From Kiloniellales bacterium (lineage in GTDB: Bacteria; Pseudomonadota; Alphaproteobacteria; Kiloniellales; JAKSDN01): 64,000 nucleotides of DNA. The translations under genes were made by a program, and so were the position numbers. Position 1 is the stretch's first letter, and every line of letters starts with the position of its first letter. The notes under the pieces were generated by a model. That model saw only the letters and a program-made list of their open reading frames with translations. It had not been told where the DNA came from and did not search any database. The stretch covers positions 1-64,000 of the forward strand of contig JANQLT010000181.1 in assembly GCA_028280455.1 (NCBI GenBank), read 5' to 3'. Shown here in pieces: positions 1 through 64,000 of the stretch.

Positions 1-1
1 C

Positions 2-1027
2 GTGCAGATTGCCCTGAACGGCCACGAGGTCCGCGACACCGACCTGCGCCGCGCCTTCGAGCAGGGCCATCACGCCTTCGGCTTGAAGAAGGGCGGCGCC
101 AACGGCAACGGCGCCGCGCACCTGACCGACGGCTTTCAAGCCGACAACGGCCGGCAGATGATCCATTCGATCCCGACCGGCTACACCATCGACGGCAACC
201 GCGGCATCCGCGACCCGCGCGGCATGTTCGGAGACCGCCTGGGCGTCAAGCTCCACTTCGTGACCGCGGCCAGCGGCGCCGTGCGCAACCTGACCACCTG
301 CATTCGCAAGTGTCACCTGGACGTGACCGATTATGTCGTCGCCCCCTATGCCGCCGGCCTCGCCGCCCTGGCCGAGGACGAGCTGGAGCTGGGCGCCACC
401 GTGATCGACATGGGCGGGGGCATGACCAGCATCGCCGTCTTCTACGAAGGCAGCGTCGCCTTCACCGACGTGGTCCCGGTCGGCGGCAATCACGTGACCA
501 AGGATATCGCGCGCGGTCTTTCGACCACGCTGGCTCATGCCGAGCGCCTCAAGACGCTCTACGGCCACGCCATGTCGACCGGCGCCGACGACCGCGAGCT
601 GATCGACGTGCCCCAGGTCGGCGAGGACGACGAGCGCAACGGCCGCCAGGTGCCGCGCTCGCTGCTCATCGGCATCATTCAGCCGCGCCTGGAGGAAACC
701 TTCGAGCTGGTGCGCTCGCGCCTCGAGGCCAGCGGCTTCGACAAGCTGGGCGGACGCCGCGTCGTCCTGACCGGTGGCGCCAGCCTGCTGCCGGGCATGC
801 GCGAGCTGGGCGGGTTGATCCTGGACAAGCAGCTGCGCATCGGCCGCCCGACCCGCATCGAGGGCCTGGCCGAGGCGACCGCGGGCCCGGCCTATGCGAC
901 CTGCGCCGGCCTGCTGCTTTACGGCATCGCGGAGGCGCGCGTCGCGCCCGATACGCCATCCCATGTCGAGGACCGCACGGAGGGTGTGTTCGGCCGTGTC
1001 GGTCACTGGTTGAGAGAGCACTTTTGA
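2..1027 (+). CDS. ftsA: Cell division protein FtsA, C-terminal part (cut by window edge)
   Basis: FtsA is the actin-like protein that tethers FtsZ to the inner membrane and recruits late divisome proteins. About 341 residues are visible; the N-terminal part lies before the window. The actin-type ATPase signature [17 protein letters not shown] and the second glycine-rich segment [16 protein letters not shown] are clear. The protein ends in [11 protein letters not shown], which matches the usual FtsA C-terminal amphipathic membrane-targeting helix. It is followed directly by ftsZ, as in most alphaproteobacterial dcw clusters. The frame runs open to the left edge, so the gene is partial because of the window and not because of a mutation. 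Confidence 0.95.
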
Positions 1028-1108
1028 GGAGCGTAACGGACGCCCCGGCCGGATCGGGGCAACGCCTTTTTGCATCGAGCTGATGGCTCATCCATACAGA
1101 GGGGCGAT

Positions 1109-1116
1109 GGAGGAGG
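1109..1116 (+). promoter_or_regulatory. Strong Shine-Dalgarno site that decides the ftsZ start
   Basis: GGAGGAGG lies 2 bases before ATG 1119. An earlier in-frame ATG at 1083 has no such site, and the residues between the two look unlike FtsZ, so 1119 is the better start. Confidence 0.7.
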
Positions 1117-1118
1117 TC

Positions 1119-3053
1119 ATGACATTGAACTTAAGCGTACCCAGTATCGAGAATAACCTGGCACCAAGGATCACGGTGATCGGTGTCGGCGGCGCCGGCG
1201 GCAACGCGGTCAACAACATGATCCAGTCGAACCTGGAAGGGGTCGACTTCATGATCACGAACACCGACTCGCAGGCGCTCGGCCTGTCGCTGTGCGAGCG
1301 GCGCATCCAGATGGGCCGCAACATCACCCAAGGCCTGGGCGCCGGCTCGCGCCCGGATATCGGGCGTGCCGCGGCCGAGGAACAGCTCGACGACATCCTG
1401 GCCGAGCTCGAGGGCACCAACATGGTGTTCATCACCGCCGGCATGGGCGGCGGCACGGGCACCGGCGCGGCGCCGGTGATCGCCCGGGCCGCGCGCGAGG
1501 CCGGCATCCTGACGGTCGGCGTGGTCACCAAGCCGTTCCAGTTCGAGGGCGTGCACCGCATGCGCATGGCCGAGGCCGGGATCTCGGAGATGACGCAGTA
1601 CGTCGACACCCTGATCGTGATCCCGAACCAGAACCTCTTCCGGGTCGCCAACGAGAAGACGACCTTCGCGGACGCCTTCAAGATGGCGGACGACGTTCTG
1701 CGCTCCGGCGTGCGCGGCGTGTCCGACCTCATGGTCATGCCGGGCCTGATCAACCTGGACTTCGCCGACATCCGCTCGGTCATGACCGAGATGGGCAAGG
1801 CCATGATGGGCACCGGCGAGGCCGAAGGCGACGGCCGCTCGGTGGCCGCGGCGGAGGCGGCGATCTCCAACCCGCTGCTCGACGAGGTCTCGATGAAGGG
1901 CGCGCGCGGCGTGCTCATCAACATCACCGGCGGCCCGGACCTGACGCTCTTCGAGGTCGACGAGGCGGCCAACCGGATCCGCGACGAGGTCGATTCCGAG
2001 GCCAACATCATCTTCGGCTCGACCTTCGACGCCCAGCTCGAGGGCCGCATGCGGGTCTCGGTGGTGGCCACCGGCATCGATATCGACGAGGCGACGGTGC
2101 CGAAGCCGGGCAACCTCAGCCTGGTGTCCGACAGCGGCAAGCCGGAAAGCCGCTTCATCGCGCCCAAGCCCAGCATCCAGCCGGCGGCCCAGCCGAGCGC
2201 TCAGCCGACGGCGGTGGCCACGGTGACGGCGGACCTGGAGGACGTGATCCAGGCCGAGGCGGACTTCGGCACGGAGGCCGAGGCAGAGGCCGACTTCGAG
2301 GAGGCCGTCTACGAGGACGAGCCCGCGCCGACCACGATGGTGCGGGCGCCGCGCGGTCGCAGCGTCAGCGCCGCCGCCGCCATGGCCGTCGAGCAGGGTG
2401 CCGAGTCGGCGGCCGAGCTCGAGGCCCGGGCGACCTCCGGCGACCGCTACATCGCGCCGCCGCCGGTCGCGGTCGAGCCCCGGCAACGGCCCCGCGTGCC
2501 GCAGCCGGGCCCGGCCGAGCCCTTCGCCGAGGCCGCCCTGGCCAACGCGACCCGGGAGAGCCGTCCCGAGCCGGCGCCGGAAGCGGTCGCCGAGCCGCCC
2601 GTCGAGACCGGTGGCGGCCGGGCCCGCAGCTTCCTGGCCCGGATGAGCGATGCCGCCCGGCGGATCCAGGCCGGCGAGCCGCGCAGCCAGGTCGTTCGCG
2701 GCGGTGCGGTGTTCCGTAGCCACGAGCCCTCGCTCGGCAACCCGGTCGCGGCCCCGCAGCAGCCCGCCGCCAGCCGCCCGGCCCCACGGCCCCAGGCGGC
2801 GCCACAGGCGGCCCCTCAGGCAGCCCCCCAGCAACCGGCCCAGCCCAGGCAGCCGGTGCCCCAGCCGGCAGCCCAGGCCGCCGCGACGCCGGCCCCGGTC
2901 CGCTCGGAGCCCCGCCTGAGCAACGCCGCCCAGGCACCGGCGGAGCCGATGCCGGAGCAGCCGCAGCTCACCGGTCTCGACCCGGCCGAGCCGGACAGCG
3001 CGGAGGACGATATGCTGGACATCCCGGCCTTCCTCCGCCGGCAGGCCAACTGA
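1119..3053 (+). CDS. ftsZ: Cell division GTPase FtsZ with long disordered C-terminal linker
   Basis: FtsZ polymerises into the cytokinetic ring. The start at 1119 gives 644 residues beginning MTLNLSVP, preceded by an excellent ribosome site. Residues 1 to about 320 hold the tubulin-like GTPase core, with [13 protein letters not shown] and the tubulin signature [10 protein letters not shown]. About 300 residues of Pro/Ala/Gln/Glu-rich low-complexity linker follow, then the conserved C-terminal peptide [15 protein letters not shown] that binds FtsA and other partners. The linker makes the protein much longer than the roughly 380-residue E. coli form, as is usual in alphaproteobacteria. The distance to ftsA is about 90 bases. 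A strong hairpin follows the stop codon. Confidence 0.97.
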
Positions 3054-3439
3054 GGCTCGGGGGCAGGGCCGCCGGCCGCCAGGCGGGCCGGACGGCCGAA
3101 TGAGCACCTCGGGACCCGGCGCGGGCAGTCGCCTCCCCCGCCCGGGTCCCGAGCCCCGGCCCCTCGGATTCACCAAGAGAATCCTAGGGAATCGCCGGGG
3201 ATTTTGCCGTAACAGTCTGTAACAAAGAGTGATTTGAGGACACTCGGGCGGAACTCCTAGAGTTCCCTGGTCAAAACGCCTAGCGCCTCGGGGGAAAGCA
3301 ATCGAAGGGGCGCCAGGGGGTACCGGAAGCACAGCGCCCGAAAGTTCCGATCATGATCGGCCAAGACAAGACGGAGTCTATCCTCCGGGTCGTCAAGAAC
3401 CGGGATCGGGTGCGGCGGTCAGAACTGGGGGATTCGGGG
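3054..3439. other. ftsZ-lpxC intergenic region
   Basis: This 386-base spacer holds the hairpin at 3108-3153 and a second short perfect inverted repeat, GGAACTC-CTA-GAGTTCC (3250-3266), which could be an operator. I see no convincing sigma-70 hexamer pair. An in-frame ATG at 3353 would extend LpxC by 29 residues with no family resemblance, so I treat 3353-3439 as leader. Confidence 0.5.
3108..3153 (+). terminator. Large GC hairpin after ftsZ
   Basis: CTCGGGACCCGG (3108-3119) pairs perfectly with CCGGGTCCCGAG (3142-3153). The stem continues with GCGGG (3121-3125) against CCCGC (3137-3141), leaving one bulged base and an 11-base loop. No U-run follows, so it may be a Rho-aided or processing stem rather than a classical terminator. 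It separates ftsZ from lpxC. Confidence 0.5.
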
Positions 3440-4399
3440 ATGTCATTGGCCCGACGCGCCAAAAGCCACGCAGGCGACGCGAGTTATATTCATCAAAAGA
3501 CGCTGAAGAACGCCATCCACTGCTCCGGCATCGGCGTGCACTCGGGCGACAAGGTCTCCCTCACCCTGCATCCGGCCGAGCCGGACAGCGGCATCCGCTT
3601 CCGGCGCACCGACCCCGAAGGCCAGGGCGTCGAGCTGCAGGCCACCTGGCACAACGCCATCGAGACCCCGCTCTGCACCACCCTCACCGACGGCGAGGGC
3701 GTCAAGATCGCGACCATCGAGCACCTGATGTCGGCCTTCGCCGGCTGCGGCATCGACAACGCTCTGGTCGAGATCGACGGCGCCGAGGTGCCGATCATGG
3801 ACGGCAGCGCCGCGCCCTTCGTGTTCCTGATCGAGTGCGCCGGCACCGTCGAGCAGGCCGCGCCGCGCCGCGCCCTGCGGGTCCTCAAGGACATCACCAT
3901 CGAAGAGTCGGACCGCGCCGCCACGCTCTGCGCCGGCAGCGGCATGAGCGTCTACTTCGAGATCGATTTCGACAGCCCGGTCGTCAACCGCCAGGTCTGG
4001 TCGGTGCAGGTCGACAAGGAGTCCTACAAGCGCGAGGTCGCCCGCGCCCGGACCTTCGGCTTCCTGGCCGAGGTCGACAAGCTGCGCGCCATGGGCCTGG
4101 CCCGCGGCGGCTCGCTGGACAACGCGATCGTGATCAACGGCAGCCGCATCCTGAACGAGGGCGGCCTGCGCTTCGACAACGAGTTCGTCCGCCACAAGGT
4201 GCTCGACTCGATCGGCGACCTCTACCTGCTCGGCGGCCCGCTGCTCGGCCGGTTCCGCGGCCTGCGCGCCGGCCACAGCCTGACCCTCAAGCTGGTCAAG
4301 GCGCTGATGGCCGATCCCGAGGCCTGGGAGTGGGTCGACATGACCTACGAGGCCCTGGCCAACGGCCACCCGATGGACGCCATCGCCGCCTCCGCCTGA
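3440..4399 (+). CDS. lpxC: UDP-3-O-acyl-N-acetylglucosamine deacetylase LpxC
   Basis: LpxC is the Zn-dependent deacetylase that commits UDP-GlcNAc to lipid A synthesis. The start chosen at 3440 (MSLARRAKSHAG) gives 319 residues, close to the family length; a start at 3353 would add 29 unrelated residues. Family motifs are clear: the N-terminal QKTLKNAIHCSGIGVHSG, the zinc-ligand segment TIEHLMSAFAGCGIDNA, the second zinc segment HKVLDSIGDLYLLG and the catalytic-histidine region RAGHSLTLKLV. A gene next to ftsZ fits the usual end of the dcw cluster. The product implies a lipid A-containing outer membrane. Confidence 0.97.
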   Translation: MSLARRAKSHAGDASYIHQKTLKNAIHCSGIGVHSGDKVSLTLHPAEPDSGIRFRRTDPEGQGVELQATWHNAIETPLCTTLTDGEGVKIATIEHLMSAFAGCGIDNALVEIDGAEVPIMDGSAAPFVFLIECAGTVEQAAPRRALRVLKDITIEESDRAATLCAGSGMSVYFEIDFDSPVVNRQVWSVQVDKESYKREVARARTFGFLAEVDKLRAMGLARGGSLDNAIVINGSRILNEGGLRFDNEFVRHKVLDSIGDLYLLGGPLLGRFRGLRAGHSLTLKLVKALMADPEAWEWVDMTYEALANGHPMDAIAASA

Positions 4400-4470
4400 C
4401 GGCCTCTCGGGCCCCTTCGGCCCCGCCCCTTCAGCCCCATTTCGCAGGCGCTCCGGCGCGCCCGCTCAGC

Positions 4471-4499
4471 TTGTCGCGAGTCCGGCGGCGAACTATAGT
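4471..4499 (+). promoter_or_regulatory. Sigma-70 promoter for bamD
   Basis: TTGTCG (4471-4476), a 17-base spacer, then TATAGT (4494-4499) make a near-consensus promoter 57 bases before the bamD ATG. It lies in the lpxC-bamD gap, so bamD-recN probably has its own transcription start. Confidence 0.6.
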
Positions 4500-4556
4500 T
4501 GCCGCCGATTGCGGGCCGGCGAGACGGGCCCGAAACGGGCAGGACACGGACGCTCC

Positions 4557-5396
4557 ATGATCAAGCTTTCCGCCACTTTCGGCCGGCTCCGGCGACTCGC
4601 GCTCGCGGCGATCCTGCCGCTCGGCCTCCTGGCCCTGGCGGCCTGCGAGAGCGACGACGAGCTGGTCTACGACGAGCGGCCGGTCGAGGAGCTCTACAAC
4701 CAGGCGCTCGACCTGATGCTGAATGGAGACTACCAGGCATCGGCCAACCTCTTCGACGAGGTCGAGCGCCAGCACCCCTACTCGCAGTGGGCCTCGAAGG
4801 CGCAGGTCATGGCCGCCTTCGCCCACTACCAGCGCAACGCCTACGACGACTCGATCAACTCCCTGGACCGCTTCATCCAGCTCCACCCGGGCAACAGGGA
4901 CATCGAGTACGCCTACTATCTGCGGGCGCTGAGCTACTACGAGCAGATCTCCGACGTCGGCCGCGACCAGGGCATGACCCAGCGCGCCCTGGAGGCCCTC
5001 GACGAGCTGGTCCGGCGCTTCCCGGAAAGCCGCTACGCCCGCGATGCCTCGCTGAAGATCGACCTGGCGCGCGACCACCTGGCCGGCAAGCACATGGAGA
5101 TCGGCCGCTTCTACCAGAACCAGAACGAGTTCCTGGGCGCCATCAATCGCTTCCGCCTGGTCATCGATCAGTACCAGACCACCACCCACGTGCCCGAGGC
5201 CCTGCACCGACTGGTCGAGTGCTACCTCTCGCTCGGCATCAACGAGGAAGCCAAGTCGACCGCCGCCGTGCTCGGCCACAACTTCCCGGGCAGCGACTGG
5301 TACAGCGACAGCTACGCCCTGCTGGTCGACGCCGACCTCGAGCCGGCGGTGAACGAGGACTCCTGGATCGCCAACACCTGGGACTCCGTCTTCTGA
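4557..5396 (+). CDS. bamD: Outer membrane assembly lipoprotein BamD (ComL)
   Basis: BamD is the essential lipoprotein partner of BamA in outer membrane beta-barrel insertion. The start at 4557 (MIKLSATFGRLRRLAL) yields 279 residues with a lipoprotein signal: positive n-region, hydrophobic stretch and lipobox LAAC around residues 28-31. An upstream start at 4509 would put 16 extra residues before the signal. The mature part begins ESDDELVYDERPVEELYNQAL and carries the YfiO/TPR-like helices (NGDYQASANLFDEVERQHPYSQWA and later repeats). It is followed 7 bases later by recN, an arrangement common in alphaproteobacteria. Confidence 0.95.
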   Translation: MIKLSATFGRLRRLALAAILPLGLLALAACESDDELVYDERPVEELYNQALDLMLNGDYQASANLFDEVERQHPYSQWASKAQVMAAFAHYQRNAYDDSINSLDRFIQLHPGNRDIEYAYYLRALSYYEQISDVGRDQGMTQRALEALDELVRRFPESRYARDASLKIDLARDHLAGKHMEIGRFYQNQNEFLGAINRFRLVIDQYQTTTHVPEALHRLVECYLSLGINEEAKSTAAVLGHNFPGSDWYSDSYALLVDADLEPAVNEDSWIANTWDSVF

Positions 5397-5403
5397 GGCG
5401 GGG

Positions 5404-7089
5404 ATGCTCGTTTCGCTCGCCATCCGCGACGTCGTCCTGATCGACCGGCTGGACCTGACCTTCCAAGACGGCCTCTGCGTGCTCACCGGCGAGACCGGCG
5501 CCGGCAAGTCGATCCTGCTCGACTCGCTCGGCCTGGCGATCGGCGGCCGCGCCGACCAGCGCCTGCTGCGGCCCGGCGCCGAGCGGGCCAGCGTCACCGC
5601 CGCTTTCGAGCTGCCCGCCAAGCACGCCGCGCTGGAGCTGCTGGCCGAGCAGGGCTTGGCGATCGACGATGACCTGCTGGTCCTGCGCCGCAGCCTCAAC
5701 GCCGACGGCCGCAGCCGGGCCTTCGTCAACGACCAGCCGGTCAGCGTCGGCCTGCTGCGCCAGCTCGGCGACAGCCTGATCGAGGTGCAGGGCCAGTTCG
5801 ACAGCCGCGGCCTGCTCGACAGCGGCAGCCATCGCGGCCTGCTCGACGCCTTCGCCCGGCTCGAGACCGCGGCGGCGGAGACCGCCCGGCACTGGCAGGC
5901 CTGGCAGGACGCCGAGGCCGCCTGCCGGCAGGCCCGCCTGGACCTGGAGCAGGCCCGCGCCGAGGAAGAGCTGCTGCGCCACGACCTGGCGGACCTGGAA
6001 GCGCTCGACCCGCAGGCCGAGGAGATCGCCGGCCTGGAGCAGGAGCGCGCCCTGCTGCGCCACGGCGAGCTGCTGATCGAGGCCATGCAGAGCGCCGCCG
6101 ACCAGCTCGCCGGCGGCGAGACCGCGGGGGCCGAGGCGGCCCTCGGCGCGGCGCAGCGCGACCTGGCGCGGATCACCGCCGAGGGCGCCGGGCGCATCGA
6201 GCCGATCATCGCCGCCATCGAGCGGGCCGCCGCCGAGACCGCCGAGGCGCTGGCGCTGCTCGAAGCGCTGGCCGCCGACCTGGATCTCGACCCGGCGCGC
6301 CTGGAGCGGGTCGAGGAGCGCTACTTCGCGATCAAGGACCAGGCGCGCAAGCACGGCGTCGAGCCGGACGCCTTGCCGGCCCTGCGCGCCCGCCTGGCCG
6401 AGCGCCTGGCCAATCTCGACGCCGGCGCGGAGGGCCTGGCCAAGCTCGACGGAGCGCGCGACGGCGCCCGCGCGGCCTACCGCGACAGCGCGGCCAAGCT
6501 CAGCCGGGGCCGCAAGGCGGCCGCCAAGAAGCTCGACCGCGCGGTCGCCGCCGAGCTGCCGCCCCTGAAGCTGGACAAGGCGCGCTTCGCCACCCGCCTC
6601 GAGCCGCTGGCCGAAGCCGACTGGGGCCCGCAGGGCTGCGAGCGCGTCGCCTTCGAGGTCTCGACCAACCCGGGCAGCGCGCCGGGGCCGCTCGGCCGCA
6701 TCGCCTCCGGCGGCGAGCTGTCGCGCTTCCTGCTGGCGCTCAAGGTCGTGCTCAGCGGCACCGGCTCGGCCCTGACCCTGGTGTTCGACGAGGTCGACAG
6801 CGCGGTCGGCGGCGCCACGGCGCACGCGGTCGGCGAGCGCCTGGCAGGCCTGGCCGTAGAGCGGCAGATCCTGGTGGTGACCCACAGCCCGCAGGTCGCG
6901 GCGCGCGGCGCCCACCACTGGCGGGTCGAGAAGCAGCCGGTGCGCGGCGCCGCCGACGGCCGCCTGGAAACCCGGGTCGGCCAGCTCTCCGCCGAGGACC
7001 GCCGCGAGGAGCTGGCCCGCATGCTCTCCGGCGCGACGGTGACGGACGAAGCGCGGGCCGCGGCCGAGCGCCTGATGGGCGCGGCCTGA
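5404..7089 (+). CDS. recN: DNA repair protein RecN
   Basis: RecN is an SMC-like ATPase acting early in double-strand break repair. It has 561 residues. The N-terminal Walker A segment GETGAGKSILLDSL sits at about residues 30-43. A long Ala/Glu/Arg-rich coiled coil follows, then the ABC signature region (RIASGGELSRFLLALK) and Walker B (LVFDEVDSAVGG) with the following H-loop VVTHSPQVAA. The start ATG is 7 bases after the bamD stop, so the two are probably co-transcribed. I see no alphaproteobacterial LexA box (GTTC-N7-GTTC) just upstream. Confidence 0.96.
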   Translation: MLVSLAIRDVVLIDRLDLTFQDGLCVLTGETGAGKSILLDSLGLAIGGRADQRLLRPGAERASVTAAFELPAKHAALELLAEQGLAIDDDLLVLRRSLNADGRSRAFVNDQPVSVGLLRQLGDSLIEVQGQFDSRGLLDSGSHRGLLDAFARLETAAAETARHWQAWQDAEAACRQARLDLEQARAEEELLRHDLADLEALDPQAEEIAGLEQERALLRHGELLIEAMQSAADQLAGGETAGAEAALGAAQRDLARITAEGAGRIEPIIAAIERAAAETAEALALLEALAADLDLDPARLERVEERYFAIKDQARKHGVEPDALPALRARLAERLANLDAGAEGLAKLDGARDGARAAYRDSAAKLSRGRKAAAKKLDRAVAAELPPLKLDKARFATRLEPLAEADWGPQGCERVAFEVSTNPGSAPGPLGRIASGGELSRFLLALKVVLSGTGSALTLVFDEVDSAVGGATAHAVGERLAGLAVERQILVVTHSPQVAARGAHHWRVEKQPVRGAADGRLETRVGQLSAEDRREELARMLSGATVTDEARAAAERLMGAA

Positions 7090-9750
<2,661 letters not shown>

Positions 9751-9773
9751 CGCGCCGCCCCTTGCATTCTTGT

Positions 9774-9798
9774 CCCTCTCCCCCGACGAGGGAGAGGG
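9774..9798 (+). terminator. Hairpin after ligA
   Basis: CCCTCTCCC (9774-9782) pairs with GGGAGAGGG (9790-9798) around a 7-base loop, 23 bases after the ligA stop. No U-run follows. It resembles the centre of the larger palindrome at 25664-25819, so it may be a repeat remnant as well as a terminator. Confidence 0.45.
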
Positions 9799-9870
9799 CA
9801 AAGTAGTCGCGGACAAGGGCTCCGCAGCCGAGGCGCTTGCCCGCCCGCGCGATGTCGGCGAGGCTAGCCC

Positions 9871-10833
9871 ATGAACGAGATCGCCACGCCCGTCACCCTC
9901 GCCGAGATCGAAGCCGCCGCCGCGCGCATCGCCGGCCGCGTGCGCCGCACGCCGGTCATCGAGGCCGCGCCGCTCAAGGACGCGCCGGGCGAGGCCCGGC
10001 TCCGGCTGAAGCTGGAGAACCTGCAGGTCACCGGCTCCTTCAAGGCCAGGGGCGCGACCAACACGCTGCTCAGCCTGGGCGACGAGGAAGTCCGGCGCGG
10101 CATCATCACCGCCTCCGGCGGCAACCACGGCCTGGCGGTCGCCTACGCCGGCTGGCAGGCCGGCACGCGCGCCGTGATCTACCTCTCGGAGAACGTGCCG
10201 GCGGCCAAGGCCGAGAAGCTGCGCGCCTGGGGCGCCGAGGTTCGCGTGGAGGGCAGGGTCTGGGACGACTCCAACCGCCTGGCCCAGGGCGTCGCGGCCG
10301 ACGAGGGCCTGACCTACATCCACCCCTTCGCCGATAGCAGGGTGATGGCCGGCCAGGGCACCGTCGGCCTGGAGATGCTCGAGCAGGCGCCCGACAGCGA
10401 CCTCTTCCTGGTCGCCATCGGCGGCGGCGGCCTGATGTCCGGCATCGCCACCGCGATCAAGTCGCTCAAGCCCGAGGCGCGCGTCGTCGGCGTCGAGCCG
10501 GTCGGCGCGCCGACCCTCAGCCGGGCCATCGAGGCCGGCGAGCCGATCGCGCTGGACTCGATCAGCACCGACGCCGTGACCCTGGCGCCGAAGCAGACCG
10601 CGGCGGTCAACCTCGAGATCATCGGCCGGCACGTCGACGAGATCGTCCTGGTCGACGACGCCGAGATGCGCGCCGCCGCCCGCTGGCTCTGGTTCGAGCT
10701 CGGCCTCGCCGTCGAGCTCTCCGCCGCCGCCGCCATCGCCGCGCTGCAGACCGGCCGCGTCGCGCCGCCGGCAGGCGCGAAAGTCACGGCGCTGATCTGC
10801 GGCGCCGGCACCGACGGCCTCGTGTCTTCATAG
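9871..10833 (+). CDS. PLP-dependent threonine/serine dehydratase family protein
   Basis: This fold-type II PLP enzyme has 320 residues. The Schiff-base lysine is in TGSFKARGAT (about K58) and the phosphate-binding glycine loop is IGGGGLMSG (about residues 187-195). There is no C-terminal ACT regulatory domain, so it is of the catabolic/short type (TdcB-like threonine ammonia-lyase, serine dehydratase, or a hydroxyaspartate or hydroxyectoine-pathway dehydratase) rather than biosynthetic IlvA. The expected chemistry is deamination of a beta-hydroxy amino acid to a 2-oxo acid plus ammonia. No pathway neighbours settle the substrate. It faces the cytochrome c peroxidase gene convergently. Confidence 0.85.
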   Translation: MNEIATPVTLAEIEAAAARIAGRVRRTPVIEAAPLKDAPGEARLRLKLENLQVTGSFKARGATNTLLSLGDEEVRRGIITASGGNHGLAVAYAGWQAGTRAVIYLSENVPAAKAEKLRAWGAEVRVEGRVWDDSNRLAQGVAADEGLTYIHPFADSRVMAGQGTVGLEMLEQAPDSDLFLVAIGGGGLMSGIATAIKSLKPEARVVGVEPVGAPTLSRAIEAGEPIALDSISTDAVTLAPKQTAAVNLEIIGRHVDEIVLVDDAEMRAAARWLWFELGLAVELSAAAAIAALQTGRVAPPAGAKVTALICGAGTDGLVSS

Positions 10834-10839
10834 ACGCAA

Positions 10840-10864
10840 AGAGGGCGGGACCGGCCCGCCCTCT
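10840..10864. terminator. Bidirectional terminator hairpin
   Basis: AGAGGGCGGG (10840-10849) and CCCGCCCTCT (10855-10864) form a perfect 10-bp stem with a 5-base loop between two convergent genes. The minus-strand exit reads TTTG. A second hairpin, GGACGCG/CGCGTCC, follows directly on the plus strand. Confidence 0.6.
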
Positions 10865-10904
10865 TCCGGACGCGAAGCGTCGCGTCCGAGCCGCCGAGCT
10901 TCCT

Positions 10905-11957
10905 TCAGTTGACGATCTCGCCGCTCGGCCGCGGGGTCGTCGCGGTCTCCGGCGGCAGGACCGGATAGGTGATCTCCGGCATCTCGCCCGTGAGGCTAAG
11001 CAGGAAGCGGGTGATGGCCTTGACCTCCGCATCGTTGAGTTCCTCCCCCAGTTGCGAGGTGCCCATGATCGCGACGGCCTGCTCGAGATCCCAGACCTTG
11101 CCGGAATGGAAGTAGGGCGCCGTCACCGCGATGTTGCGCAGCGGCGAGGCCCGGAAGACATAGGAGTCGTCCGCGGTCTGGGTGACGGCGAAGCGGCCCT
11201 TGTCGTTCGGCGGCAGGACCTCGGCCCCGGGCTTCTCGATCAGGCCGAAGGGGTAGTAGCCGTGGCCGCCGACGTTGATGCCGCTGTGGCAACTGACGCA
11301 GCCCTTGTCCATGAACAGGGCGAGACCGGTCTTCTGATCGTCGCTGAGTGCGTCGGCATTGCCGTTGAGGTAGGCGTCGAAGGGTGCCGGCGTCAGCAGC
11401 GTCGCTTCGAAGGCTTCGATGGCCTTGGCCATGTTGTCGAAGGTCACCGGGTCGGACTCGCCCGGGAAGGCGCCCTCGAACCAGGAGACGTACTGGGGCA
11501 TCGACTTGAGGGTCGCGACGACCTGCTCGGGGGTGTTGGCCATCTCGACGCCGGCCTGGACCGGCCCTTTGGCCTGGGCCTTGAGGTCCTCGGCCCTGCC
11601 GTCCCAGAACTGCGCCTCGTTGAACACGGCGTTGAGCACCGTCGGGGCGTTGCGCGGCCCCTTCTGCCAGCCGTGGCCGATCGAGGTCTCGAGGTTGTCG
11701 TCGCCGCCGGTGGCGAGGTTGTGGCAGGAGTTGCAGCTGAACACGCCGGAGGCGGAGATACGCGGGTCGAAGAACAGCGCCTTGCCGAGCTCGATCTTCT
11801 CCGGGGTGATCTCGTTGTCGGCAACGGCCGGGATCGTCGACGGCAAGGGCTTGAAGAGCTCCAGGGCCTGTTCGCGCAGCTCGTCGGCCTGGACAGCCGT
11901 CGCCCCAAGGGCTGTTGCAAAGAAAGCCGCGACCAGACGCGGCAAGGATGCGCTCAT
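10905..11957 (-). CDS. Di-heme cytochrome c peroxidase (CcpA/MauG family)
   Basis: Periplasmic bacterial cytochrome c peroxidases reduce H2O2 with electrons from c-type cytochromes. Starting at 11957 (MSASLPRLVAAFF), preceded by GGAGG, the protein has 350 residues with a Sec signal ending near AVQA. Two CxxCH heme motifs are present: CNSCH (about residues 75-79) and CVSCH (about 220-224). The spacing of about 145 residues is that of classical CcpA. The region GPRNAPTVLNAVFNEAQFWDGRA is family-typical. An in-frame start at 12011 is excluded because it would run through the promoter region and spoil the signal peptide. An ICE-like site directly upstream suggests iron/heme control by Irr. Confidence 0.93.
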   Translation of the reverse strand: MSASLPRLVAAFFATALGATAVQADELREQALELFKPLPSTIPAVADNEITPEKIELGKALFFDPRISASGVFSCNSCHNLATGGDDNLETSIGHGWQKGPRNAPTVLNAVFNEAQFWDGRAEDLKAQAKGPVQAGVEMANTPEQVVATLKSMPQYVSWFEGAFPGESDPVTFDNMAKAIEAFEATLLTPAPFDAYLNGNADALSDDQKTGLALFMDKGCVSCHSGINVGGHGYYPFGLIEKPGAEVLPPNDKGRFAVTQTADDSYVFRASPLRNIAVTAPYFHSGKVWDLEQAVAIMGTSQLGEELNDAEVKAITRFLLSLTGEMPEITYPVLPPETATTPRPSGEIVN

Positions 11958-11983
11958 GGAAAACCTCCGTTGAGATTTTGTAA

Positions 11984-11998
11984 CTAGAATAATTCCAA
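11984..11998 (-). promoter_or_regulatory. Irr/ICE-like palindrome upstream of cytochrome c peroxidase
   Basis: Read on the minus strand the site is TTGGAATTATTCTAG. This fits the alphaproteobacterial iron-control element pattern (TT-x-GAA-N3-TTC-x-A-x) with one deviation at the last position. It lies 27 bases before the start codon in an AT-rich patch, where a repressor would block transcription. Irr regulating a heme peroxidase is biologically sensible. The match is by eye, so confidence is moderate. Confidence 0.5.
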
Positions 11999-12154
11999 TA
12001 ACAAAAGACACCGGAAGCCGCTTTGAGCGACGTCAAAATGACCGGCGAATCTTCGCCTCGGACTCGATTTTCTGAAATTGCCACCTGGCACTGCCGCCGG
12101 GCTCGAACGCGCGCCGCCGACTTGCGGCGCTGGAACGGATGGGTGACCTAAGTC

Positions 12155-13996
12155 TCAGCCCTTCAGCGGCCGTGTCGCCTCTTCCAGCCAAGCCGCCGTC
12201 TCGGCGTCGACCAGCGGCGTCAGGCTGTCGCGCACGCGGGCGTGGTAGGCGTCGAGCCAGGCGATCTCCTCGGCGCCGAGCAGGGCCGGCTCGATCAACG
12301 CCCGCTCGATCGGCGCCAGGGTCAGGGTCTCCAGGGCGTACATGGTCTTCTCTTCCTCACGGCCCTCGGCCGGCGGGGACTCGACGACGGTCACCAAATT
12401 CTCGATGCGGATGCCGTAGGCGCCGGTTTTGTAGTAGCCGGGCTCGTTGGAGACGATCATGCCGGGCTCCAGCGGCACCCGGTTCGGCACCTTGGAGACC
12501 CGCTGCGGGCCCTCGTGGACGCCGAGGTAGCTGCCCACGCCATGGCCCGTGCCGTGGTCGTAGTCCAGGCCGGCCTGCCAGAGCGGCAGGCGCGCCAGGC
12601 TGTCGAGCTGGCTGCCGGTGGTGCCTTTCGGAAAGCGCGCGGTGGCGACGGCGATGTGGCCCTTGAGCACGCGGGTGAAGCGCTCGCGCATCTCCGCGCT
12701 CGGCGCGCCGATCGCCACGGTGCGCGTCACGTCGGTGGTGCCGTCGAGATACTGGGCGCCGGAGTCCACCAGGTAGAGCTCGCCGAGGCCGAGGGCCCGG
12801 TCGCTCTCCTTCGTTACGCGGTAGTGCACGATGGCGCCGTTCGGCCCGGAGCCGGAGATGGTGTCGAAGGAGAGGTCGCGGTAGTGCTCCTGGCCGCGCC
12901 GGAAGCCCTCCAAGCGCTCGGCGGCCTCCTGCTCGGTGATGCCGTTGCCGGCTTTCGCCCGCGCCGGCGCCTCGGATGCCAGCCAGGCGAGGAAGCCGGT
13001 CAGCGCCGCGCCGTCGCGGCGGTGGGCGCGGCGCGTGCCGTCGAGCTCGAGCGGGTTCTTGCGGGCCTTCGGGAGCTGGCAGGGGTCCGCGCCCTTGACG
13101 ATCTCGGCGCCCGCCGCGCGCAGCCGCTCGAAGATCCAGGCGGCGGCGCTGCCGGGATCGGCCAGCACCCGCTTGCCGGCCGCGCCCAGGTCGTCCAGCG
13201 CCGGCCCGAAGGCCTCGGGCCCGGCGGCCGACACGGCGTTGCCGAGGTGCTGCTCCAGCCCCGCGGTCAGCTTGCGCGGGTCGACGAACCACTCGACCGA
13301 CTCGTCGCCGTGCAGGATCGCGAAGGACAGCGGCAAGGGCGTGTGCGCCACGTCGCCGCCGCGCAGGTTCAGCAGCCAGGCGATGGAGTCCGGCTGGCTG
13401 AGCACCACCGCGTCGGCCGGCTTGTCGCTTAGGGCCTTGGCGACCTCGGCGCGCTTCTCGGCCGAGGCCTTGCCGGCGAAGTCCTGGGGATGCGGCACCA
13501 CCGCCGCCAGCGGCGGGGCGGGCTGGTCGGACCAGAGCGCATCGAGCGGGTTCTCGGCGCAGGCCACCGCCTCGGCGCCGACCCGCTCCAGCGCGGCCTT
13601 CATGCGGCCGAGCTGGTCCTCGGTGTGCAGCCAGGGGTCGTAGCCGAGCCTCTGGCCCGACTGCAGCGCGCCTTCGAGCCACTTGAAGGGCGGCTGCTCG
13701 ATCAGGTGCAGGATCTCGTAGAGCGCCCCGTCGACCTGCTGGGCCGCCTGCAGGGTGTAGCGGCCGTCGACGAAGACCGCGGCCCGCTCGCTCAGCACGA
13801 TGGCCGTACCGGCCGAGCCGGTGAAGCCGGTCAGCCAGGCCAGCCGCTCGGCGTGGGGCGGCAGGTACTCGCCCTGATGCTCGTCGGCATGGGGCACCAG
13901 GAAGCCGTCGAGCCCGCGCCGCGCCAGCTCGGCGCGCAGACGCGACAGGCGCTCGGCGGCGGCGCTTTCGGCGGTCGAGGCGTCGGGGGCGGTCAT
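12155..13996 (-). CDS. pepP: Aminopeptidase P family (Xaa-Pro aminopeptidase, M24B)
   Basis: This cytosolic metallopeptidase removes an N-terminal residue preceding proline. Start 13996 (MTAPDASTAESA) gives 613 residues, the length of the large three-domain aminopeptidase P form. Two creatinase-like N-terminal domains are followed by a pita-bread M24 domain. Metal ligands are visible in LVDSGAQYLDGTTDVTRT (two Asp), TGHGVGSYLGVHEGP (His), SNEPGYY (Glu) and IENLVTVVE (Glu). A few codons upstream at 14032 are possible but have no family similarity. The neighbouring nitrile hydratase genes lie 67 bases upstream on the same strand, and functional coupling is not obvious. Confidence 0.92.
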   Translation of the reverse strand: MTAPDASTAESAAAERLSRLRAELARRGLDGFLVPHADEHQGEYLPPHAERLAWLTGFTGSAGTAIVLSERAAVFVDGRYTLQAAQQVDGALYEILHLIEQPPFKWLEGALQSGQRLGYDPWLHTEDQLGRMKAALERVGAEAVACAENPLDALWSDQPAPPLAAVVPHPQDFAGKASAEKRAEVAKALSDKPADAVVLSQPDSIAWLLNLRGGDVAHTPLPLSFAILHGDESVEWFVDPRKLTAGLEQHLGNAVSAAGPEAFGPALDDLGAAGKRVLADPGSAAAWIFERLRAAGAEIVKGADPCQLPKARKNPLELDGTRRAHRRDGAALTGFLAWLASEAPARAKAGNGITEQEAAERLEGFRRGQEHYRDLSFDTISGSGPNGAIVHYRVTKESDRALGLGELYLVDSGAQYLDGTTDVTRTVAIGAPSAEMRERFTRVLKGHIAVATARFPKGTTGSQLDSLARLPLWQAGLDYDHGTGHGVGSYLGVHEGPQRVSKVPNRVPLEPGMIVSNEPGYYKTGAYGIRIENLVTVVESPPAEGREEEKTMYALETLTLAPIERALIEPALLGAEEIAWLDAYHARVRDSLTPLVDAETAAWLEEATRPLKG

Positions 13997-14062
13997 GGCC
14001 GCGAAGCTAGGCCGCGGCCCGCGCGCTGGCAAGCGGCGGCAAGCCGGCCCGGGGCCTGGACG

Positions 14063-14704
14063 TCAGGGCACCGCCGGGTTCGTGACACCGATCAGCGAAT
14101 CGCGGGTCACCAGACCGGCCAGGCGCTCTTCGTCCCAGCCCTCGGTGCCCTCGGGGCGGCGCGGCAGGACCATGTAGCGCATCTCGGCGGTGGAATCGTG
14201 GACCCGGATCTCGACCTCGGGCGGGATCGCCGTGCCGAACTCGGCCAGGACCGCGCGCGGCTCGCGCACCACGCGCTTGCGATAGTTGGCGCTCTTGTAC
14301 CAGGCCGGCTGCGGGCCGAGCAGCATGCGCGGATAGCAGGAGCAGAGCGTGCAGACGATGACGTTGTGCCGGTCGGGCCGGTTCTCGACCACGATCATCG
14401 GGTGCAGGCAGTCGATGCCGAGCGACTCGATGGCGTCGTTCGGATCGCTCAGCAGACGCGCCCGAAAGGCGTCGTCGACCCAGGCCCGGGCGACGATCCG
14501 GGCGCCGGTCGCCGGCGTGGCGGCCTGCAGCAGCTCGATGCGCGCCCGCTCGTCCTCGGCGCTGTAGACGCCCTTCTCGATCAGCAGCGCGCGCAGGGCC
14601 ATGCCGAGGAACTCGTGGTCCGTGCGCGGCTCGGGGTCGTCGGGCTGCCGGGGGTGGCGATGGACGCGCCCCGCTCCGTGATCGTGGTGATGCCTGTCGG
14701 ACAT
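14063..14704 (-). CDS. Nitrile hydratase alpha subunit, cobalt type (or thiocyanate-hydrolase gamma-like)
   Basis: The alpha subunit carries the non-corrin metal centre that hydrates nitriles to amides, or hydrolyses thiocyanate in the SCNase branch. It has 213 residues. The metal claw is VCTLCSC (Cys118, Cys121, Ser122, Cys123); Thr between the first cysteine and Leu is the mark of cobalt-type enzymes, where iron types have Ser. The N-terminus is His-rich (DRHHHDHGAGRVHRH), unlike the core family, and could bind metal. It follows the two beta-type genes with an 18-base gap. No amidase, cobalt transporter or dedicated activator gene is seen nearby. Confidence 0.92.
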   Translation of the reverse strand: MSDRHHHDHGAGRVHRHPRQPDDPEPRTDHEFLGMALRALLIEKGVYSAEDERARIELLQAATPATGARIVARAWVDDAFRARLLSDPNDAIESLGIDCLHPMIVVENRPDRHNVIVCTLCSCYPRMLLGPQPAWYKSANYRKRVVREPRAVLAEFGTAIPPEVEIRVHDSTAEMRYMVLPRRPEGTEGWDEERLAGLVTRDSLIGVTNPAVP

Positions 14705-14722
14705 CCGTTTTCCCCCGCCGGC

Positions 14723-15007
14723 TCAGGCCGGCTCCAGCCAGTGCTCGAAGATCTCGACCTCCAGGCAGTCCCGCAGGCCCTCGCCGTAGCCCGGCCAGAG
14801 CGCGGCCTGCGGGACCTGGACCCGGTAGACCGTCCGGAAGGGCTCGCCGTCGCCGCCGTAGGCCATCAGCTCCGGCTGGCCCTCCGGGCGCAAGACGCGC
14901 TCGATGACCCCCGTGGCGCCCTGCAGGTAGTGCGGCGTGCGGTGGTGGCATCGCGGGTCGCGCCGGGCGATGCGCACCTGGTCGCCGACGGCGAAGCGGG
15001 CGCTCAT
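14723..15007 (-). CDS. Nitrile hydratase beta subunit, C-terminal SH3-like domain as separate gene
   Basis: This 94-residue protein begins MSARFAVGDQVRIARRDP and continues HHRTPHYLQGATGVIERV, the SH3-like barrel that forms the C-terminal half of nitrile hydratase beta. The ending CLEVEIFEHWLEPA is the family's usual terminus. In two-subunit enzymes this domain is fused to the helical N-terminal domain; here it is an independent gene, as in thiocyanate hydrolase (ScnA) and three-subunit nitrile hydratases. Its ATG overlaps the upstream gene's stop in an ATGA (15004-15007), so the halves are translationally coupled and likely made in equal amounts. Confidence 0.88.
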   Translation of the reverse strand: MSARFAVGDQVRIARRDPRCHHRTPHYLQGATGVIERVLRPEGQPELMAYGGDGEPFRTVYRVQVPQAALWPGYGEGLRDCLEVEIFEHWLEPA

Positions 15008-15348
15008 GAGTCGCTGCCCCCGCTAGCTCCTTGGGCGGCTTTCAAGGCGGCGACCCTGGCATCGAGCTCGGCCTGGCTGACCACGCCCTTCTCGACCATC
15101 AGCTTGGCCACCGCGGCGGTCCAGCGCTCGTAGTAGCCGAGCCCGTCGTAGGCCTCGGGGCCGAGGGTCTCGATGGCGCGGCGCAGCTCGGCGAAATCGA
15201 CCAGGACGCCGGCCTTGAAGAGCAGCCGGACCATGGCGTCGACCCGCCATTCCCAGAAGGTGATCCGGTGCTCGCCGCGGTCGATCGGCCCGCCTTCCAG
15301 GCCGCCCATGTCATGGGGCCCGGAGGGGCTCTGTCGGTCCTCGTTCAT
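15004..15348 (-). CDS. Nitrile hydratase beta subunit, N-terminal helical domain as separate gene
   Basis: This 114-residue protein contains DMGGLEGGPIDRGEHRITFWEWRVDAMVRLLF, which matches the start of nitrile hydratase beta (the GG..G-P...E....F..WE.R..A pattern), followed by helices ending at LDARVAALKAAQGASGG. It is the counterpart of ScnB of thiocyanate hydrolase. It is first in the three-gene operon; the order beta-N, beta-C, alpha is the same as scnB-scnA-scnC. The start at 15348 has only a weak ribosome site. The promoter should lie in the 221-base gap shared with the divergent DUF1127 gene. Confidence 0.85.
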   Translation of the reverse strand: MNEDRQSPSGPHDMGGLEGGPIDRGEHRITFWEWRVDAMVRLLFKAGVLVDFAELRRAIETLGPEAYDGLGYYERWTAAVAKLMVEKGVVSQAELDARVAALKAAQGASGGSDS

Positions 15349-15569
15349 GGTCAGAGTCTGTTAACCCAAAGCCGGCGATGCAACCGCGGAATCCTTGGAG
15401 TTTTCGGCCCGAAGAGGCATGCCGCGCCCGCATTGCTGCAGTGCAAAAAGACCGCTCCCATCGCGCGGCTTTGCACCCTAGATCGATCACTGACGCCACC
15501 GTCGCGGCGGCGCCGTCACCGGCAGCAAAACCGCTCGCCGATCACCCGCTCAAGAGGAGTTGTTTCGAA

Positions 15570-16271
15570 ATGTCGCGCTTGACCGAGAGAGAAATCGACC
15601 TGATCCGTGCAGCCCGCTACGGCAGCCTGCGCGAGCCGGCGAGCGCGGCCGACGTTATTCAGGAAGCCAGGCGCCTGCAGTCCGAGACGCTCGGTCGGCT
15701 TCTTGTCAGCGCTGCGGCCGCGGTCGCCAAGTGGACCGGCCTCGCCGCCCTGACCAGGGCCTTCGACCAGTTTGTCTGGCGCAAGCTGCGCGCCGCCATG
15801 CGCCGGCGCAAGGCGATCAGCGAGCTGCGTCGCCTGGACGACCACCTGCTGAGCGACATCGGCCTCGAGCGCGGCCTGGTCGAGAGCTACGTCGAGGAGC
15901 TGAGCCCGGAGGTCTTCGCGCCCTCCCGCAGCGTAGCGGCCCCGACCAAGGGCTTCGGCCACTGGCTGGAGCGCCGCCGCTCGATCCGCGAGCTCGAGGC
16001 GCTGGACGACCGGCAGCTCGCCGACATCGGCCTGCTGCGCCGGGAGATCCCCGAGGCGGTCGACCAGGCCATGACCCGCAAGGCGCGTCACCGCAGCCGG
16101 GTCTCCGCCGCGCAGGTGCAGGGCCTGACCCAGCAGGCGCTGGGCTCCGTCCCGCCGATGCTGCGCCGCCGGGCCGACCGGAGCGTCGCCGCGGCGAAGC
16201 CCATGGCCCCGGTCCTGCCGCTGTGGATCGGCCCCTGGCTCGACCAGTCGCGCCCGGGCAGCGCGCACTAA
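15570..16271 (+). CDS. Protein with two DUF1127 (YjiS-like) domains
   Basis: DUF1127 is a short basic helical domain, abundant in alphaproteobacteria. Small members have been linked to RNA binding and to phosphate or carbon responses; the role of long forms is unknown. This 233-residue protein starts at 15570, 10 bases after GAGGAG (15554-15559). It has two copies of the domain: RRKAISELRRLDDHLLSDIGL and ERRRSIRELEALDDRQLADIGL. They are separated by about 55 residues and followed by a basic tail. An inverted pair GTGCAAA (15441-15447) and TTTGCAC (15470-15476) in the upstream gap may be an operator. The stop codon overlaps that of convergent prmA. Confidence 0.85.
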   Translation: MSRLTEREIDLIRAARYGSLREPASAADVIQEARRLQSETLGRLLVSAAAAVAKWTGLAALTRAFDQFVWRKLRAAMRRRKAISELRRLDDHLLSDIGLERGLVESYVEELSPEVFAPSRSVAAPTKGFGHWLERRRSIRELEALDDRQLADIGLLRREIPEAVDQAMTRKARHRSRVSAAQVQGLTQQALGSVPPMLRRRADRSVAAAKPMAPVLPLWIGPWLDQSRPGSAH

Positions 16272-17158
16272 CACGCGCGGATCGTCAGAACCGACCATCC
16301 CGACAGTCGCCGGCGCCGCACGAGCCTCAATCCGAGGGCCTCGTGCGGCGCCGAGACTTGTCTTTCCTGCGAGACCAAGAGGCCGGACAGCAGCGCCAGA
16401 CCGCCGGGCGCCAAGGCGCGCTGCAAGTCCGGCGCCATGGCCGCGAGCGGCCGCGCCAGGATGTTGGCGAGCACCAGGTCGAAGCGGCCCCGCCCGCGCA
16501 AGGCCGCGGGCCGATAACCCTCCGCAGGGACGAAGACGACGCGACGCGACAGGCCGTTGAGCACGGCGTGACGCCGGGCGACCGCGACCGCCACCGGGTC
16601 GTTGTCGATGCCGAGCACCGTCGCGGCGGGCCAGAGCCGCGCCGCGGCCAGCGCCAGGATGCCGCTGCCGCAACCCATGTCGAGCACCCGACGGGGCCGC
16701 CGGCGCTTCGCCAGCGCTTCCATCGCCAGCAGGCAGCCGAGCGTCGTTTCGTGCCGCCCCGTGCCGAAGGCCTGCGAGGCCTCGACCCGCAGCGGCAGAA
16801 GGCCGGCCGGCGGCTTGGCCGCGACGTGGCCGCCGTGCACCCAGAAGCGTCGGCTGCGCAGAGGCGCATGCGCCTCTTGCGACTCGACCACCCAGTCGCG
16901 CGCCGCCAGGGGCTCGACCGTCGGGTCGGGCGGCGCACAGCCGGCGGCCGCCGCAGCAGCCGCGAGGCGCGCCGCCAGCACGCCGGCTTCGGGCTCATGG
17001 TCGAGATAGCCGTCGAGCGCGATCAGACCATCGGGGTCGGCTTCAGCCGCGCTGGCCACGATAGCGTCGAGACTCTCCAGCGCCGCCTCGAAGAACGCCA
17101 CGGAGTCCGGGGGCACGGCCAAGGTGAGCCGCCAGCTCGTCGAGCCGTCCGCGCTCAC
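16268..17158 (-). CDS. prmA: Ribosomal protein L11 methyltransferase PrmA
   Basis: PrmA is a SAM-dependent enzyme that trimethylates several amino groups of ribosomal protein L11. It has 296 residues. A variable N-terminal substrate-recognition domain is followed by the linker and Rossmann methyltransferase domain, with FGTGRHETTLGCLLAME and SAM motif I VLDMGCGSGILALAAA. The post-I acidic motif is GIDNDPVAV and motif IV is DLVLANILARPL, the NxLA type expected of PrmA. Its stop codon overlaps the DUF1127 gene's stop (convergent). A palindromic repeat cluster separates it from uvrD upstream. Confidence 0.93.
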   Translation of the reverse strand: MSADGSTSWRLTLAVPPDSVAFFEAALESLDAIVASAAEADPDGLIALDGYLDHEPEAGVLAARLAAAAAAAGCAPPDPTVEPLAARDWVVESQEAHAPLRSRRFWVHGGHVAAKPPAGLLPLRVEASQAFGTGRHETTLGCLLAMEALAKRRRPRRVLDMGCGSGILALAAARLWPAATVLGIDNDPVAVAVARRHAVLNGLSRRVVFVPAEGYRPAALRGRGRFDLVLANILARPLAAMAPDLQRALAPGGLALLSGLLVSQERQVSAPHEALGLRLVRRRRLSGWSVLTIRAC

Positions 17159-17348
17159 CGCGGCATGATCGCCTTCCTCCGCCCACGAGGGGGAGGATCG
17201 AGGAGGGGGGCGATCGGCGTCCGCCGATCGAAGACTCTTTTGCGGAAGAGCCGGACCGAGGTCCGGCTGCCCCCCTCCCTAGCCCTCCCCCTCGAGGGAG
17301 GAGGGAACGGACGGGGCGCCGCAGTCGTCACGAACACCGGGAAAGCGC
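17159..17348. repeat. Palindromic repeat cluster between uvrD and prmA
   Basis: The gap is built of stems. CGATCGGCG/CGCCGATCG is at 17211-17230. AGCCGGAC/GTCCGGCT is at 17249-17268. A C-run/G-run palindrome centred on CTCGAG is at 17270-17305; it shares nearly its whole length with 7286-7321, in the same orientation. This is therefore a second copy of a dispersed repeat family, placed after uvrD and before prmA on the minus strand. Confidence 0.75.
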
Positions 17349-19655
17349 TCAACCCGCCTGATCGGCCGGCACGACGAAGTTCGCCATGACCTTCTTGTCG
17401 CCGGCCTTGTCGAAGTCGATGCTCAGGCGGTCGCCCTCGACCTGGGCGATGGTGCCGTAGCCGAACTTCTGGTGGAACACCCGCTCGCCGGTGCTGAAGC
17501 CGCCGGCCGGCAGGCTGTCGACCCGCGTCGCCGAGACCTCGATGAAGCGCTCGGCCTGGCCCTCGCGCGCCCGGGCCCGGGCCATGCCGGGGCTCAGCCG
17601 GGTCTCGCCCCAGGCCGCGAAGCCGTCGCCGAAGCCGCCGATGCCGCCGTGCGCCCCGTATAGGCCCGGGTCGCTCTCCTTCTCGACCAGCTCATCCGGC
17701 AGCTCGTCGATGAAGCGCGACGGGATGACCGAGGTCCAGTTGCCGGCGATGCGCCGGTTGGCGGCGAAGGTGACGATGGCGCGCTGCTTGGCGCGGGTCA
17801 GGCCGACGTAGGCCAGCCGCCGCTCTTCCTCCAGGCCGCGCAAGCCGGTCTCGTCGAGCGCCCGCTGGTTCGGGAACAGGCCGTCCTCCCAGCCCGCCAG
17901 GAAGACCGTGTCGAACTCCAGGCCCTTGGCGGCGTGCAGGGTCATGACCGTGACCATCTCGTCGCCCTCGCCCTGGATCGCCTCCATGACCAGGCTGACG
18001 TGCTCGAGGAAGCCGCCGAGGCTCTCGAACTCGCTCATGGCGCCGACCAGCTCCTTGAGGTTCTCCAGCCGGCCCGGTGCCTCGATCGACTTGTCCTCCT
18101 GCCACATGGCCGTGTAGCCGGACTCGTCGAGCACGATCTCGGCCAGCTCGACGTGGTTGCCGTGCTCGGCCTGGTCGCGCCAGCGATCGAAGCTCTCGAC
18201 CAGGGCGACCAGCGAGCGGCGCGCCTGGGGCCGCAGCTCGTCGGTGCCGAGCAGCAGCTTGGCCGCCTGCATCATGGAGATGTCCTGGGCCCGCGCGGTC
18301 TCGCGCAGCAGGCGCAGGCTGCTGTCGCCGAGGCCCCGGCGCGGCTTGTTGGCGATGCGCTCGAAGGCCAGGTCGTCGTCCGGCTGGTTGACCACCCGCA
18401 GGTAGGCCAGGGCGTCTCGGATCTCCATGCGCTCGTAGAAGCGCGGGCCGCCGATCACCCGGTAGGGCAGGCCGATGTCGACGAAGCGCGACTCGAACTC
18501 CTGCGTCTGGGCGCCGGTGCGCACCAGGATCGCCATGCCGTTCAGGGATTCGCCCTTGCGGTGCAGGCTCTCGATCTCGTCGCCGACGTAGCGCGCCTCG
18601 CCCGGGCTGTCCCAGAAGCCGCGCACCCGCAGGCGCTCGCCCTCTTCGCCCTCGGTCCAGAGGGTCTTGCCGAGCCGGCCCTCGTTGTGGGCGATCAGGC
18701 CCGAGGCGGCCGCCAGGATGCGGCCCGTCGAGCGGTAGTTGCGCTCCAGGCGGACCACCTCGGCGCCGGGGAAGTCCTGGTCGAAGCGCAGGATGTTGCC
18801 GACCTCCGCGCCGCGCCAGCCGTAGATCGACTGGTCGTCGTCGCCGACGCAGCAGATGTTGCGGTGGCCCTGGGCCAGCAGCCGCAGCCAGAGGTACTGC
18901 GAGACGTTGGTGTCCTGATACTCGTCGACCAGCAGGTAGCGGAACTGCCGGTGATAGTCCTCCAGGATCTCCGGGTGGCTCTGGAAGATGGTCAGGCAGT
19001 GCAGCAGCAGGTCGCCGAAGTCGCAGGCGTTGAGCCGCGCCAGGCGCTCCTGGTAGGCCTGGAAGATCTCCAGGATGCGGCCGCCCGCCAGGTCGCCCGC
19101 CTCGCCGGCCGAGACCTTGTCCGGCAGCAGGCCGCGGTCCTTCCAGCGCTCGATGGCGAAGCCGATGGCCCGCGCCGGCCACTTCTTGTCGTCGATGTCC
19201 TCGGCCGCCAGGAGCTGCTTGAGCAGGCGCAGGCGGTCGTCGGTATCGATGATGGTGAAGTTGGGCTGCAGGCCGACCAGCTCGGCGTGGCGGCGCAGCA
19301 TGCGCGCGGCCAGGGCGTGGAAGGTGCCCAGCCACCAGCCCTCGACCGGCCGGTGCAGCAGGCCGGCGACCCGGTCCTTCATCTCCCGCGCCGCCTTGTT
19401 GGTGAAGGTGACGGCCAGGACCTGGCCCGGCCCGGCCCGGCCGGTGTGCAGGACATGGGCCAGGCGGGTGGTCAGCACCCGGGTCTTGCCGGTGCCGGCC
19501 CCGGCCAGCACCAGGACCGGCCCGTCGACGGCCAGCACCGCCCGGCGCTGCTCCTCGTTCAGGGCCTGAAGATAGGGATAGCGCGGGTCGGCCCCGGGAT
19601 CGCCCCCGGGATAGCGGTGGGGCGGCGCCGCCCGCGCTTCGGCTTCGGACGTCAT
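17349..19655 (-). CDS. uvrD: ATP-dependent DNA helicase UvrD/PcrA
   Basis: This superfamily 1A 3'-5' helicase acts in nucleotide excision and mismatch repair. Start 19655 (MTSEAEARAAPPHRYPGG) gives 768 residues; an upstream in-frame start at 19757 would overlap the divergent gene. Visible motifs are Q-motif LNEEQRRAVLA, Walker A GAGTGKT, motif Ia TFTNKAAREM, Walker B DEYQDTN, motif III GDDDQSIYGWRGA, motif IV LERNYRSTG and motif VI GLTRAKQRA. The C-terminal Tudor-like segment typical of UvrD/PcrA is present (GGFSTGERVFHQKFGYGTI). The gap to the divergent PKHD gene is only 100 bases. Confidence 0.96.
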   Translation of the reverse strand: MTSEAEARAAPPHRYPGGDPGADPRYPYLQALNEEQRRAVLAVDGPVLVLAGAGTGKTRVLTTRLAHVLHTGRAGPGQVLAVTFTNKAAREMKDRVAGLLHRPVEGWWLGTFHALAARMLRRHAELVGLQPNFTIIDTDDRLRLLKQLLAAEDIDDKKWPARAIGFAIERWKDRGLLPDKVSAGEAGDLAGGRILEIFQAYQERLARLNACDFGDLLLHCLTIFQSHPEILEDYHRQFRYLLVDEYQDTNVSQYLWLRLLAQGHRNICCVGDDDQSIYGWRGAEVGNILRFDQDFPGAEVVRLERNYRSTGRILAAASGLIAHNEGRLGKTLWTEGEEGERLRVRGFWDSPGEARYVGDEIESLHRKGESLNGMAILVRTGAQTQEFESRFVDIGLPYRVIGGPRFYERMEIRDALAYLRVVNQPDDDLAFERIANKPRRGLGDSSLRLLRETARAQDISMMQAAKLLLGTDELRPQARRSLVALVESFDRWRDQAEHGNHVELAEIVLDESGYTAMWQEDKSIEAPGRLENLKELVGAMSEFESLGGFLEHVSLVMEAIQGEGDEMVTVMTLHAAKGLEFDTVFLAGWEDGLFPNQRALDETGLRGLEEERRLAYVGLTRAKQRAIVTFAANRRIAGNWTSVIPSRFIDELPDELVEKESDPGLYGAHGGIGGFGDGFAAWGETRLSPGMARARAREGQAERFIEVSATRVDSLPAGGFSTGERVFHQKFGYGTIAQVEGDRLSIDFDKAGDKKVMANFVVPADQAG

Positions 19656-19755
19656 GGCCCCGTTATAGACCAGCCGGGAGAGTCGCTCAGCCCGATTCGG
19701 CGCCCCTCGTGGCGATCTTGCCCGGCCCGCCCAAAAGCCCGATAACGGCGCCGCC

Positions 19756-20427
19756 ATGATGCTCCATGTCCCCCAGCTCCTAAACGCCGAGGAGGTCGGC
19801 GCGGTCCTGCAGATCGCCCAGGCCGGGCAGTTCAGCGACGGCCGGGCCTCGGCCGGGGCCTACCTGCACGACGTCAAGAACAACCTGCAGTACGAGCCGA
19901 CGCCGGAGCAGGAGCGCCGGCTGCACGAGATCGTCATCGGCGCCCTGATGCGCAACGCCGAGTTCGCCAGCTTCGCCCTGCCGCGCAAGGTCATGCCGCC
20001 GCGCCTGGCCCGCTACGAGGCCGGCATGGGCTACGGCAGCCACATCGACCAGGCCTTCATGGGCCAGGGCGAGCCGATGCGCAGCGACCTCTCCATGACC
20101 CTGTTCCTCAGCGAGCCCTCGAGCTACCAGGGCGGCGAGCTGGTCATCGAGACGCCGATCGGCGAGCAGGAGATCAAGCTGCCGGCCGGCGACGCCGTGG
20201 TCTACGCGACCGTCTCGCACCATCGGGTCGAGACGGTAACCGCCGGCGCCCGCCTGGTCGCCGTCACCTGGATGCAGAGCTACGTCCCCGACCCGGCCCG
20301 CCGCCAGCTCCTGCACGACCTGCGCACCGCCAAGGACCGGGTCCGCGCCTCGAGCCCCGGCAGCCAGGAGACCGAGCTGCTGATCCGCAGCTACGCCAAC
20401 CTGCTGCGCATGTGGAGCGATGCCTGA
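19756..20427 (+). CDS. PKHD-type Fe(II)/2-oxoglutarate hydroxylase (YbiX/PiuC family)
   Basis: The 223-residue protein belongs to the double-stranded beta-helix dioxygenases. The HxD iron ligands are in GYGSHIDQAFMG and the distal His is in VSHHRVETVTAG, followed by the 2OG-binding Arg in ARLVAVTW. The N-terminus MLHVPQLLNAEEV and the C-terminal helical tail RRQLLHDL match YbiX/PiuC. PiuC homologues are often iron-regulated and found beside TonB receptors, but no iron-uptake gene lies here. Substrate is unknown. ATG 19759 is an equally good start (MM). Confidence 0.88.
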   Translation: MMLHVPQLLNAEEVGAVLQIAQAGQFSDGRASAGAYLHDVKNNLQYEPTPEQERRLHEIVIGALMRNAEFASFALPRKVMPPRLARYEAGMGYGSHIDQAFMGQGEPMRSDLSMTLFLSEPSSYQGGELVIETPIGEQEIKLPAGDAVVYATVSHHRVETVTAGARLVAVTWMQSYVPDPARRQLLHDLRTAKDRVRASSPGSQETELLIRSYANLLRMWSDA

Positions 20428-20567
20428 GCGCGGCTCCGCACTGCCCCGCCGCCGGCAGCACAGCAAACGACCGGGGCTGACAGCCACACTTCGACGGCGA
20501 GCGAACCGCTCGGCGATTTCTCCATGCTAGCTCTCTGATCTCACGGATCTGACAGGGAGACAGCAGC

Positions 20568-20897
20568 ATGCCGGCGCCAAGCTTCACAGCCAGCGACCTC
20601 AATGACGGCTTCGTCGTCGCCATCGACCTCGTCGCCAAGGAGGGAGAGGCCGATGCCGTCGCCGCCCTGCTCGACGGCCTGGTTGCGCCAACCATGGCCG
20701 AGCCCGGCGTCAAGCTGTTCCTGCCCTACCGCTCGCCGAGCGATCCGGCGCGTTTCTTCATCTTTGAGCTCTACGTCGAGGAGCAAGGTTGGGCGGCTCA
20801 TCAAGAGACGGCGCACTTCAAGGAAGCCATCGCGGATCTCGTGCCGCGCCTCTCCCACCGCCAGCGCGTGCCCTACGTCCCCTTCGCCGCCATCTAG
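20568..20897 (+). CDS. Small ABM-domain (YgiN-like) monooxygenase family protein
   Basis: This 109-residue protein has the ferredoxin-like antibiotic-biosynthesis-monooxygenase fold: FVVAIDLVAKEGEADAVAALLDGL, then EPGVKLFLPYRSPSDPARFFIFELY, then HQETAHFKEAI. The EPG, FxxxExY and H...HF pattern is that of the YgiN/LsrG type. These dimers act on quinones or small metabolites without a cofactor. A GGGAG site precedes the ATG. The neighbours do not indicate a substrate. Confidence 0.85.
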   Translation: MPAPSFTASDLNDGFVVAIDLVAKEGEADAVAALLDGLVAPTMAEPGVKLFLPYRSPSDPARFFIFELYVEEQGWAAHQETAHFKEAIADLVPRLSHRQRVPYVPFAAI

Positions 20898-20942
20898 CCG
20901 GATGGCGCGCCTCGGCTTGACGGCGGCTACGGCCTGACGGAT

Positions 20943-20987
20943 GACTCCTGGACCTTGTCCCGCTAGAGCGGTCCCAGCTCAGGAGTC
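20943..20987 (+). promoter_or_regulatory. Hairpin that sequesters the ribosome site of the M14 deacylase gene
   Basis: GACTCCTG (20943-20950) pairs with CAGGAGTC (20980-20987), and CCGCT/AGCGG (20960-20971) forms an inner stem. The AGGAG ribosome site (20981-20985) for ATG 20994 lies wholly inside the outer stem. In RNA this would hide the site, so translation could be controlled by opening the hairpin. Alternatively it is a REP remnant next to a start codon. Confidence 0.4.
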
Positions 20988-20993
20988 TCCGCC

Positions 20994-22136
20994 ATGCCCC
21001 GTCAGATCCGCCGGGTCGGCCTGCCTTCGAACTCGCCGGCTGCCCGGCGCGCGGTGATCTTCCGCGACTACGGGGCGCCCGAGGCGCGGCCCAAGGTCTA
21101 CATTCACGCGGCGATCCACGCCGACGAGATCCCGGGCCTGTTGGTCGCCCAGCATCTGACCCGGCTGTTCGACGAGGCCGAGGCGGCGGGGGCGATCGAC
21201 GGCCGGATCACGCTGGCGCCCTACGCCAACCCGATCGGCCTCGATCAATGGGTCAACAGCTACCACCCGGGCCGCTACGAGCTGATGGGCGGCGGCAACT
21301 TCAATCGCAACTGGCGCGACCTGACGCCGGAGGCCGCCGAGCGCCTCGACGGCAAGCTCGGCCGGGACGAAGCCGCCAACGTCGCGCTGATCCGCGAGAC
21401 GCTGCTGTCGGTCGTCGAGGGCTGGCCGGCGAGCATCGAGATGGACGCCTGGCGCCAGGTGCTGGCGCGCGAGGCGATCGATGCCGACATCGTGCTCGAC
21501 CTGCATTGCGACCTCGAGTCGCTGATGCACGTCTACCTGCTGGCCGCCCACTGGCCACGGTTCGCGGACCTGCCGAGCGAGCTGGGCAGCCGCGGCACGT
21601 TGCTGTCCGACGATTCCGGCGGCGGCTGCTTCGACGAGGCCATGGCCCTGCCCTGGCTGCGCCTGGCCCAGCGCTTCCCCGAGGCGGCGATCCCGCCGGC
21701 CTGCTTCGCCACCACGGTCGAGCTGCGCGGCCAGGCCGACGTCTCCGACGACCTGGCCGAGGCCGACGCCAAGGCCCTGTTCCGCTTCCTGCAGCGCCAC
21801 GGCGTGATCGCCGGCGACCCCGGCCCGGCGCCGGAGGCGCTCTGCGAGGCGACCCGCCTGGAAGCCTGCGACGTGGTCAAGTCGCCCGCCGCCGGCGTCC
21901 TCGCCTACAAAGCGGCGCTCGGCGAACGCGTCGGGAAGGGCCAAGTCATCGCCGAGCTGGTCGATCCGGCCGCCGAGGATCCGGCCAAGGCCCGCGTGCC
22001 GGTCTTCAGCAACACCGACGGCCTGCTGCTGACCCGCAAGCTGCACAAGTACGTCGCGCCCGGCGCCAGCATCGCCAAGATCGTCGGCAAGGAGCGGCTG
22101 GAGAACCGTAGGACCGGTGCGTTGATGGAGATGTGA
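20994..22136 (+). CDS. Succinylglutamate desuccinylase/aspartoacylase family zinc hydrolase (M14)
   Basis: The 380-residue protein has the M14 carboxypeptidase-like fold of AstE/AspA/DoeB enzymes, which remove an acyl group from an amino acid. Zinc ligands are seen in IHAAIHADEIPG (H-x-x-E) and in DIVLDLHCD (His). The catalytic Glu is probably in FATTVELRGQAD. NFNRNWRDLT supplies substrate-binding Asn/Arg. The C-terminal part (ACDVVKSPAAGVLAYKAALGERV) is a barrel-like domain, as in DoeB-type deacetylases of ectoine degradation. Substrate cannot be fixed from context. The start has AGGAG 8 bases upstream, held in a hairpin. Confidence 0.87.
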   Translation: MPRQIRRVGLPSNSPAARRAVIFRDYGAPEARPKVYIHAAIHADEIPGLLVAQHLTRLFDEAEAAGAIDGRITLAPYANPIGLDQWVNSYHPGRYELMGGGNFNRNWRDLTPEAAERLDGKLGRDEAANVALIRETLLSVVEGWPASIEMDAWRQVLAREAIDADIVLDLHCDLESLMHVYLLAAHWPRFADLPSELGSRGTLLSDDSGGGCFDEAMALPWLRLAQRFPEAAIPPACFATTVELRGQADVSDDLAEADAKALFRFLQRHGVIAGDPGPAPEALCEATRLEACDVVKSPAAGVLAYKAALGERVGKGQVIAELVDPAAEDPAKARVPVFSNTDGLLLTRKLHKYVAPGASIAKIVGKERLENRRTGALMEM

Positions 22137-22152
22137 CGCTCGGCGTCGGAAG

Positions 22153-22197
22153 CTCTCGGGAATGCGAGAGAGGCTTGGCGCTACCGCCTTCAGGCGG
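22153..22197 (+). terminator. Paired hairpins after the deacylase gene
   Basis: CTCTCG/CGAGAG (22153-22170) is followed by CCGCC-TTCA-GGCGG (22184-22197). They lie between convergent genes (plus-strand deacylase and minus-strand zinc-ribbon gene) and could end transcription from either side. No clear U-run is present. Confidence 0.4.
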
Positions 22198-22232
22198 CAG
22201 GGCCGGCTAGCGCTCCATAGTCGGACTCGAAG

Positions 22233-22430
22233 CTAGCCTTCATGGGCGAAGGGTCGGGGCCGGAGCGCTTCACCGTTGCGCCACGCGGTCGAGCTCTTGC
22301 AGCGCGCGCAGATTCGCTCGCCGGACCACTGGCTCGGAAAGCTGTCGCGACACCTGAGACACTTGCGGACCTTCGCCACGTCCGGCGCAGGCGTCTCGGC
22401 TAAGGATCCCTTCGCCATGCTGCTCGTCAT
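22233..22430 (-). CDS. Small zinc-ribbon microprotein
   Basis: This 65-residue protein has the pattern C-x2-C-x13-C-x2-C (C24, C27, C41, C44) in KCLRCRDSFPSQWSGERICARCK, a treble-clef or zinc-ribbon knuckle resembling small alphaproteobacterial zinc-finger proteins. ATG 22430 is preceded by AGAGG at suitable distance, which favours it over the TTG one codon upstream. Function is unknown; DNA, RNA or protein binding are possible. It lies alone, with a long AT-rich upstream region that carries two copies of TAAGAATATTCT. Confidence 0.7.
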   Translation of the reverse strand: MTSSMAKGSLAETPAPDVAKVRKCLRCRDSFPSQWSGERICARCKSSTAWRNGEALRPRPFAHEG

Positions 22431-22720
22431 CAATTGCCTCTTCGTCTGCCAATGGGGGCGATGGGCGGCATATCGAGCCGATCCCGGTCTTCACGCCGAC
22501 AATATTGGGAGGCTCACTCCACCGTATTTATTAATATGGGGAGCAGAAAATAAATTTCAATATTGAACGTAAGAGTCGTACGGAACCCCTTTGGATTCAC
22601 TAAGAATATTCTCTCGAGATAGTCTGGAGCCGCCGGGTTTTTCACTGCCACGCCATTGAGAGTTAAGAATATTCTTGAGCGGACAACGCAGCAGCGCGCC
22701 GTCGACGCTTGGCCGCCGAT
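22431..22720. other. AT-rich intergenic region with repeated palindrome
   Basis: This 290-base gap is clearly richer in A+T than the rest of the window. The 12-base palindrome TAAGAATATTCT occurs twice (22601-22612 and 22664-22675). It lies between the 3' end of the sulfotransferase gene and the start of the zinc-ribbon gene, both on the minus strand, so it is the latter's promoter region. The two-base centre (AGAA-TA-TTCT) differs from the three-base centre of ICE boxes. I find no gene in it. Confidence 0.5.
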
Positions 22721-23461
22721 CTAGGCCGGCCGCAGCCTCTCGGCATGGAGCCGTTGGTAGTGCGGCAGGACGATCTCGTAGATCTCCTGCACCCGCGCCG
22801 GCGCCTCGGAGATGTCGATGTACTGCCTCGGCTGGGGCTTGAGGCCGTCGGAGTCGCGCAGGTTCTGGTGCCAGGAGCCGCCGTCGTACCAGCTCACCTC
22901 GTCGCGGGCGCCGGGCTCCCAGCTCAGGGCCTCGGGCAGGAAAGGGATGCCGACGGCGGCGCAGTAGGCCTCGACGATGCCGTGGGGATCCTCCAGCAGG
23001 TCGTCGCTGTCGATCACCGGCGGCGGCGCGCCGCTCTGCGCCCAGAGCCGGTCGAAGAGCGCGCGCTGCTCGACGAAGGCGATCTCCTTGAGCACGAAGT
23101 CAGGCCAGTGCTTGTACATCGAGGTCGCCACCTTGGCCGGGTCGCGGATCAGGAAGCTGTGGTCGAAGCGGGCCAGGAAGTCGTCGCTCCAGAGGTGCTC
23201 GACGTAGTGCGGGAAGTCCTTGGAGAAGACCGGCCCCGCCTCGGCCGCCGCCAGCAGGCTCTGCCAGACCGAGTCGAAGGTCAGGCCCGGCGTGCGCGGG
23301 CTGTCGGGCCCGATGCGCGGCCAGCGGGCTTCCTCGCCCTGGTACCAGGCCTCGCCGAAGGGCTCGTGGAAGCAGGTCATGTCGCCGCGCATGCGCATCA
23401 TCCACTCGAAGGCCGTCGAGGTGGAGCGCGGCGTGGCCCAGAGCGCGAGGATCTTGTGCAT
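22721..23461 (-). CDS. Sulfotransferase family protein
   Basis: The 246-residue protein opens HKILALWATPRSTSTAFEWM, the 5'-phosphosulfate-binding loop (TPRSTSTAFE) of PAPS-dependent sulfotransferases. The 3'-phosphate-binding segment follows at FLIRDPAKVATSMYKH. It would move a sulfo group from PAPS onto an unknown small molecule or glycan, although some members of this clan have other roles. It starts 9 bases after the isomerase-like gene ends, so the two form an operon. No PAPS synthesis gene is nearby. Confidence 0.8.
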   Translation of the reverse strand: MHKILALWATPRSTSTAFEWMMRMRGDMTCFHEPFGEAWYQGEEARWPRIGPDSPRTPGLTFDSVWQSLLAAAEAGPVFSKDFPHYVEHLWSDDFLARFDHSFLIRDPAKVATSMYKHWPDFVLKEIAFVEQRALFDRLWAQSGAPPPVIDSDDLLEDPHGIVEAYCAAVGIPFLPEALSWEPGARDEVSWYDGGSWHQNLRDSDGLKPQPRQYIDISEAPARVQEIYEIVLPHYQRLHAERLRPA

Positions 23462-23470
23462 GGCGCCCCC

Positions 23471-24265
23471 TCAGCTCAGCGAGGCGAGCAGATGGCCGTG
23501 GCCGGGCGCGGCGGGCAGCCCGAGGTGCCGCAGCATGGCCCAGTAGAGCGCGACGTCCGAGGCGACGAGGGGCTTGCCGGACCGGCCCTCGACGGCCTCG
23601 ACCACCTGCAGCATGCGGAAGCCGGCGCCGGTCTGGACGATGGCGTCCGCCTCCGGCGCGCGCTCCGAGGCATCGAGCGCGGCGGCGATCATCAGGTGGT
23701 CCGGGTAGTCCCAGAGGGTCGCCTCCTCGATCCGCAGCTTCTCCTCGTGGTCGGCGACCAGGCCCTGGTCGATCAGGTCGCCGGCCCAGAGGATCTCGAA
23801 GCCGGCCGCCTCCAGGTAGCCGTTGATGCCCCGGCTCCAGTCGTCGCGGAAGTAGCCGTTGGCGACGGTGATGCGCTCGGCGCCCAGCGCGCGCAAGCCC
23901 TCCACCAGGCACTGGCCGGCCATGAAGAAGCGCGCGCCGGCCTTCTCGGAGATGTCGTCGCAGAGCCGGACGATGTCGTCCGGCGAGGTGCCGTTGCAGT
24001 GCACCCAATTGGTGCCGACCTGGCCGATCACCTGGCAGTAGGAGCGGCCGAGGCAAACCGCCGACTCCTCGAGCAGGTCGAAGTTGCGCGCCCGCTGGTC
24101 CAGCTCGTAGGCGTAGCCCGGGATGTGGTTGACCCGCTGCAGGATGCCGGTGCCCCGGGGCGCCACCTGCAGGAACTGCTGCGGGCTGTCGTCGAAGTAC
24201 TGCGGCGTGGTCACGAAACCGGCATAGGCCCGGTATCGCCGCTTCGTCGCCTGGAGCTCGGCCAT
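23471..24265 (-). CDS. Maleate isomerase/arylmalonate decarboxylase-like protein (Asp/Glu racemase superfamily)
   Basis: Start 24265 (MAELQATKRRYRAYAGFV) gives 264 residues. The fold-defining pieces are the first catalytic cysteine region (SYCQVIGQVGTNWVHCNG), GLRALGAERITVANGYFRDDW, AGFEILWAG and the second half ADAIVQTGAGFRMLQVVEAVE. The second active-site cysteine of maleate isomerase appears replaced: the segment is QTGAGFRM, where maleate isomerases have a Cys. It may therefore be a decarboxylase-like or non-isomerising member. It forms an operon with the sulfotransferase and is divergent from the FrhB-like gene (83-base gap). Confidence 0.75.
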   Translation of the reverse strand: MAELQATKRRYRAYAGFVTTPQYFDDSPQQFLQVAPRGTGILQRVNHIPGYAYELDQRARNFDLLEESAVCLGRSYCQVIGQVGTNWVHCNGTSPDDIVRLCDDISEKAGARFFMAGQCLVEGLRALGAERITVANGYFRDDWSRGINGYLEAAGFEILWAGDLIDQGLVADHEEKLRIEEATLWDYPDHLMIAAALDASERAPEADAIVQTGAGFRMLQVVEAVEGRSGKPLVASDVALYWAMLRHLGLPAAPGHGHLLASLS

Positions 24266-24348
24266 GGGCACCCCCCGAATCGTCGGCGTCGCGCTGGCAG
24301 CCGATCCTCCCTTAGGACAGACTGGCCCGCGACACAATGGGGCCTGCC

Positions 24349-25608
24349 ATGGCGGACAACGCGCGTTTCGAGCGCATCACCGAGGAGGGCAAGTGCATCG
24401 GCTGCGGCCTTTGCGCCTCGATGCTGCCCGGCAAGCTGGCGATGGCGGTGGCCCCGAGCGGCTACCTGCGGCCCGCGGCGAGCGCGGCACTGTCCGAAGA
24501 AGAGACCGACGCGATCTACGCGGTCTGTCCGGGCCTGGTGCAGACGGGCCTGCCCGAGGAGCTGATCGGCCCCGAGACACGCCTGGACGAGGTCTGGGGC
24601 CCCATCGTGCGGATCGACATGGCCTACGCCGCCGATCCGGAGAGCCGGCACCGGGCGGCGACCGGCGGCGCGCTGACGGCGCTCTGCGACTACCTGATCG
24701 CCAGCGGCGAGGCCCGCGCCATCCTTCACGTCGCCGCCGGCGGCGCGCGGCCCTCCTTCGGCAAGCCGCAGGTCAGCGAGGACCATGCCTCCGTGCTGGC
24801 CGCCGCCGGCTCGCGCTACGGACCGAGCGACCCGCTGAGCGCGCTGCACGCCCTGCTCGATCGCGGCGAGCCCTTCGCCCTGGTCGCCAAGCCCTGCGAC
24901 CTCTCGGCCGTGCGCCTGCTCGGGCGCCGCGAGCCGCGGGTCGGCGCGCTGATCACGCACTTCCTGACGCCGGTCTGCGGCGGCTTCATGCCGCCCTTCG
25001 GCATGGATGCCTTCCTGGCGCGCAACGGCATCGACCCGCAAGAGGTGGCCGCGCTCAGCTATCGCGGCTACGGCTGTCCGGGGCCGACGCGCATCACGCT
25101 CAGGTCGGGCGCCGTGATCGACAAGACCTATCTCGAGCTCTGGGGCAGCGATGCTTCCCTCTGGCACCTGCCCTGGCGCTGCAAGATCTGCCCGGACGGC
25201 ACCGGCGAGGCGGCCGACGTGGCGGCGGCGGACGCCTGGCCGGGCGGCGCGCCGACGGAAGAGATGATGGCCGAGGATCCCGGCACCAACGTCGTCATCG
25301 CCCGCAGCAAGGCCGGCGCCGAGCTGGTCGCGCGGGCCGCCGAGGCCGGCTTCCTGGTGCTCGACGGCGGCGCGACGACGGCCGACCTGGACGACTGGCA
25401 GCCGCACCAGGTCAACAAGAAGATCGCCTCGGGCGCCCGCTACCAGGGCCTGCGCGAGGCCGGCCAGCTCGGCATCGAGACCCCCGGCCTGCGCACGGCG
25501 GCGCTGCGCCGGCGCATGGACGCCGAGACCGACCGGGCCCAGATCGAGGGCGCCAAGCAGCGCATCGCCATCGGCAAGCACCGCGACGATTTCGGGCGAG
25601 AGTCCTGA
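24349..25608 (+). CDS. FrhB-like coenzyme F420 hydrogenase/dehydrogenase beta-subunit family protein
   Basis: The 419-residue protein (start 24349, MADNARFERITEEGKC) has a 4Fe-4S ferredoxin-type motif CIGCGLCASM near residue 20. The FrhB N-terminal domain follows (HRAATGGALTALCDYL, ALVAKPCDLSAVR), then the C-terminal domain with CKICPDG and a histidine/arginine-rich flavin region. Characterised relatives include FrhB, F420-dependent enzymes, chlorophyllide vinyl reductase BciB and sugar-modifying redox proteins. In an F420-poor alphaproteobacterium the partner is more likely FAD/ferredoxin. Its divergent pairing with an isomerase-like and a sulfotransferase gene suggests a small-molecule or polysaccharide modification pathway, but this is inference. 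Confidence 0.8.
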   Translation: MADNARFERITEEGKCIGCGLCASMLPGKLAMAVAPSGYLRPAASAALSEEETDAIYAVCPGLVQTGLPEELIGPETRLDEVWGPIVRIDMAYAADPESRHRAATGGALTALCDYLIASGEARAILHVAAGGARPSFGKPQVSEDHASVLAAAGSRYGPSDPLSALHALLDRGEPFALVAKPCDLSAVRLLGRREPRVGALITHFLTPVCGGFMPPFGMDAFLARNGIDPQEVAALSYRGYGCPGPTRITLRSGAVIDKTYLELWGSDASLWHLPWRCKICPDGTGEAADVAAADAWPGGAPTEEMMAEDPGTNVVIARSKAGAELVARAAEAGFLVLDGGATTADLDDWQPHQVNKKIASGARYQGLREAGQLGIETPGLRTAALRRRMDAETDRAQIEGAKQRIAIGKHRDDFGRES

Positions 25609-25663
25609 TCAGGGCGCCTAAAGCGCTATCGGATTAGGTGGCATCGTCTGCCCGCTGCCGAAC

Positions 25664-25819
25664 GGAAACGAACCGCCCCCTCACCCAGCTCCGGCTAGGC
25701 TCCGCTGCGCCTCACCAAGCCTGCGCATCCCTCTCCCCCGACGGGGGAGAGGGCGTGGAGGCTTAGCGAGGCCTAAGGCTGAGCTTAGCCGGAGCTGGGT
25801 GAGGGGGCGGTTCGTTTCC
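25664..25819. repeat. 156-bp palindromic element (34-bp perfect terminal inverted repeats)
   Basis: The outer arms 25664-25697 and 25786-25819 are perfect inverted repeats of 34 bases. The centre is another perfect 11-base pair, CCCTCTCCCCC (25729-25739) with GGGGGAGAGGG (25743-25753), and the sequence in between pairs partially. It lies between convergent genes (FrhB-like and DUF992) and could act as a bidirectional terminator. The architecture suggests a MITE or REP-type element; the rest of the gap (25609-25874) holds nothing else I recognise. Confidence 0.8.
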
Positions 25820-25874
25820 CTCTGGCAGCAGGCCGGCGACGCCACCCAAGCCGGCAACGCTCTCGTCGCCCGAC

Positions 25875-26351
25875 TCAGTTCGCCGGATCGAGGTGGATCG
25901 TGCCGATGCCGGCGGCGACGTTCAGGCCTTCCTGGCCCTGGATGCTGAGCGGCTGCAGGGAGATCGAATTGCCGCCGCCGACCAGGGCGTTGGCGCCCAG
26001 GCCCATCCCGGCCGAGACCTCGGCGCTGACGCCGGCGTAGGTGCCTTTGAGGGCCCCCGGCTGCAGGTCGAGGCTGGGCGCGAAGACCGTCCAGATGATC
26101 ACGCCGCTCTCGGTGTAGCCGATGTCGACGCCGAACTTCTGCACCTCGCCGCTGTAGCGCTCGGCGCCGCCCGAGACGGGCGAGTAGATGCACTTCAGGT
26201 CCTTGGTCGAGCCGAGGATGAAGCCCCAGCCGCCGGCCACGTTGCATTTCAGGACACCGGCCTTGACGCCGGCGTCCTGTGCCGCCGCGCCGAACGAGAA
26301 CGTCATGGCCAGCGCCAAGGTGCCGATCAGGCCGCCGATAGTCCGCAGCAT
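25875..26351 (-). CDS. DUF992 family secreted protein
   Basis: Start 26351 (MLRTIGGLIGTLALAM), preceded by GAGGAGG, gives 158 residues with a Sec signal peptide cleaved near GAAAQ. The mature part starts KAGVLKCNVAGGWGFILGSTKDLKCIYSP, the typical DUF992 opening with two cysteines that could form a disulfide, and ends in glycine-rich beta-strand segments. DUF992 proteins are small periplasmic proteins of alphaproteobacteria with no known function. It is the last gene of a possible unit with the dehalogenase, 94 bases downstream of it. Confidence 0.85.
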   Translation of the reverse strand: MLRTIGGLIGTLALAMTFSFGAAAQDAGVKAGVLKCNVAGGWGFILGSTKDLKCIYSPVSGGAERYSGEVQKFGVDIGYTESGVIIWTVFAPSLDLQPGALKGTYAGVSAEVSAGMGLGANALVGGGNSISLQPLSIQGQEGLNVAAGIGTIHLDPAN

Positions 26352-26445
26352 GCGCGCCTCCTCGATGGAATCACAAAGCCGAGCCACAAAGCCCGGGCCT
26401 TGGCCGTCCTAGCATGAAGCGCTGCTTGGCGCCACGCGCCTCGGC

Positions 26446-27327
26446 TCAGCCGAGGCCGCGAATCCAGGTCGCGATGGCCTCGCCGACCTCGTCCGGCGAA
26501 TCCTCCTGGATGTAGTGCGCGCCCGGCACGGTGACCTCGGTCACGTTCGGGAAGCTGCGGCAGTGATCGGCCACGGTGCCGGTCACCATCATCCCGGGAT
26601 CGGCGCTGATGAAGAGCTTGGGGATATCGCTCTGCGCCAGCCAGATGCAGTTGGCCTCGAGCACCTCGGCGACGTCGGCCGGCTCGCCGCCGACCGGGAT
26701 CTCGCGCGGCCAGGTCAGGGTGGCGCGGCGGCCCTCGCCGGGCTTGCCGTAGGGCTTGCGGTAGGCCGCCATCTCCTCGGCGCCGAGCTCGCGCATCACC
26801 GCCATGGGGATGACCTGCTCGACGAAGACGTTGTCCTCCAGGCACATCTGCTCGCCCGCCGGCGAGCGGAAGCTCTTGAAGACCTCGACGGCCGGCGGCG
26901 GGAAGAGCTCCCAGCTCAGCGGCATCAGCAGCGGCTCCATGTAGGCGATGCCGCGCACCCGCTCCGGGTTGTGCCGCGCCCACTCGAAGCCCAGGGCCCC
27001 GCCCCAGTCGTGGACCACCAGGATCACCGGCTCCGTCTCGTCGAGCGCGTCGAACAGGCCGAAGAGGTAGTCCCGCTGCTCGGCGTAGCGGTAGCGCTGC
27101 GGGCCGGAGTCCGGAAGCTTGTCGGACTCGCCCATGCCGATCAGGTCCGGCGCCACGCAATGCCCGAGCCCGGCGAGGTGCGAGATGACGTTGCGCCAGA
27201 TGTAGGAATAGGTCGGGTTGCCGTGCAGCAGCCAGATCGGCGCGCCCGCGCCGGCCTCGGCAAAGACCATCTTGGCGCCCCGAACCTCGCGGCTCGAGCG
27301 CTTGTGGGGATCCTTGGCTTCGATCAT
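26446..27327 (-). CDS. Haloalkane dehalogenase (alpha/beta hydrolase, HLD-II-like)
   Basis: Haloalkane dehalogenases hydrolyse carbon-halogen bonds to an alcohol and halide. The 293-residue protein has all the family hallmarks: Asn37 in LLHGNPTYSYIWRN (halide-stabilising), nucleophile Asp107 followed by Trp108 in VHDWGGALG (halide-stabilising Trp), Glu132 in YMEPLLMP (catalytic acid position of subfamily II, as in DhaA/LinB) and His272 in PGAHYIQEDSPDEVG. The start has GGAG 6-7 bases upstream. It probably acts on short organohalides of marine origin; the natural substrate is not known. Confidence 0.88.
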   Translation of the reverse strand: MIEAKDPHKRSSREVRGAKMVFAEAGAGAPIWLLHGNPTYSYIWRNVISHLAGLGHCVAPDLIGMGESDKLPDSGPQRYRYAEQRDYLFGLFDALDETEPVILVVHDWGGALGFEWARHNPERVRGIAYMEPLLMPLSWELFPPPAVEVFKSFRSPAGEQMCLEDNVFVEQVIPMAVMRELGAEEMAAYRKPYGKPGEGRRATLTWPREIPVGGEPADVAEVLEANCIWLAQSDIPKLFISADPGMMVTGTVADHCRSFPNVTEVTVPGAHYIQEDSPDEVGEAIATWIRGLG

Positions 27328-27364
27328 CGCTTGCTCCGGGCCCTAGCCGCCAGTCGGCCGGGTC

Positions 27365-27404
27365 AAAAAAAGCCGCCGGGCCGGCCGATGGGGGCCGGCC
27401 CGGC
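27365..27404 (-). terminator. Intrinsic terminator of the torCDA operon
   Basis: On the minus strand GCCGGGCCGGCC (27404-27393) and GGCCGGCCCGGC (27386-27375) form a 12-bp perfect stem with a 6-base loop, followed by GGC and seven T (27371-27365). This is a textbook Rho-independent terminator 13 bases after the torA stop. Confidence 0.9.
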
Positions 27405-27416
27405 GCATAGGCAGGG

Positions 27417-29888
27417 TTACGCGTTCTTCGGCGTGCTGAAGACCTTCACCTCCGGCAGCGTGCCGGTGAACTTCTCGACATCGGCGATGGCCGTGTGGCC
27501 GCAGTTGCCCTGGGCCAGCTTCGAGGTGCCGATATCCACCGTCAGGCAGTTGACGTCGCCGTAGGCGCAGAGGCTGTTGTCGGCACCCGGCTCGACCGGA
27601 TCGTACCAGCCGCCCTCGTTGACCCGGATCACGCCCGGCCGGATCGCGTCGGTGACCACGGCGCCGGCCAGCATCTGGCCGCGATCGTTGAAGATGCGCA
27701 CCACGTCGCCGTCGGCGATGCCCCTCTGGGCGGCGTCCTCAGTATTGATCAGGCAGGGCTCGCGCTCGGCGATCGTATAGGTCTCCCGCAGGCTGGTGCC
27801 GCAGAGCTGCGAGTGCAGCCGGCCGCGCGGATGGCTGGTCGCGACGTGCAGCGGGAACTTGGCGTTCGGCCCGTCGAGCCGCTCGACCGGCTCCATCCAG
27901 GTCGGGTGCGGCGGGCAGTCGTCGTAGCCCATCTTCTCGATGTTGCGGGAGAAGATCTCGATCTTGCCGGTCGGCGTGCCCAGCGGCTCGAGCAGCGGGT
28001 CCTCGCGGTAGTCGGCATAGCGCACGTAGCTGCGCCCCGCCTCCTCGACCGGGAACTCGACGTAGCCCTGCTCCCAGAACGCGTCGAAGTCGGGCATGTC
28101 GAGGTTCTTGGCCTGGCCCTGCTTCAGCGCGTCCTCGTAGAACTTACGGATCCAGTCCATCTCCGAGTTGCCCTCGGTGAAGTCCTGCTTCTTGCCGAGG
28201 CGGTCGGAGATCTCGGCGAAGATGTCGTAGTCGTTGCGCGCCTCGAAGACCGGCTCGACGACCTGCTTCATGGCGATGATCGCCTTCAGCGAGTAGTCGC
28301 CGTACTGCTCGATGTCGTTGCGCTCGTAGGAGGTCGTCGCCGGCAGCACGATGTCCGCGTGGCGCGCCGTGGCGGTCCACTGGAAGTCCTGGACGACGAC
28401 CGTCTCGAACTTCTGCCAGGCCTTGACCATGCGGTTGCGGTCCTGGTGGTGGGCGAAGGGATTGCCGCCCGTCCAGTAGGTCATCTTGACGTCCGGGTAC
28501 TTGTCGCGCTTGCCGTTGAAGTCGAAGTCCTGGCCGGGGTTCTCCAGCATGTCGACGATGCGCGCCAGCGGGATGGTCGCCGCACCGCTCTCGGTCAGCC
28601 AGGCCGCGCCCTCGACGGCCTTGCCGCCGTCGGTGATGCCCGAGAGCACCGCGCTGTTGGCGCCCGGCGAGCCGCCGCTGGAGTAGTGGTAGCTGAGGCC
28701 GAAGCCGCCGCCCGGCAGGCCGATCTGGCCGAGCATGCTGGCCAGGGTGACCAGCATCCAGTGGCGCTGCTCGCCGTGGTGCTGGCGCTGCAGCGACCAG
28801 CCGCTGGCCAGCATGGTCCGGCCGCCGGCGAAGCGCCGCGCCAGGTCCTTCAAGGTGTCGGCCGGGACGCCGCAGATCTCGGCCGCCCACTCGGCCGTCT
28901 TCGGCGTGCCGTCGGACTCGCCCAGCAGATAGGGCAGGAACTTGTCGAAGCCGGCGCAGTAGTCGTCCAGGAAGGCCTGGTCGTGCAGGCCTTCGCTATG
29001 CAGCGTGTGGGCGATGCCCAGCATCATGGCGACGTCGGTCTGCGGCTTGGGCGCGATCCACTCGGCGCCGAAGAAGTCGCAAGACTCGTTGCGCACCGGA
29101 TCGATGAAGATCACCGGCTTGCCGGTCTTCTTGAAGTCCTCCATGCCGGGGTAGGCGCCGTGGTCCGGGATGATCCAGCCGATCTGGTTGGTGACCATCG
29201 GGTCGGCGCCCCAGAAGACCAGCAGGTCGCTGCTCTCGACGATCACCGGCCAGACGGTCTGCTGCTCGTAGACCTCGAGCGTGCCCATGACGTGGGGCAT
29301 GATGATCTGCGAGGCGCCGGTCGAGTAGTCGCCGGCGCTGTTCACGAAGCTGCCCTTCAGGTTGAGCATGCGCCGCATCAGGTTCTGGCAGTTGTGCAGC
29401 TTGCCGGGGCTCTTCCAGCCGTAGGAGCCGGCATAGGTGCCGGTCGGCCCGTAGGTCTCCTCGACCCGCTTGAGCTCCTTAACGGTCAGCTCGAGCGCCT
29501 GGTCCCAGCTCACCCTAACGAAGTCGTCGGCGCCGCGGCTGGCGACGTCCGCGCCGGGCCCGTTCTCCAGGTAGGCGCGGCGGACCATCGGGTACTTGAT
29601 GCGGGTCGGCGAGTAGACCGAGTCCATCACGCCGGGAAGCTGGTGGCTCGGGTGCGGGTCCTTCTCCCAGCCCTTGACGTTGACCCAGCGGCCGCCCTTG
29701 ACGCTCGCCGTGAAAGCGCCCCAGTGCGAGGCGCTGAGCACCTCGCCGTCCTGCACCGCGGCCCGCGCGACGCCGGGCGACAACAGCGAGGGCGCGACCG
29801 CGCCCAGTGCGCCCATGGCAGCCGCGCTGCCCAGAAAGTCACGTCGTGACACAGCCCGACGCTTGGAAGCCGCAACTCCGCTCGACAT
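27417..29888 (-). CDS. torA: Periplasmic TMAO/DMSO reductase, molybdopterin catalytic subunit (TorA/DorA)
   Basis: This is the terminal reductase for trimethylamine N-oxide or dimethyl sulfoxide respiration. Start 29888, with AGGAGG 7 bases upstream, gives 823 residues. A Tat signal (SRRDFLG at residues 14-20, then a hydrophobic stretch ending ARA) sends the folded bis-MGD enzyme to the periplasm. Mo-ligand Ser189 is in SAGDYSTGASQ. The loop AGSYGWKSPG has the Tyr-Gly-Trp found in Rhodobacter DMSO reductase rather than the Tyr-lacking E. coli TorA, so a DorA-type enzyme with activity on both oxides is likely. It is last in the torC-torD-torA order, but has its own TorR-type box array upstream. 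Confidence 0.93.
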   Translation of the reverse strand: MSSGVAASKRRAVSRRDFLGSAAAMGALGAVAPSLLSPGVARAAVQDGEVLSASHWGAFTASVKGGRWVNVKGWEKDPHPSHQLPGVMDSVYSPTRIKYPMVRRAYLENGPGADVASRGADDFVRVSWDQALELTVKELKRVEETYGPTGTYAGSYGWKSPGKLHNCQNLMRRMLNLKGSFVNSAGDYSTGASQIIMPHVMGTLEVYEQQTVWPVIVESSDLLVFWGADPMVTNQIGWIIPDHGAYPGMEDFKKTGKPVIFIDPVRNESCDFFGAEWIAPKPQTDVAMMLGIAHTLHSEGLHDQAFLDDYCAGFDKFLPYLLGESDGTPKTAEWAAEICGVPADTLKDLARRFAGGRTMLASGWSLQRQHHGEQRHWMLVTLASMLGQIGLPGGGFGLSYHYSSGGSPGANSAVLSGITDGGKAVEGAAWLTESGAATIPLARIVDMLENPGQDFDFNGKRDKYPDVKMTYWTGGNPFAHHQDRNRMVKAWQKFETVVVQDFQWTATARHADIVLPATTSYERNDIEQYGDYSLKAIIAMKQVVEPVFEARNDYDIFAEISDRLGKKQDFTEGNSEMDWIRKFYEDALKQGQAKNLDMPDFDAFWEQGYVEFPVEEAGRSYVRYADYREDPLLEPLGTPTGKIEIFSRNIEKMGYDDCPPHPTWMEPVERLDGPNAKFPLHVATSHPRGRLHSQLCGTSLRETYTIAEREPCLINTEDAAQRGIADGDVVRIFNDRGQMLAGAVVTDAIRPGVIRVNEGGWYDPVEPGADNSLCAYGDVNCLTVDIGTSKLAQGNCGHTAIADVEKFTGTLPEVKVFSTPKNA

Positions 29889-29988
29889 CTCAGTCCTCCT
29901 CAGTGCGGCCACGGACCGCGGCGCCTCTCGGCTCGCGCCGCGCGTGGTTCCGCCGTGAATCCCATCGCGGCAAAGTGGCTAACATGGC

Positions 29989-30052
29989 GGTGTAAACCCC
30001 GTTTCCCGCGCCCTTGAACCGGCTGTGAAATGATGTGAACAGCTTGTAAACG
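29989..30052 (-). promoter_or_regulatory. TorR-type operator array upstream of torA
   Basis: Read on the coding (minus) strand the boxes are CGTTTACAAG, CTGTTCACAT, CATTTCACAG and CCGGTTCAAG, with a fifth GTTTACA further on. CTGTTCACAT differs at one base from the E. coli tor box CTGTTCATAT. On the plus strand the cores are at 29991-29997, 30014-30020, 30024-30030, 30034-30040 and 30045-30051. The same five cores with identical spacing (23, 10, 10, 11) occur in the torC-torR gap. Confidence 0.75.
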
Positions 30053-30074
30053 CAGGCCTTCGACTGAAGCTCGA

Positions 30075-30782
30075 TCACGCCGTGTCGCGCAGCCGCCGCC
30101 CGTCGGCCTTCAGGAAGTCGACCAGGGAGCGCGCGGCCGTCGCGTAGAAGCCGCTGCGGTCCGCGGCGTCGCAGGACTCGTAAAATGGCTCGATCCAGGA
30201 CAGCAGGCGTTGCTCGAGGAAGGCCCGTTGCCGGGCCCGCCAGAGCGTCCGCGCCGGCTCGCCGGCGGCGGCCTCGGCGCGCCGGGCGAGCTCCGCCATC
30301 ACCGAGAGCTGCACGGCGATATGGTCGGCCGGCTCGGGAAAGCTCTCGTCCACATGAAGGCCGAGCTCGTCGAGCAGGTCCTGCGACTCGGCGCTGGCCT
30401 CCTGAAACAGCAGGCCACGCTCGCTGGTATAGGCCGACTCGTAGGGCGGCGCGCTGCGCCGTCCGCCGACGCCGAGAAACAGGCGCGCGTAAGCCCCGGC
30501 CAGGTCCGCATCGCCCGCCGACACCCTTTGCCCCGACGCCACCAGGCCCTGGAACTGCTCGACGAGCGGCGCCAGCGCGGCCATGGCGCCGAACTGCTTG
30601 AGCAGGGCCACGCCCTCGGCGGCGCGGTAGGCCGACAGGGTCTCGAGCGACATCTCGCGGGCGAACAGGCCGGCCAGCCACTGGTAGACGATCGCCCGCT
30701 CGCCGTCGCTCAGGTCGGACTCGGCGGGCGCCGGCAGGTCGCTCTCCTCGGGCGGGGCCGCGCCGGCCTCAGCCACCGGCAT
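30075..30782 (-). CDS. torD: TorD family molybdoenzyme-specific chaperone
   Basis: TorD binds the TorA signal peptide and apoenzyme in the cytoplasm until the molybdenum cofactor is inserted. The 235-residue all-helical protein shows the family segments AIVYQWLAGLFAREMSLETLSAYR, YARLFLGVGGRRSAPPYESAYTSERGLLFQE and EPADHIAVQLSVMAELA (the conserved E-P-x-D-H motif). Its ATG lies inside the end of torC (14-base overlap), so it is translationally coupled to it. About 190 bases separate its stop from the torA start and carry torA's operator array. Confidence 0.93.
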   Translation of the reverse strand: MPVAEAGAAPPEESDLPAPAESDLSDGERAIVYQWLAGLFAREMSLETLSAYRAAEGVALLKQFGAMAALAPLVEQFQGLVASGQRVSAGDADLAGAYARLFLGVGGRRSAPPYESAYTSERGLLFQEASAESQDLLDELGLHVDESFPEPADHIAVQLSVMAELARRAEAAAGEPARTLWRARQRAFLEQRLLSWIEPFYESCDAADRSGFYATAARSLVDFLKADGRRLRDTA

Positions 30783-31947
30783 GCCCCTGCCCTCCCGTGT
30801 CGCTGGCGTGGAACTGCAGGTACTTCTGTAGGAAGCGGTACTGCTCCTTGTCGAGGCTGATGAAGCGGGCCATGGCCTTGAGGTTGCCGATCCACTGGTT
30901 GGCCAGGAAGTGGTCCGGCGAGGTCAGGGTGTGGCAGGTCGAGCAGCTCGCGTTGTACATCTCCGCGCCGTAGTCCCAGAGATTCTGGACATCGGCGATC
31001 AGCTCCTGCCGAGGCGTCCAGACCTCCAGGCTGACCCGATGCCAGGTCAGCTCGGTGTCCTCGTCGAGCAGCGTCTCGTGGCGCTGGATGCTGTCGATGG
31101 CGGACTTGTCGAGGGCGGCCGAGAAGATCCGCCGGCCCATCAGGGCGTAGATCACGCGATCCACGCCGTCCTGCTGCCAGCCCTCCAGCTTGACCTTGAG
31201 CAGGTCGCCGTCGCGCTCCAGCACCGAAAGCTCGGTCGCCGGCAACAGCTTGCCGGCCGGGCTTTCCTCGTCTTCGGCCTGGTCGCTGGTCAGGTAGACC
31301 GTCTTGGTGGCGATCGTGTAGAGGCGGTCGGCCTTGGCCCCCTCCTCCTCGGAGAGCGCTTGCAGCTCTTCGAACATCAGCTTGTAGCCGGTCGAGAGGT
31401 CCGGCAGCTTGTGCACGACGCCCTTGTGGCAGGCGATGCAGGTCTCGCCCTTCTCCATGCCCTCCTGCATGCGCTCGGCGCCTTCCTTGCTCTGCTTGTG
31501 GAAGTCCATCGCTTCGAAGGAATGGCAGTTGCGGCACTCGCGGGAGTCGTTGGCCTCCATCTGGGCCCAGACCCGCTTGGCCATGAGCGCGCGCCGCGCC
31601 TCGTACTTCTCCGGCGTCGAGATCGTGCCGGCCACTTTGTGATAGAGCTCGCGCGTCGCGTAGACCTTGCGCACGAACTTGTCGACCCAGGGCCGCGGCA
31701 CGTGGCAGTCGGAGCAGATCGCCCGGACGCCGGAGGGATTCTCGTAGTGGGAGGTCTTCTTGTATTCCTCGTAGACCGTGTCGCGCATCTCGTGGCACGA
31801 GATGCAGAAGTGCATGGTGTTGGTGTATTCCATGAAGGTGTTGAAGCCACCCCAGAAGATGACTCCCGCCAGACCGCCCACGACCAGGATCGGACCCAGG
31901 CCGTAGCGCGTGCTGGGCCGCCAGAAGAACTCCCAAAGCCGGCGCAA
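30769..31947 (-). CDS. torC: Membrane-anchored pentaheme c-type cytochrome TorC/DorC
   Basis: TorC takes electrons from the quinol pool and passes them to periplasmic TorA. The 392-residue protein starts with TTG at 31947, 6 bases after GAGGAG. A single N-terminal anchor (about residues 14-34, GLGPILVVGGLAGVIFWGGF) precedes a NapC/NirT domain with four heme sites: CISCH, CSDCH, CRNCH and CIACH. A C-terminal domain carries a fifth, CSTCH. Five hemes is the TorC/DorC number. It is first in the operon, directly under the shared torC-torR operator region. Confidence 0.93.
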   Translation of the reverse strand: MRRLWEFFWRPSTRYGLGPILVVGGLAGVIFWGGFNTFMEYTNTMHFCISCHEMRDTVYEEYKKTSHYENPSGVRAICSDCHVPRPWVDKFVRKVYATRELYHKVAGTISTPEKYEARRALMAKRVWAQMEANDSRECRNCHSFEAMDFHKQSKEGAERMQEGMEKGETCIACHKGVVHKLPDLSTGYKLMFEELQALSEEEGAKADRLYTIATKTVYLTSDQAEDEESPAGKLLPATELSVLERDGDLLKVKLEGWQQDGVDRVIYALMGRRIFSAALDKSAIDSIQRHETLLDEDTELTWHRVSLEVWTPRQELIADVQNLWDYGAEMYNASCSTCHTLTSPDHFLANQWIGNLKAMARFISLDKEQYRFLQKYLQFHASDTGGQGHAGG

Positions 31948-32002
31948 ATCGCTCTCCTCGCCATGCGGATAGAGACCAGTTGCGCCCGGCTATAGCGGCC
32001 CG

Positions 32003-32065
32003 CTGTAAACCCGGTTGCCCACGGGGATGAACGGCCTGTAGAATGATGTAAACAGCATGTAAACG
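32003..32065. promoter_or_regulatory. TorR-type operator array between torC and torR
   Basis: Cores on the plus strand are TGTAAAC (32004), ATGAACG (32027), TGTAGAA (32037), TGTAAAC (32047) and TGTAAAC (32058). Read toward torC the decamers are CGTTTACATG, CTGTTTACAT, CATTCTACAG and GCCGTTCATC. Starts are spaced 23, 10, 10 and 11 bases, exactly as upstream of torA. A minus-strand TATAGC (31994-31989) between the array and the torC start could be the -10. The site can serve torC activation and torR autoregulation. Confidence 0.75.
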
Positions 32066-32114
32066 ATCATCGCGAGAAGCGATCGACCATGGGTCTTTCA
32101 GCGACTTTCGCCCC

Positions 32115-32840
32115 GTGAAGCCGGCCGACCACATCCTCGTCGTCGAGGACGAGCCGGTGACCCGGGCCACCCTCGCCGGCTATTTCCGCGAGGCCGGCTA
32201 CCGGGTCAGCGAGGCCGAGGACGGCGCCGGCCTCTGGTCGGTGCTGCAGAGCAGCCTCGTCGACCTGGTGCTGCTGGACATCAAGCTGCCCGGCGAGGAC
32301 GGGCTATCGCTGCTGCGCGAGCTGCGCCGCAACTCGGAGATCGCGGTGATCATGGTCAGCGGCAAGACCGACGAGGTCGACCGGATCATCGGCCTCGAGC
32401 TCGGCGCCCACGACTACGTCACCAAGCCCTTCAACACGCGCGAGCTGCTGGCCCGGGCCAAGAACCTGATCCGGCTGACCCGCCGCGCCCGCGACGCCAA
32501 CCGCGACACGCCGCTGCACAGCTTCGACGGCTGGGTGCTCAACAAGGGCAGCCGGCAACTGACCGCGCCCTCCGGCGAGGACGTGCCGCTGACCCGCGGC
32601 GAGTTCGACCTGCTGTCCGCGCTGGTCTCCAGCGCCGGGCGGGTCATGACCCGCGACAACCTGCTGGATCACGTCAGCCACCGCGACTGGCAGCCCAACG
32701 ACCGGACGATCGACGTCCTGGTCGGCCGCGTGCGCCGCAAGATCGAAGCGGACCCGAAGCGGCCGCGCCGCCTGATCACGGTGCACGGCATCGGCTACGT
32801 CTTCACCAACGAGATGCGGGACCAGCCGGACGCCCGCTAG
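32115..32840 (+). CDS. torR: OmpR-family response regulator TorR/DorR
   Basis: The 241-residue protein has a receiver domain (ILVVEDEPVTRATLAGYF, phospho-acceptor Asp55 in LVLLDIKLPGEDG, Lys in VTKPFNTRELLAR). A winged-helix DNA-binding domain follows (VPLTRGEFDLLSALVSSAGRVMTRDNLLDHV, ending VHGIGYVFTNE). It starts with GTG at 32115 and no obvious ribosome site is seen. It is divergent from torC, with the TorR box array in between, and convergent with the hybrid sensor kinase. It is the likely activator binding the two arrays. Confidence 0.9.
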   Translation: MKPADHILVVEDEPVTRATLAGYFREAGYRVSEAEDGAGLWSVLQSSLVDLVLLDIKLPGEDGLSLLRELRRNSEIAVIMVSGKTDEVDRIIGLELGAHDYVTKPFNTRELLARAKNLIRLTRRARDANRDTPLHSFDGWVLNKGSRQLTAPSGEDVPLTRGEFDLLSALVSSAGRVMTRDNLLDHVSHRDWQPNDRTIDVLVGRVRRKIEADPKRPRRLITVHGIGYVFTNEMRDQPDAR

Positions 32841-32846
32841 CCGAGG

Positions 32847-35186
<2,340 letters not shown>

Positions 35187-35269
35187 GGCGTGCTCCGGCA
35201 GGCTTTTCGTCCCTGGGTCGGCCCAAGACTGCCTTCAACGGCTGGCCATGAAAAGCCGCCTCCCCCGGA

Positions 35270-36439
35270 CTATGCCGTCTCGCCGAGGTCCTGCAGCACC
35301 TGAGTCTGGAACCAGACCAGCGGGCTCTCGCAGCCCGGGCCCTCGGCCAGCGCGCCGACCGAAAAGAAGCGCGAGGCGATAGAGCGTTGGATCTTTTCGC
35401 AGATCCAGAGGTCCTCGAGCATGAAGTCCGCGCTCTCCATGGGATGCTTGTCGAGGTCCTCGAGCCGAATGACCTCGGGCTCCGCTTGGGCTTGCGCGGA
35501 GGCCGCGCTCGAGCCGCCGAACCAGCTCCGCTCGCGCCGGCCCCAGCCGCGGGTGCGGATCCGGGTCAGCGCCGGGCCCAGGGGCTGCAGCGTCGAGACA
35601 GCGAACTCGTAGGGGCTGGCGGTGATGAAGGTCGAGGGATAGAGGGCGATGACTCCGGGATAGCTGCCGGACTCGGCGCCCTTGATCCTGGTCGTGCCGG
35701 ATTGCGCCAAGGCCTCGGCCGCCGCCGCGGGAAGACAGCTCTTGCCGCCCCCCTCCGTGGAGTACCAGACCAGGTGCCGGCCGTGGCGCTCCCAGACGTT
35801 CTCCAGCGGCTTGGGCCCGCCCAGCGTGTTCTCGTGCAGGAAGGCCAGGTGGTAGCCGTCGACGACGTTCTCGAAGAAGATCTTCCAGTTGCAGCGCGTC
35901 TCGTAGAGCAGCGGCGGGGCTTCCGACATCTCGGCGAAGTCGTGCGGCCAGAGCGAGCCTTGCAAGGCGCCGATCCAGTCCTCGAAGGCGACGGCCGGCT
36001 CGGCATCGGGATGCAAGAAGACCATGCCCTTGAAGCAGGCGAGCGCGGCCCGGTGCAGGCCGAGCGCGGCCTTGTCGAGACCGGCGAAGCAGGCCCGCTG
36101 CTCCGGCATGCCGAGCAGCGCGCCTTCCAGGTCGTAGGACCACTTGTGATAGGGGCAGACGATGGTGCGGCCGAGCTTGCCGCAGCCTTCCAGCAGCTCG
36201 GTGCCGCGGTGCCGGCAGATGTTGTGGAAGGCCCGCAGCGCCCCGTCCTGGTCGCGCAGCAGGATCAGGCTGGCCTGCCCGGCGGGCAGGACGCGGTAGT
36301 CGCCCGGCGCCTCGAGATCGCTTTCGAGCCCGGCGAAGCTCCAGGCGCGCGAGAAGATCGCCTGCCGCTCGCGCTCGAGCCAGTCCGGCGAGCGGTAGGC
36401 CTCGACGGGCAGAAGCTGCCTGGTCTGGAGGTCGGACAT
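35270..36439 (-). CDS. Rieske non-heme iron oxygenase alpha subunit (ring-hydroxylating/demethylase type)
   Basis: Start 36439 (MSDLQTRQLLPVEAYRS) gives 389 residues. The Rieske cluster ligands are Cys75-x-His77 (NICRHRGTELLEGCG) and Cys95-x2-His98 (VCPYHKW). The mononuclear iron site is in NVVDGYHLAFLH (Asp194, His197, His202). Single-gene forms of this size include aromatic dioxygenases and the betaine/carnitine/stachydrine demethylases, and the latter fit a TMAO-using organism. No reductase gene is adjacent. It lies 16 bases downstream of a small membrane-protein gene and a TetR gene on the same strand, so it may be controlled by that TetR. Confidence 0.88.
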   Translation of the reverse strand: MSDLQTRQLLPVEAYRSPDWLERERQAIFSRAWSFAGLESDLEAPGDYRVLPAGQASLILLRDQDGALRAFHNICRHRGTELLEGCGKLGRTIVCPYHKWSYDLEGALLGMPEQRACFAGLDKAALGLHRAALACFKGMVFLHPDAEPAVAFEDWIGALQGSLWPHDFAEMSEAPPLLYETRCNWKIFFENVVDGYHLAFLHENTLGGPKPLENVWERHGRHLVWYSTEGGGKSCLPAAAAEALAQSGTTRIKGAESGSYPGVIALYPSTFITASPYEFAVSTLQPLGPALTRIRTRGWGRRERSWFGGSSAASAQAQAEPEVIRLEDLDKHPMESADFMLEDLWICEKIQRSIASRFFSVGALAEGPGCESPLVWFQTQVLQDLGETA

Positions 36440-36455
36440 GGCGGCTCCCCTTCGC

Positions 36456-36719
36456 TCAGGCAAGTCGTGTCGAGAGGTCTTCGACCATGGTCCAGAGGCC
36501 GAAGCCGGCCCAGGTGGCGGTGATCGCCCAGAACAGGACCGCGTTCCGGTCTCGCGCGATCGGCTCGACCAGGAAAGCCTCGCCGCTGCGCAGGGACAGC
36601 AAGGCCCAGTAGAGGAACAGCAGGCCCCAGAGCCAGGCCCAGCCCATGACGGTGGCCAGCGCCAGAACCGGTATGGCGACCATGGTCGGCATTTTGCTCG
36701 CGGTGGCGATTTCGATCAT
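36456..36719 (-). CDS. Small two-helix membrane protein
   Basis: This 87-residue protein (MIEIATASKMPTMVAI) has two hydrophobic stretches, at about residues 13-42 (VAIPVLALATVMGWAWLWGL and on) and 61-78 (VLFWAITATWAGFGLW). They are joined by a charged loop with SGEAFLVEPIARDRN. I do not recognise a family. Its ATG overlaps the tetR stop in an ATGA (36716-36719), and the Rieske oxygenase gene follows 16 bases after its stop, so it sits in the middle of a three-gene unit. It is too short for a transporter on its own. Confidence 0.75.
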   Translation of the reverse strand: MIEIATASKMPTMVAIPVLALATVMGWAWLWGLLFLYWALLSLRSGEAFLVEPIARDRNAVLFWAITATWAGFGLWTMVEDLSTRLA

Positions 36720-37318
36720 GACGAGTCTCCCAATCTGCCGATCAATATCGTTGCGGACTGGCGCGCGCTGCGCCGCCAGTCCTCGGGCAATCGCAAGGGG
36801 CCGAGGGCATCCAGGGTGAAGTAGATGCCGATCAGGCCGAAGGCGGTGGCGGCGATCCGTTCCGGGCCGGCGCCGGGATAGGCGACCGCCAGCTCCTGCT
36901 CGATGGCGGCCAAGAGGCGCGCGATGGCGCCCTTCAGGACGCGGCGCGCCTGGGGATAGCGGCCGGAGGCCGCGACCATGGCCTGCAAGGCGGCCACCGT
37001 GTCCGGGTCGGTCACGGTCTCCGGGTCGAAGAGAATGGCGAGCAGGCAGTCGATCCGGTTTTCTGCCTGCAGGTCGGGCGGCAAGGCAGCCAGCAGGGCA
37101 TCGCTCTGGGCGTCGAAGGCGCGGCCCAGGTGCTCGATCAGGGCCGCCACCATGTCCTCCCGGTTGCCCAGGTAGTGGCGCAGGATCGGCCGCTTGACGC
37201 CGGCCATCTCGGCGATGCGGTCGAGCGTCGCGCCTTCCAGCCCGTAGCGACCGACGCAGACGGTGAAGGCGTCGAGGATCTCCCGCGAACGGGTATCCTT
37301 CAGGCTTGGACGGGGCAT
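36716..37318 (-). CDS. TetR/AcrR family transcriptional regulator
   Basis: Start 37318 (MPRPSLKDTRSREILDAF) gives 200 residues. The N-terminal helix-turn-helix is clear: RYGLEGATLDRIAEMAGVKRPILRHYLGNREDMVAALIEH. The C-terminal ligand-binding region is helical and hydrophobic. It is probably an autorepressor of its own operon with the membrane protein and Rieske oxygenase. Upstream, a TTGACA promoter is followed by a TTGTCA-containing inverted repeat in the transcription start region, a good operator position. Confidence 0.9.
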   Translation of the reverse strand: MPRPSLKDTRSREILDAFTVCVGRYGLEGATLDRIAEMAGVKRPILRHYLGNREDMVAALIEHLGRAFDAQSDALLAALPPDLQAENRIDCLLAILFDPETVTDPDTVAALQAMVAASGRYPQARRVLKGAIARLLAAIEQELAVAYPGAGPERIAATAFGLIGIYFTLDALGPLRLPEDWRRSARQSATILIGRLGDSS

Positions 37319-37337
37319 CGGCGAAGACGCTCGAGAC

Positions 37338-37379
37338 TGACAATAGGCGCTATGTGGCCTCACCCAAGTAAATTGTCAA
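37338..37379 (-). promoter_or_regulatory. Promoter and candidate operator of the tetR operon
   Basis: On the minus strand TTGACA (37379-37374), a 17-base spacer and CACATA (37356-37351) form a promoter. TGACAAT (37338-37344) and ATTGTCA (37372-37378) are a perfect 7-base inverted pair; one half overlaps the -35 and the other covers the expected transcription start. This suits repression by the TetR product. Confidence 0.5.
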
Positions 37380-37496
37380 TGTTGAAAATCTATAGCCGGC
37401 GCGTGGCGGCTCACGCGCCTTTGCGCGCGATGCCGTTCTGACGCCGGCCGCTCTGTGCTAGGCTGCCGCTCTCGCCACAGGCTTCGCGAGCGTGCC

Positions 37497-38483
37497 ATGC
37501 AGACAGCCCGATCGAGCCTTCGCAGCCTCCTGGCCCTGGCCGCCGCCCTCTGCCTGCTGCCGACGATCGCCGCGGCCGGCAACCCGCTCGACTCCCTGGT
37601 CGGCGTGCGGGCCAACATCCCGGCCGACGCGCGCACCGCCGAGACCCTGGGCCGCGAGCGCAACGGCTCCGGCGTGGTGATCGACGAGGACGGCCTGGTC
37701 CTGACCATCGGCTACCTGATCATGGAATCGACCAGCGCCGAGATCCTGCTGCCGGACGGCCGCGACGTGCCGGCCGAGGTCGCCGCCTACGACTACGACA
37801 CCGGCTTCGGCCTGCTGCGGCCCCTGGTGCCGATCGACGTCGCGCCGGTGTCGCTCGGCAGCGCCGAGAGCTTCCCGGAGGACAGCCGCGTTCTGGTCGC
37901 CAGCTTCGACGGCGCGGTCAGCACCACGCCGGCGATCGTCGTCTCGCGCCGCGACTTCGCGGGCTACTGGGAATACCTGCTGCCCGACGCCATCTTCACC
38001 ACGCCGCCGCATGCCGGCTTCGGCGGCGCCGCTCTGCTCGGGCCCCAGGGCCAGCTCGTCGGCATCGGCTCGCTGGTGGTCGGCGACGCCTTGCCGGAGG
38101 ACCAGCCGCTGCCCGGCAACATGTTCGTGCCGATCGACGCCCTCAAGCCGATCTTCCAGGACCTGCTGCGCGACGGCCGCTCGACCAAGGTGCGCAAGCC
38201 CTGGCTCGGGCTGTTCAGCGAGGTCCATCGCGGCGCGATCTTCGTCACCCGCGTCGCGCCGGACGGCCCGGCGGACCAGGCCGGGATCACCGCCGACGAC
38301 GTCGTGGTCGCGGTCGACGGCCGGCGGGTGCGCACGCTGATCGAGTTCTACCGGGCGGTCTGGGCCCTCGGCGAGCCGGGAGTCGCGGTGCCCCTGACGG
38401 TGATCGGCGGCGACGGCCCCCGCGAGGTCGAGGTCCGCTCGGCCGACCGCTACGACTATCTGAAGCTCCAGACGACCTTCTAA
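37497..38483 (+). CDS. HtrA/DegP-like secreted PDZ protein with lost catalytic triad (pseudoprotease)
   Basis: Start 37497 (MQTARSSLRSLLALAAAL) gives 328 residues with a signal peptide ending near IAAAG. A trypsin-like HtrA domain starts GSGVVIDEDGLVLTIGYLI; the DegP motif would be TNxHV, so the His position is Tyr73. The Asp position (DegP SDIALL) reads TGFGLL and the Ser position (DegP GNSGGALL) reads AGFGGAALL. All three triad residues are thus replaced while the fold seems intact. A PDZ domain follows (WLGLFSEVHRGAIFVTRVAPDGPADQAGI). It is probably a chaperone or regulatory binding protein. The TAA stop is formed at the edge of an inserted palindromic element. Confidence 0.82.
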   Translation: MQTARSSLRSLLALAAALCLLPTIAAAGNPLDSLVGVRANIPADARTAETLGRERNGSGVVIDEDGLVLTIGYLIMESTSAEILLPDGRDVPAEVAAYDYDTGFGLLRPLVPIDVAPVSLGSAESFPEDSRVLVASFDGAVSTTPAIVVSRRDFAGYWEYLLPDAIFTTPPHAGFGGAALLGPQGQLVGIGSLVVGDALPEDQPLPGNMFVPIDALKPIFQDLLRDGRSTKVRKPWLGLFSEVHRGAIFVTRVAPDGPADQAGITADDVVVAVDGRRVRTLIEFYRAVWALGEPGVAVPLTVIGGDGPREVEVRSADRYDYLKLQTTF

Positions 38484-38616
38484 AGCGTTTTCCGCTCACG
38501 CGGAATCACGGCACCGGCCCGCTCCCCCTCCCGGCCACCCACGGCAGTATCCTATTGGGGGGCCGGGAGGGGGAGCGGGCCGGTGCCGTGATTCCGCGTC
38601 AGCGGAAAACGCTCTA
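38481..38616. mobile_element. MITE-like palindromic element, copy A (intact)
   Basis: Arms 38484-38536 and 38561-38613 are 53-base inverted repeats with a single mismatch, around a 24-base spacer (38537-38560). Each end is flanked by TA, so the outer borders read TA(A/G)AGCGTTTTCC. These TA bases form the TAA stop of the plus-strand HtrA-like gene and the TAG stop of the minus-strand gene. A second copy at 51202-51326 has the spacer in the opposite orientation. The element has no coding capacity; TA borders suggest an IS630/Tc1-mariner-type MITE. Confidence 0.8.
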
Positions 38617-38964
38617 GAGGCCGATCAGGCCGGCGGCCAGCGACAGCACGCCGAGCGCGCAGAAGCCGGAAAACACGGTCGCCAGCGTGAAGAACAGGAT
38701 GTTGCCCATCGTGACCAGGGGCCGCCGCTTGCGGTCGGCCGCGCGCCGCGCGGAGCTGCGCCGCTCCGGCCCGGCGATGAAGGTCGCGTAGTAGCGCCCG
38801 AATGGCGTCGGGATGGCGAGCCTGAGGTCGATCGGATGCTGGTCCCAGTCGCCCCGCTTGATGGCGTCGCGGATCGCCGACTCCTGCTCGCCGGACAGCC
38901 CTTCGCGCACGGTGGGGGCGATCGAGCGCATGAGCTGCTCGGCCCGAACCTCGCCCATCAACAT
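38614..38964 (-). CDS. Small single-span membrane protein, unrecognised
   Basis: This 116-residue protein has a soluble N-terminal part (QLMRSIAPTVREGLSGEQESAIRDAIKRGDW, then LRLAIPTPFGRYYATFIAGPERRSSARR) and one C-terminal membrane helix (NILFFTLATVFSGFCALGVL). I do not recognise a named family; the GRYYATFIAGPERR segment looks like a conserved alphaproteobacterial membrane-protein motif. Its last codons CTC-TAG abut the palindromic element, which supplies the stop. It may originally have ended further downstream. Confidence 0.7.
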   Translation of the reverse strand: MLMGEVRAEQLMRSIAPTVREGLSGEQESAIRDAIKRGDWDQHPIDLRLAIPTPFGRYYATFIAGPERRSSARRAADRKRRPLVTMGNILFFTLATVFSGFCALGVLSLAAGLIGL

Positions 38965-39174
38965 GGCGGCCGGCTCCCGTGACGTCCTGGGGCTGCGACA
39001 GAGTTTTTCACGGGGATCGAGCCTAGGGCTAAGCCCTTAACAAGAGGTATAACCGCAAGGGGTAGGATCATCGCGATTCGACCGGGAGGCGGCGGTTCCG
39101 CGCTCCCAAGAGCGCGGAGAATCGGCTAGCCTCGCCGAACGCTGGGCGCCAATCCTCGGGGGGAGATAAATGCC

Positions 39175-42100
39175 ATGGTGAGCAAGGCGGAAAAGGCCAA
39201 AGCCAGCCTGCTGGAGCAGGTCGCCAAGGCGGCCAAGAAGGGCCTCAAGGGTGCCCGCGCGGAGCAGGCCGGGCTCTTCGCCCGTTTGGTCTACGAGCAT
39301 GTGCCGCCGGACGACATGGTGGAGGTGCCGGCCGAGGAGCTGGCGGCCCGGGCGCTCTGCATGTTCGGCTTCGCCGCCGAGCGGGAGCGGGGCGTGCCCA
39401 AGGTCCGGGTGCTCAAGATGCCCAAGCAGGAGTCCGAAGGCTGGACTTCCGAGCACACGGTCATCGAGATCGTCAACGACGACATGCCCTTCCTGGTCGA
39501 CTCGGTGACCTCCGCCCTGGACCGCTACGAGGGCCGGGTCTTCCTGGTGGTCCACCCGATCATCGAGGTGACGCGCAACAAGGCGGGCAAGCTGCAGAAG
39601 GTGTTCCGCAGCGGCGAAGGCCCGGAGTCGGCCTTGCGCGAGTCCGTGATGCAGATCCTGATCAGCGAGCAGCCCGCCGATCTGCTCAAGGAGATCGCCG
39701 AGACCCTGCATGCCGTGCTGGACGACGTGCGCGTCTCGGTGGAGGACTGGCGCAAGATGCGCCAGCGCTGCCGCGAGCTGATCACCGAGCTCGATATCGA
39801 CCCGCCCAAGATCGACCAGGAGCAGGTGAGCCAGGGCGTCGAGTTCCTCAAGTGGCTCGACGACGACCACTTCACCTTCCTCGGCTATCGCGTCTACCGC
39901 TACCGCGGCAGCGGCGGGTCGGCGAGCGCGCAGATCGACAAGAACAGCGGGCTGGGCGTGCTGCGCAAGCCGGAGGCCAGCGTGTTCGACGGCCTGCGCG
40001 CGCTCGGCAAGCTGCCGCCCGACGTCCGCGAGTTCCTGCGCCAGCCCGAGCTGCTGCGCATCTCGAAGTCGAACAAGCGGGCGACCGTGCACCGGCCGGT
40101 CCACATGGACACGATTTCGGTCAAGACCTTCGACAAGAAGGGCAACGTGACCGGCGAGCGGCTCTTCGTCGGGCTCTTCACCTCGGTGGTCTACACCCGG
40201 TCGCCGCGGCAGATTCCGCTGCTGCGCGAGAAGGTCGACAACACCGTCGCCCGCGCCGGCTTCGCGCCGGCCAGCCACGACGCCAAGGCCCTGGTCCACA
40301 TCCTCGACACCTATCCGCGCGACGAGCTGTTCCAGGTCCCCGAGGTCGAGCTGTTCGACATGGCCATGGGCATGCTGCATCTGCAGGAGCGGCAGCGGGT
40401 CGCGCTCTTCGCGCGCCGCGACCCCTTCGACCGCTTCATCTCGGCCATGGTCTTCGTGCCGCGCGACCGATACGACACCAAGCTGCGGCTCAAGCTGCAG
40501 GACATCCTCGCGGAGGCCTTCAACGGCAAGGTCGATGCCTTCGCGACCCAGGTCGCCGATTCGCCGCTGGCGCGTTTGCACGTCATGCTCTCGACCAAGC
40601 GCGGCCAGATTCCCGACGTCGATGTGCCGGCCCTCGAGCAGCGGCTCGCCGAGGCCTCGCGCGCCTGGGTCGACCGCGTCGAGCAGTCGCTGATCGCCGC
40701 CCGCGGCGAGCGTCAGGGCCTGCGGGCGACGCGCTACTTCGCCCGCGCCTTCCCGACCAGCTACCAGGAGCGCTTCGACGAGGCGACGGCCCTCGAGGAC
40801 ATCGCCCAGATCGAGCAGACCCTGAAGACCCAGACCCTGGGCATGGATCTCTACCAGACGCCGGACGAGGGCCCGAACGCGCTGCACTTCAAGCTCTTCG
40901 TCAACGACCATCCGGTGCCGTTGTCGGACGTCCTGCCGATGCTCGAGCACATGGGCCTGCGGGTGATCGGCGAGGTGCCTTTCGCGATTCGCCCGGGCGA
41001 CGGCGGCGAGGTCTGGATCCACGACTACGGCATGCGCCTGCAGGGCCAGTCGGAGATCGCGTTCGACGAGATCCGCGACGTCTTCCACGAGGCCTTCGGG
41101 CGGGTCTGGCGCGGCGAGATGGAGGACGACGGCTTCAACAAGCTGGTGCTGATCGCCGGCCTGAACGCCCGCGAGGTGACGGTGTTGCGGGCCTACGCGA
41201 AGTTCCTCAAGCAGGCGCGCATCCCCTTCAGCCAGGAGTACATGGAAGACACTCTGGCCGGGAATCCCAAGATCACCCGGCTGCTGGCCAAGCTCTTCGC
41301 GGTGCGCTTCGATCCCGAGCGCAAGCGCGAGAAGGCGGTCAAGGAGGCGCAGGCGCTGCGCGAGCAGATCGTCGAGCTGCTGGAGGAGGTCAGCAACCTC
41401 GACGAGGACCGGATCATCCGGCGCCTGATGAACGCCATCGACTCGACCCTGCGCACCAGCTTCCACCAGCGCGACGCCGAGGGCGGCGAGAAGACGCAGA
41501 TCTCCTTCAAGCTCGACTCACAGGCGCTGGAGGAGCTGCCCTTGCCACGGCCCTACCGCGAGATCTTCGTCTACAGCCCGCGCGTCGAGGGCGTGCACCT
41601 GCGCTTCGGCAAGGTGGCGCGCGGCGGCTTGCGCTGGTCGGACCGGCGCGAGGACTTCCGCACCGAGATCCTCGGCCTGGTCAAGGCGCAGCAGGTCAAG
41701 AACGCGGTCATCGTGCCGGTCGGCTCCAAGGGCGGCTTCGTCGTCAAGCGGCCGCCGCCGGCGGTGGCCGGGCGCGAGGCCTTCCAGGAGGAGGGCATCG
41801 CCTGCTACCGGATGTTCATCTCCGGGCTGCTCGACATCACCGACAACCTGAAGGGCAACAAGGTAGTGCCGCCGAAGAACGTGGTGCGCTGGGACGACGA
41901 CGACCCCTATCTGGTGGTCGCCGCCGACAAGGGCACGGCGACCTTCTCGGACATCGCCAACGGCGTCTCGGCCGACTACGGCCATTGGCTCGACGACGCC
42001 TTCGCCTCGGGCGGCTCGGCCGGCTACGACCACAAGAAGATGGGCATCACCGCCCGCGGCGCCTGGGAATCGGTCAAGCGCCACTTCCGCGAGCTCGGCA

Positions 42101-44019
42101 AGAACAGCCAGGAGCAGGACTTCACCTGCATCGGCGTCGGCGACATGGGCGGCGACGTCTTCGGCAACGGCATGCTGCTGTCGAAGCACATCAAGCTGAT
42201 CGGCGCCTTCAACCACATGCACATCTTCATCGACCCGAACCCGGACCCGGCGCAGTCCTGGACCGAGCGCTCCCGGCTCTTCGCCCTGCCGCGCTCCTCC
42301 TGGATGGACTACGACGCCAAGCTGATCTCCAAAGGCGGCGGCATCTTCGAGCGCAAGGCCAAGTCGATCAAAGTCACGGCGGAGATGAAGCGGCTGTTCA
42401 ATCTCGGCAAGGACAGCGTGACGCCGAACGAGCTGATCCACGCCATGCTGATGAGCGAGATGGAGCTGCTCTGGTTCGGCGGCATCGGCACCTACGTCAA
42501 GGCCAGCGACGAGAGCCACCTCGAGGCCGGCGACCGCTCCAACGACGCGATCCGGATCGACGCCAATCAACTGAAGGCGAAGGTCGTCGGCGAGGGCGCC
42601 AACCTGGGCATGACCCAGCGCGCGCGCATAGAAGCCGGCCTCAAGGGCTGCAAGCTCAACACGGACTCGATCGACAACTCCGCCGGCGTCGACTGCTCCG
42701 ACCACGAGGTCAACATCAAGATCCTGCTCGGCGACATCGAGCAGTCCGGCCGCCTGAACCGCAATCAGCGCGACAAGCTGCTCGAGCAGATGACCGACGA
42801 GGTCGCCGACTTGGTGCTGCGCGACAACTACATGCAGACCCAGGCGATCACCGTGACCCATCACCTCGGCGCCCATCTGCTCGACCGCCTGGCGCGCTTC
42901 ATGCGCGGCCTGGAGCGCCAGGGCCTGCTGAACCGGGACGTCGAGTACCTGCCGGACGACGAGATCGTGGTCGAGCGGCAGAACCAGTCGATCGGGCTCA
43001 GCCGGCCCGAGCTCTCGGTGCTGCTGTCCTACGCCAAGATCACGCTCTACGACGACCTGCTGGGCTCCGACCTGCCGGACGATCCCTGCACGGCGCACTT
43101 CCTGATCGACTACTTCCCGACGCCGCTGCGCAAGAAGTACAAGGCCGACATCGAGAAGCACCGGCTGCGCCGCGAGATCGTCGCCACCGTGCTGACCAAC
43201 GAGCTGGTCAACCGCGTCGGGCCGGCCTTCGTGCACGAGGTCGGCGAGAAGACCGGCCTGCCGCCCTCGGAGATCGCCAGGGCCTATCTGATCGCCACGG
43301 AGATCTTCCGCATGCCGGCGCTCTGGCGCGAGATCGAGGCGCTGGACAACAAGGCGCCGGCGACCCTGCAGGCGGCCATGCTGGTCGAGTGCGGCCGGCT
43401 GATCGAGCGCGAGGCGGTCTGGTTCCTGCGCGAAGGCGGCTACCCGCTCGACGTCGCCGCCTCGATCAAGGCCTTCGGCGAGGGCGTCGGCCTGCTGATG
43501 GACGAGCTGGAGTCGCTGATCTCGGAGAGCGATGCCGCCGAGCTGGAACAGCGCATCGCCGGCTTCCGCGAGCAGGGCGCGCCGGCCGACCTGGCCCGGC
43601 AGGTCTCCTGCCTCGGCCTGCTGGCGCCGGCCTGCGACATCGTGCGCATCAGCCTCGGCAGCGGCGTGCCGGTCGAGTCGGTGGCCCGCGCCTACTTCCA
43701 GATCGGCTCGCGCTTCGGCTTCGACTGGCTGCGCCGCGCCGCCGGCCGCCTGCCGAGCGACACGGCCTGGGACAAGCTGGCGGTCACGGCGATCATCGAC
43801 GACCTCTTCGGCCACCAGGGCGAGCTGACCTCGAAGGTCCTCGACGCCGCGGCCGGGACGCCGGCCGCCGAGTCGATGATCGACATCTGGACCCAGACGC
43901 GGCTGCCGCTGGTCAACCGCACCGACCAGCTCCTGGTCGAGCTCAAGGCGACGGGCACGCCGGACTTCGCGATGCTCGCCGTGGCCAACCGCCAGCTCAA
44001 GTCCATGGTGCTGGGCTGA
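39175..44019 (+). CDS. gdhB: NAD-specific glutamate dehydrogenase, large (GDH-180) type
   Basis: This 1614-residue enzyme converts glutamate to 2-oxoglutarate and ammonia with NAD+, in the catabolic direction. The long N-terminal half contains ACT-like regulatory segments (EIVNDDMPFLVDSVTSALDRY and LRVIGEVPFAIRPGDGGEVWIHDYG). The catalytic domain has VARGGLRWSDRREDFRTEILGLV and VIVPVGSKGGF with the active-site lysines. The NAD domain follows (CIGVGDMGGDVFGNGMLLS) and a long C-terminal extension. Length and layout match the large enzymes of alphaproteobacteria and Pseudomonas. A GGGGAG site lies about 10 bases before ATG 39175. The upstream 210 bases show no clear promoter. Confidence 0.96.
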   Translation: MVSKAEKAKASLLEQVAKAAKKGLKGARAEQAGLFARLVYEHVPPDDMVEVPAEELAARALCMFGFAAERERGVPKVRVLKMPKQESEGWTSEHTVIEIVNDDMPFLVDSVTSALDRYEGRVFLVVHPIIEVTRNKAGKLQKVFRSGEGPESALRESVMQILISEQPADLLKEIAETLHAVLDDVRVSVEDWRKMRQRCRELITELDIDPPKIDQEQVSQGVEFLKWLDDDHFTFLGYRVYRYRGSGGSASAQIDKNSGLGVLRKPEASVFDGLRALGKLPPDVREFLRQPELLRISKSNKRATVHRPVHMDTISVKTFDKKGNVTGERLFVGLFTSVVYTRSPRQIPLLREKVDNTVARAGFAPASHDAKALVHILDTYPRDELFQVPEVELFDMAMGMLHLQERQRVALFARRDPFDRFISAMVFVPRDRYDTKLRLKLQDILAEAFNGKVDAFATQVADSPLARLHVMLSTKRGQIPDVDVPALEQRLAEASRAWVDRVEQSLIAARGERQGLRATRYFARAFPTSYQERFDEATALEDIAQIEQTLKTQTLGMDLYQTPDEGPNALHFKLFVNDHPVPLSDVLPMLEHMGLRVIGEVPFAIRPGDGGEVWIHDYGMRLQGQSEIAFDEIRDVFHEAFGRVWRGEMEDDGFNKLVLIAGLNAREVTVLRAYAKFLKQARIPFSQEYMEDTLAGNPKITRLLAKLFAVRFDPERKREKAVKEAQALREQIVELLEEVSNLDEDRIIRRLMNAIDSTLRTSFHQRDAEGGEKTQISFKLDSQALEELPLPRPYREIFVYSPRVEGVHLRFGKVARGGLRWSDRREDFRTEILGLVKAQQVKNAVIVPVGSKGGFVVKRPPPAVAGREAFQEEGIACYRMFISGLLDITDNLKGNKVVPPKNVVRWDDDDPYLVVAADKGTATFSDIANGVSADYGHWLDDAFASGGSAGYDHKKMGITARGAWESVKRHFRELGKNSQEQDFTCIGVGDMGGDVFGNGMLLSKHIKLIGAFNHMHIFIDPNPDPAQSWTERSRLFALPRSSWMDYDAKLISKGGGIFERKAKSIKVTAEMKRLFNLGKDSVTPNELIHAMLMSEMELLWFGGIGTYVKASDESHLEAGDRSNDAIRIDANQLKAKVVGEGANLGMTQRARIEAGLKGCKLNTDSIDNSAGVDCSDHEVNIKILLGDIEQSGRLNRNQRDKLLEQMTDEVADLVLRDNYMQTQAITVTHHLGAHLLDRLARFMRGLERQGLLNRDVEYLPDDEIVVERQNQSIGLSRPELSVLLSYAKITLYDDLLGSDLPDDPCTAHFLIDYFPTPLRKKYKADIEKHRLRREIVATVLTNELVNRVGPAFVHEVGEKTGLPPSEIARAYLIATEIFRMPALWREIEALDNKAPATLQAAMLVECGRLIEREAVWFLREGGYPLDVAASIKAFGEGVGLLMDELESLISESDAAELEQRIAGFREQGAPADLARQVSCLGLLAPACDIVRISLGSGVPVESVARAYFQIGSRFGFDWLRRAAGRLPSDTAWDKLAVTAIIDDLFGHQGELTSKVLDAAAGTPAAESMIDIWTQTRLPLVNRTDQLLVELKATGTPDFAMLAVANRQLKSMVLG

Positions 44020-44041
44020 TACCCATGCAGCGGCGGCAGGC

Positions 44042-45337
44042 ATGAGCGCGGCGGGCCTGCCGCCGACGGCGGGGAGCGGCGCCGGGCGCCGGGGCATCGT
44101 CGCCTGGTGCCTCTACGACTGGGCCAACTCGGCCTTCCCGACGGTCATCGTCACCTTCGTCTTCGCCGCCTACTTCACCTCTACGGTCGCCGAGAACGAG
44201 ACCGTCGGCACGGCGCTCTGGGGCAACGCCATGAGCCTCTCGGCCCTGGTCGTGGCGCTGAGCGCGCCGCTGTTCGGCGCCATCGCCGACAACGGCGGCC
44301 GGCGCAAGCCCTGGATCGCCGCCCTGTCGATCCTCTGCGTGCTGGTCGGCGCGGCGCTCTGGAGCATCGAGCCGGAGCAGCGCTTTCTCTGGCAGGCCCT
44401 GATCCTGGTCGGCTTGGCCAACGCCGCCTTCGAGCTGGCCCAGGTCTTCTACAACGCCATGCTGCCGGAGGTCGCGCCGCCGCGCCTGCTCGGCCGGGTC
44501 TCGGGCTGGGCCTGGGCGGCCGGCTATGCCGGCGGCCTGGTCTGCCTGGCGGTCTGCCTGGTGGTCTTCGCCCTGCCGGAGGAGCCGCCCTTCGGCCTCG
44601 ACAAGGAGCGCTTCGAGCACGTCCGCGCCACCGGCCCCTTCGTCGCGCTCTGGTTCGCGGTCTTCTGCCTGCCGATGTTCCTGCTGACGCCGGACCGGCA
44701 GTCCTCCGGCTTGCCGATCGGCGAGGCCCTGCGGCGCGGCCTCGGCCAGCTCGTTCGCACGCTCCGCCAGGTCCGCCAGTACGGCAACATCCTGCGCTTC
44801 CTGATCGCGCGCATGCTCTACATCGACGGCCTTAACACGCTCTTCGCCTTCGGCGGCATCTACGCGGCCGGCACCTTCGGCATGGGCTTCGAGGAGATCC
44901 TGATGTTCGGCATCCTGCTGAACGTCACCTCGGGGCTCGGCGCCGCCGCCTTCGCCTGGATCGACGACTGGCTGGGCTCGAAGCCGACCATCATCATCGC
45001 CGTCTCGGCCCTGACGCTTCTGGGCGGCGCGATCCTGCTGGTCGAGACCAAGACCTCGTTCATGATCCTCGGCGCCGCCCTCGGCATCTTCATCGGCCCG
45101 GCCCAAGCCGCCAGCCGCACCCTCATGGCCCGCCTGGCACCGGCCGAGCTGCGCACCGAGATGTTCGGCCTCTACGCCTTCTCCGGCAAGGCCACCGCCT
45201 TCCTCGGCCCCGCCCTGGTCGGCTGGGCCACCCTGCTGGCCGACAGCCAGCGCGTCGGCATGTCGATGATCCTGGTCTTCTTCGTCGCCGGCCTGCTGCT
45301 GCTGCTACCGGTCAAGGAGCCGCGCGACGGGGCTTGA
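44042..45337 (+). CDS. MFS transporter, UMF1/Atg22-like
   Basis: The 431-residue protein has about 12 hydrophobic helices. The opening WCLYDWANSAFPTVIVTFVFAAYF is the signature of the UMF1 (vacuole effluxer Atg22-like) branch of the major facilitator superfamily, and the MFS loop motif appears as FGAIADNGGRRKPW. The substrate is unknown; in this branch amino acid efflux has been proposed. It starts 22 bases after the GDH stop and may be co-transcribed, which would suit a role with amino acids. Confidence 0.85.
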   Translation: MSAAGLPPTAGSGAGRRGIVAWCLYDWANSAFPTVIVTFVFAAYFTSTVAENETVGTALWGNAMSLSALVVALSAPLFGAIADNGGRRKPWIAALSILCVLVGAALWSIEPEQRFLWQALILVGLANAAFELAQVFYNAMLPEVAPPRLLGRVSGWAWAAGYAGGLVCLAVCLVVFALPEEPPFGLDKERFEHVRATGPFVALWFAVFCLPMFLLTPDRQSSGLPIGEALRRGLGQLVRTLRQVRQYGNILRFLIARMLYIDGLNTLFAFGGIYAAGTFGMGFEEILMFGILLNVTSGLGAAAFAWIDDWLGSKPTIIIAVSALTLLGGAILLVETKTSFMILGAALGIFIGPAQAASRTLMARLAPAELRTEMFGLYAFSGKATAFLGPALVGWATLLADSQRVGMSMILVFFVAGLLLLLPVKEPRDGA

Positions 45338-45470
45338 GATGGTGCCTGCCAAACCTGCTTAGCAACGCCGAGTCGCCAAGGGTCGATCACAGTGCTTGTG
45401 AATTGACTGCCAATAATCTCAATGCTTCCATATCTAAACAACTATATATGCATTTTCCCGGGAGGCGAAG

Positions 45471-46340
45471 ATGGTGAAGGCATTTTCTGTAGCGTCTTGG
45501 AATGTCGAGCACTTCAAAGGGGATCCTGACCGCGTTGAGCGTGTAGTGAAGTTTCTCAAAAAGCAGGAACCCGACGTTTTCGCTCTCTACGAAGTCGAAG
45601 GGCGAACGGTGTTCCGGCAAATCAAAGAGGAATTCCCCGGCTACGCATTTCAAATCACGGAAGGTCCGCAGTCGCAGGAGATACTCGGTGCCGCTCGAAG
45701 CAATCTCTCGCCGTTCTTCACGCAGAAGCTACAGTTCAAGGCTGGCACGACACATATGCGGCCCGGCCTCCTGCTTTCGGTCACGAAAGGAAGTGCGGAG
45801 TACAATCTGCTGTTTCTCCATTTGGCGAGTAGCACCAATCCCCGTGGGATGGGTTTGCGAGACGAGATGCTCTATCGGGCGGCCAAGTTTCGCGGCGTGC
45901 TCGACGACTTTGCCGAGTCAAGCAGCGGCTCCCGTGCCAACTACATCTTCCTAGGCGATCTGAACACGATGGGTCTGGAGTATCCCTACGGCAAAGATAT
46001 CGATGCCAAATTGGAACTTAAGAAGATCGATACATATGCAAGTCGATACCGGGACCTAAACCGGCTAACCAAGACCTATCATCTGACTTGGAGCAACGGC
46101 AGCGGCTCCAGGTACGACCCGTCAAACCTGGACCACGTCTATGCCTCGGAGCACTTGGAGTTCAAACGGTTCCGACGCCAGACCGAAGATGACGGCAGCG
46201 ACTCGTCATCCGGGTATGCCGAAGTTTCCGTGAGAGGCTGGCCCGAGCTTAGCGAGGTGGATGATCGAGACGAGTGGATCGGCGAGTTCTCCGACCACGC
46301 CTTGCTCTATTTCGAAGTGCAGAAGATCCCTGGGTCGTAG
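45471..46340 (+). CDS. Endonuclease/exonuclease/phosphatase (EEP) family protein, probably horizontally acquired
   Basis: The 289-residue protein has the EEP fold motifs: [13 protein letters not shown] (Asn), FALYEVEG (Glu), [10 protein letters not shown] (Asp/Asn), [11 protein letters not shown] and [11 protein letters not shown] (Asp-His). It is intracellular by sequence (no signal peptide). Its substrate could be nucleic acid, inositol phosphate or a phospholipid. Its base composition and codon use are plainly more A+T-rich than those of the neighbours, as is the 133-base upstream gap, which contains TTGACT (45403-45408) and TATATA. GGGAGG lies 8 bases before the ATG. It looks like a recent single-gene acquisition. 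Confidence 0.8.
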
Positions 46341-46358
46341 ATCGCACGCCAATCGGCC

Positions 46359-47969
46359 TCAGTGCCGGAAGTGGCGCATGCCGGTGAAGACCATGGCCAG
46401 GCCGGCGTCGTCGGCGGCGGCGATGACCTCTTCGTCGCGCATCGAGCCGCCGGGCTGGATGACGGCGGTGGCGCCGGCCTCGGCGGTGACCAGCAGGCCG
46501 TCGGCGAAGGGGAAGAAGGCGTCGGAGGCCGCCACCGAGCCTTGCGTGCGCAGGCCGGTCTCGTTCGCCGCCTCGCCGGCGTCGCGCGCCTTGATGGCGG
46601 CGATGCGGGACGCGTCGATCCGGCTCATCTGGCCGGCGCCGATGCCGACGGTGGCGCTGTCCTTGGCGTAGACGATGGTGTTCGACTTGACGTGCTTGGC
46701 CACGCGGAAGGCGAAGAGCATGTCCTCCAGCTCCTGCGGGCTCGGCGCCCGCCGGCTGACGACGCGCAGGTCGTCGCGGGTCAGCAGGCCGTGGTCGCGG
46801 CTCTGCAGCAGGAAGCCGCCGGCCAGCGCCTTGATCGTCAGGCCCGGTGCGCCCGGGTCGGGCAGCGAGTCGGTGACCAGCAGGCGCAGGTTCTGCTTGC
46901 CGGTCAGCAGGGTCAGCGCGTCGGGGTGCACCTCAGGGGCGATGATCACCTCGACGAAGAGGCTGCCGATGGCCTCGACCGTCTCGGTGTCGAGCGGCCG
47001 GTTACAGGCGATGATGCCGCCGAAGGCGCTGACCGGGTCGCAGGCCAGGGCCTTGCGGAAGGCGTCCGAGAGCTTGTCGGCGCGGGCCACGCCGCAGGGG
47101 TTGGCGTGCTTGATGATGGCGACGGCCGGCGGCTCGAACTCGGCGACCAGCTCGAAGGCGGCGTCGGTGTCGTTCAGGTTGTTGTAGCTGAGCGCCTTGC
47201 CCTGGAGCTGGCGGGCGGTGGCGACGCCGGGCCGCAACTCGAGCGGGCCGCCCTCGACGCGGTAGAAGGCGGCGGCCTGGTGCGGGTTCTCGCCGTAGCG
47301 CAGCACCTCGGCGCGGCGCCCGGCCAGGGTCACCCGCGACGGCAGGTCGTCGCCCTCCTGGCCCGCCATCCAGCCGGCGATGGCGGAGTCGTAGGCGGCG
47401 GTGTGGGCATAGGCGGCGGCGGCCAGGCGGCGGCGCAGCGCGAGGCTGGTGGCGCCGGCGTTCTCCAGCAGCGCGGCCAGCACCGCGTCGTAGTCGGCCG
47501 GGTCGGTGACCACGGTGACGAAGGCGTGGTTCTTGGCGGCGGCGCGGATCAGCGCCGGGCCGCCGATGTCGATGTTCTCGACGCAGTCTTCGGCAGAAGC
47601 ACCGGAGGCGACGGTCTCGCGGAAGGGATAGAGATTGACCGCCACCAGGTCGATCGCGCCGATGTCGTGCGCGGCCATGGCGTCGCGGTGGCTGTCGAGA
47701 TCGCGGCGGGCCAGGATGCCGCCGTGCACCTTCGGGTGCAGCGTCTTCACCCGGCCGTCCATGATCTCCGGGAAGCCGGTCATGGCCGAGACCTCGGTGA
47801 CGGGGATGCCGGCCGCCTCGATGGCCTTGGCCGAGCCGCCGGTCGAGAGGATCTCGATGCCCCGGTCGGCCAGGGCGCGGGCGAACTTGGTCAGGCCCGC
47901 CTTGTCGGAGACGGAGATCAGGGCGCGGCGGATCGGGGCGTCTGGCATGGCCGGAGAGGGGGCGGTCAC
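46359..47969 (-). CDS. purH: Bifunctional AICAR formyltransferase/IMP cyclohydrolase PurH
   Basis: PurH carries out the last two steps of IMP synthesis. I use the GTG at 47969, which has GGGAG 7 bases upstream; ATG 47948 lacks a ribosome site. The product is 536 residues. The N-terminal MGS-like IMP cyclohydrolase domain shows [20 protein letters not shown] and [14 protein letters not shown]. The C-terminal transformylase domain shows [45 protein letters not shown] and the end [11 protein letters not shown]. It is the last gene of a long minus-strand run. Confidence 0.96.
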
Positions 47970-48047
47970 GGGGGCGCTCCCTTCGCTATGGGACAGGGAG
48001 TCGGGCGGACTCCGATGCAGGCTTTTTCGCTGCCGCGCCCCGGCCCG

Positions 48048-50090
48048 TCAAGACGCCGGCGGAGGCCCGCCGCGGCCGGCCCCGGCGGCCAGGCTCGCCA
48101 CCGCCGACTCGGCCGCACCGGCCGCACCGGCCGATTCGGCCGCCATCCGGGCCCGGTAGTCCGGCACCAGGCGGCGCAGCACGGCCAGGGCCGCCGCCTC
48201 GTCGCGGCCGGCGATCGCCTCGCCGAGCTCGTCGAGACCGCGGCTCAGCAGCTCCAGGTTGACCGTCCGCGGGGCCGCCAGGCGCAGGCCCGGGTGCGGC
48301 GTCTGCAGCATGGGCTCCTGGTCGTGGAACAGCTCCTCGCGGATCTTCTCGCCGGGCCGCAGGCCGCTGAACAGGATCTCGACGTCCTCGCCGGGCCGCA
48401 GGCCGGCCAGGCGGATCATCTGGCGCGCTAGGTCGACGATCTTGATCGGCGCGCCCATGTCGAGGACGTAGATCTTGCCGGCGTCGTCGACCGGCTTGTC
48501 GATGCTCAGCGCGGCGCCCTGCAGGACCAGCTCGACCGCCTCCTTCACCGTCATGAAATAGCGCGCCACCTCCGGGTGGGTGACGGTCAGCGGCCCGCCG
48601 CGGGCGAGCTGGCGCTGGAACAGCGGCACCACCGAGCCGGTCGAGCCCAGCACGTTGCCGAAGCGCAGGGTGACGAAGCGGGTCGCCGGCCGCTCGCCGT
48701 GGCGCTGCCGGGCGCGCTCCTCCAGGTCGCGGGCCTGGCAGTAGCTCTCGGCCAGGCGCTTGGAGGCGCCCATGACGTTGACCGGGTTGATCGCCTTGTC
48801 GGTGGAGATCAGCACCATGGCGTGGACGCCGGCCTCGAGGCAGGCGTCGGCCACGTTGCGGGTGCCGCAGACGTTGGTGTGCAGGCCTTCGAGCGGGTTG
48901 GCCTCGACCATCGGCACGTGCTTGAGGGCGGCGGCGTGGAACACCAGGTCCGGCTGCGCCTCGGCGAGCGCCATGTCGATGCGCCCGCGGTCGCGCACGT
49001 CGGCCAGGATCGCCTGGCGGGCGAGGCCCGGCTGCAGCTCGCTCAGCTCCAGGTCGACGGCGTAGAGGTTGTGCTCGCTGCTGTCGAGCAAGGCGATGTG
49101 CCGCGGCCCGAGGCCGGCGATCTGGCGCACCAGCTCGGCGCCGATCGAGCCGCCGGCGCCGGTCACCAGGATCCGCCGCTCGGCGATCAGGTCGCGCATG
49201 GCGCCGCGGTCGAGCGGCGTCTGCGGCCGGCCGAGCAGGTCCTCGATGGCGATCGGCCGGACCTCGATCGGCTCGCCGCCGCCGTCGCCGCCGCGCTCGC
49301 CCCCCCTCTCGCTGCTGTGGAAGTCGGTCAGCCGCGGCAGCCGGGCGATGGTCATGCCGCGGGCGTCGGCCAGGTCGAGCAGCTCGGCCATGACCTCGCG
49401 CTCCAGCCGGCGGGTCAGGATCAGGCGGCGCGGCGCCATGTCGCGGCGCGCGGTCCGTGTCAGCAGCTCGGGCAGCTCGTCGAGCGTGCCCAGCACGGGC
49501 ACGCCGCGGATCTGCCGGCCGTCGCTGTCGCCCTTGACGTCGACCAGGCCGAGCACCTCGTAGCCGGCCGCCGGGTCGCGCGCCATCTCGCGCAGGAAGA
49601 GCTCGGCCGAGGGATCGACGCCGATGACCAGCACCGGCACGCGGCCGACCTTGGACTGCTCGAGGACGTGCTGCAGGCCGTGGTCCTTGATGATCCGGTA
49701 GAGCATGCGCGGCGCGCTCAGCAGGATCACCAGGACGAACCAGTTGATCAGCAGGGCCGAGCGCGGCACCGCCTCCAGGCGGGTGACCATGAAGGTGACC
49801 GCGGCGAAGATCAGCAAGGTCAGGCTGACCGCCTTGATGATCGCCGTGACGTCGTTCAGGGAGGCGTAACGCCAGATGCCGCGGTAGAGGCCCATGGACC
49901 AGAAGACCAGGGCCGAGACCGCGGTGAAGAGCGCCAGCGCCGACATCAGGTGCTGGTTGCTGAGGAAGGCCCCGGCATCGCCCAGGCGCAGCCCGACCGC
50001 GATCACGAAGGAGGCCGCGGCCATCACCACGTCGTGGACGAAGGCGGTGCTGGCCCGCTTCAGGCGCGGCATGGCGAGTTTCACGGTCAA
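48048..50090 (-). CDS. Membrane-bound nucleoside-diphosphate-sugar 4,6-dehydratase (CapD/WbpM/PglF family)
   Basis: The protein of about 680 residues has four N-terminal membrane helices, a first Rossmann-like domain (VPVLVIGVDPSAELFLREMARDP) and a second SDR domain with NAD motif ILVTGAGGSIGAELVRQIAGLGP. Catalytic segments are LISTDKAINPVNVMGASKR (Ser/Thr-Asp-Lys, with the later Lys) and TLRFGNVLGSTGSVVPLF. It should dehydrate UDP-GlcNAc at C4/C6 as the first step to a modified amino sugar. The first candidate start is TTG 50090; ATG 50072 six codons later is also possible. It is 74 bases downstream of the WecA-like transferase gene and very likely shares a polysaccharide pathway with it. 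Confidence 0.92.
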   Translation of the reverse strand: MTVKLAMPRLKRASTAFVHDVVMAAASFVIAVGLRLGDAGAFLSNQHLMSALALFTAVSALVFWSMGLYRGIWRYASLNDVTAIIKAVSLTLLIFAAVTFMVTRLEAVPRSALLINWFVLVILLSAPRMLYRIIKDHGLQHVLEQSKVGRVPVLVIGVDPSAELFLREMARDPAAGYEVLGLVDVKGDSDGRQIRGVPVLGTLDELPELLTRTARRDMAPRRLILTRRLEREVMAELLDLADARGMTIARLPRLTDFHSSERGGERGGDGGGEPIEVRPIAIEDLLGRPQTPLDRGAMRDLIAERRILVTGAGGSIGAELVRQIAGLGPRHIALLDSSEHNLYAVDLELSELQPGLARQAILADVRDRGRIDMALAEAQPDLVFHAAALKHVPMVEANPLEGLHTNVCGTRNVADACLEAGVHAMVLISTDKAINPVNVMGASKRLAESYCQARDLEERARQRHGERPATRFVTLRFGNVLGSTGSVVPLFQRQLARGGPLTVTHPEVARYFMTVKEAVELVLQGAALSIDKPVDDAGKIYVLDMGAPIKIVDLARQMIRLAGLRPGEDVEILFSGLRPGEKIREELFHDQEPMLQTPHPGLRLAAPRTVNLELLSRGLDELGEAIAGRDEAAALAVLRRLVPDYRARMAAESAGAAGAAESAVASLAAGAGRGGPPPAS

Positions 50091-50164
50091 GGGTCCCCGG
50101 GGTTCCTCGAGGACTGTCTTACGCCCTCGCCGGCCTCGCGGAAAGCCCTGAATTCACTGGACTC

Positions 50165-51187
50165 TCAGTCCGAAGCTCGGTCCGCGGCGGGGCGCCAGCG
50201 CTGCAGCGCGGCGAGGAACAGGCCGCAGGTCAGGGCGGCCAGCAGCAGGGCCGGCCAGGGCCAGAGCAGGCTCAAGGCGGCCAGGGCGATCAGCAGCAGG
50301 TTGCAGCCGGCGACCGCCAGGGCGACCCGCTCGTGGCCGTGCCCGGCCTGCACCGCGCGCTGGTAGAAGTGCTCCTTGTGCGCTTCCCAGACCGGCTCGC
50401 GGCGCCAAGCCCGCAGTGCCAGGGTCACCGTCGCGTCGGCCAGGTAGTAGGCCGGCAGGATCAGGGCCGCCGCCCAGGCGCCCCGGGCGGCCAGCTCGAA
50501 CAGCAGCCAGGCCAGCAGGTAGCCCAGGGGCACGCTGCCGACGTCGCCGAGGAAGATGCGCGCGGGGTGCCAGTTCCAGGCGAGGAAGCCGGCGGCGGCG
50601 GCGGCCAGCAGGGCCGGCAGCACGAAGAGGCTGCTGTCGAGCCCGCCGATCGATGCCACCAGGGCGATGCCGAGGCCGAGCGCGATGGCCTGGACGCCGC
50701 TGATGCCGTCGATGCCGTCCATGAAATTGAAGACATTGACGAAATAGACCCAGGCGACGGCGATCAGGGGCACGGCCAGCCAGAGCGGCAGCCAGCCTCG
50801 GAACACCGCCGCCGGCTCGCCCAGGGCGACGAGGCCGAGCGCCACCGCGACGCCCTGCGCCGCCAGGCGCCAGCGCACGGCCACCTCGTCCAGGTCGTCG
50901 AGCCAGGAGACGACGGCGAGCAGGGCGAGGCCGGCGATCAGCAGCCAGAGCCAGGGCGGCGGCTCGCTCAGCCAGATCGCCGCGCCGGCCCAGGCGACCG
51001 CGATCACCGGGATCAGCGCCAGGCCGGCGCCGCGCACCCGCGGCCGGTCGTGGCTGCTGCGGGCGTTGGGCCGGTCGAAGATCTCGAGGCGGGTCAGCAG
51101 GTCGATGACGATGCGTGTCGCCCACCAGGTCGCGCCGCCGGCGACCAGGCAGGCGAGCAGCAGGCCGAGGGTCGGTGCCCAGTCCAT
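50165..51187 (-). CDS. Polyprenyl-phosphate glycosyl-1-phosphate transferase (WecA/MraY-like, GT4 family)
   Basis: This integral membrane enzyme links a sugar-1-phosphate to undecaprenyl phosphate, starting a surface glycan. Start 51187 (MDWAPTLGLLLACLV) gives 340 residues and about ten membrane helices. Signature loops are SSHDRPRVRGAGLALI, VVSWLDDLDEVAVRWR, YFVNVFNFMDGIDGISG, RIFLGDVGSVPLGYLL and AHKEHFYQRAV; the Asp-rich and HxxH-type loops are those of the WecA/WbpL branch. A palindromic element (copy B) lies 14 bases before its start, within its likely promoter or leader. Confidence 0.92.
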   Translation of the reverse strand: MDWAPTLGLLLACLVAGGATWWATRIVIDLLTRLEIFDRPNARSSHDRPRVRGAGLALIPVIAVAWAGAAIWLSEPPPWLWLLIAGLALLAVVSWLDDLDEVAVRWRLAAQGVAVALGLVALGEPAAVFRGWLPLWLAVPLIAVAWVYFVNVFNFMDGIDGISGVQAIALGLGIALVASIGGLDSSLFVLPALLAAAAAGFLAWNWHPARIFLGDVGSVPLGYLLAWLLFELAARGAWAAALILPAYYLADATVTLALRAWRREPVWEAHKEHFYQRAVQAGHGHERVALAVAGCNLLLIALAALSLLWPWPALLLAALTCGLFLAALQRWRPAADRASD

Positions 51188-51201
51188 CAGAGGAAAGCCA
51201 A

Positions 51202-51326
51202 TGCGTTTTCCGATCGGACGGTACCCGCCCGCTCCCCCTCCCGGCCAGCCAATAGGATACTGCCGTGGGTGGCCGGGAGGGGGAGCGGGCCGGCGCCGTG
51301 AGTCCGCGTCAGCGGAAAACGCTCTA
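51202..51326. mobile_element. MITE-like palindromic element, copy B (one arm shortened)
   Basis: The right arm (51271-51323) differs from copy A's arm at only a few bases and ends AAAACGCTCTA, including the TA border. The left arm (about 51203-51246) has lost about 8 bases and diverged. The 24-base spacer (51247-51270) is the reverse complement of copy A's spacer at 22 of 24 positions, so this copy is inserted in the opposite orientation. It lies between the heparinase stop and the WecA-like start. Confidence 0.75.
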
Positions 51327-51373
51327 CTGCGGCGCCGTTCGGCGCCAAGTGCCAATTGGAGAACAACACGGGA

Positions 51374-53140
51374 TCAGCGGCGCGGCCGGGCCTTGGCTTC
51401 GCGCTGCAGGGCCCACTTGACCAGGGTCTCCTTGCCGCGGGCGCGGCCCTTGAGCACGACCTGCTGGCTGCGGCGGATCGGGCCCTGGTCGCCCAGGTAG
51501 ACGCTGGGCTCGACGGCCAGGGTCGCGCCGGAGGCCCGGAAGCGCCAGCCGCCGCCCTTGGGCAGGCGCAGCAGGGCGCTGTCGCCGCTCTGGGTCAGGC
51601 TGACCGTGACCTCGGGATGCAGGTGGAAGCGCACGGCGAAGTCGGTCGGCTCGTCGCTTGGCGGATTTGTCGCGTCGCCGGCCGGCGTCAGCCGCTCCTC
51701 GCCGCGCAGGTCCTCGCCGTTGGCCGAGAGGAACAGCCGCCGGCTGTGGGTCAGGCCGAAGAGCGGCGCGTAGCCGTCGTGGCTCATCTCCAGCAGGGAC
51801 ATGCCCTCGGATTCCTCGCGCCGGCAGGTCGCCCGGGCCCGGCGCCTGCCGCCGGCGCCGCGCGAGGACAGCTCGGAGGCGTTGCGGTCGCCTAGGCAGA
51901 GGGTGGAATGGGCGGCCGTGGTGCGCTGGGCCTCGCGCCAGGCGCCGCCGCCCGGCTGGGCGCCGCAGTTCACGACCAGCCGCTCGCGGCCGACGCTCAT
52001 CTCGAAGGACAGGCTGCCGGCGTGGGCCCGGCCGTCGAAGCCGGCGGCCGGCGGATCGCCGGCATCGACCAGGACCAGGCTGCGGCCGGCCTGCAGGCGC
52101 TGGAAGCCGCTCATCGGCGCGGCCTTGAGGGTCGGCCCGGCGCCGCCGGCGTGCTGCAGCACCATGTCGACCTGCCAGCCGGCGCTGGCCCGGCCGCCGT
52201 TGAACAGGGCCAGGCCGCCGTCGCCGTGGCGCAGCAGGCGCAGCAGCGGCGCGGCCTGCTCGATGGCGCCCTGCAGGTCGGCAGGCACCGGCAGCTCGGC
52301 GGCGTGGAAGGCGCTGCGCAGCACCACCAGGTGCCGGAGCAGGGCGAGCTGGCCCTCCGGCGAGCGCTCGACATGGCCGCCGTCGGCCAGGAGCTGGCGG
52401 GCCAGCTCGGCGCGCAGCAGGGCCAGGCCGCGCTGCCACAGCCCCTCCTGGCCGGGCAGGGCCAGGCCGGCGAGCAGCAGGCCCTGGATGTTCTCGGTCA
52501 GGGTCAGGCCGCTGAGGCCGGCCGGCAGCACCCGGCCCAGGTGCCGGGCCTGCTGGACCATCGAGGCCATCAGCTTGTGGCGGAAGGCGATCTCGGCGCT
52601 GGAGGCGAAGAAGTCGTAGTGGCCGAGCCAGGCGGTCAGCCGGCGGCCGATCACCGCCGGCTCCCAGGCCAGGGAATCCCAGCGGCTGTTGTCTGCCAAC
52701 CAGGAGACGACCAGATCCCGGGCGCCCCGTCGCGCGGCGTCACCGCCCAGCGCGCGCAGGTCGCGCAGCCAGTCGAAGCTGTGCAGCGACAGGCACCAGG
52801 CCCGCTCGACCCCGAGCGGCCGCCAGAGCGGCGCGGGATGGCTGACCTTCTGGCCGTCGCAGAGGAAGGTGCCCTCGAGGATCGCCTGGCCGCTGGCGGC
52901 GTCGCCCGGCCAGGGGTCGCTGGGCGCGATCTCCAAGGCGGTCGGTGTCCGACCAGTTAACGACCAGCCGTAAAACGGCATGGCGAACAGCGGCTGCAGG
53001 GCGAGGTAGCGCAGCCGGGCGCGGGCCAGGCCCGGCGGAAGCTCGCGCAGGGCGCGGATCTCGTCCCAGAGGGCGAGGCGGCGGGCCGGTCTGTCCTCCG
53101 GGCCGGGCGCCGTCAGGCTGTCGGTGACCATGGCCGTCAC
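51374..53140 (-). CDS. Heparinase II/III family protein
   Basis: The 588-residue protein starts with GTG at 53140, overlapping the rpe stop in a GTGA (53137-53140), which indicates translational coupling. The N-terminal alpha/alpha toroid shows [40 protein letters not shown] and [20 protein letters not shown]. The C-terminal beta-sandwich has [17 protein letters not shown] and [15 protein letters not shown]. Such proteins are expected to cleave uronate-containing glycans, but no signal peptide is seen, so the location and substrate are uncertain. A copy next to rpe and purH is common in alphaproteobacteria. Confidence 0.88.
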
Positions 53141-53802
53141 GCCGCCGCGCGCAGGCGCGCGATGTTGTCGGCATAGGCCGCCGGGCCGCCCTTGAAGGCG
53201 GCGCTGCCGGCGACCAGCACGTCGGCCCCGGCGGCGATCACCTGGGGCGCGGTCTCGGGGTTGATGCCGCCGTCGACCTCCAGGTCGATCGGCTTGCCCA
53301 GGGCGTCGATTTTCTCGCGCAGGGCGGCGATCTTGGGCAGCACTTCCGGGATGAAGGCCTGGCCCCCGAAGCCGGGGTTGACCGACATGACCAGCACCAG
53401 GTCGAGGTCCTGCAAAACCGGCAGCACGGCGTCGACCGGCGTGCCTGGGTTGAGCGCCACCCCGGCCTTGCGGCCGAGGTCCTTGATGGCCTGGATCGTG
53501 CGGTGCAGGTGCGGCCCGGCCTCCGGGTGCACGGTGACGATGTCGGCGCCGGCCTCGACGAAGTCCGGCAGGATCGGGTCGACCGGCGCGATCATCAGGT
53601 GCACGTCGAAGGTCCGCTCGGAGCAGCGCCGGATCGCCTTGACCATCTGCGGGCCGAAGGTGAGGTTCGGCACGAAGTGGTTGTCCATCACGTCGACGTG
53701 GATGTAGTCGGCCCCGGCCGCGTCGATCGCCTCGACCTCTTCGCCCAGCTTGGCGAAGTCGGCCGCCAGAATCGACGGGGCGACTCGGACGCTACGGGCC
53801 AT
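53137..53802 (-). CDS. rpe: Ribulose-phosphate 3-epimerase
   Basis: Rpe interconverts ribulose-5-phosphate and xylulose-5-phosphate. Start 53802 ([20 protein letters not shown]), with AGGAGGG just upstream, gives 221 residues. The TIM-barrel motifs are complete: [29 protein letters not shown] (metal-binding His/Asp), [43 protein letters not shown] and [13 protein letters not shown]. An upstream in-frame start at 53820 is less likely because it would overlap the ribosome site. Confidence 0.95.
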
Positions 53803-54006
53803 CCGCCCTCCTAGCAGCAAGCGGAGTCGCGGGCAAGACGGTGGGGTCTGCGGAAGTGAGTTTGGGGCTCGGACTCGTTAGCCGGTGGCACCGACCAATC
53901 TGACGTCTGCTTTCGGGGGCGATGCGGTCGTGATCGGCGTTTCGCGGCTACATCGGTTCAGGCTCCGAAGCGGACTAGGGAACCGGCCGCTCCGATCGGG
54001 CTGTTC
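53803..54006. other. Gap between rpe and the PEP-CTERM gene
   Basis: These 204 bases contain the rpe ribosome site and the downstream end of the PEP-CTERM gene region. I see no gene, strong hairpin or promoter in it; any open frame here is antisense to the PEP-CTERM gene. Confidence 0.4.
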
Positions 54007-54537
54007 TCAGCTGGTTTTTCGACGACCTCGACGACCCACCAAACTCAAGCCGACAAGACTCGCGGCAAGGAGAGCAAGCGTTGAAGGCTCGGGGACCGGG
54101 ACGCTCGAAAAGGTAACCGAAGCAATCGTGGCAACGCCAAACGGACCGGGACCGCAGTCCGTCACCCCACCACCGGGGACCATGCACTCCAGGAAAATGC
54201 TGTTGGGAGATATCGAGAATTGGGTCACGACGTCCGACGTTACGAATGAATCGATATCCAGGGTTTGGATATCCCAATCCACCGGATCGAGGGAGAACAA
54301 AACGCTACTCACGTCGCTAAGGTCGAAAGAGAAATTCGCACCTCTGAAGACCCCCGAAAGCGAAAAGGCGTCGAGGTCGCTAGGCGACGAACCGGAGCCG
54401 GATCCAAAAACGATGGTTCCGTTGCCCACGGCAAAGCCGTTGTCAAAACTGAACTCCTGTATGAGACCAGCGTTCGCCGAACCCACAAATCCCAGCGCGG
54501 CAAGGCCCACAACCGCAGCGGTCAACGTCCGGCGCAT
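54007..54537 (-). CDS. PEP-CTERM sorting-domain secreted protein
   Basis: Start 54537 (MRRTLTAAVVGLAALGFVGSANA), preceded by GGAG, gives 176 residues with a signal peptide. The mature part is a Ser/Asp/Gly-rich beta-type domain (GLIQEFSFDNGFAVGNGTIVFGSGSGSSP, DVVTQFSISP). The C-terminus is a classical PEP-CTERM tail: VPVPEPSTLALLAASLVGLSL (PEP motif and membrane helix), then RRGRRKTS. Such proteins are recognised and cleaved by an exosortase and usually form extracellular or biofilm material. No exosortase gene is in the window. Base composition is less GC-rich than the neighbours. Confidence 0.87.
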   Translation of the reverse strand: MRRTLTAAVVGLAALGFVGSANAGLIQEFSFDNGFAVGNGTIVFGSGSGSSPSDLDAFSLSGVFRGANFSFDLSDVSSVLFSLDPVDWDIQTLDIDSFVTSDVVTQFSISPNSIFLECMVPGGGVTDCGPGPFGVATIASVTFSSVPVPEPSTLALLAASLVGLSLVGRRGRRKTS

Positions 54538-54764
54538 CGGAATCTCCGAATAAAGTAAGACGACAGAATGCTCACTTTTGTTCAGTACAGTGTAGCACAA
54601 GCTGCCGAGCTCCGCTCTTCAGCCCGCAAGCTCAAGACGCTACGCAATGTGGGCTCTTGGGGAGCACTTGTCTTTCCGGCGGCCGTCGCGGAAATGTCAG
54701 GAAACGGCCAGAGGCGGAAATCCGTACGAAATGTCTTGCCGTCGTTCCTGCACGAGGACTCGAC

Positions 54765-56093
54765 CTAGCCGGCCTTCCGCAACCGACAGGCATAAAACCC
54801 GTCCATCCCCCCGTCGTCGGCGAGGTAGCAGGGCAGGGTGCGGAGGTCGCCGTCCTTGGTGATGGCTTCGGCGAGGCCGCCGATCTCCTCGGGGCGGACG
54901 GGGACGCGCTCGGGCGCCGGAGCGCCCTTGGCGGCGACGCGCTCGAGCAGGGCGGCGATGCGCCGGGCGCCCTCCTCGGGCTGCAGGGAGCAGGTGGCGT
55001 AGACCAGCAGGCCGCCGGGCTTGAGCATGGCCAGGGCCGAGTCGAGCAGGCTGTCCTGCAGGGTGACCAGGGGCGCCAGGTCGCGCTCGGTCTTGAGGTG
55101 GGCGATGTCCGGGTGGCGGCGAATGGTGCCGGTGCCGCTGCAGGGCGCGTCGATCAGCACGCCGTCGACCGGCTCGGGCGGCCGCCAGGCGCGGCCGTCG
55201 GCGGCGACGGTTGCCGCCGCCAGGTCGAGCCGTTTCAGGTTCTCTTCGAGCAGCTTGAGGCGCGCCTCGCTGCGGTCGACGGCGATCACCTCGGCGCCGC
55301 CGTCGATGAGCTGCGCGGTCTTGCCGCCGGGCGCGGCGCAGAGGTCGACGATGCGCTGGCCGGCCGCCGGCTCGAGCAGGCGCACGGGCAGCGAGGCGGC
55401 GGCGTCCTGCACCCACCAGGCACCGCGCTTGTAGCCCTGCAGCTTCGAGACCTCGCCGGCGCCGCTCGGCAGGCGCAGGGTGCCGGTCGGCAGCAGGCGG
55501 GCGCCGAGCCGGCCGGCCCATTCCTCCGGGTCCTCGCGCACGGTCAGGTCGAGCGGCGGGTCCTCGACGTGCACCTTGGCCATGGCACGGGTCGCCGCCT
55601 CGCCGTAGGCCAGGGTCCAGGTGTGCCAGAGCCAGGCCGGCGTGCAGAGCCGCGGCACGTCCTGCTTGGCCATCAGCTCGTCCATCTCGCGCGACAGGCG
55701 GCGCAGCACGGCGTTGACCAGGCCGCGGTAGGGCTCCAGGCGGGTGCCGCTGGCCAGCGACACGGTGGTGTCGATGGCGGCGTGGGGCGGCGTGCGCAGC
55801 AGGGCGAGCTGGCAGGCGCCGATGCGCAGCAGGCTGCGCAGCTCGCTCTGGCCGCGGCGCAGCGGCCGCTCCATGCAGGCCGCGACCAGGTCGTCGATCT
55901 GGCCGAGCCGGCGCAGGGTGGTCGCCGTCATCATGCGCGCGAAGGCGCGGTCGCGCGGCGCCAGGCGCGGCAGGCCGCGATGCTTGGCCAGGCTGTCGTC
56001 GAGCGGCCGCCCGTCGTCCAGGACGGCGCGCAAGACCTCCGCCGCCACGGCGCGCGAGTCGCCGGGCGAAGCCGTCCTTACCGGGGCGATCAT
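54765..56093 (-). CDS. rsmB: 16S rRNA (cytosine-C5)-methyltransferase RsmB/NOL1 family
   Basis: The enzyme methylates C967 of 16S rRNA (E. coli numbering). The 442-residue protein has an N-terminal NusB-like helical domain (SRAVAAEVLRAVLDDGRPLDDSLAKH, YRGLVNAVLRRLSRE) and a SAM-dependent domain. SAM motif I is IVDLCAAPGGKTAQL, motif IV with the releasing cysteine is IDAPCSGTGTIRRHPD, and motif VI with the catalytic cysteine is YATCSLQPEEG. All required residues are present. Confidence 0.95.
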   Translation of the reverse strand: MIAPVRTASPGDSRAVAAEVLRAVLDDGRPLDDSLAKHRGLPRLAPRDRAFARMMTATTLRRLGQIDDLVAACMERPLRRGQSELRSLLRIGACQLALLRTPPHAAIDTTVSLASGTRLEPYRGLVNAVLRRLSREMDELMAKQDVPRLCTPAWLWHTWTLAYGEAATRAMAKVHVEDPPLDLTVREDPEEWAGRLGARLLPTGTLRLPSGAGEVSKLQGYKRGAWWVQDAAASLPVRLLEPAAGQRIVDLCAAPGGKTAQLIDGGAEVIAVDRSEARLKLLEENLKRLDLAAATVAADGRAWRPPEPVDGVLIDAPCSGTGTIRRHPDIAHLKTERDLAPLVTLQDSLLDSALAMLKPGGLLVYATCSLQPEEGARRIAALLERVAAKGAPAPERVPVRPEEIGGLAEAITKDGDLRTLPCYLADDGGMDGFYACRLRKAG

Positions 56094-56242
56094 GAGCCCA
56101 AGATTATCACAGCGAAGCCCCCCAAGCCCGCAGTTTCGCTCCGAATTTGGCTCTATTTCAATGATTTAGCACGATGGTGCAAGGCTTGTTGGACGAGCCG
56201 CCCCGACCTCGGCGCCGAGACGGCGCCTTTCTTGGTCGATCC

Positions 56243-57118
56243 TTAGCCCCAGGGACGCGCGCCCTGGCCCAGCTCGGCGGCCTGGCGGCGCAGGCGGGCC
56301 ACCCGCTCCGCGGTGCGCGGATGGGTCGAGAAGAGGCTGTCGACCTTGTGGGCATGCAGCGGGTTGATGATGAAGAGGTGGGCGCTGGCCGGGTTGCGCT
56401 CGGCCTGCGGGTTGTCGATCCGGCCGGCGGCGCCGGCGATCTTCTCCAGGGCCGAGGCGAGCCAGAGCGGCCGGCCGCAGATCTCCGCGCCGACCCGGTC
56501 GGCCTCGTACTCGCGGGTCCGGCTGATCGCCATCTGCACCAGCATGGCGGCCAGGGGCGCCAGGATCGCCACCAGCAGCACGCCGACGATGCCGAGCGGG
56601 TTGTTGCGGTTGCCGCCCCCCATCGAACCGAAGAAGAGGCCGAAGTTGGCCAGCATCGAGAGCGCGCCCGCGATGGTCGCGGTCACCGTCATGATCAGGG
56701 TGTCGCGGTTCTTCACGTGGGCCAGCTCGTGGGCCATGACGCCGGCGACCTCCTCGCGGCTAAGCCGCTGCAGCAGGCCGGTGGTGGCGGCGACCGCCGC
56801 GTTTTCCGGGTTGCGGCCGGTGGCGAAGGCGTTCGGCTGGTCGTTGTCGATGACGTAGACCTTGGGCATCGGCAGGCCGGCGTTGTCGGCGAGCTGTGCG
56901 ACCATGGTGTAGAGCTCGGGCGCGCTGCGCTGGTCGACCTCGCGGGCGCCGTACATGCGCAGCACGACCTTGTCGGCGTTCCAATAGGCGAAGGCGTTCA
57001 TCGCCAGGGCGATGCCCAGGGCGATGATCATGCCCGCCTCGCCGCCGATCATCAGGCCGGCGAAGAGGAACAGGGCCGTCATGGCGGCAAGCAGGATGCC
57101 GGTGCGCAGCGTGCTCAT
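56243..57118 (-). CDS. htpX: Zinc metalloprotease HtpX
   Basis: HtpX is an inner-membrane M48 protease that degrades misfolded membrane proteins. The 291-residue protein has two N-terminal membrane helices ([39 protein letters not shown]). The zinc motif HELAH is in [16 protein letters not shown], followed by two more helices. The third ligand Glu is in [16 protein letters not shown], and the end [25 protein letters not shown] is the family's conserved tail. It is divergent from the DUF1674 gene; the 90-base gap should hold both promoters. Confidence 0.95.
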
Positions 57119-57208
57119 GGTCGTCTCTCTCGTGCGGTCTTCAATGTGGCCCCGGGCCTGGCCGCTTCAAGCCTTGGCCGCGAGCCGCCCGCCCGCCATA
57201 TTCAAGCG

Positions 57209-57421
57209 ATGGAGCGACGCTTCGTCATGCACAAGCCCCGCACCGCGGCCAAGGGGCCGACGGACCGCCCGGCGGCCCCGCCGCCCGCCGCCCGGGTCGC
57301 CCGGCACTACGGCGCCCCTCGGCCCTCGCCGGACAAGGCGAAGGAAGTCGGCGGCCCCAGCGGCCCGGAGCCGACCCGCTACGGCGACTGGGAACGCAAG
57401 GGCATCTGCTACGACTTCTAG
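57209..57421 (+). CDS. DUF1674 protein, succinate dehydrogenase assembly factor 4-like
   Basis: This 70-residue protein (MERRFVMHKPRTAAKG) ends PSGPEPTRYGDWERKGICYDF, which is the DUF1674/SDHAF4 signature (GPEPTRYGDWE.KG...DF). In mitochondria SDHAF4 binds flavinylated SdhA and helps assembly of succinate dehydrogenase; bacterial members are presumed to act likewise. The N-terminal half is Pro/Ala-rich and disordered. ATG 57209 has no strong ribosome site, and ATG 57227 is an alternative. Confidence 0.8.
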   Translation: MERRFVMHKPRTAAKGPTDRPAAPPPAARVARHYGAPRPSPDKAKEVGGPSGPEPTRYGDWERKGICYDF

Positions 57422-57775
57422 GTCGGTCTCGCGACTTTCGGTGCGAGTGCAGCGAAGCAGACCAGCTTCGTTGGCGCCGGCGTTTTTCTGTTGGATTGGT
57501 GATTCGACACGGATGAACACAGATGGACACGGATAACCGAAAACAGAAACAAGAGACCTTCTTGTTTTCTGTTATCCGTGTCCATCTGTGTTCATCCGTG
57601 TGACATCACAACACCGACCGCCGTGTCTCCTCTGCCGCCTAGGCGGTCTCGGTGACTCTGCCGCCACTCTCGTCATCGCGAGCGCAGCGAAGCGATCCGG
57701 AGCGGTCCGGCTTCGCCGATGGTCTGGATTGCCGCGCCGGCTGGTGTCGGCGCGCAATGACGGCGGGTAGGGGGT
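57422..57775. repeat. Gap with two dispersed palindromic repeats
   Basis: A 31-base perfect inverted repeat (57507-57537 with 57571-57601, core CACGGATGAACACAGATGG) encloses a 33-base loop that is itself partly self-complementary (AAACAGAAACAAG against CTTGTTTTCTG). Its composition is unlike the host's. It is followed by a REP-like unit, 57673-57765, whose ends GTCATCGCGAGCGC and GCGCGCAATGACGG can pair and whose interior has GCGATCC opposite GGATTGC. No gene is supported in these 354 bases. Confidence 0.75.
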
Positions 57776-58489
57776 CTACGCAGCCTCGGCGTTGAGCGCG
57801 GCCAGCGAGGCTTTCTGGTTGCCCTCGGCGTCGAAGTTGTCGGGCGAGAGCCAGGTCTCGAAGTTGGCGCGCACCCGCGGCCATTCCTGGTCGAGTATCG
57901 AGTACCAGGCGGAGTCGCGGTTCAGGCCCTTGACCACCAGGTGCTGGTAGAAGATGCCCTCGAACTTGAAGCCGAGGCGGCGGGCGGCGCGGCGCGAGGC
58001 GTCGTTGAGGGCGTTGCACTTCCATTCCAGGCGCCGGTTGCCGAGCTTGTCGAAGGCGTTCTGCATCATCAGGAACAGCGCCTCGGTCGCCGCCGGCGTG
58101 CGCTGCAGGGGCGGCGAGAACCAGATGTGGCCGATCTCGATGACGCCGTGCAGCGGCGTGATCCGCAGATAGCTGGTCATGCCCGCGGCCTTGCCCAGCG
58201 CCTTGTCGTGCACGGCGAAGAACAGCGGGTCCTTCTCGGCCGCGCGCTCTTCCAGCCAGGCGCGGAAGGCGGAGATCTCCTCGAAGGGGCCGTAGGGCAG
58301 GTAGGTCCAAAGCGCGCGCGCCGCCTCGTCGGTATGCGACAGCTCGTAGAGGCACTCGGCGTGCCGGTCCGGCTCCAGGGGCTCGAGTCTCACGCGGGGA
58401 CCCTCCAAGGCTTCGCGCGGCGGCCAGAGGTTCGGCGGCGTCGCGGCCGGCGCGCCGGACAGCGGGCGGACATCGACGGCTTCGGTCAT
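57776..58489 (-). CDS. GNAT family N-acetyltransferase (RimJ/RimL-like)
   Basis: Start 58489 (MTEAVDVRPLSGAPAATPP), overlapping the upstream gene's stop in an ATGA, gives 237 residues. The RimL-type GNAT fold is visible: GPRVRLEPLEPDRHAECLYELS, GMTSYLRITPLHGVIEIGHIWFSPPLQRTPAATEALFLMM (acetyl-CoA site) and LEWKCNALNDASRRAARRLGFKFEGIF. The substrate is unknown; relatives act on protein N-termini, amino acids or antibiotics. It is the last gene of the four-gene PNPOx-cupin-GATase-GNAT operon. Confidence 0.87.
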   Translation of the reverse strand: MTEAVDVRPLSGAPAATPPNLWPPREALEGPRVRLEPLEPDRHAECLYELSHTDEAARALWTYLPYGPFEEISAFRAWLEERAAEKDPLFFAVHDKALGKAAGMTSYLRITPLHGVIEIGHIWFSPPLQRTPAATEALFLMMQNAFDKLGNRRLEWKCNALNDASRRAARRLGFKFEGIFYQHLVVKGLNRDSAWYSILDQEWPRVRANFETWLSPDNFDAEGNQKASLAALNAEAA

Positions 58490-59226
58490 GCCCGGCCCCG
58501 CCCGGCGATCGCCATGAAGTTGTCGTAGAGCTTGCGGGCGGCGGCGTTGAAGCCGGCCATGCCGGCGGCGGCGTCCTCGGCGAGGCGCGGCAGGGCGCCC
58601 GGCCCGAGCGCCTTCTCCAGCGCGGCTTCGTATTCCGGAATCGCGCCCCAATCGTCGACGGTGCTCGGCGTCAGCTCGACGTGGTACTGGATGCCGAAGG
58701 CACGCTCGCCGACCACCATGGCCTGCACCTGGCAGGCCGGCGAGGAGGCGAGCACGCGCGTGCCCGCGGGCAGCCGGGTGACCTCCGAGCTGTGCCATTG
58801 CAGGCAGCGGCTGCGCGCGGCCAGGCCGTCGAACAGCGGGTGCGACCGGCCTTCCTCCGTCAGCTCGACCTCGAGGATGCCGACTTCCGGCGTGGCCGCC
58901 GGCTTGACCTCGCCGTCGAGCGCGACGGCCAGCAACTGGTGCCCGAGGCAGAGCCCGAGGAAGGGCAGGCCGCGCTCGACCACCGCCTCGCGGATCGCCG
59001 CCTTCTCCGCCGTCATCCAGGGATGGGCCTCGTCCTGCCAGACGTCCATCGGCCCGCCCATGGCCCAGAGCGCGTCGTAGCCCTCGAGCGAGGGGATCGG
59101 CTCGCCCTCGTCGAGCTCGACCGCGTCCCAGGCGACGCCGTCCTCGGCGAGGAAGTCGCGGAAGATGCCGGGGTGCTCGCAGTCGATGTGCTGGAACACC
59201 AGGATGCGGGGCGATGCTTGCGCCAT
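58486..59226 (-). CDS. Class I glutamine amidotransferase-like protein
   Basis: The 246-residue protein has the triad of class I amidotransferases: Cys in LPFLGLCLGHQLLAVAL, and the His and Glu in FGIQYHVELTPSTV. The oxyanion region is AMGGPMDVW. It resembles GMP-synthase-like stand-alone domains and gamma-glutamyl hydrolases such as PuuD-type enzymes, so it may hydrolyse gamma-glutamyl compounds or deliver ammonia to an unknown partner. It starts 12 bases after the cupin gene, in the same operon. Confidence 0.87.
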   Translation of the reverse strand: MAQASPRILVFQHIDCEHPGIFRDFLAEDGVAWDAVELDEGEPIPSLEGYDALWAMGGPMDVWQDEAHPWMTAEKAAIREAVVERGLPFLGLCLGHQLLAVALDGEVKPAATPEVGILEVELTEEGRSHPLFDGLAARSRCLQWHSSEVTRLPAGTRVLASSPACQVQAMVVGERAFGIQYHVELTPSTVDDWGAIPEYEAALEKALGPGALPRLAEDAAAGMAGFNAAARKLYDNFMAIAGRGRA

Positions 59227-59238
59227 GGTCTCGCTCTC

Positions 59239-59574
59239 TTAGCCTGCGGCTTCGCCGCCCGTCGGGCCGTAGAACAGGACCCAGGTGGCGAAGTCGTCGG
59301 TGAAGTCCTCGAAGCGGTGGGTCTCGCCGGCGGCGACGAAAAGCGCGTCGCCGGGCCCGAAGGAAACGCGCTCGGACTCGCGGACGAAGGTGCCCTTGCC
59401 GCTGGCGACGACGTAGATCTCGTCCTGGTCGTGCGGCACCTGCTCGTCCCTGCCGACCGGCGCGTAGAAGCGCAGGTGCATGGAGCCGTGCTCGAACAGC
59501 AGGGAGGAGGCGCGCCCTTCCTGCAAGGGAGCCGCGGCCGCCTCGGCGATCGACCAGTGCCAGGATCGGCTCAT
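59239..59574 (-). CDS. Single-domain cupin protein
   Basis: This 111-residue protein starts MSRSWHWSIAEAAAAP at 59574, overlapping the PNPOx gene stop in an ATGA. Cupin motif 1 is EQVPHDQDEIYVVASGKGTF (H-x3-E) and motif 2 is GPGDALFVAAGETHRFED (final His), so a metal site of His/Glu/His is preserved. The function could be enzymatic or small-molecule sensing. The coupled translation suggests it works with the flavoprotein encoded just upstream. Confidence 0.85.
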   Translation of the reverse strand: MSRSWHWSIAEAAAAPLQEGRASSLLFEHGSMHLRFYAPVGRDEQVPHDQDEIYVVASGKGTFVRESERVSFGPGDALFVAAGETHRFEDFTDDFATWVLFYGPTGGEAAG

Positions 59575-60266
59575 GACGTCTCGTCCAGGGCGTTGATGCT
59601 GACCTCGGCGAGATAGCCGGGCCGGGCGATGCCGGCCTTGAGGCGCGGGTCGTCCACGGCGGCGCCGATTTGCGTCAGCACCGGCACCTCGCCGGCCCAG
59701 ACGTCGAGGTCGTAGTCCTCCTCGTCGTCGGCCGGAGGCCCGTTGCGCACCTTGGCGACCACCTCGTCCAGCTTCATGGTCAGCACCGTCGTGGCCTTGA
59801 GCTCCTGCTGGCTCGGCGGCTTCAGCTCGTCCCAGCGCCCGGGCGTCAGGCGCTCGGAGAAGACTTCCAGCGTCCTCAGCTTCTCGGCCTCGTCCTCGAG
59901 CTTCTCGGCCTGGCCGAAGGCCATCAGCGAGCGGTAGTTGATCGAGGAATGGAAGCCGGAGCGGGCCAGAACCAGGCCGTCGAGAATCGCCACGGTGAAG
60001 CAGCAGGGGATGCCGGTCTCCAGGTTGCGCAGCATCTTGCTGGCCGAGGAGCCGTGCCAATAGACCCGGTCCTCTTCGCGCCAGTAGGCGGTCGGCGTGA
60101 CGTAGGGCTGGCCGTCGATGACGTAGCCGACGTGGCACATCAGGCCGGCGTCGAGGATGCCGTAGACCGTCTCGCGGTCGTAGCAGGCGCGCTGCCAGAG
60201 CCGCTTGACCTTGGTCCGCGGCGTCGGCTCGAAGTCGGGCAAGGGGGCGCTGTCAGGGGGCGCCAT
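59571..60266 (-). CDS. Pyridoxamine 5'-phosphate oxidase-like flavin-binding protein
   Basis: Start 60266 (MAPPDSAPLPDFEPTPRTKVKRLW), preceded by GGGAG, gives 231 residues. The split-barrel flavin-binding fold of the Pyridox_ox_2/NimA-like group is seen: MCHVGYVIDGQPYVTPTAYWREEDRVYWHGSSASKMLRNLETG, then VLARSGFHSSINYRSLMAFG. It lacks the PdxH substrate-binding C-terminus, so it is probably not the vitamin B6 enzyme but a related flavin reductase. It is the first gene of a coupled operon and divergent from a MocR/PdxR-type regulator, which probably controls it. Confidence 0.85.
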   Translation of the reverse strand: MAPPDSAPLPDFEPTPRTKVKRLWQRACYDRETVYGILDAGLMCHVGYVIDGQPYVTPTAYWREEDRVYWHGSSASKMLRNLETGIPCCFTVAILDGLVLARSGFHSSINYRSLMAFGQAEKLEDEAEKLRTLEVFSERLTPGRWDELKPPSQQELKATTVLTMKLDEVVAKVRNGPPADDEEDYDLDVWAGEVPVLTQIGAAVDDPRLKAGIARPGYLAEVSINALDETS

Positions 60267-60308
60267 GGCGGATCTCCCTATCCGTTGCAGGCGAAAGCTA
60301 GGCCTTGA

Positions 60309-60360
60309 TTGGCTGTCAACAAAGAGCCGATTATGGATATCTCTTAGTGCCAATTTGGCA
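60309..60360. promoter_or_regulatory. Divergent regulatory region of PNPOx operon and mocR
   Basis: TTGGCT (60309-60314), a 17-base spacer and TATGGA (60332-60337) could drive mocR. A minus-strand TTGACA (60319-60314) overlaps it and could serve the PNPOx operon. TGCCAATTTGGCA (60348-60360) is a perfect palindrome with a one-base centre, 9 bases before the mocR ATG, and its half-site (TTGGC) recurs at 60309. These repeats are good candidates for MocR binding. Confidence 0.5.
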
Positions 60361-60369
60361 GATTGTCCC

Positions 60370-61932
60370 ATGACGATCGTCTCGCCGGATATCCCTCGCC
60401 CGGGCCGCCCGCGCGGCGTCCGCCGACCGGGCGGCCAGCGGGCCCCGCTGCTGGCCCTGGCCCTGGAGCGCGACGGCCGCGAGCCCCTGCACCGCCAGCT
60501 CTACGGCCAGCTCCGCGACCACATCCTGGCCGGGCGGCTGCCGGCCGGCGCCCGCCTGCCGGCCTCGCGCAGCCTGGCCGAGGAGCTCGGCTGCTCGCGC
60601 AACACGGTGACCGGCGCCTTCGACCAGCTCCTCTCCGAGGGCTACCTGGAAGGCCGCGTCGGCGCCGGCACCTACGTCTCGCGCGAGCTGCCCGAGGGCC
60701 TGCTGACGGCGGCCCCGGCCGCGCCGGCGCCCGGCGGCGCGCGGCCGAGCCCGGCCCGGCGCCTGTCCCGGCGCGGCCAGCGGCTCGGCGCGGCGGCGCG
60801 CGAGCCGCTGGATCCCGCGGTCGGGCCGGCCTTCGCCATGGCCAACCCCGACACCGAGCACTTCCCCTTCGACGTCTGGGGCCGCCTGCTCGGCCGGGTC
60901 TGGCGCCGGCCGCCCCCGGCCCTGCTGCGCGGCGGCGACCCCGGCGGCCTGCCGTCCTTGCGGGCCGCCATCGCCGGGCACCTGCGGGCCGTGCGCGGCC
61001 TCGATTGCGGCGCCGGGCAGGTGCTGGTGACCGCCGGCGGCCAGCAGGCGCTGGACCTGGCGACCCGGGTGCTGCTCGACCCGGGCGACGCCGCCTGGAT
61101 CGAGGAGCCCGGCTATGCCGGCCTGCGCGCTGCCCTGGCGGCGGCCGGGGCCCGGGCGGTGGCGGTGCCGGTCGATGCCGAGGGCCTGTCTGTCGCCGAG
61201 GGCCGGCGCCTGGCGCCCGAGGCGCGGCTCGCCGCCGTCGCCCCCTCGCACCAGTATCCCCTCGGCGTCACCATGTCCCTGGCCCGCCGGCTGGAGCTGC
61301 TCGACTGGGCCGGCTCCCAGGGCGCCTGGATCCTGGAGGACGACTACGACAGCGAATACCGCTACGCCGGCCGGCCGCTGACCGCCCTGCAGGGCCTGGA
61401 AGCGGCGCGCGCCGGCGAGCGGCAGGTGATCTACGTCGGCAGCTTCTCCAAGGTGCTCTTTCCCTCGCTGCGCATCGGCTATCTGGTCGCGCCGCCGGAC
61501 CTGGCCGAGGACTTCCTGCGCGCCCGCCGCGCCCTCGACGATCACCCCTCGAGCATCGTCCAGCCGGCGCTGGCCGCCTTCATCGAGGAGGGCCACTTCG
61601 CCGCCCATGTCCGGCGCATGCGCCGGCTCTATGCCGGCCGCCAGGCGGCGCTGCTGGCGGCCGGCGCCCGCCATCTCGGCGGCCTGCTGTCGCTGGCGCC
61701 CGACCCCGCCGGCATGCACCTGGTCGGCGCCTTCGAGCCGGCCTTGGCCGCGCGCCTGGGCGACGTCGAGGCGGCCCACCGGGCGGCCGCGGCCGGCGTC
61801 AGCGTTCGGCCGCTCTCCGCCTTCTATGCCGGGCCCGCCCGCCGCCGGGGCCTGCTGCTCGGCTATGCCGGCGTGCCCGACGCGGCGATCGAGCCGGCGG
61901 TGCTGCGCCTGCGCGACGCCTTGGCGGCTTAA
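60370..61932 (+). CDS. MocR/PdxR family regulator (GntR helix-turn-helix fused to aminotransferase domain)
   Basis: The 520-residue protein (start 60370, MTIVSPDIPRPGRPRG) has a GntR winged helix at about residues 35-105 (EPLHRQLYGQLRDHILAGRLPAG, LAEELGCSRNTVTGAFDQLLSEGYLEGRVGAGTYVS). A fold-type I aminotransferase-like domain follows, with the PLP contacts VTAGGQQALDLATRVLLDPG and EDDYDSEYRY and the PLP lysine in YVGSFSKVLFPSLRIGYL. Such regulators sense PLP or an amino-compound aldimine. The divergent PNPOx-like operon is the obvious target. Confidence 0.92.
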   Translation: MTIVSPDIPRPGRPRGVRRPGGQRAPLLALALERDGREPLHRQLYGQLRDHILAGRLPAGARLPASRSLAEELGCSRNTVTGAFDQLLSEGYLEGRVGAGTYVSRELPEGLLTAAPAAPAPGGARPSPARRLSRRGQRLGAAAREPLDPAVGPAFAMANPDTEHFPFDVWGRLLGRVWRRPPPALLRGGDPGGLPSLRAAIAGHLRAVRGLDCGAGQVLVTAGGQQALDLATRVLLDPGDAAWIEEPGYAGLRAALAAAGARAVAVPVDAEGLSVAEGRRLAPEARLAAVAPSHQYPLGVTMSLARRLELLDWAGSQGAWILEDDYDSEYRYAGRPLTALQGLEAARAGERQVIYVGSFSKVLFPSLRIGYLVAPPDLAEDFLRARRALDDHPSSIVQPALAAFIEEGHFAAHVRRMRRLYAGRQAALLAAGARHLGGLLSLAPDPAGMHLVGAFEPALAARLGDVEAAHRAAAAGVSVRPLSAFYAGPARRRGLLLGYAGVPDAAIEPAVLRLRDALAA

Positions 61933-61994
61933 CGTCCCGGCCGGAGCGGAACGGCCAGGTCATAACTTTGACCTTACGGCCGTTCACCGAGCTT

Positions 61995-62010
61995 AAGAAT
62001 CTCTTAACCA
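61995..62010 (+). promoter_or_regulatory. CtrA binding site upstream of the first paralogue
   Basis: TTAA (61995-61998), seven bases, TTAAC (62006-62010) is an exact match to the CtrA consensus TTAA-N7-TTAAC. It ends 52 bases before the ATG at 62063, a normal place for activation of a promoter. A matching site occurs before the second paralogue. Confidence 0.75.
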
Positions 62011-62062
62011 CGCGGGCGCCAGGCTGCTTCCAGCGCGGCGATAAAAGGGGAGTGCGCCTGGG

Positions 62063-62845
62063 ATGCCATCGTCCAGTTTCGCGGCCGAAGTCTCTCAGGC
62101 CCTGGCCTTCTGCCGCGCGCGGGCGATCCGGCAAAAGCCGACCTTGCGCGCCTGTCTGAAGGGCGGCCCGGCCCTGTTGGCCCTGGTGCTCATGGTCTCG
62201 GCCGCCGCCCTGCACGAAGAGAGTCCGCCCTTGTCGATGAAGGCGCCGGTCGTCGCGCCCGCGCCGATGGACCTGGAGCGCGACGGCTGGGTGGCGCTGT
62301 TCAAGCTCGGCAACGAGGTGATCGAGACCCGCCCGGCGCCACTGGAGTCGCCCCTGCTGGCCGCCACCGAGAGCCAGCGGGCCGGCGAGACCGGAATCTG
62401 GCTCAAGCCCAGCGAGCGCAGCTACCTCTCCGGCGCCAGGGTGACCGCCATCGACCCCGAATCGATCGAGCCCAAGGCCGGCAAGCCTTCGCGCCGGGCG
62501 CTGCTCAGCCAGCGCTTCGAGACCACGGCGGCGCCGGAGTCGCCATTCGCCGCCGCCCTGCGGCGCGCGGGCACGCAGGGCTACCGCGAGCGCTTCGCCA
62601 GCCGCGCCGGCCGGCTGTCCCGCTCGCTCACGGTGCTGGCGGCTCGCGCCGAGGCCTTGGCGGAGCGGGACCGGGCCAGCGTCGGCGGCACCCGCCTGCA
62701 ACCGACGGTTGCCGAACAGATCCGCCGCAATAGCGAATCCATGCCCACGACCCGCCACCTCTCCGACCTGCTGGTAACCGGCCCGGGCGCCGCGCCCATC
62801 GCCCAGCAGGCGGCGGCTTCCTCCGCCCTCAGCCCGGGCTCCTGA
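62063..62845 (+). CDS. Unrecognised membrane-anchored protein, paralogue 1 of a CtrA-linked pair
   Basis: The 260-residue protein has a basic N-terminus (FCRARAIRQKPTLRACLKGG) and one hydrophobic segment at about 34-50 (PALLALVLMVSAAAL), predicting a single membrane anchor with the remainder periplasmic. No named domain is recognised. Two stretches are shared with the following gene: PESPFAAALRRAGTQGYRERFA and TVAEQIRRNSESMP, then HLSDLL, in the last 100 residues. The region between is Ala/Pro/Glu-rich and probably disordered. The GGGGAG before the start is 11 bases away. A perfect CtrA site lies in the promoter. Confidence 0.75.
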   Translation: MPSSSFAAEVSQALAFCRARAIRQKPTLRACLKGGPALLALVLMVSAAALHEESPPLSMKAPVVAPAPMDLERDGWVALFKLGNEVIETRPAPLESPLLAATESQRAGETGIWLKPSERSYLSGARVTAIDPESIEPKAGKPSRRALLSQRFETTAAPESPFAAALRRAGTQGYRERFASRAGRLSRSLTVLAARAEALAERDRASVGGTRLQPTVAEQIRRNSESMPTTRHLSDLLVTGPGAAPIAQQAAASSALSPGS

Positions 62846-62857
62846 GCCGGCGCCAGC

Positions 62858-62875
62858 GGCGGCCGAAAGGCCGCC
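62858..62875 (+). terminator. Hairpin between the paralogues
   Basis: GGCGGCC (62858-62864) and GGCCGCC (62869-62875) form a perfect 7-bp stem closed by a GAAA tetraloop just after the first paralogue's stop. No U-run follows. It suggests the two genes are separate transcription units. Confidence 0.45.
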
Positions 62876-62883
62876 CGACACAC

Positions 62884-62899
62884 TTAAGTCTCGTTTAAC
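62884..62899 (+). promoter_or_regulatory. CtrA binding site upstream of the second paralogue
   Basis: TTAA (62884-62887), seven bases, TTAAC (62895-62899) matches the CtrA consensus exactly. It ends 87 bases before ATG 62987. The same spacing, orientation and following bases (TTAACCAC) are seen in the first site, as if the promoter was duplicated with the gene. Confidence 0.75.
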
Positions 62900-62986
62900 C
62901 ACAGCCCGGGCAGACTAGCGTCCGGCCTTCGCGTGCTCGATCCGTGCGCGAGGCCAGCGCCCGAAGCCATATCTGGATATTCAGCC

Positions 62987-63724
62987 ATGCGTCACCATTG
63001 CTCACGCTTCATTGCCAAGCGTGCCCAGGCTGTCCTTAGCTATGCCAAGGAAGGCCTCGCCCTCTCGGCCCTGCTCGTCCTCTTCTCGGCCGCGATCATG
63101 GAGAAGGGACCGACGCCGCAGCTGCCGCCCGCGGCCCTCGCCACCCCCGTCTCGATCGAGCAGTTCGACCTGCGCCTGGTCGAGGCCCTGGCCGACGAGG
63201 AGCCGCAGGCCGTCGCGACCCGCGAGCCGCTCGAGGCGCCGGCGCGATTCCACGCCAGCGCCATCGAGCCGCTCTTCGAGCCGGCGGCCGGCAGGGTGAA
63301 ACCGGTCAAGCGGATCGAGCCCGTTCGCAACGCCGCTGTCCCGGCCCCCGTGGCGAAGCCGGTCGAAAGGCCCGCGCGTCTGCGCCTCTCGACCCGCTTC
63401 CAGGCGATCGCCCAGACGGAGTCGGCCTTCGCCGTGGCCCTGAAGCGCGCCGCTGCCGAAGGCTACCGGGAGCGCTTCGCCCAGGCCGGCAGCGTCGCGG
63501 TTGCCGGCAAGGCGACCGAGCCGCGCGCCAAGGCGCAGAAGGTGGAAAGCCGCCCGAAACTGCGCAGCCCTGCCGCTCAGGTCACGGTCGCCGAGCAGAT
63601 CCGGCAGAACCAGGCCAAGATGCCCTCGACCCTGCACCTCTCGGACCTGCTGGCGCGGAGCGTCGAGCTGGCCGCGACGGCGCAGCAGGCCGCCGCGCCG
63701 CAGGCCGGGGCGTCCAGCTCCTAG
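62987..63724 (+). CDS. Unrecognised membrane-anchored protein, paralogue 2 of a CtrA-linked pair
   Basis: I use ATG 62987 (MRHHCSRFIAKRAQAV), giving 245 residues; a GTG at 62933 would add 18 residues. A basic stretch precedes one hydrophobic segment at about 25-38 (LALSALLVLFSAAI), then a Pro/Ala/Glu-rich region with VKPVKRIEPVR. It shares with paralogue 1 the stretches TESAFAVALKRAAAEGYRERFA and TVAEQIRQNQAKMP, then HLSDLL, and an Ala/Gln-rich tail. The conserved C-terminal part is likely the functional end, perhaps a protein-interaction motif exposed in the periplasm. I know no family with this motif. Confidence 0.72.
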   Translation: MRHHCSRFIAKRAQAVLSYAKEGLALSALLVLFSAAIMEKGPTPQLPPAALATPVSIEQFDLRLVEALADEEPQAVATREPLEAPARFHASAIEPLFEPAAGRVKPVKRIEPVRNAAVPAPVAKPVERPARLRLSTRFQAIAQTESAFAVALKRAAAEGYRERFAQAGSVAVAGKATEPRAKAQKVESRPKLRSPAAQVTVAEQIRQNQAKMPSTLHLSDLLARSVELAATAQQAAAPQAGASSS

Positions 63725-63743
63725 GGACGAGGCGCGCCGCGCC

Positions 63744-64000
63744 TCAGCGGTTCATCCGGTTCTCGATCAGGTCGTCGACCACGGCGGGCTCGGCCAGGGT
63801 CGAGGTGTCGCCGAGGTTCGAGTAGTCGTTCTCGGCGATCTTGCGCAGGATGCGGCGCATGATCTTGCCCGAGCGGGTCTTCGGCAGGCCCGGCGCCCAC
63901 TGGATGAAGTCGGGCGAGGCGATCGGGCCGATCTCCTTGCGCACCCACTGCACCAGCTCCTTGCGCAGCTCCTCGGTCGGGTCCTCGTCGGCGTTGAGCG
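63744..64000 (-). CDS. acs: Acetyl-CoA synthetase, C-terminal end (cut by window edge)
   Basis: The minus-strand frame reads [92 protein letters not shown] is the C-terminal motif of AMP-forming acetyl-CoA synthetases, including the catalytic lysine that protein acetylation switches off. The stop is at 63744-63746; the rest of the gene lies beyond 64000. It is convergent with the second CtrA-linked paralogue. Confidence 0.92.

Follow-up and report, generated by a model that had tools for sequence, protein, structure and literature searches.

Near the end of the window, by which we mean the whole 64-kb stretch of DNA analysed, two genes that we designate A and B lie in the same orientation between a gene for a MocR-type regulator and the end of an acetyl-CoA synthetase gene (Table 1). 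Both are real coding sequences, with GC content at third codon positions (GC3) of 0.916 for gene A and 0.902 for gene B, compared with 0.69-0.74 for the antisense open reading frames. For gene B we preferred the ATG at 62987 as the start codon; with the alternative GTG at 62933, the leader after the predicted transcript start near 62923 would be only ~10 nt long.

Table 1. Features of the A-B locus, the third paralogue and boxed loci in relatives. Coordinates are those of the window unless another contig is named.
Feature	Position	Strand	Description
MocR-type regulator	60358-61932	+	flanking gene; GntR and aminotransferase domains
Putative CtrA box A	61993-62008	+	TTAAGAATCTCTTAAC, continues CACG; 54 nt 5' of gene A ATG
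Gene A	62063-62845	+	260-aa coding sequence; basic N-terminus, hydrophobic stretch ~33-50, Pro/Ala-rich linker, motif 1, motif 2, Ala-rich tail
Gene A motifs			motif 1, ESPFAAALRRAGTQGYRERFA; motif 2, TVAEQIRRNSESMPTTRHLSDLL
Hairpin GGCGGCC-GAAA-GGCCGCC	62858-62875	+	between gene A stop and box B; no T-run
Putative CtrA box B	62884-62899	+	TTAAGTCTCGTTTAAC, continues CACA; 87 nt 5' of gene B ATG
Gene B	62987-63724	+	245 aa; layout as gene A
Gene B motifs			motif 1, ESAFAVALKRAAAEGYRERFA; motif 2, TVAEQIRQNQAKMPSTLHLSDLL
Acetyl-CoA synthetase, C-terminal end	63744-64000	-	646 aa, runs beyond the window
Third paralogue (L022)	G000:C7:1776-6200	-	1474-aa open reading frame
Relatives with extended box	L080 (G002), L101 (G003), L091 (G007), L086 (G002)

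The proteins encoded by A and B are paralogues, sharing 36% identity over 211 aa (E 1e-20). Their best-kept parts are two motifs, ES-FA-AL-RA---GYRERFA (motif 1) and TVAEQIR-N---MP-T-HLSDLL (motif 2), within which GYRERFA and TVAEQIR...MP-T-HLSDLL are identical in the two proteins; the original prediction had noted GYRERFA and TVAEQIR...HLSDLL as shared. Different codons are used at 30 of the 83 residues that A and B have in common, which rules out a fresh duplication of the DNA and indicates that the similarity is older and held at the protein level. Each protein carries one N-terminal hydrophobic stretch. The original prediction described both as one-anchor proteins; the single stretch was confirmed, but it may be either a membrane anchor or a signal peptide that is cleaved off, two possibilities that the sequence does not separate. 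AlphaFold returned no confident fold for either protein (pLDDT 46 for A and 52 for B, pTM 0.17) and placed helices at both motifs with low confidence, suggesting that the shared module probably consists of flexible linker interspersed with short helices. The models did not reach the quality that a fold search requires.

The original prediction could name no family for either protein, and our family searches support this. Neither protein matched Pfam or NCBIfam at E values up to 10, a search that also found no OmpA domain in A or B, and the shared module matched nothing in PADLOC or among PDB sequences and reached only a chance-level E of 0.12 in PHROGs. The module was likewise not found in the order, of which 62 further genomes were searched (six of them from the same family), nor in about 385 genomes of the class and about 399 of the phylum, which are overlapping samples. 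No relative appeared in GTDB 220 contigs (queried with B and with a three-way alignment), IMG/VR or plasmids; these contig scans match short peptide words and have a lower sensitivity than profile searches. Weak matches in G019, G071 and G289 were rejected for stop codons within the match, and those in G054 and G709 for covering motif 2 only; an E value of 5.6e-4 is expected about 0.2 times among 399 genomes. Within a genome set in which this species is the sole representative of its genus, the family seems confined to one genus-level lineage.

Both genes are preceded by an exact TTAA-N7-TTAAC box, with TTAA-CCAC read at its 3' half, in agreement with the original prediction except that the first box starts at 61993, two bases before the 61995 given there. 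The two are the only exact occurrences in the window, where 0.01 are expected, and two boxes were reached in 0 of 100 shuffles of the window. Across the 5.94-Mb genome the pattern occurs 26 times against 2 for the reversed control; these occurrences correspond to 19 distinct places, 7 of which read both ways. The longer form TTAA-N7-TTAACCA occurs 8 times against 0 for its reversed control. From these 26 oriented occurrences in the 5.94-Mb genome, we calculate a chance of ~5e-4 that a correctly oriented box falls within 250 nt upstream of a given gene. No sigma-70-like promoter or intrinsic terminator was found in the A/B region. The hairpin that separates gene A from box B is strong (-18.6 kcal/mol, z -1.67), with a GAAA loop, and was not scored as a terminator; together with the box of its own, it suggests that gene B need not rely on read-through from gene A. 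Most CtrA-activated promoters of Caulobacter carry a single site at -35 (PMC11264516), and a full CtrA motif at -39 has been interpreted as activating (PMC4287350). If the boxes at our locus occupy the -35 position, transcription would start near 62032 for gene A, ~30 nt before its ATG, and near 62923 for gene B, 64 nt before its ATG.

The genome encodes a genuine CtrA. Using Caulobacter CtrA as the query, we identified a gene at C149:75049-75735 whose product shares 69% identity with the query over 229 aa; the second-best full-length match reaches 39%. Further exact boxes in this genome lie before mraZ, several genes for PAS-type sensor kinases and a penicillin-binding-protein-like gene, and in relatives TTAA-N7-TTAACCA precedes genes for a Flp pilin, a bactofilin, a DivK-like receiver and a ParB-like protein, these names being assigned by reading translations and not by profiles. 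Genes of this sort would be expected among the targets of CtrA. The corresponding sites in this genome (G000 C125:6531, C117:8503, C191:12012, C30:34463 and C146:89497) trace the outline of a putative CtrA regulon.

To look for additional members, we used a profile built from A and B to search the order, represented by 63 genomes, and recovered one further protein, from the same genome, on contig C7. It aligns through three collinear matches that cover the N-terminal hydrophobic region (weak alone), motif 1 and motif 2, and these total 52.3 bits, whereas none of 5000 shuffles scored above 10.8. Like A and B, it is basic at the N-terminus and contains a single hydrophobic stretch with small residues at its end; a cysteine lies in that region (GSAC), with a -3 residue atypical of a lipobox. 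Residues 332-1082 (~750) form an Ala/Glu/Arg-rich repeat of helix type, with 40% Ala, no Pro and a period of 14, and the C-terminus carries an OmpA domain (PF00691, E 5.6e-11, 43.1 bits against a curated cut-off of 27.2). Fully extended, a 750-residue helix would measure ~110 nm, far longer than the width of the periplasm, making a straight membrane-to-membrane strut unlikely. Relatives encode OmpA proteins as well; we rejected these as orthologues of the large member, as their identity to it, at 25-35%, is confined to the OmpA part, and they have neither motif and show no box within the flanks examined.

The gene for the large protein is preceded, 173 nt before its ATG, by the exact box TTAAGCATCGGTTAACCA. 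Because this paralogue was found by protein similarity alone, its box is an independent test of the link to CtrA. An exact box thus stands upstream of all three paralogues in the genome, at 54, 87 and 173 nt from the respective ATGs, as expected of members of a CtrA regulon, in which an exact or near-exact box is suitably placed upstream. The assembly is a draft with 4.93% estimated contamination and the large gene lies on a separate contig, whose membership in this genome is argued by its box and by its homology to A and B. This third, much larger boxed paralogue goes beyond the original prediction and strengthens its CtrA reading, as do the genuine CtrA and the boxes of typical targets; the role in division, polarity or motility suggested there is a hypothesis.

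We found no flagellar, chemotaxis or pilus genes adjoining either A or B. Downstream, ~2.2 kb past gene B and just outside the window, a response regulator with a single receiver domain and, immediately after it, an Hpt-domain protein are encoded (G000:C181:65948-66991, L021:5949-6992), divergently from the acetyl-CoA synthetase gene. The acetyl-CoA synthetase itself is 77-84% identical in relatives. In one relative of the same family (G002:C308, L036), the acetyl-CoA synthetase and MocR genes are adjacent and convergent without A or B, suggesting that the pair was either gained in the present lineage or lost in the other.

Collectively, these observations are best accommodated if A, B and the 1474-aa protein constitute a lineage-restricted family of exported envelope proteins, each activated by CtrA from its own promoter, with the large member acting as a scaffold; we assign this reading as a whole a probability of roughly 0.4. 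Its parts differ in strength, with CtrA regulation of the three genes well supported by the predicted sites and the export of the proteins and the scaffold mechanism inferred from their sequence features. Phosphorylated CtrA would bind at the -35 position and activate all three genes at one stage, and A, B and the large member would all be exported. The two conserved helical motifs may serve as contact surfaces, as their conservation and predicted helical state suggest, through which A and B would interact, either between themselves or with the large member. The OmpA domain would tie the large member to peptidoglycan, allowing it to act as the scaffold, and A and B, as abbreviated versions of the module that lack both the coil and the OmpA domain, would be its membrane-proximal partners or competitors. 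A more specific version, in which two small exported proteins and an OmpA-anchored coiled scaffold make up an envelope apparatus under CtrA, with a new interaction module and stage-specific assembly at, for example, the pole or division site, is a conjecture that we regard as doubtful.

One could instead suppose that A and B are CtrA-controlled proteins of the motile stage, accessory to the flagellar pole, chemotaxis or a pilus, and that the large coiled protein is related to them by ancestry only. CtrA controls flagellar genes in every order studied so far, and its first role is believed to have been in motility (PMC8116508); the genome encodes flagellins, in three copies and a weaker fourth, and the same type of box precedes a Flp pilin gene in a relative. 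Against this stand the actual neighbours of A and B, a MocR regulator, an acetyl-CoA synthetase and, ~2.2 kb off, the receiver and Hpt genes, with no motility genes adjoining, and the lack of A/B homologues among the relatives searched, and we consider a motility role unlikely. The flagellin genes themselves (L107, L108 and L109, on G000 C240 and C155) are unusually long open frames of 810-841 aa. An equally unlikely account holds that A and B are young fragments, born when the large gene's promoter and 5' region were duplicated and inserted between two conserved genes, and that they are transcribed from the CtrA promoter copied with them but have little or no function. Their narrow taxonomic range, their likeness to the N-terminal part of the large protein and the abutting MocR and acetyl-CoA synthetase genes of a relative would all be expected of such fragments. 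However, both frames are intact with normal GC3, gene B retains an exact box of its own, and the persistence of the motifs at the protein level amid low identity elsewhere, with changed codons at 30 of the 83 shared residues, points to selection.

The boxes themselves also admit other interpretations. CtrA represses from some of its sites, and a Caulobacter motif near -14 of a transcription start has been interpreted as repressive (PMC4287350), so that CtrA might act here as a repressor and not as an activator. The three distances to the ATGs, by contrast, leave space for a start ~40 nt past each box, which is the usual activating layout, and a sigma-70-like promoter is absent nearby; repression at these boxes accordingly strikes us as quite improbable. 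Least credible of all is that the boxes are chance AT-rich words with which CtrA has nothing to do, a view hardly compatible with an expectation of 0.01 per 64 kb, with the genome-wide excess over both reversed controls (26 against 2 and 8 against 0), or with an exact box in three of three paralogues, the third of which was found regardless of its box.

Should the preferred reading of a CtrA-activated envelope family hold, it would suggest that a lineage may add its own, otherwise unfamiliar proteins to the ancient CtrA circuit. All three copies retain the exact box, which is rare in a genome of 70% GC, and if the motifs are contact surfaces they would represent a new module by which exported proteins of small size are tethered to a giant coil that is itself bound to peptidoglycan.

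Comparison with known systems places the three-protein set closest to a CtrA-controlled envelope scaffold, by analogy. With the CtrA regulons of Caulobacter, Sinorhizobium and Magnetospirillum it shares exact, well-placed boxes, a CtrA of 69% identity and boxes before typical targets, and membership in such a regulon is supported by the predicted sites and the presence of CtrA; the A/B family differs in not being among the CtrA targets named in the literature compared. The third paralogue resembles OmpA/Pal-type proteins with helical or Pro-rich extensions in its export-type N-terminal signal and C-terminal PF00691 domain. It departs from them in its 750-residue, period-14 coil and two N-terminal motifs, which are absent from the OmpA proteins of relatives, while A and B depart further in having no OmpA domain. 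The great length of its uninterrupted predicted helix also makes the third paralogue reminiscent of another membrane-associated protein of Alphaproteobacteria, the growth pole ring protein GPR/RgsE of Rhizobiales. GPR is described as having two N-terminal membrane segments, a mostly cytoplasmic bulk and apolipoprotein-like repeats, with no mention of an OmpA domain (PMC8262873), whereas the third paralogue has a single N-terminal segment, ends in an OmpA domain and gave no match to apolipoproteins, suggesting that the likeness to GPR is one of form only.
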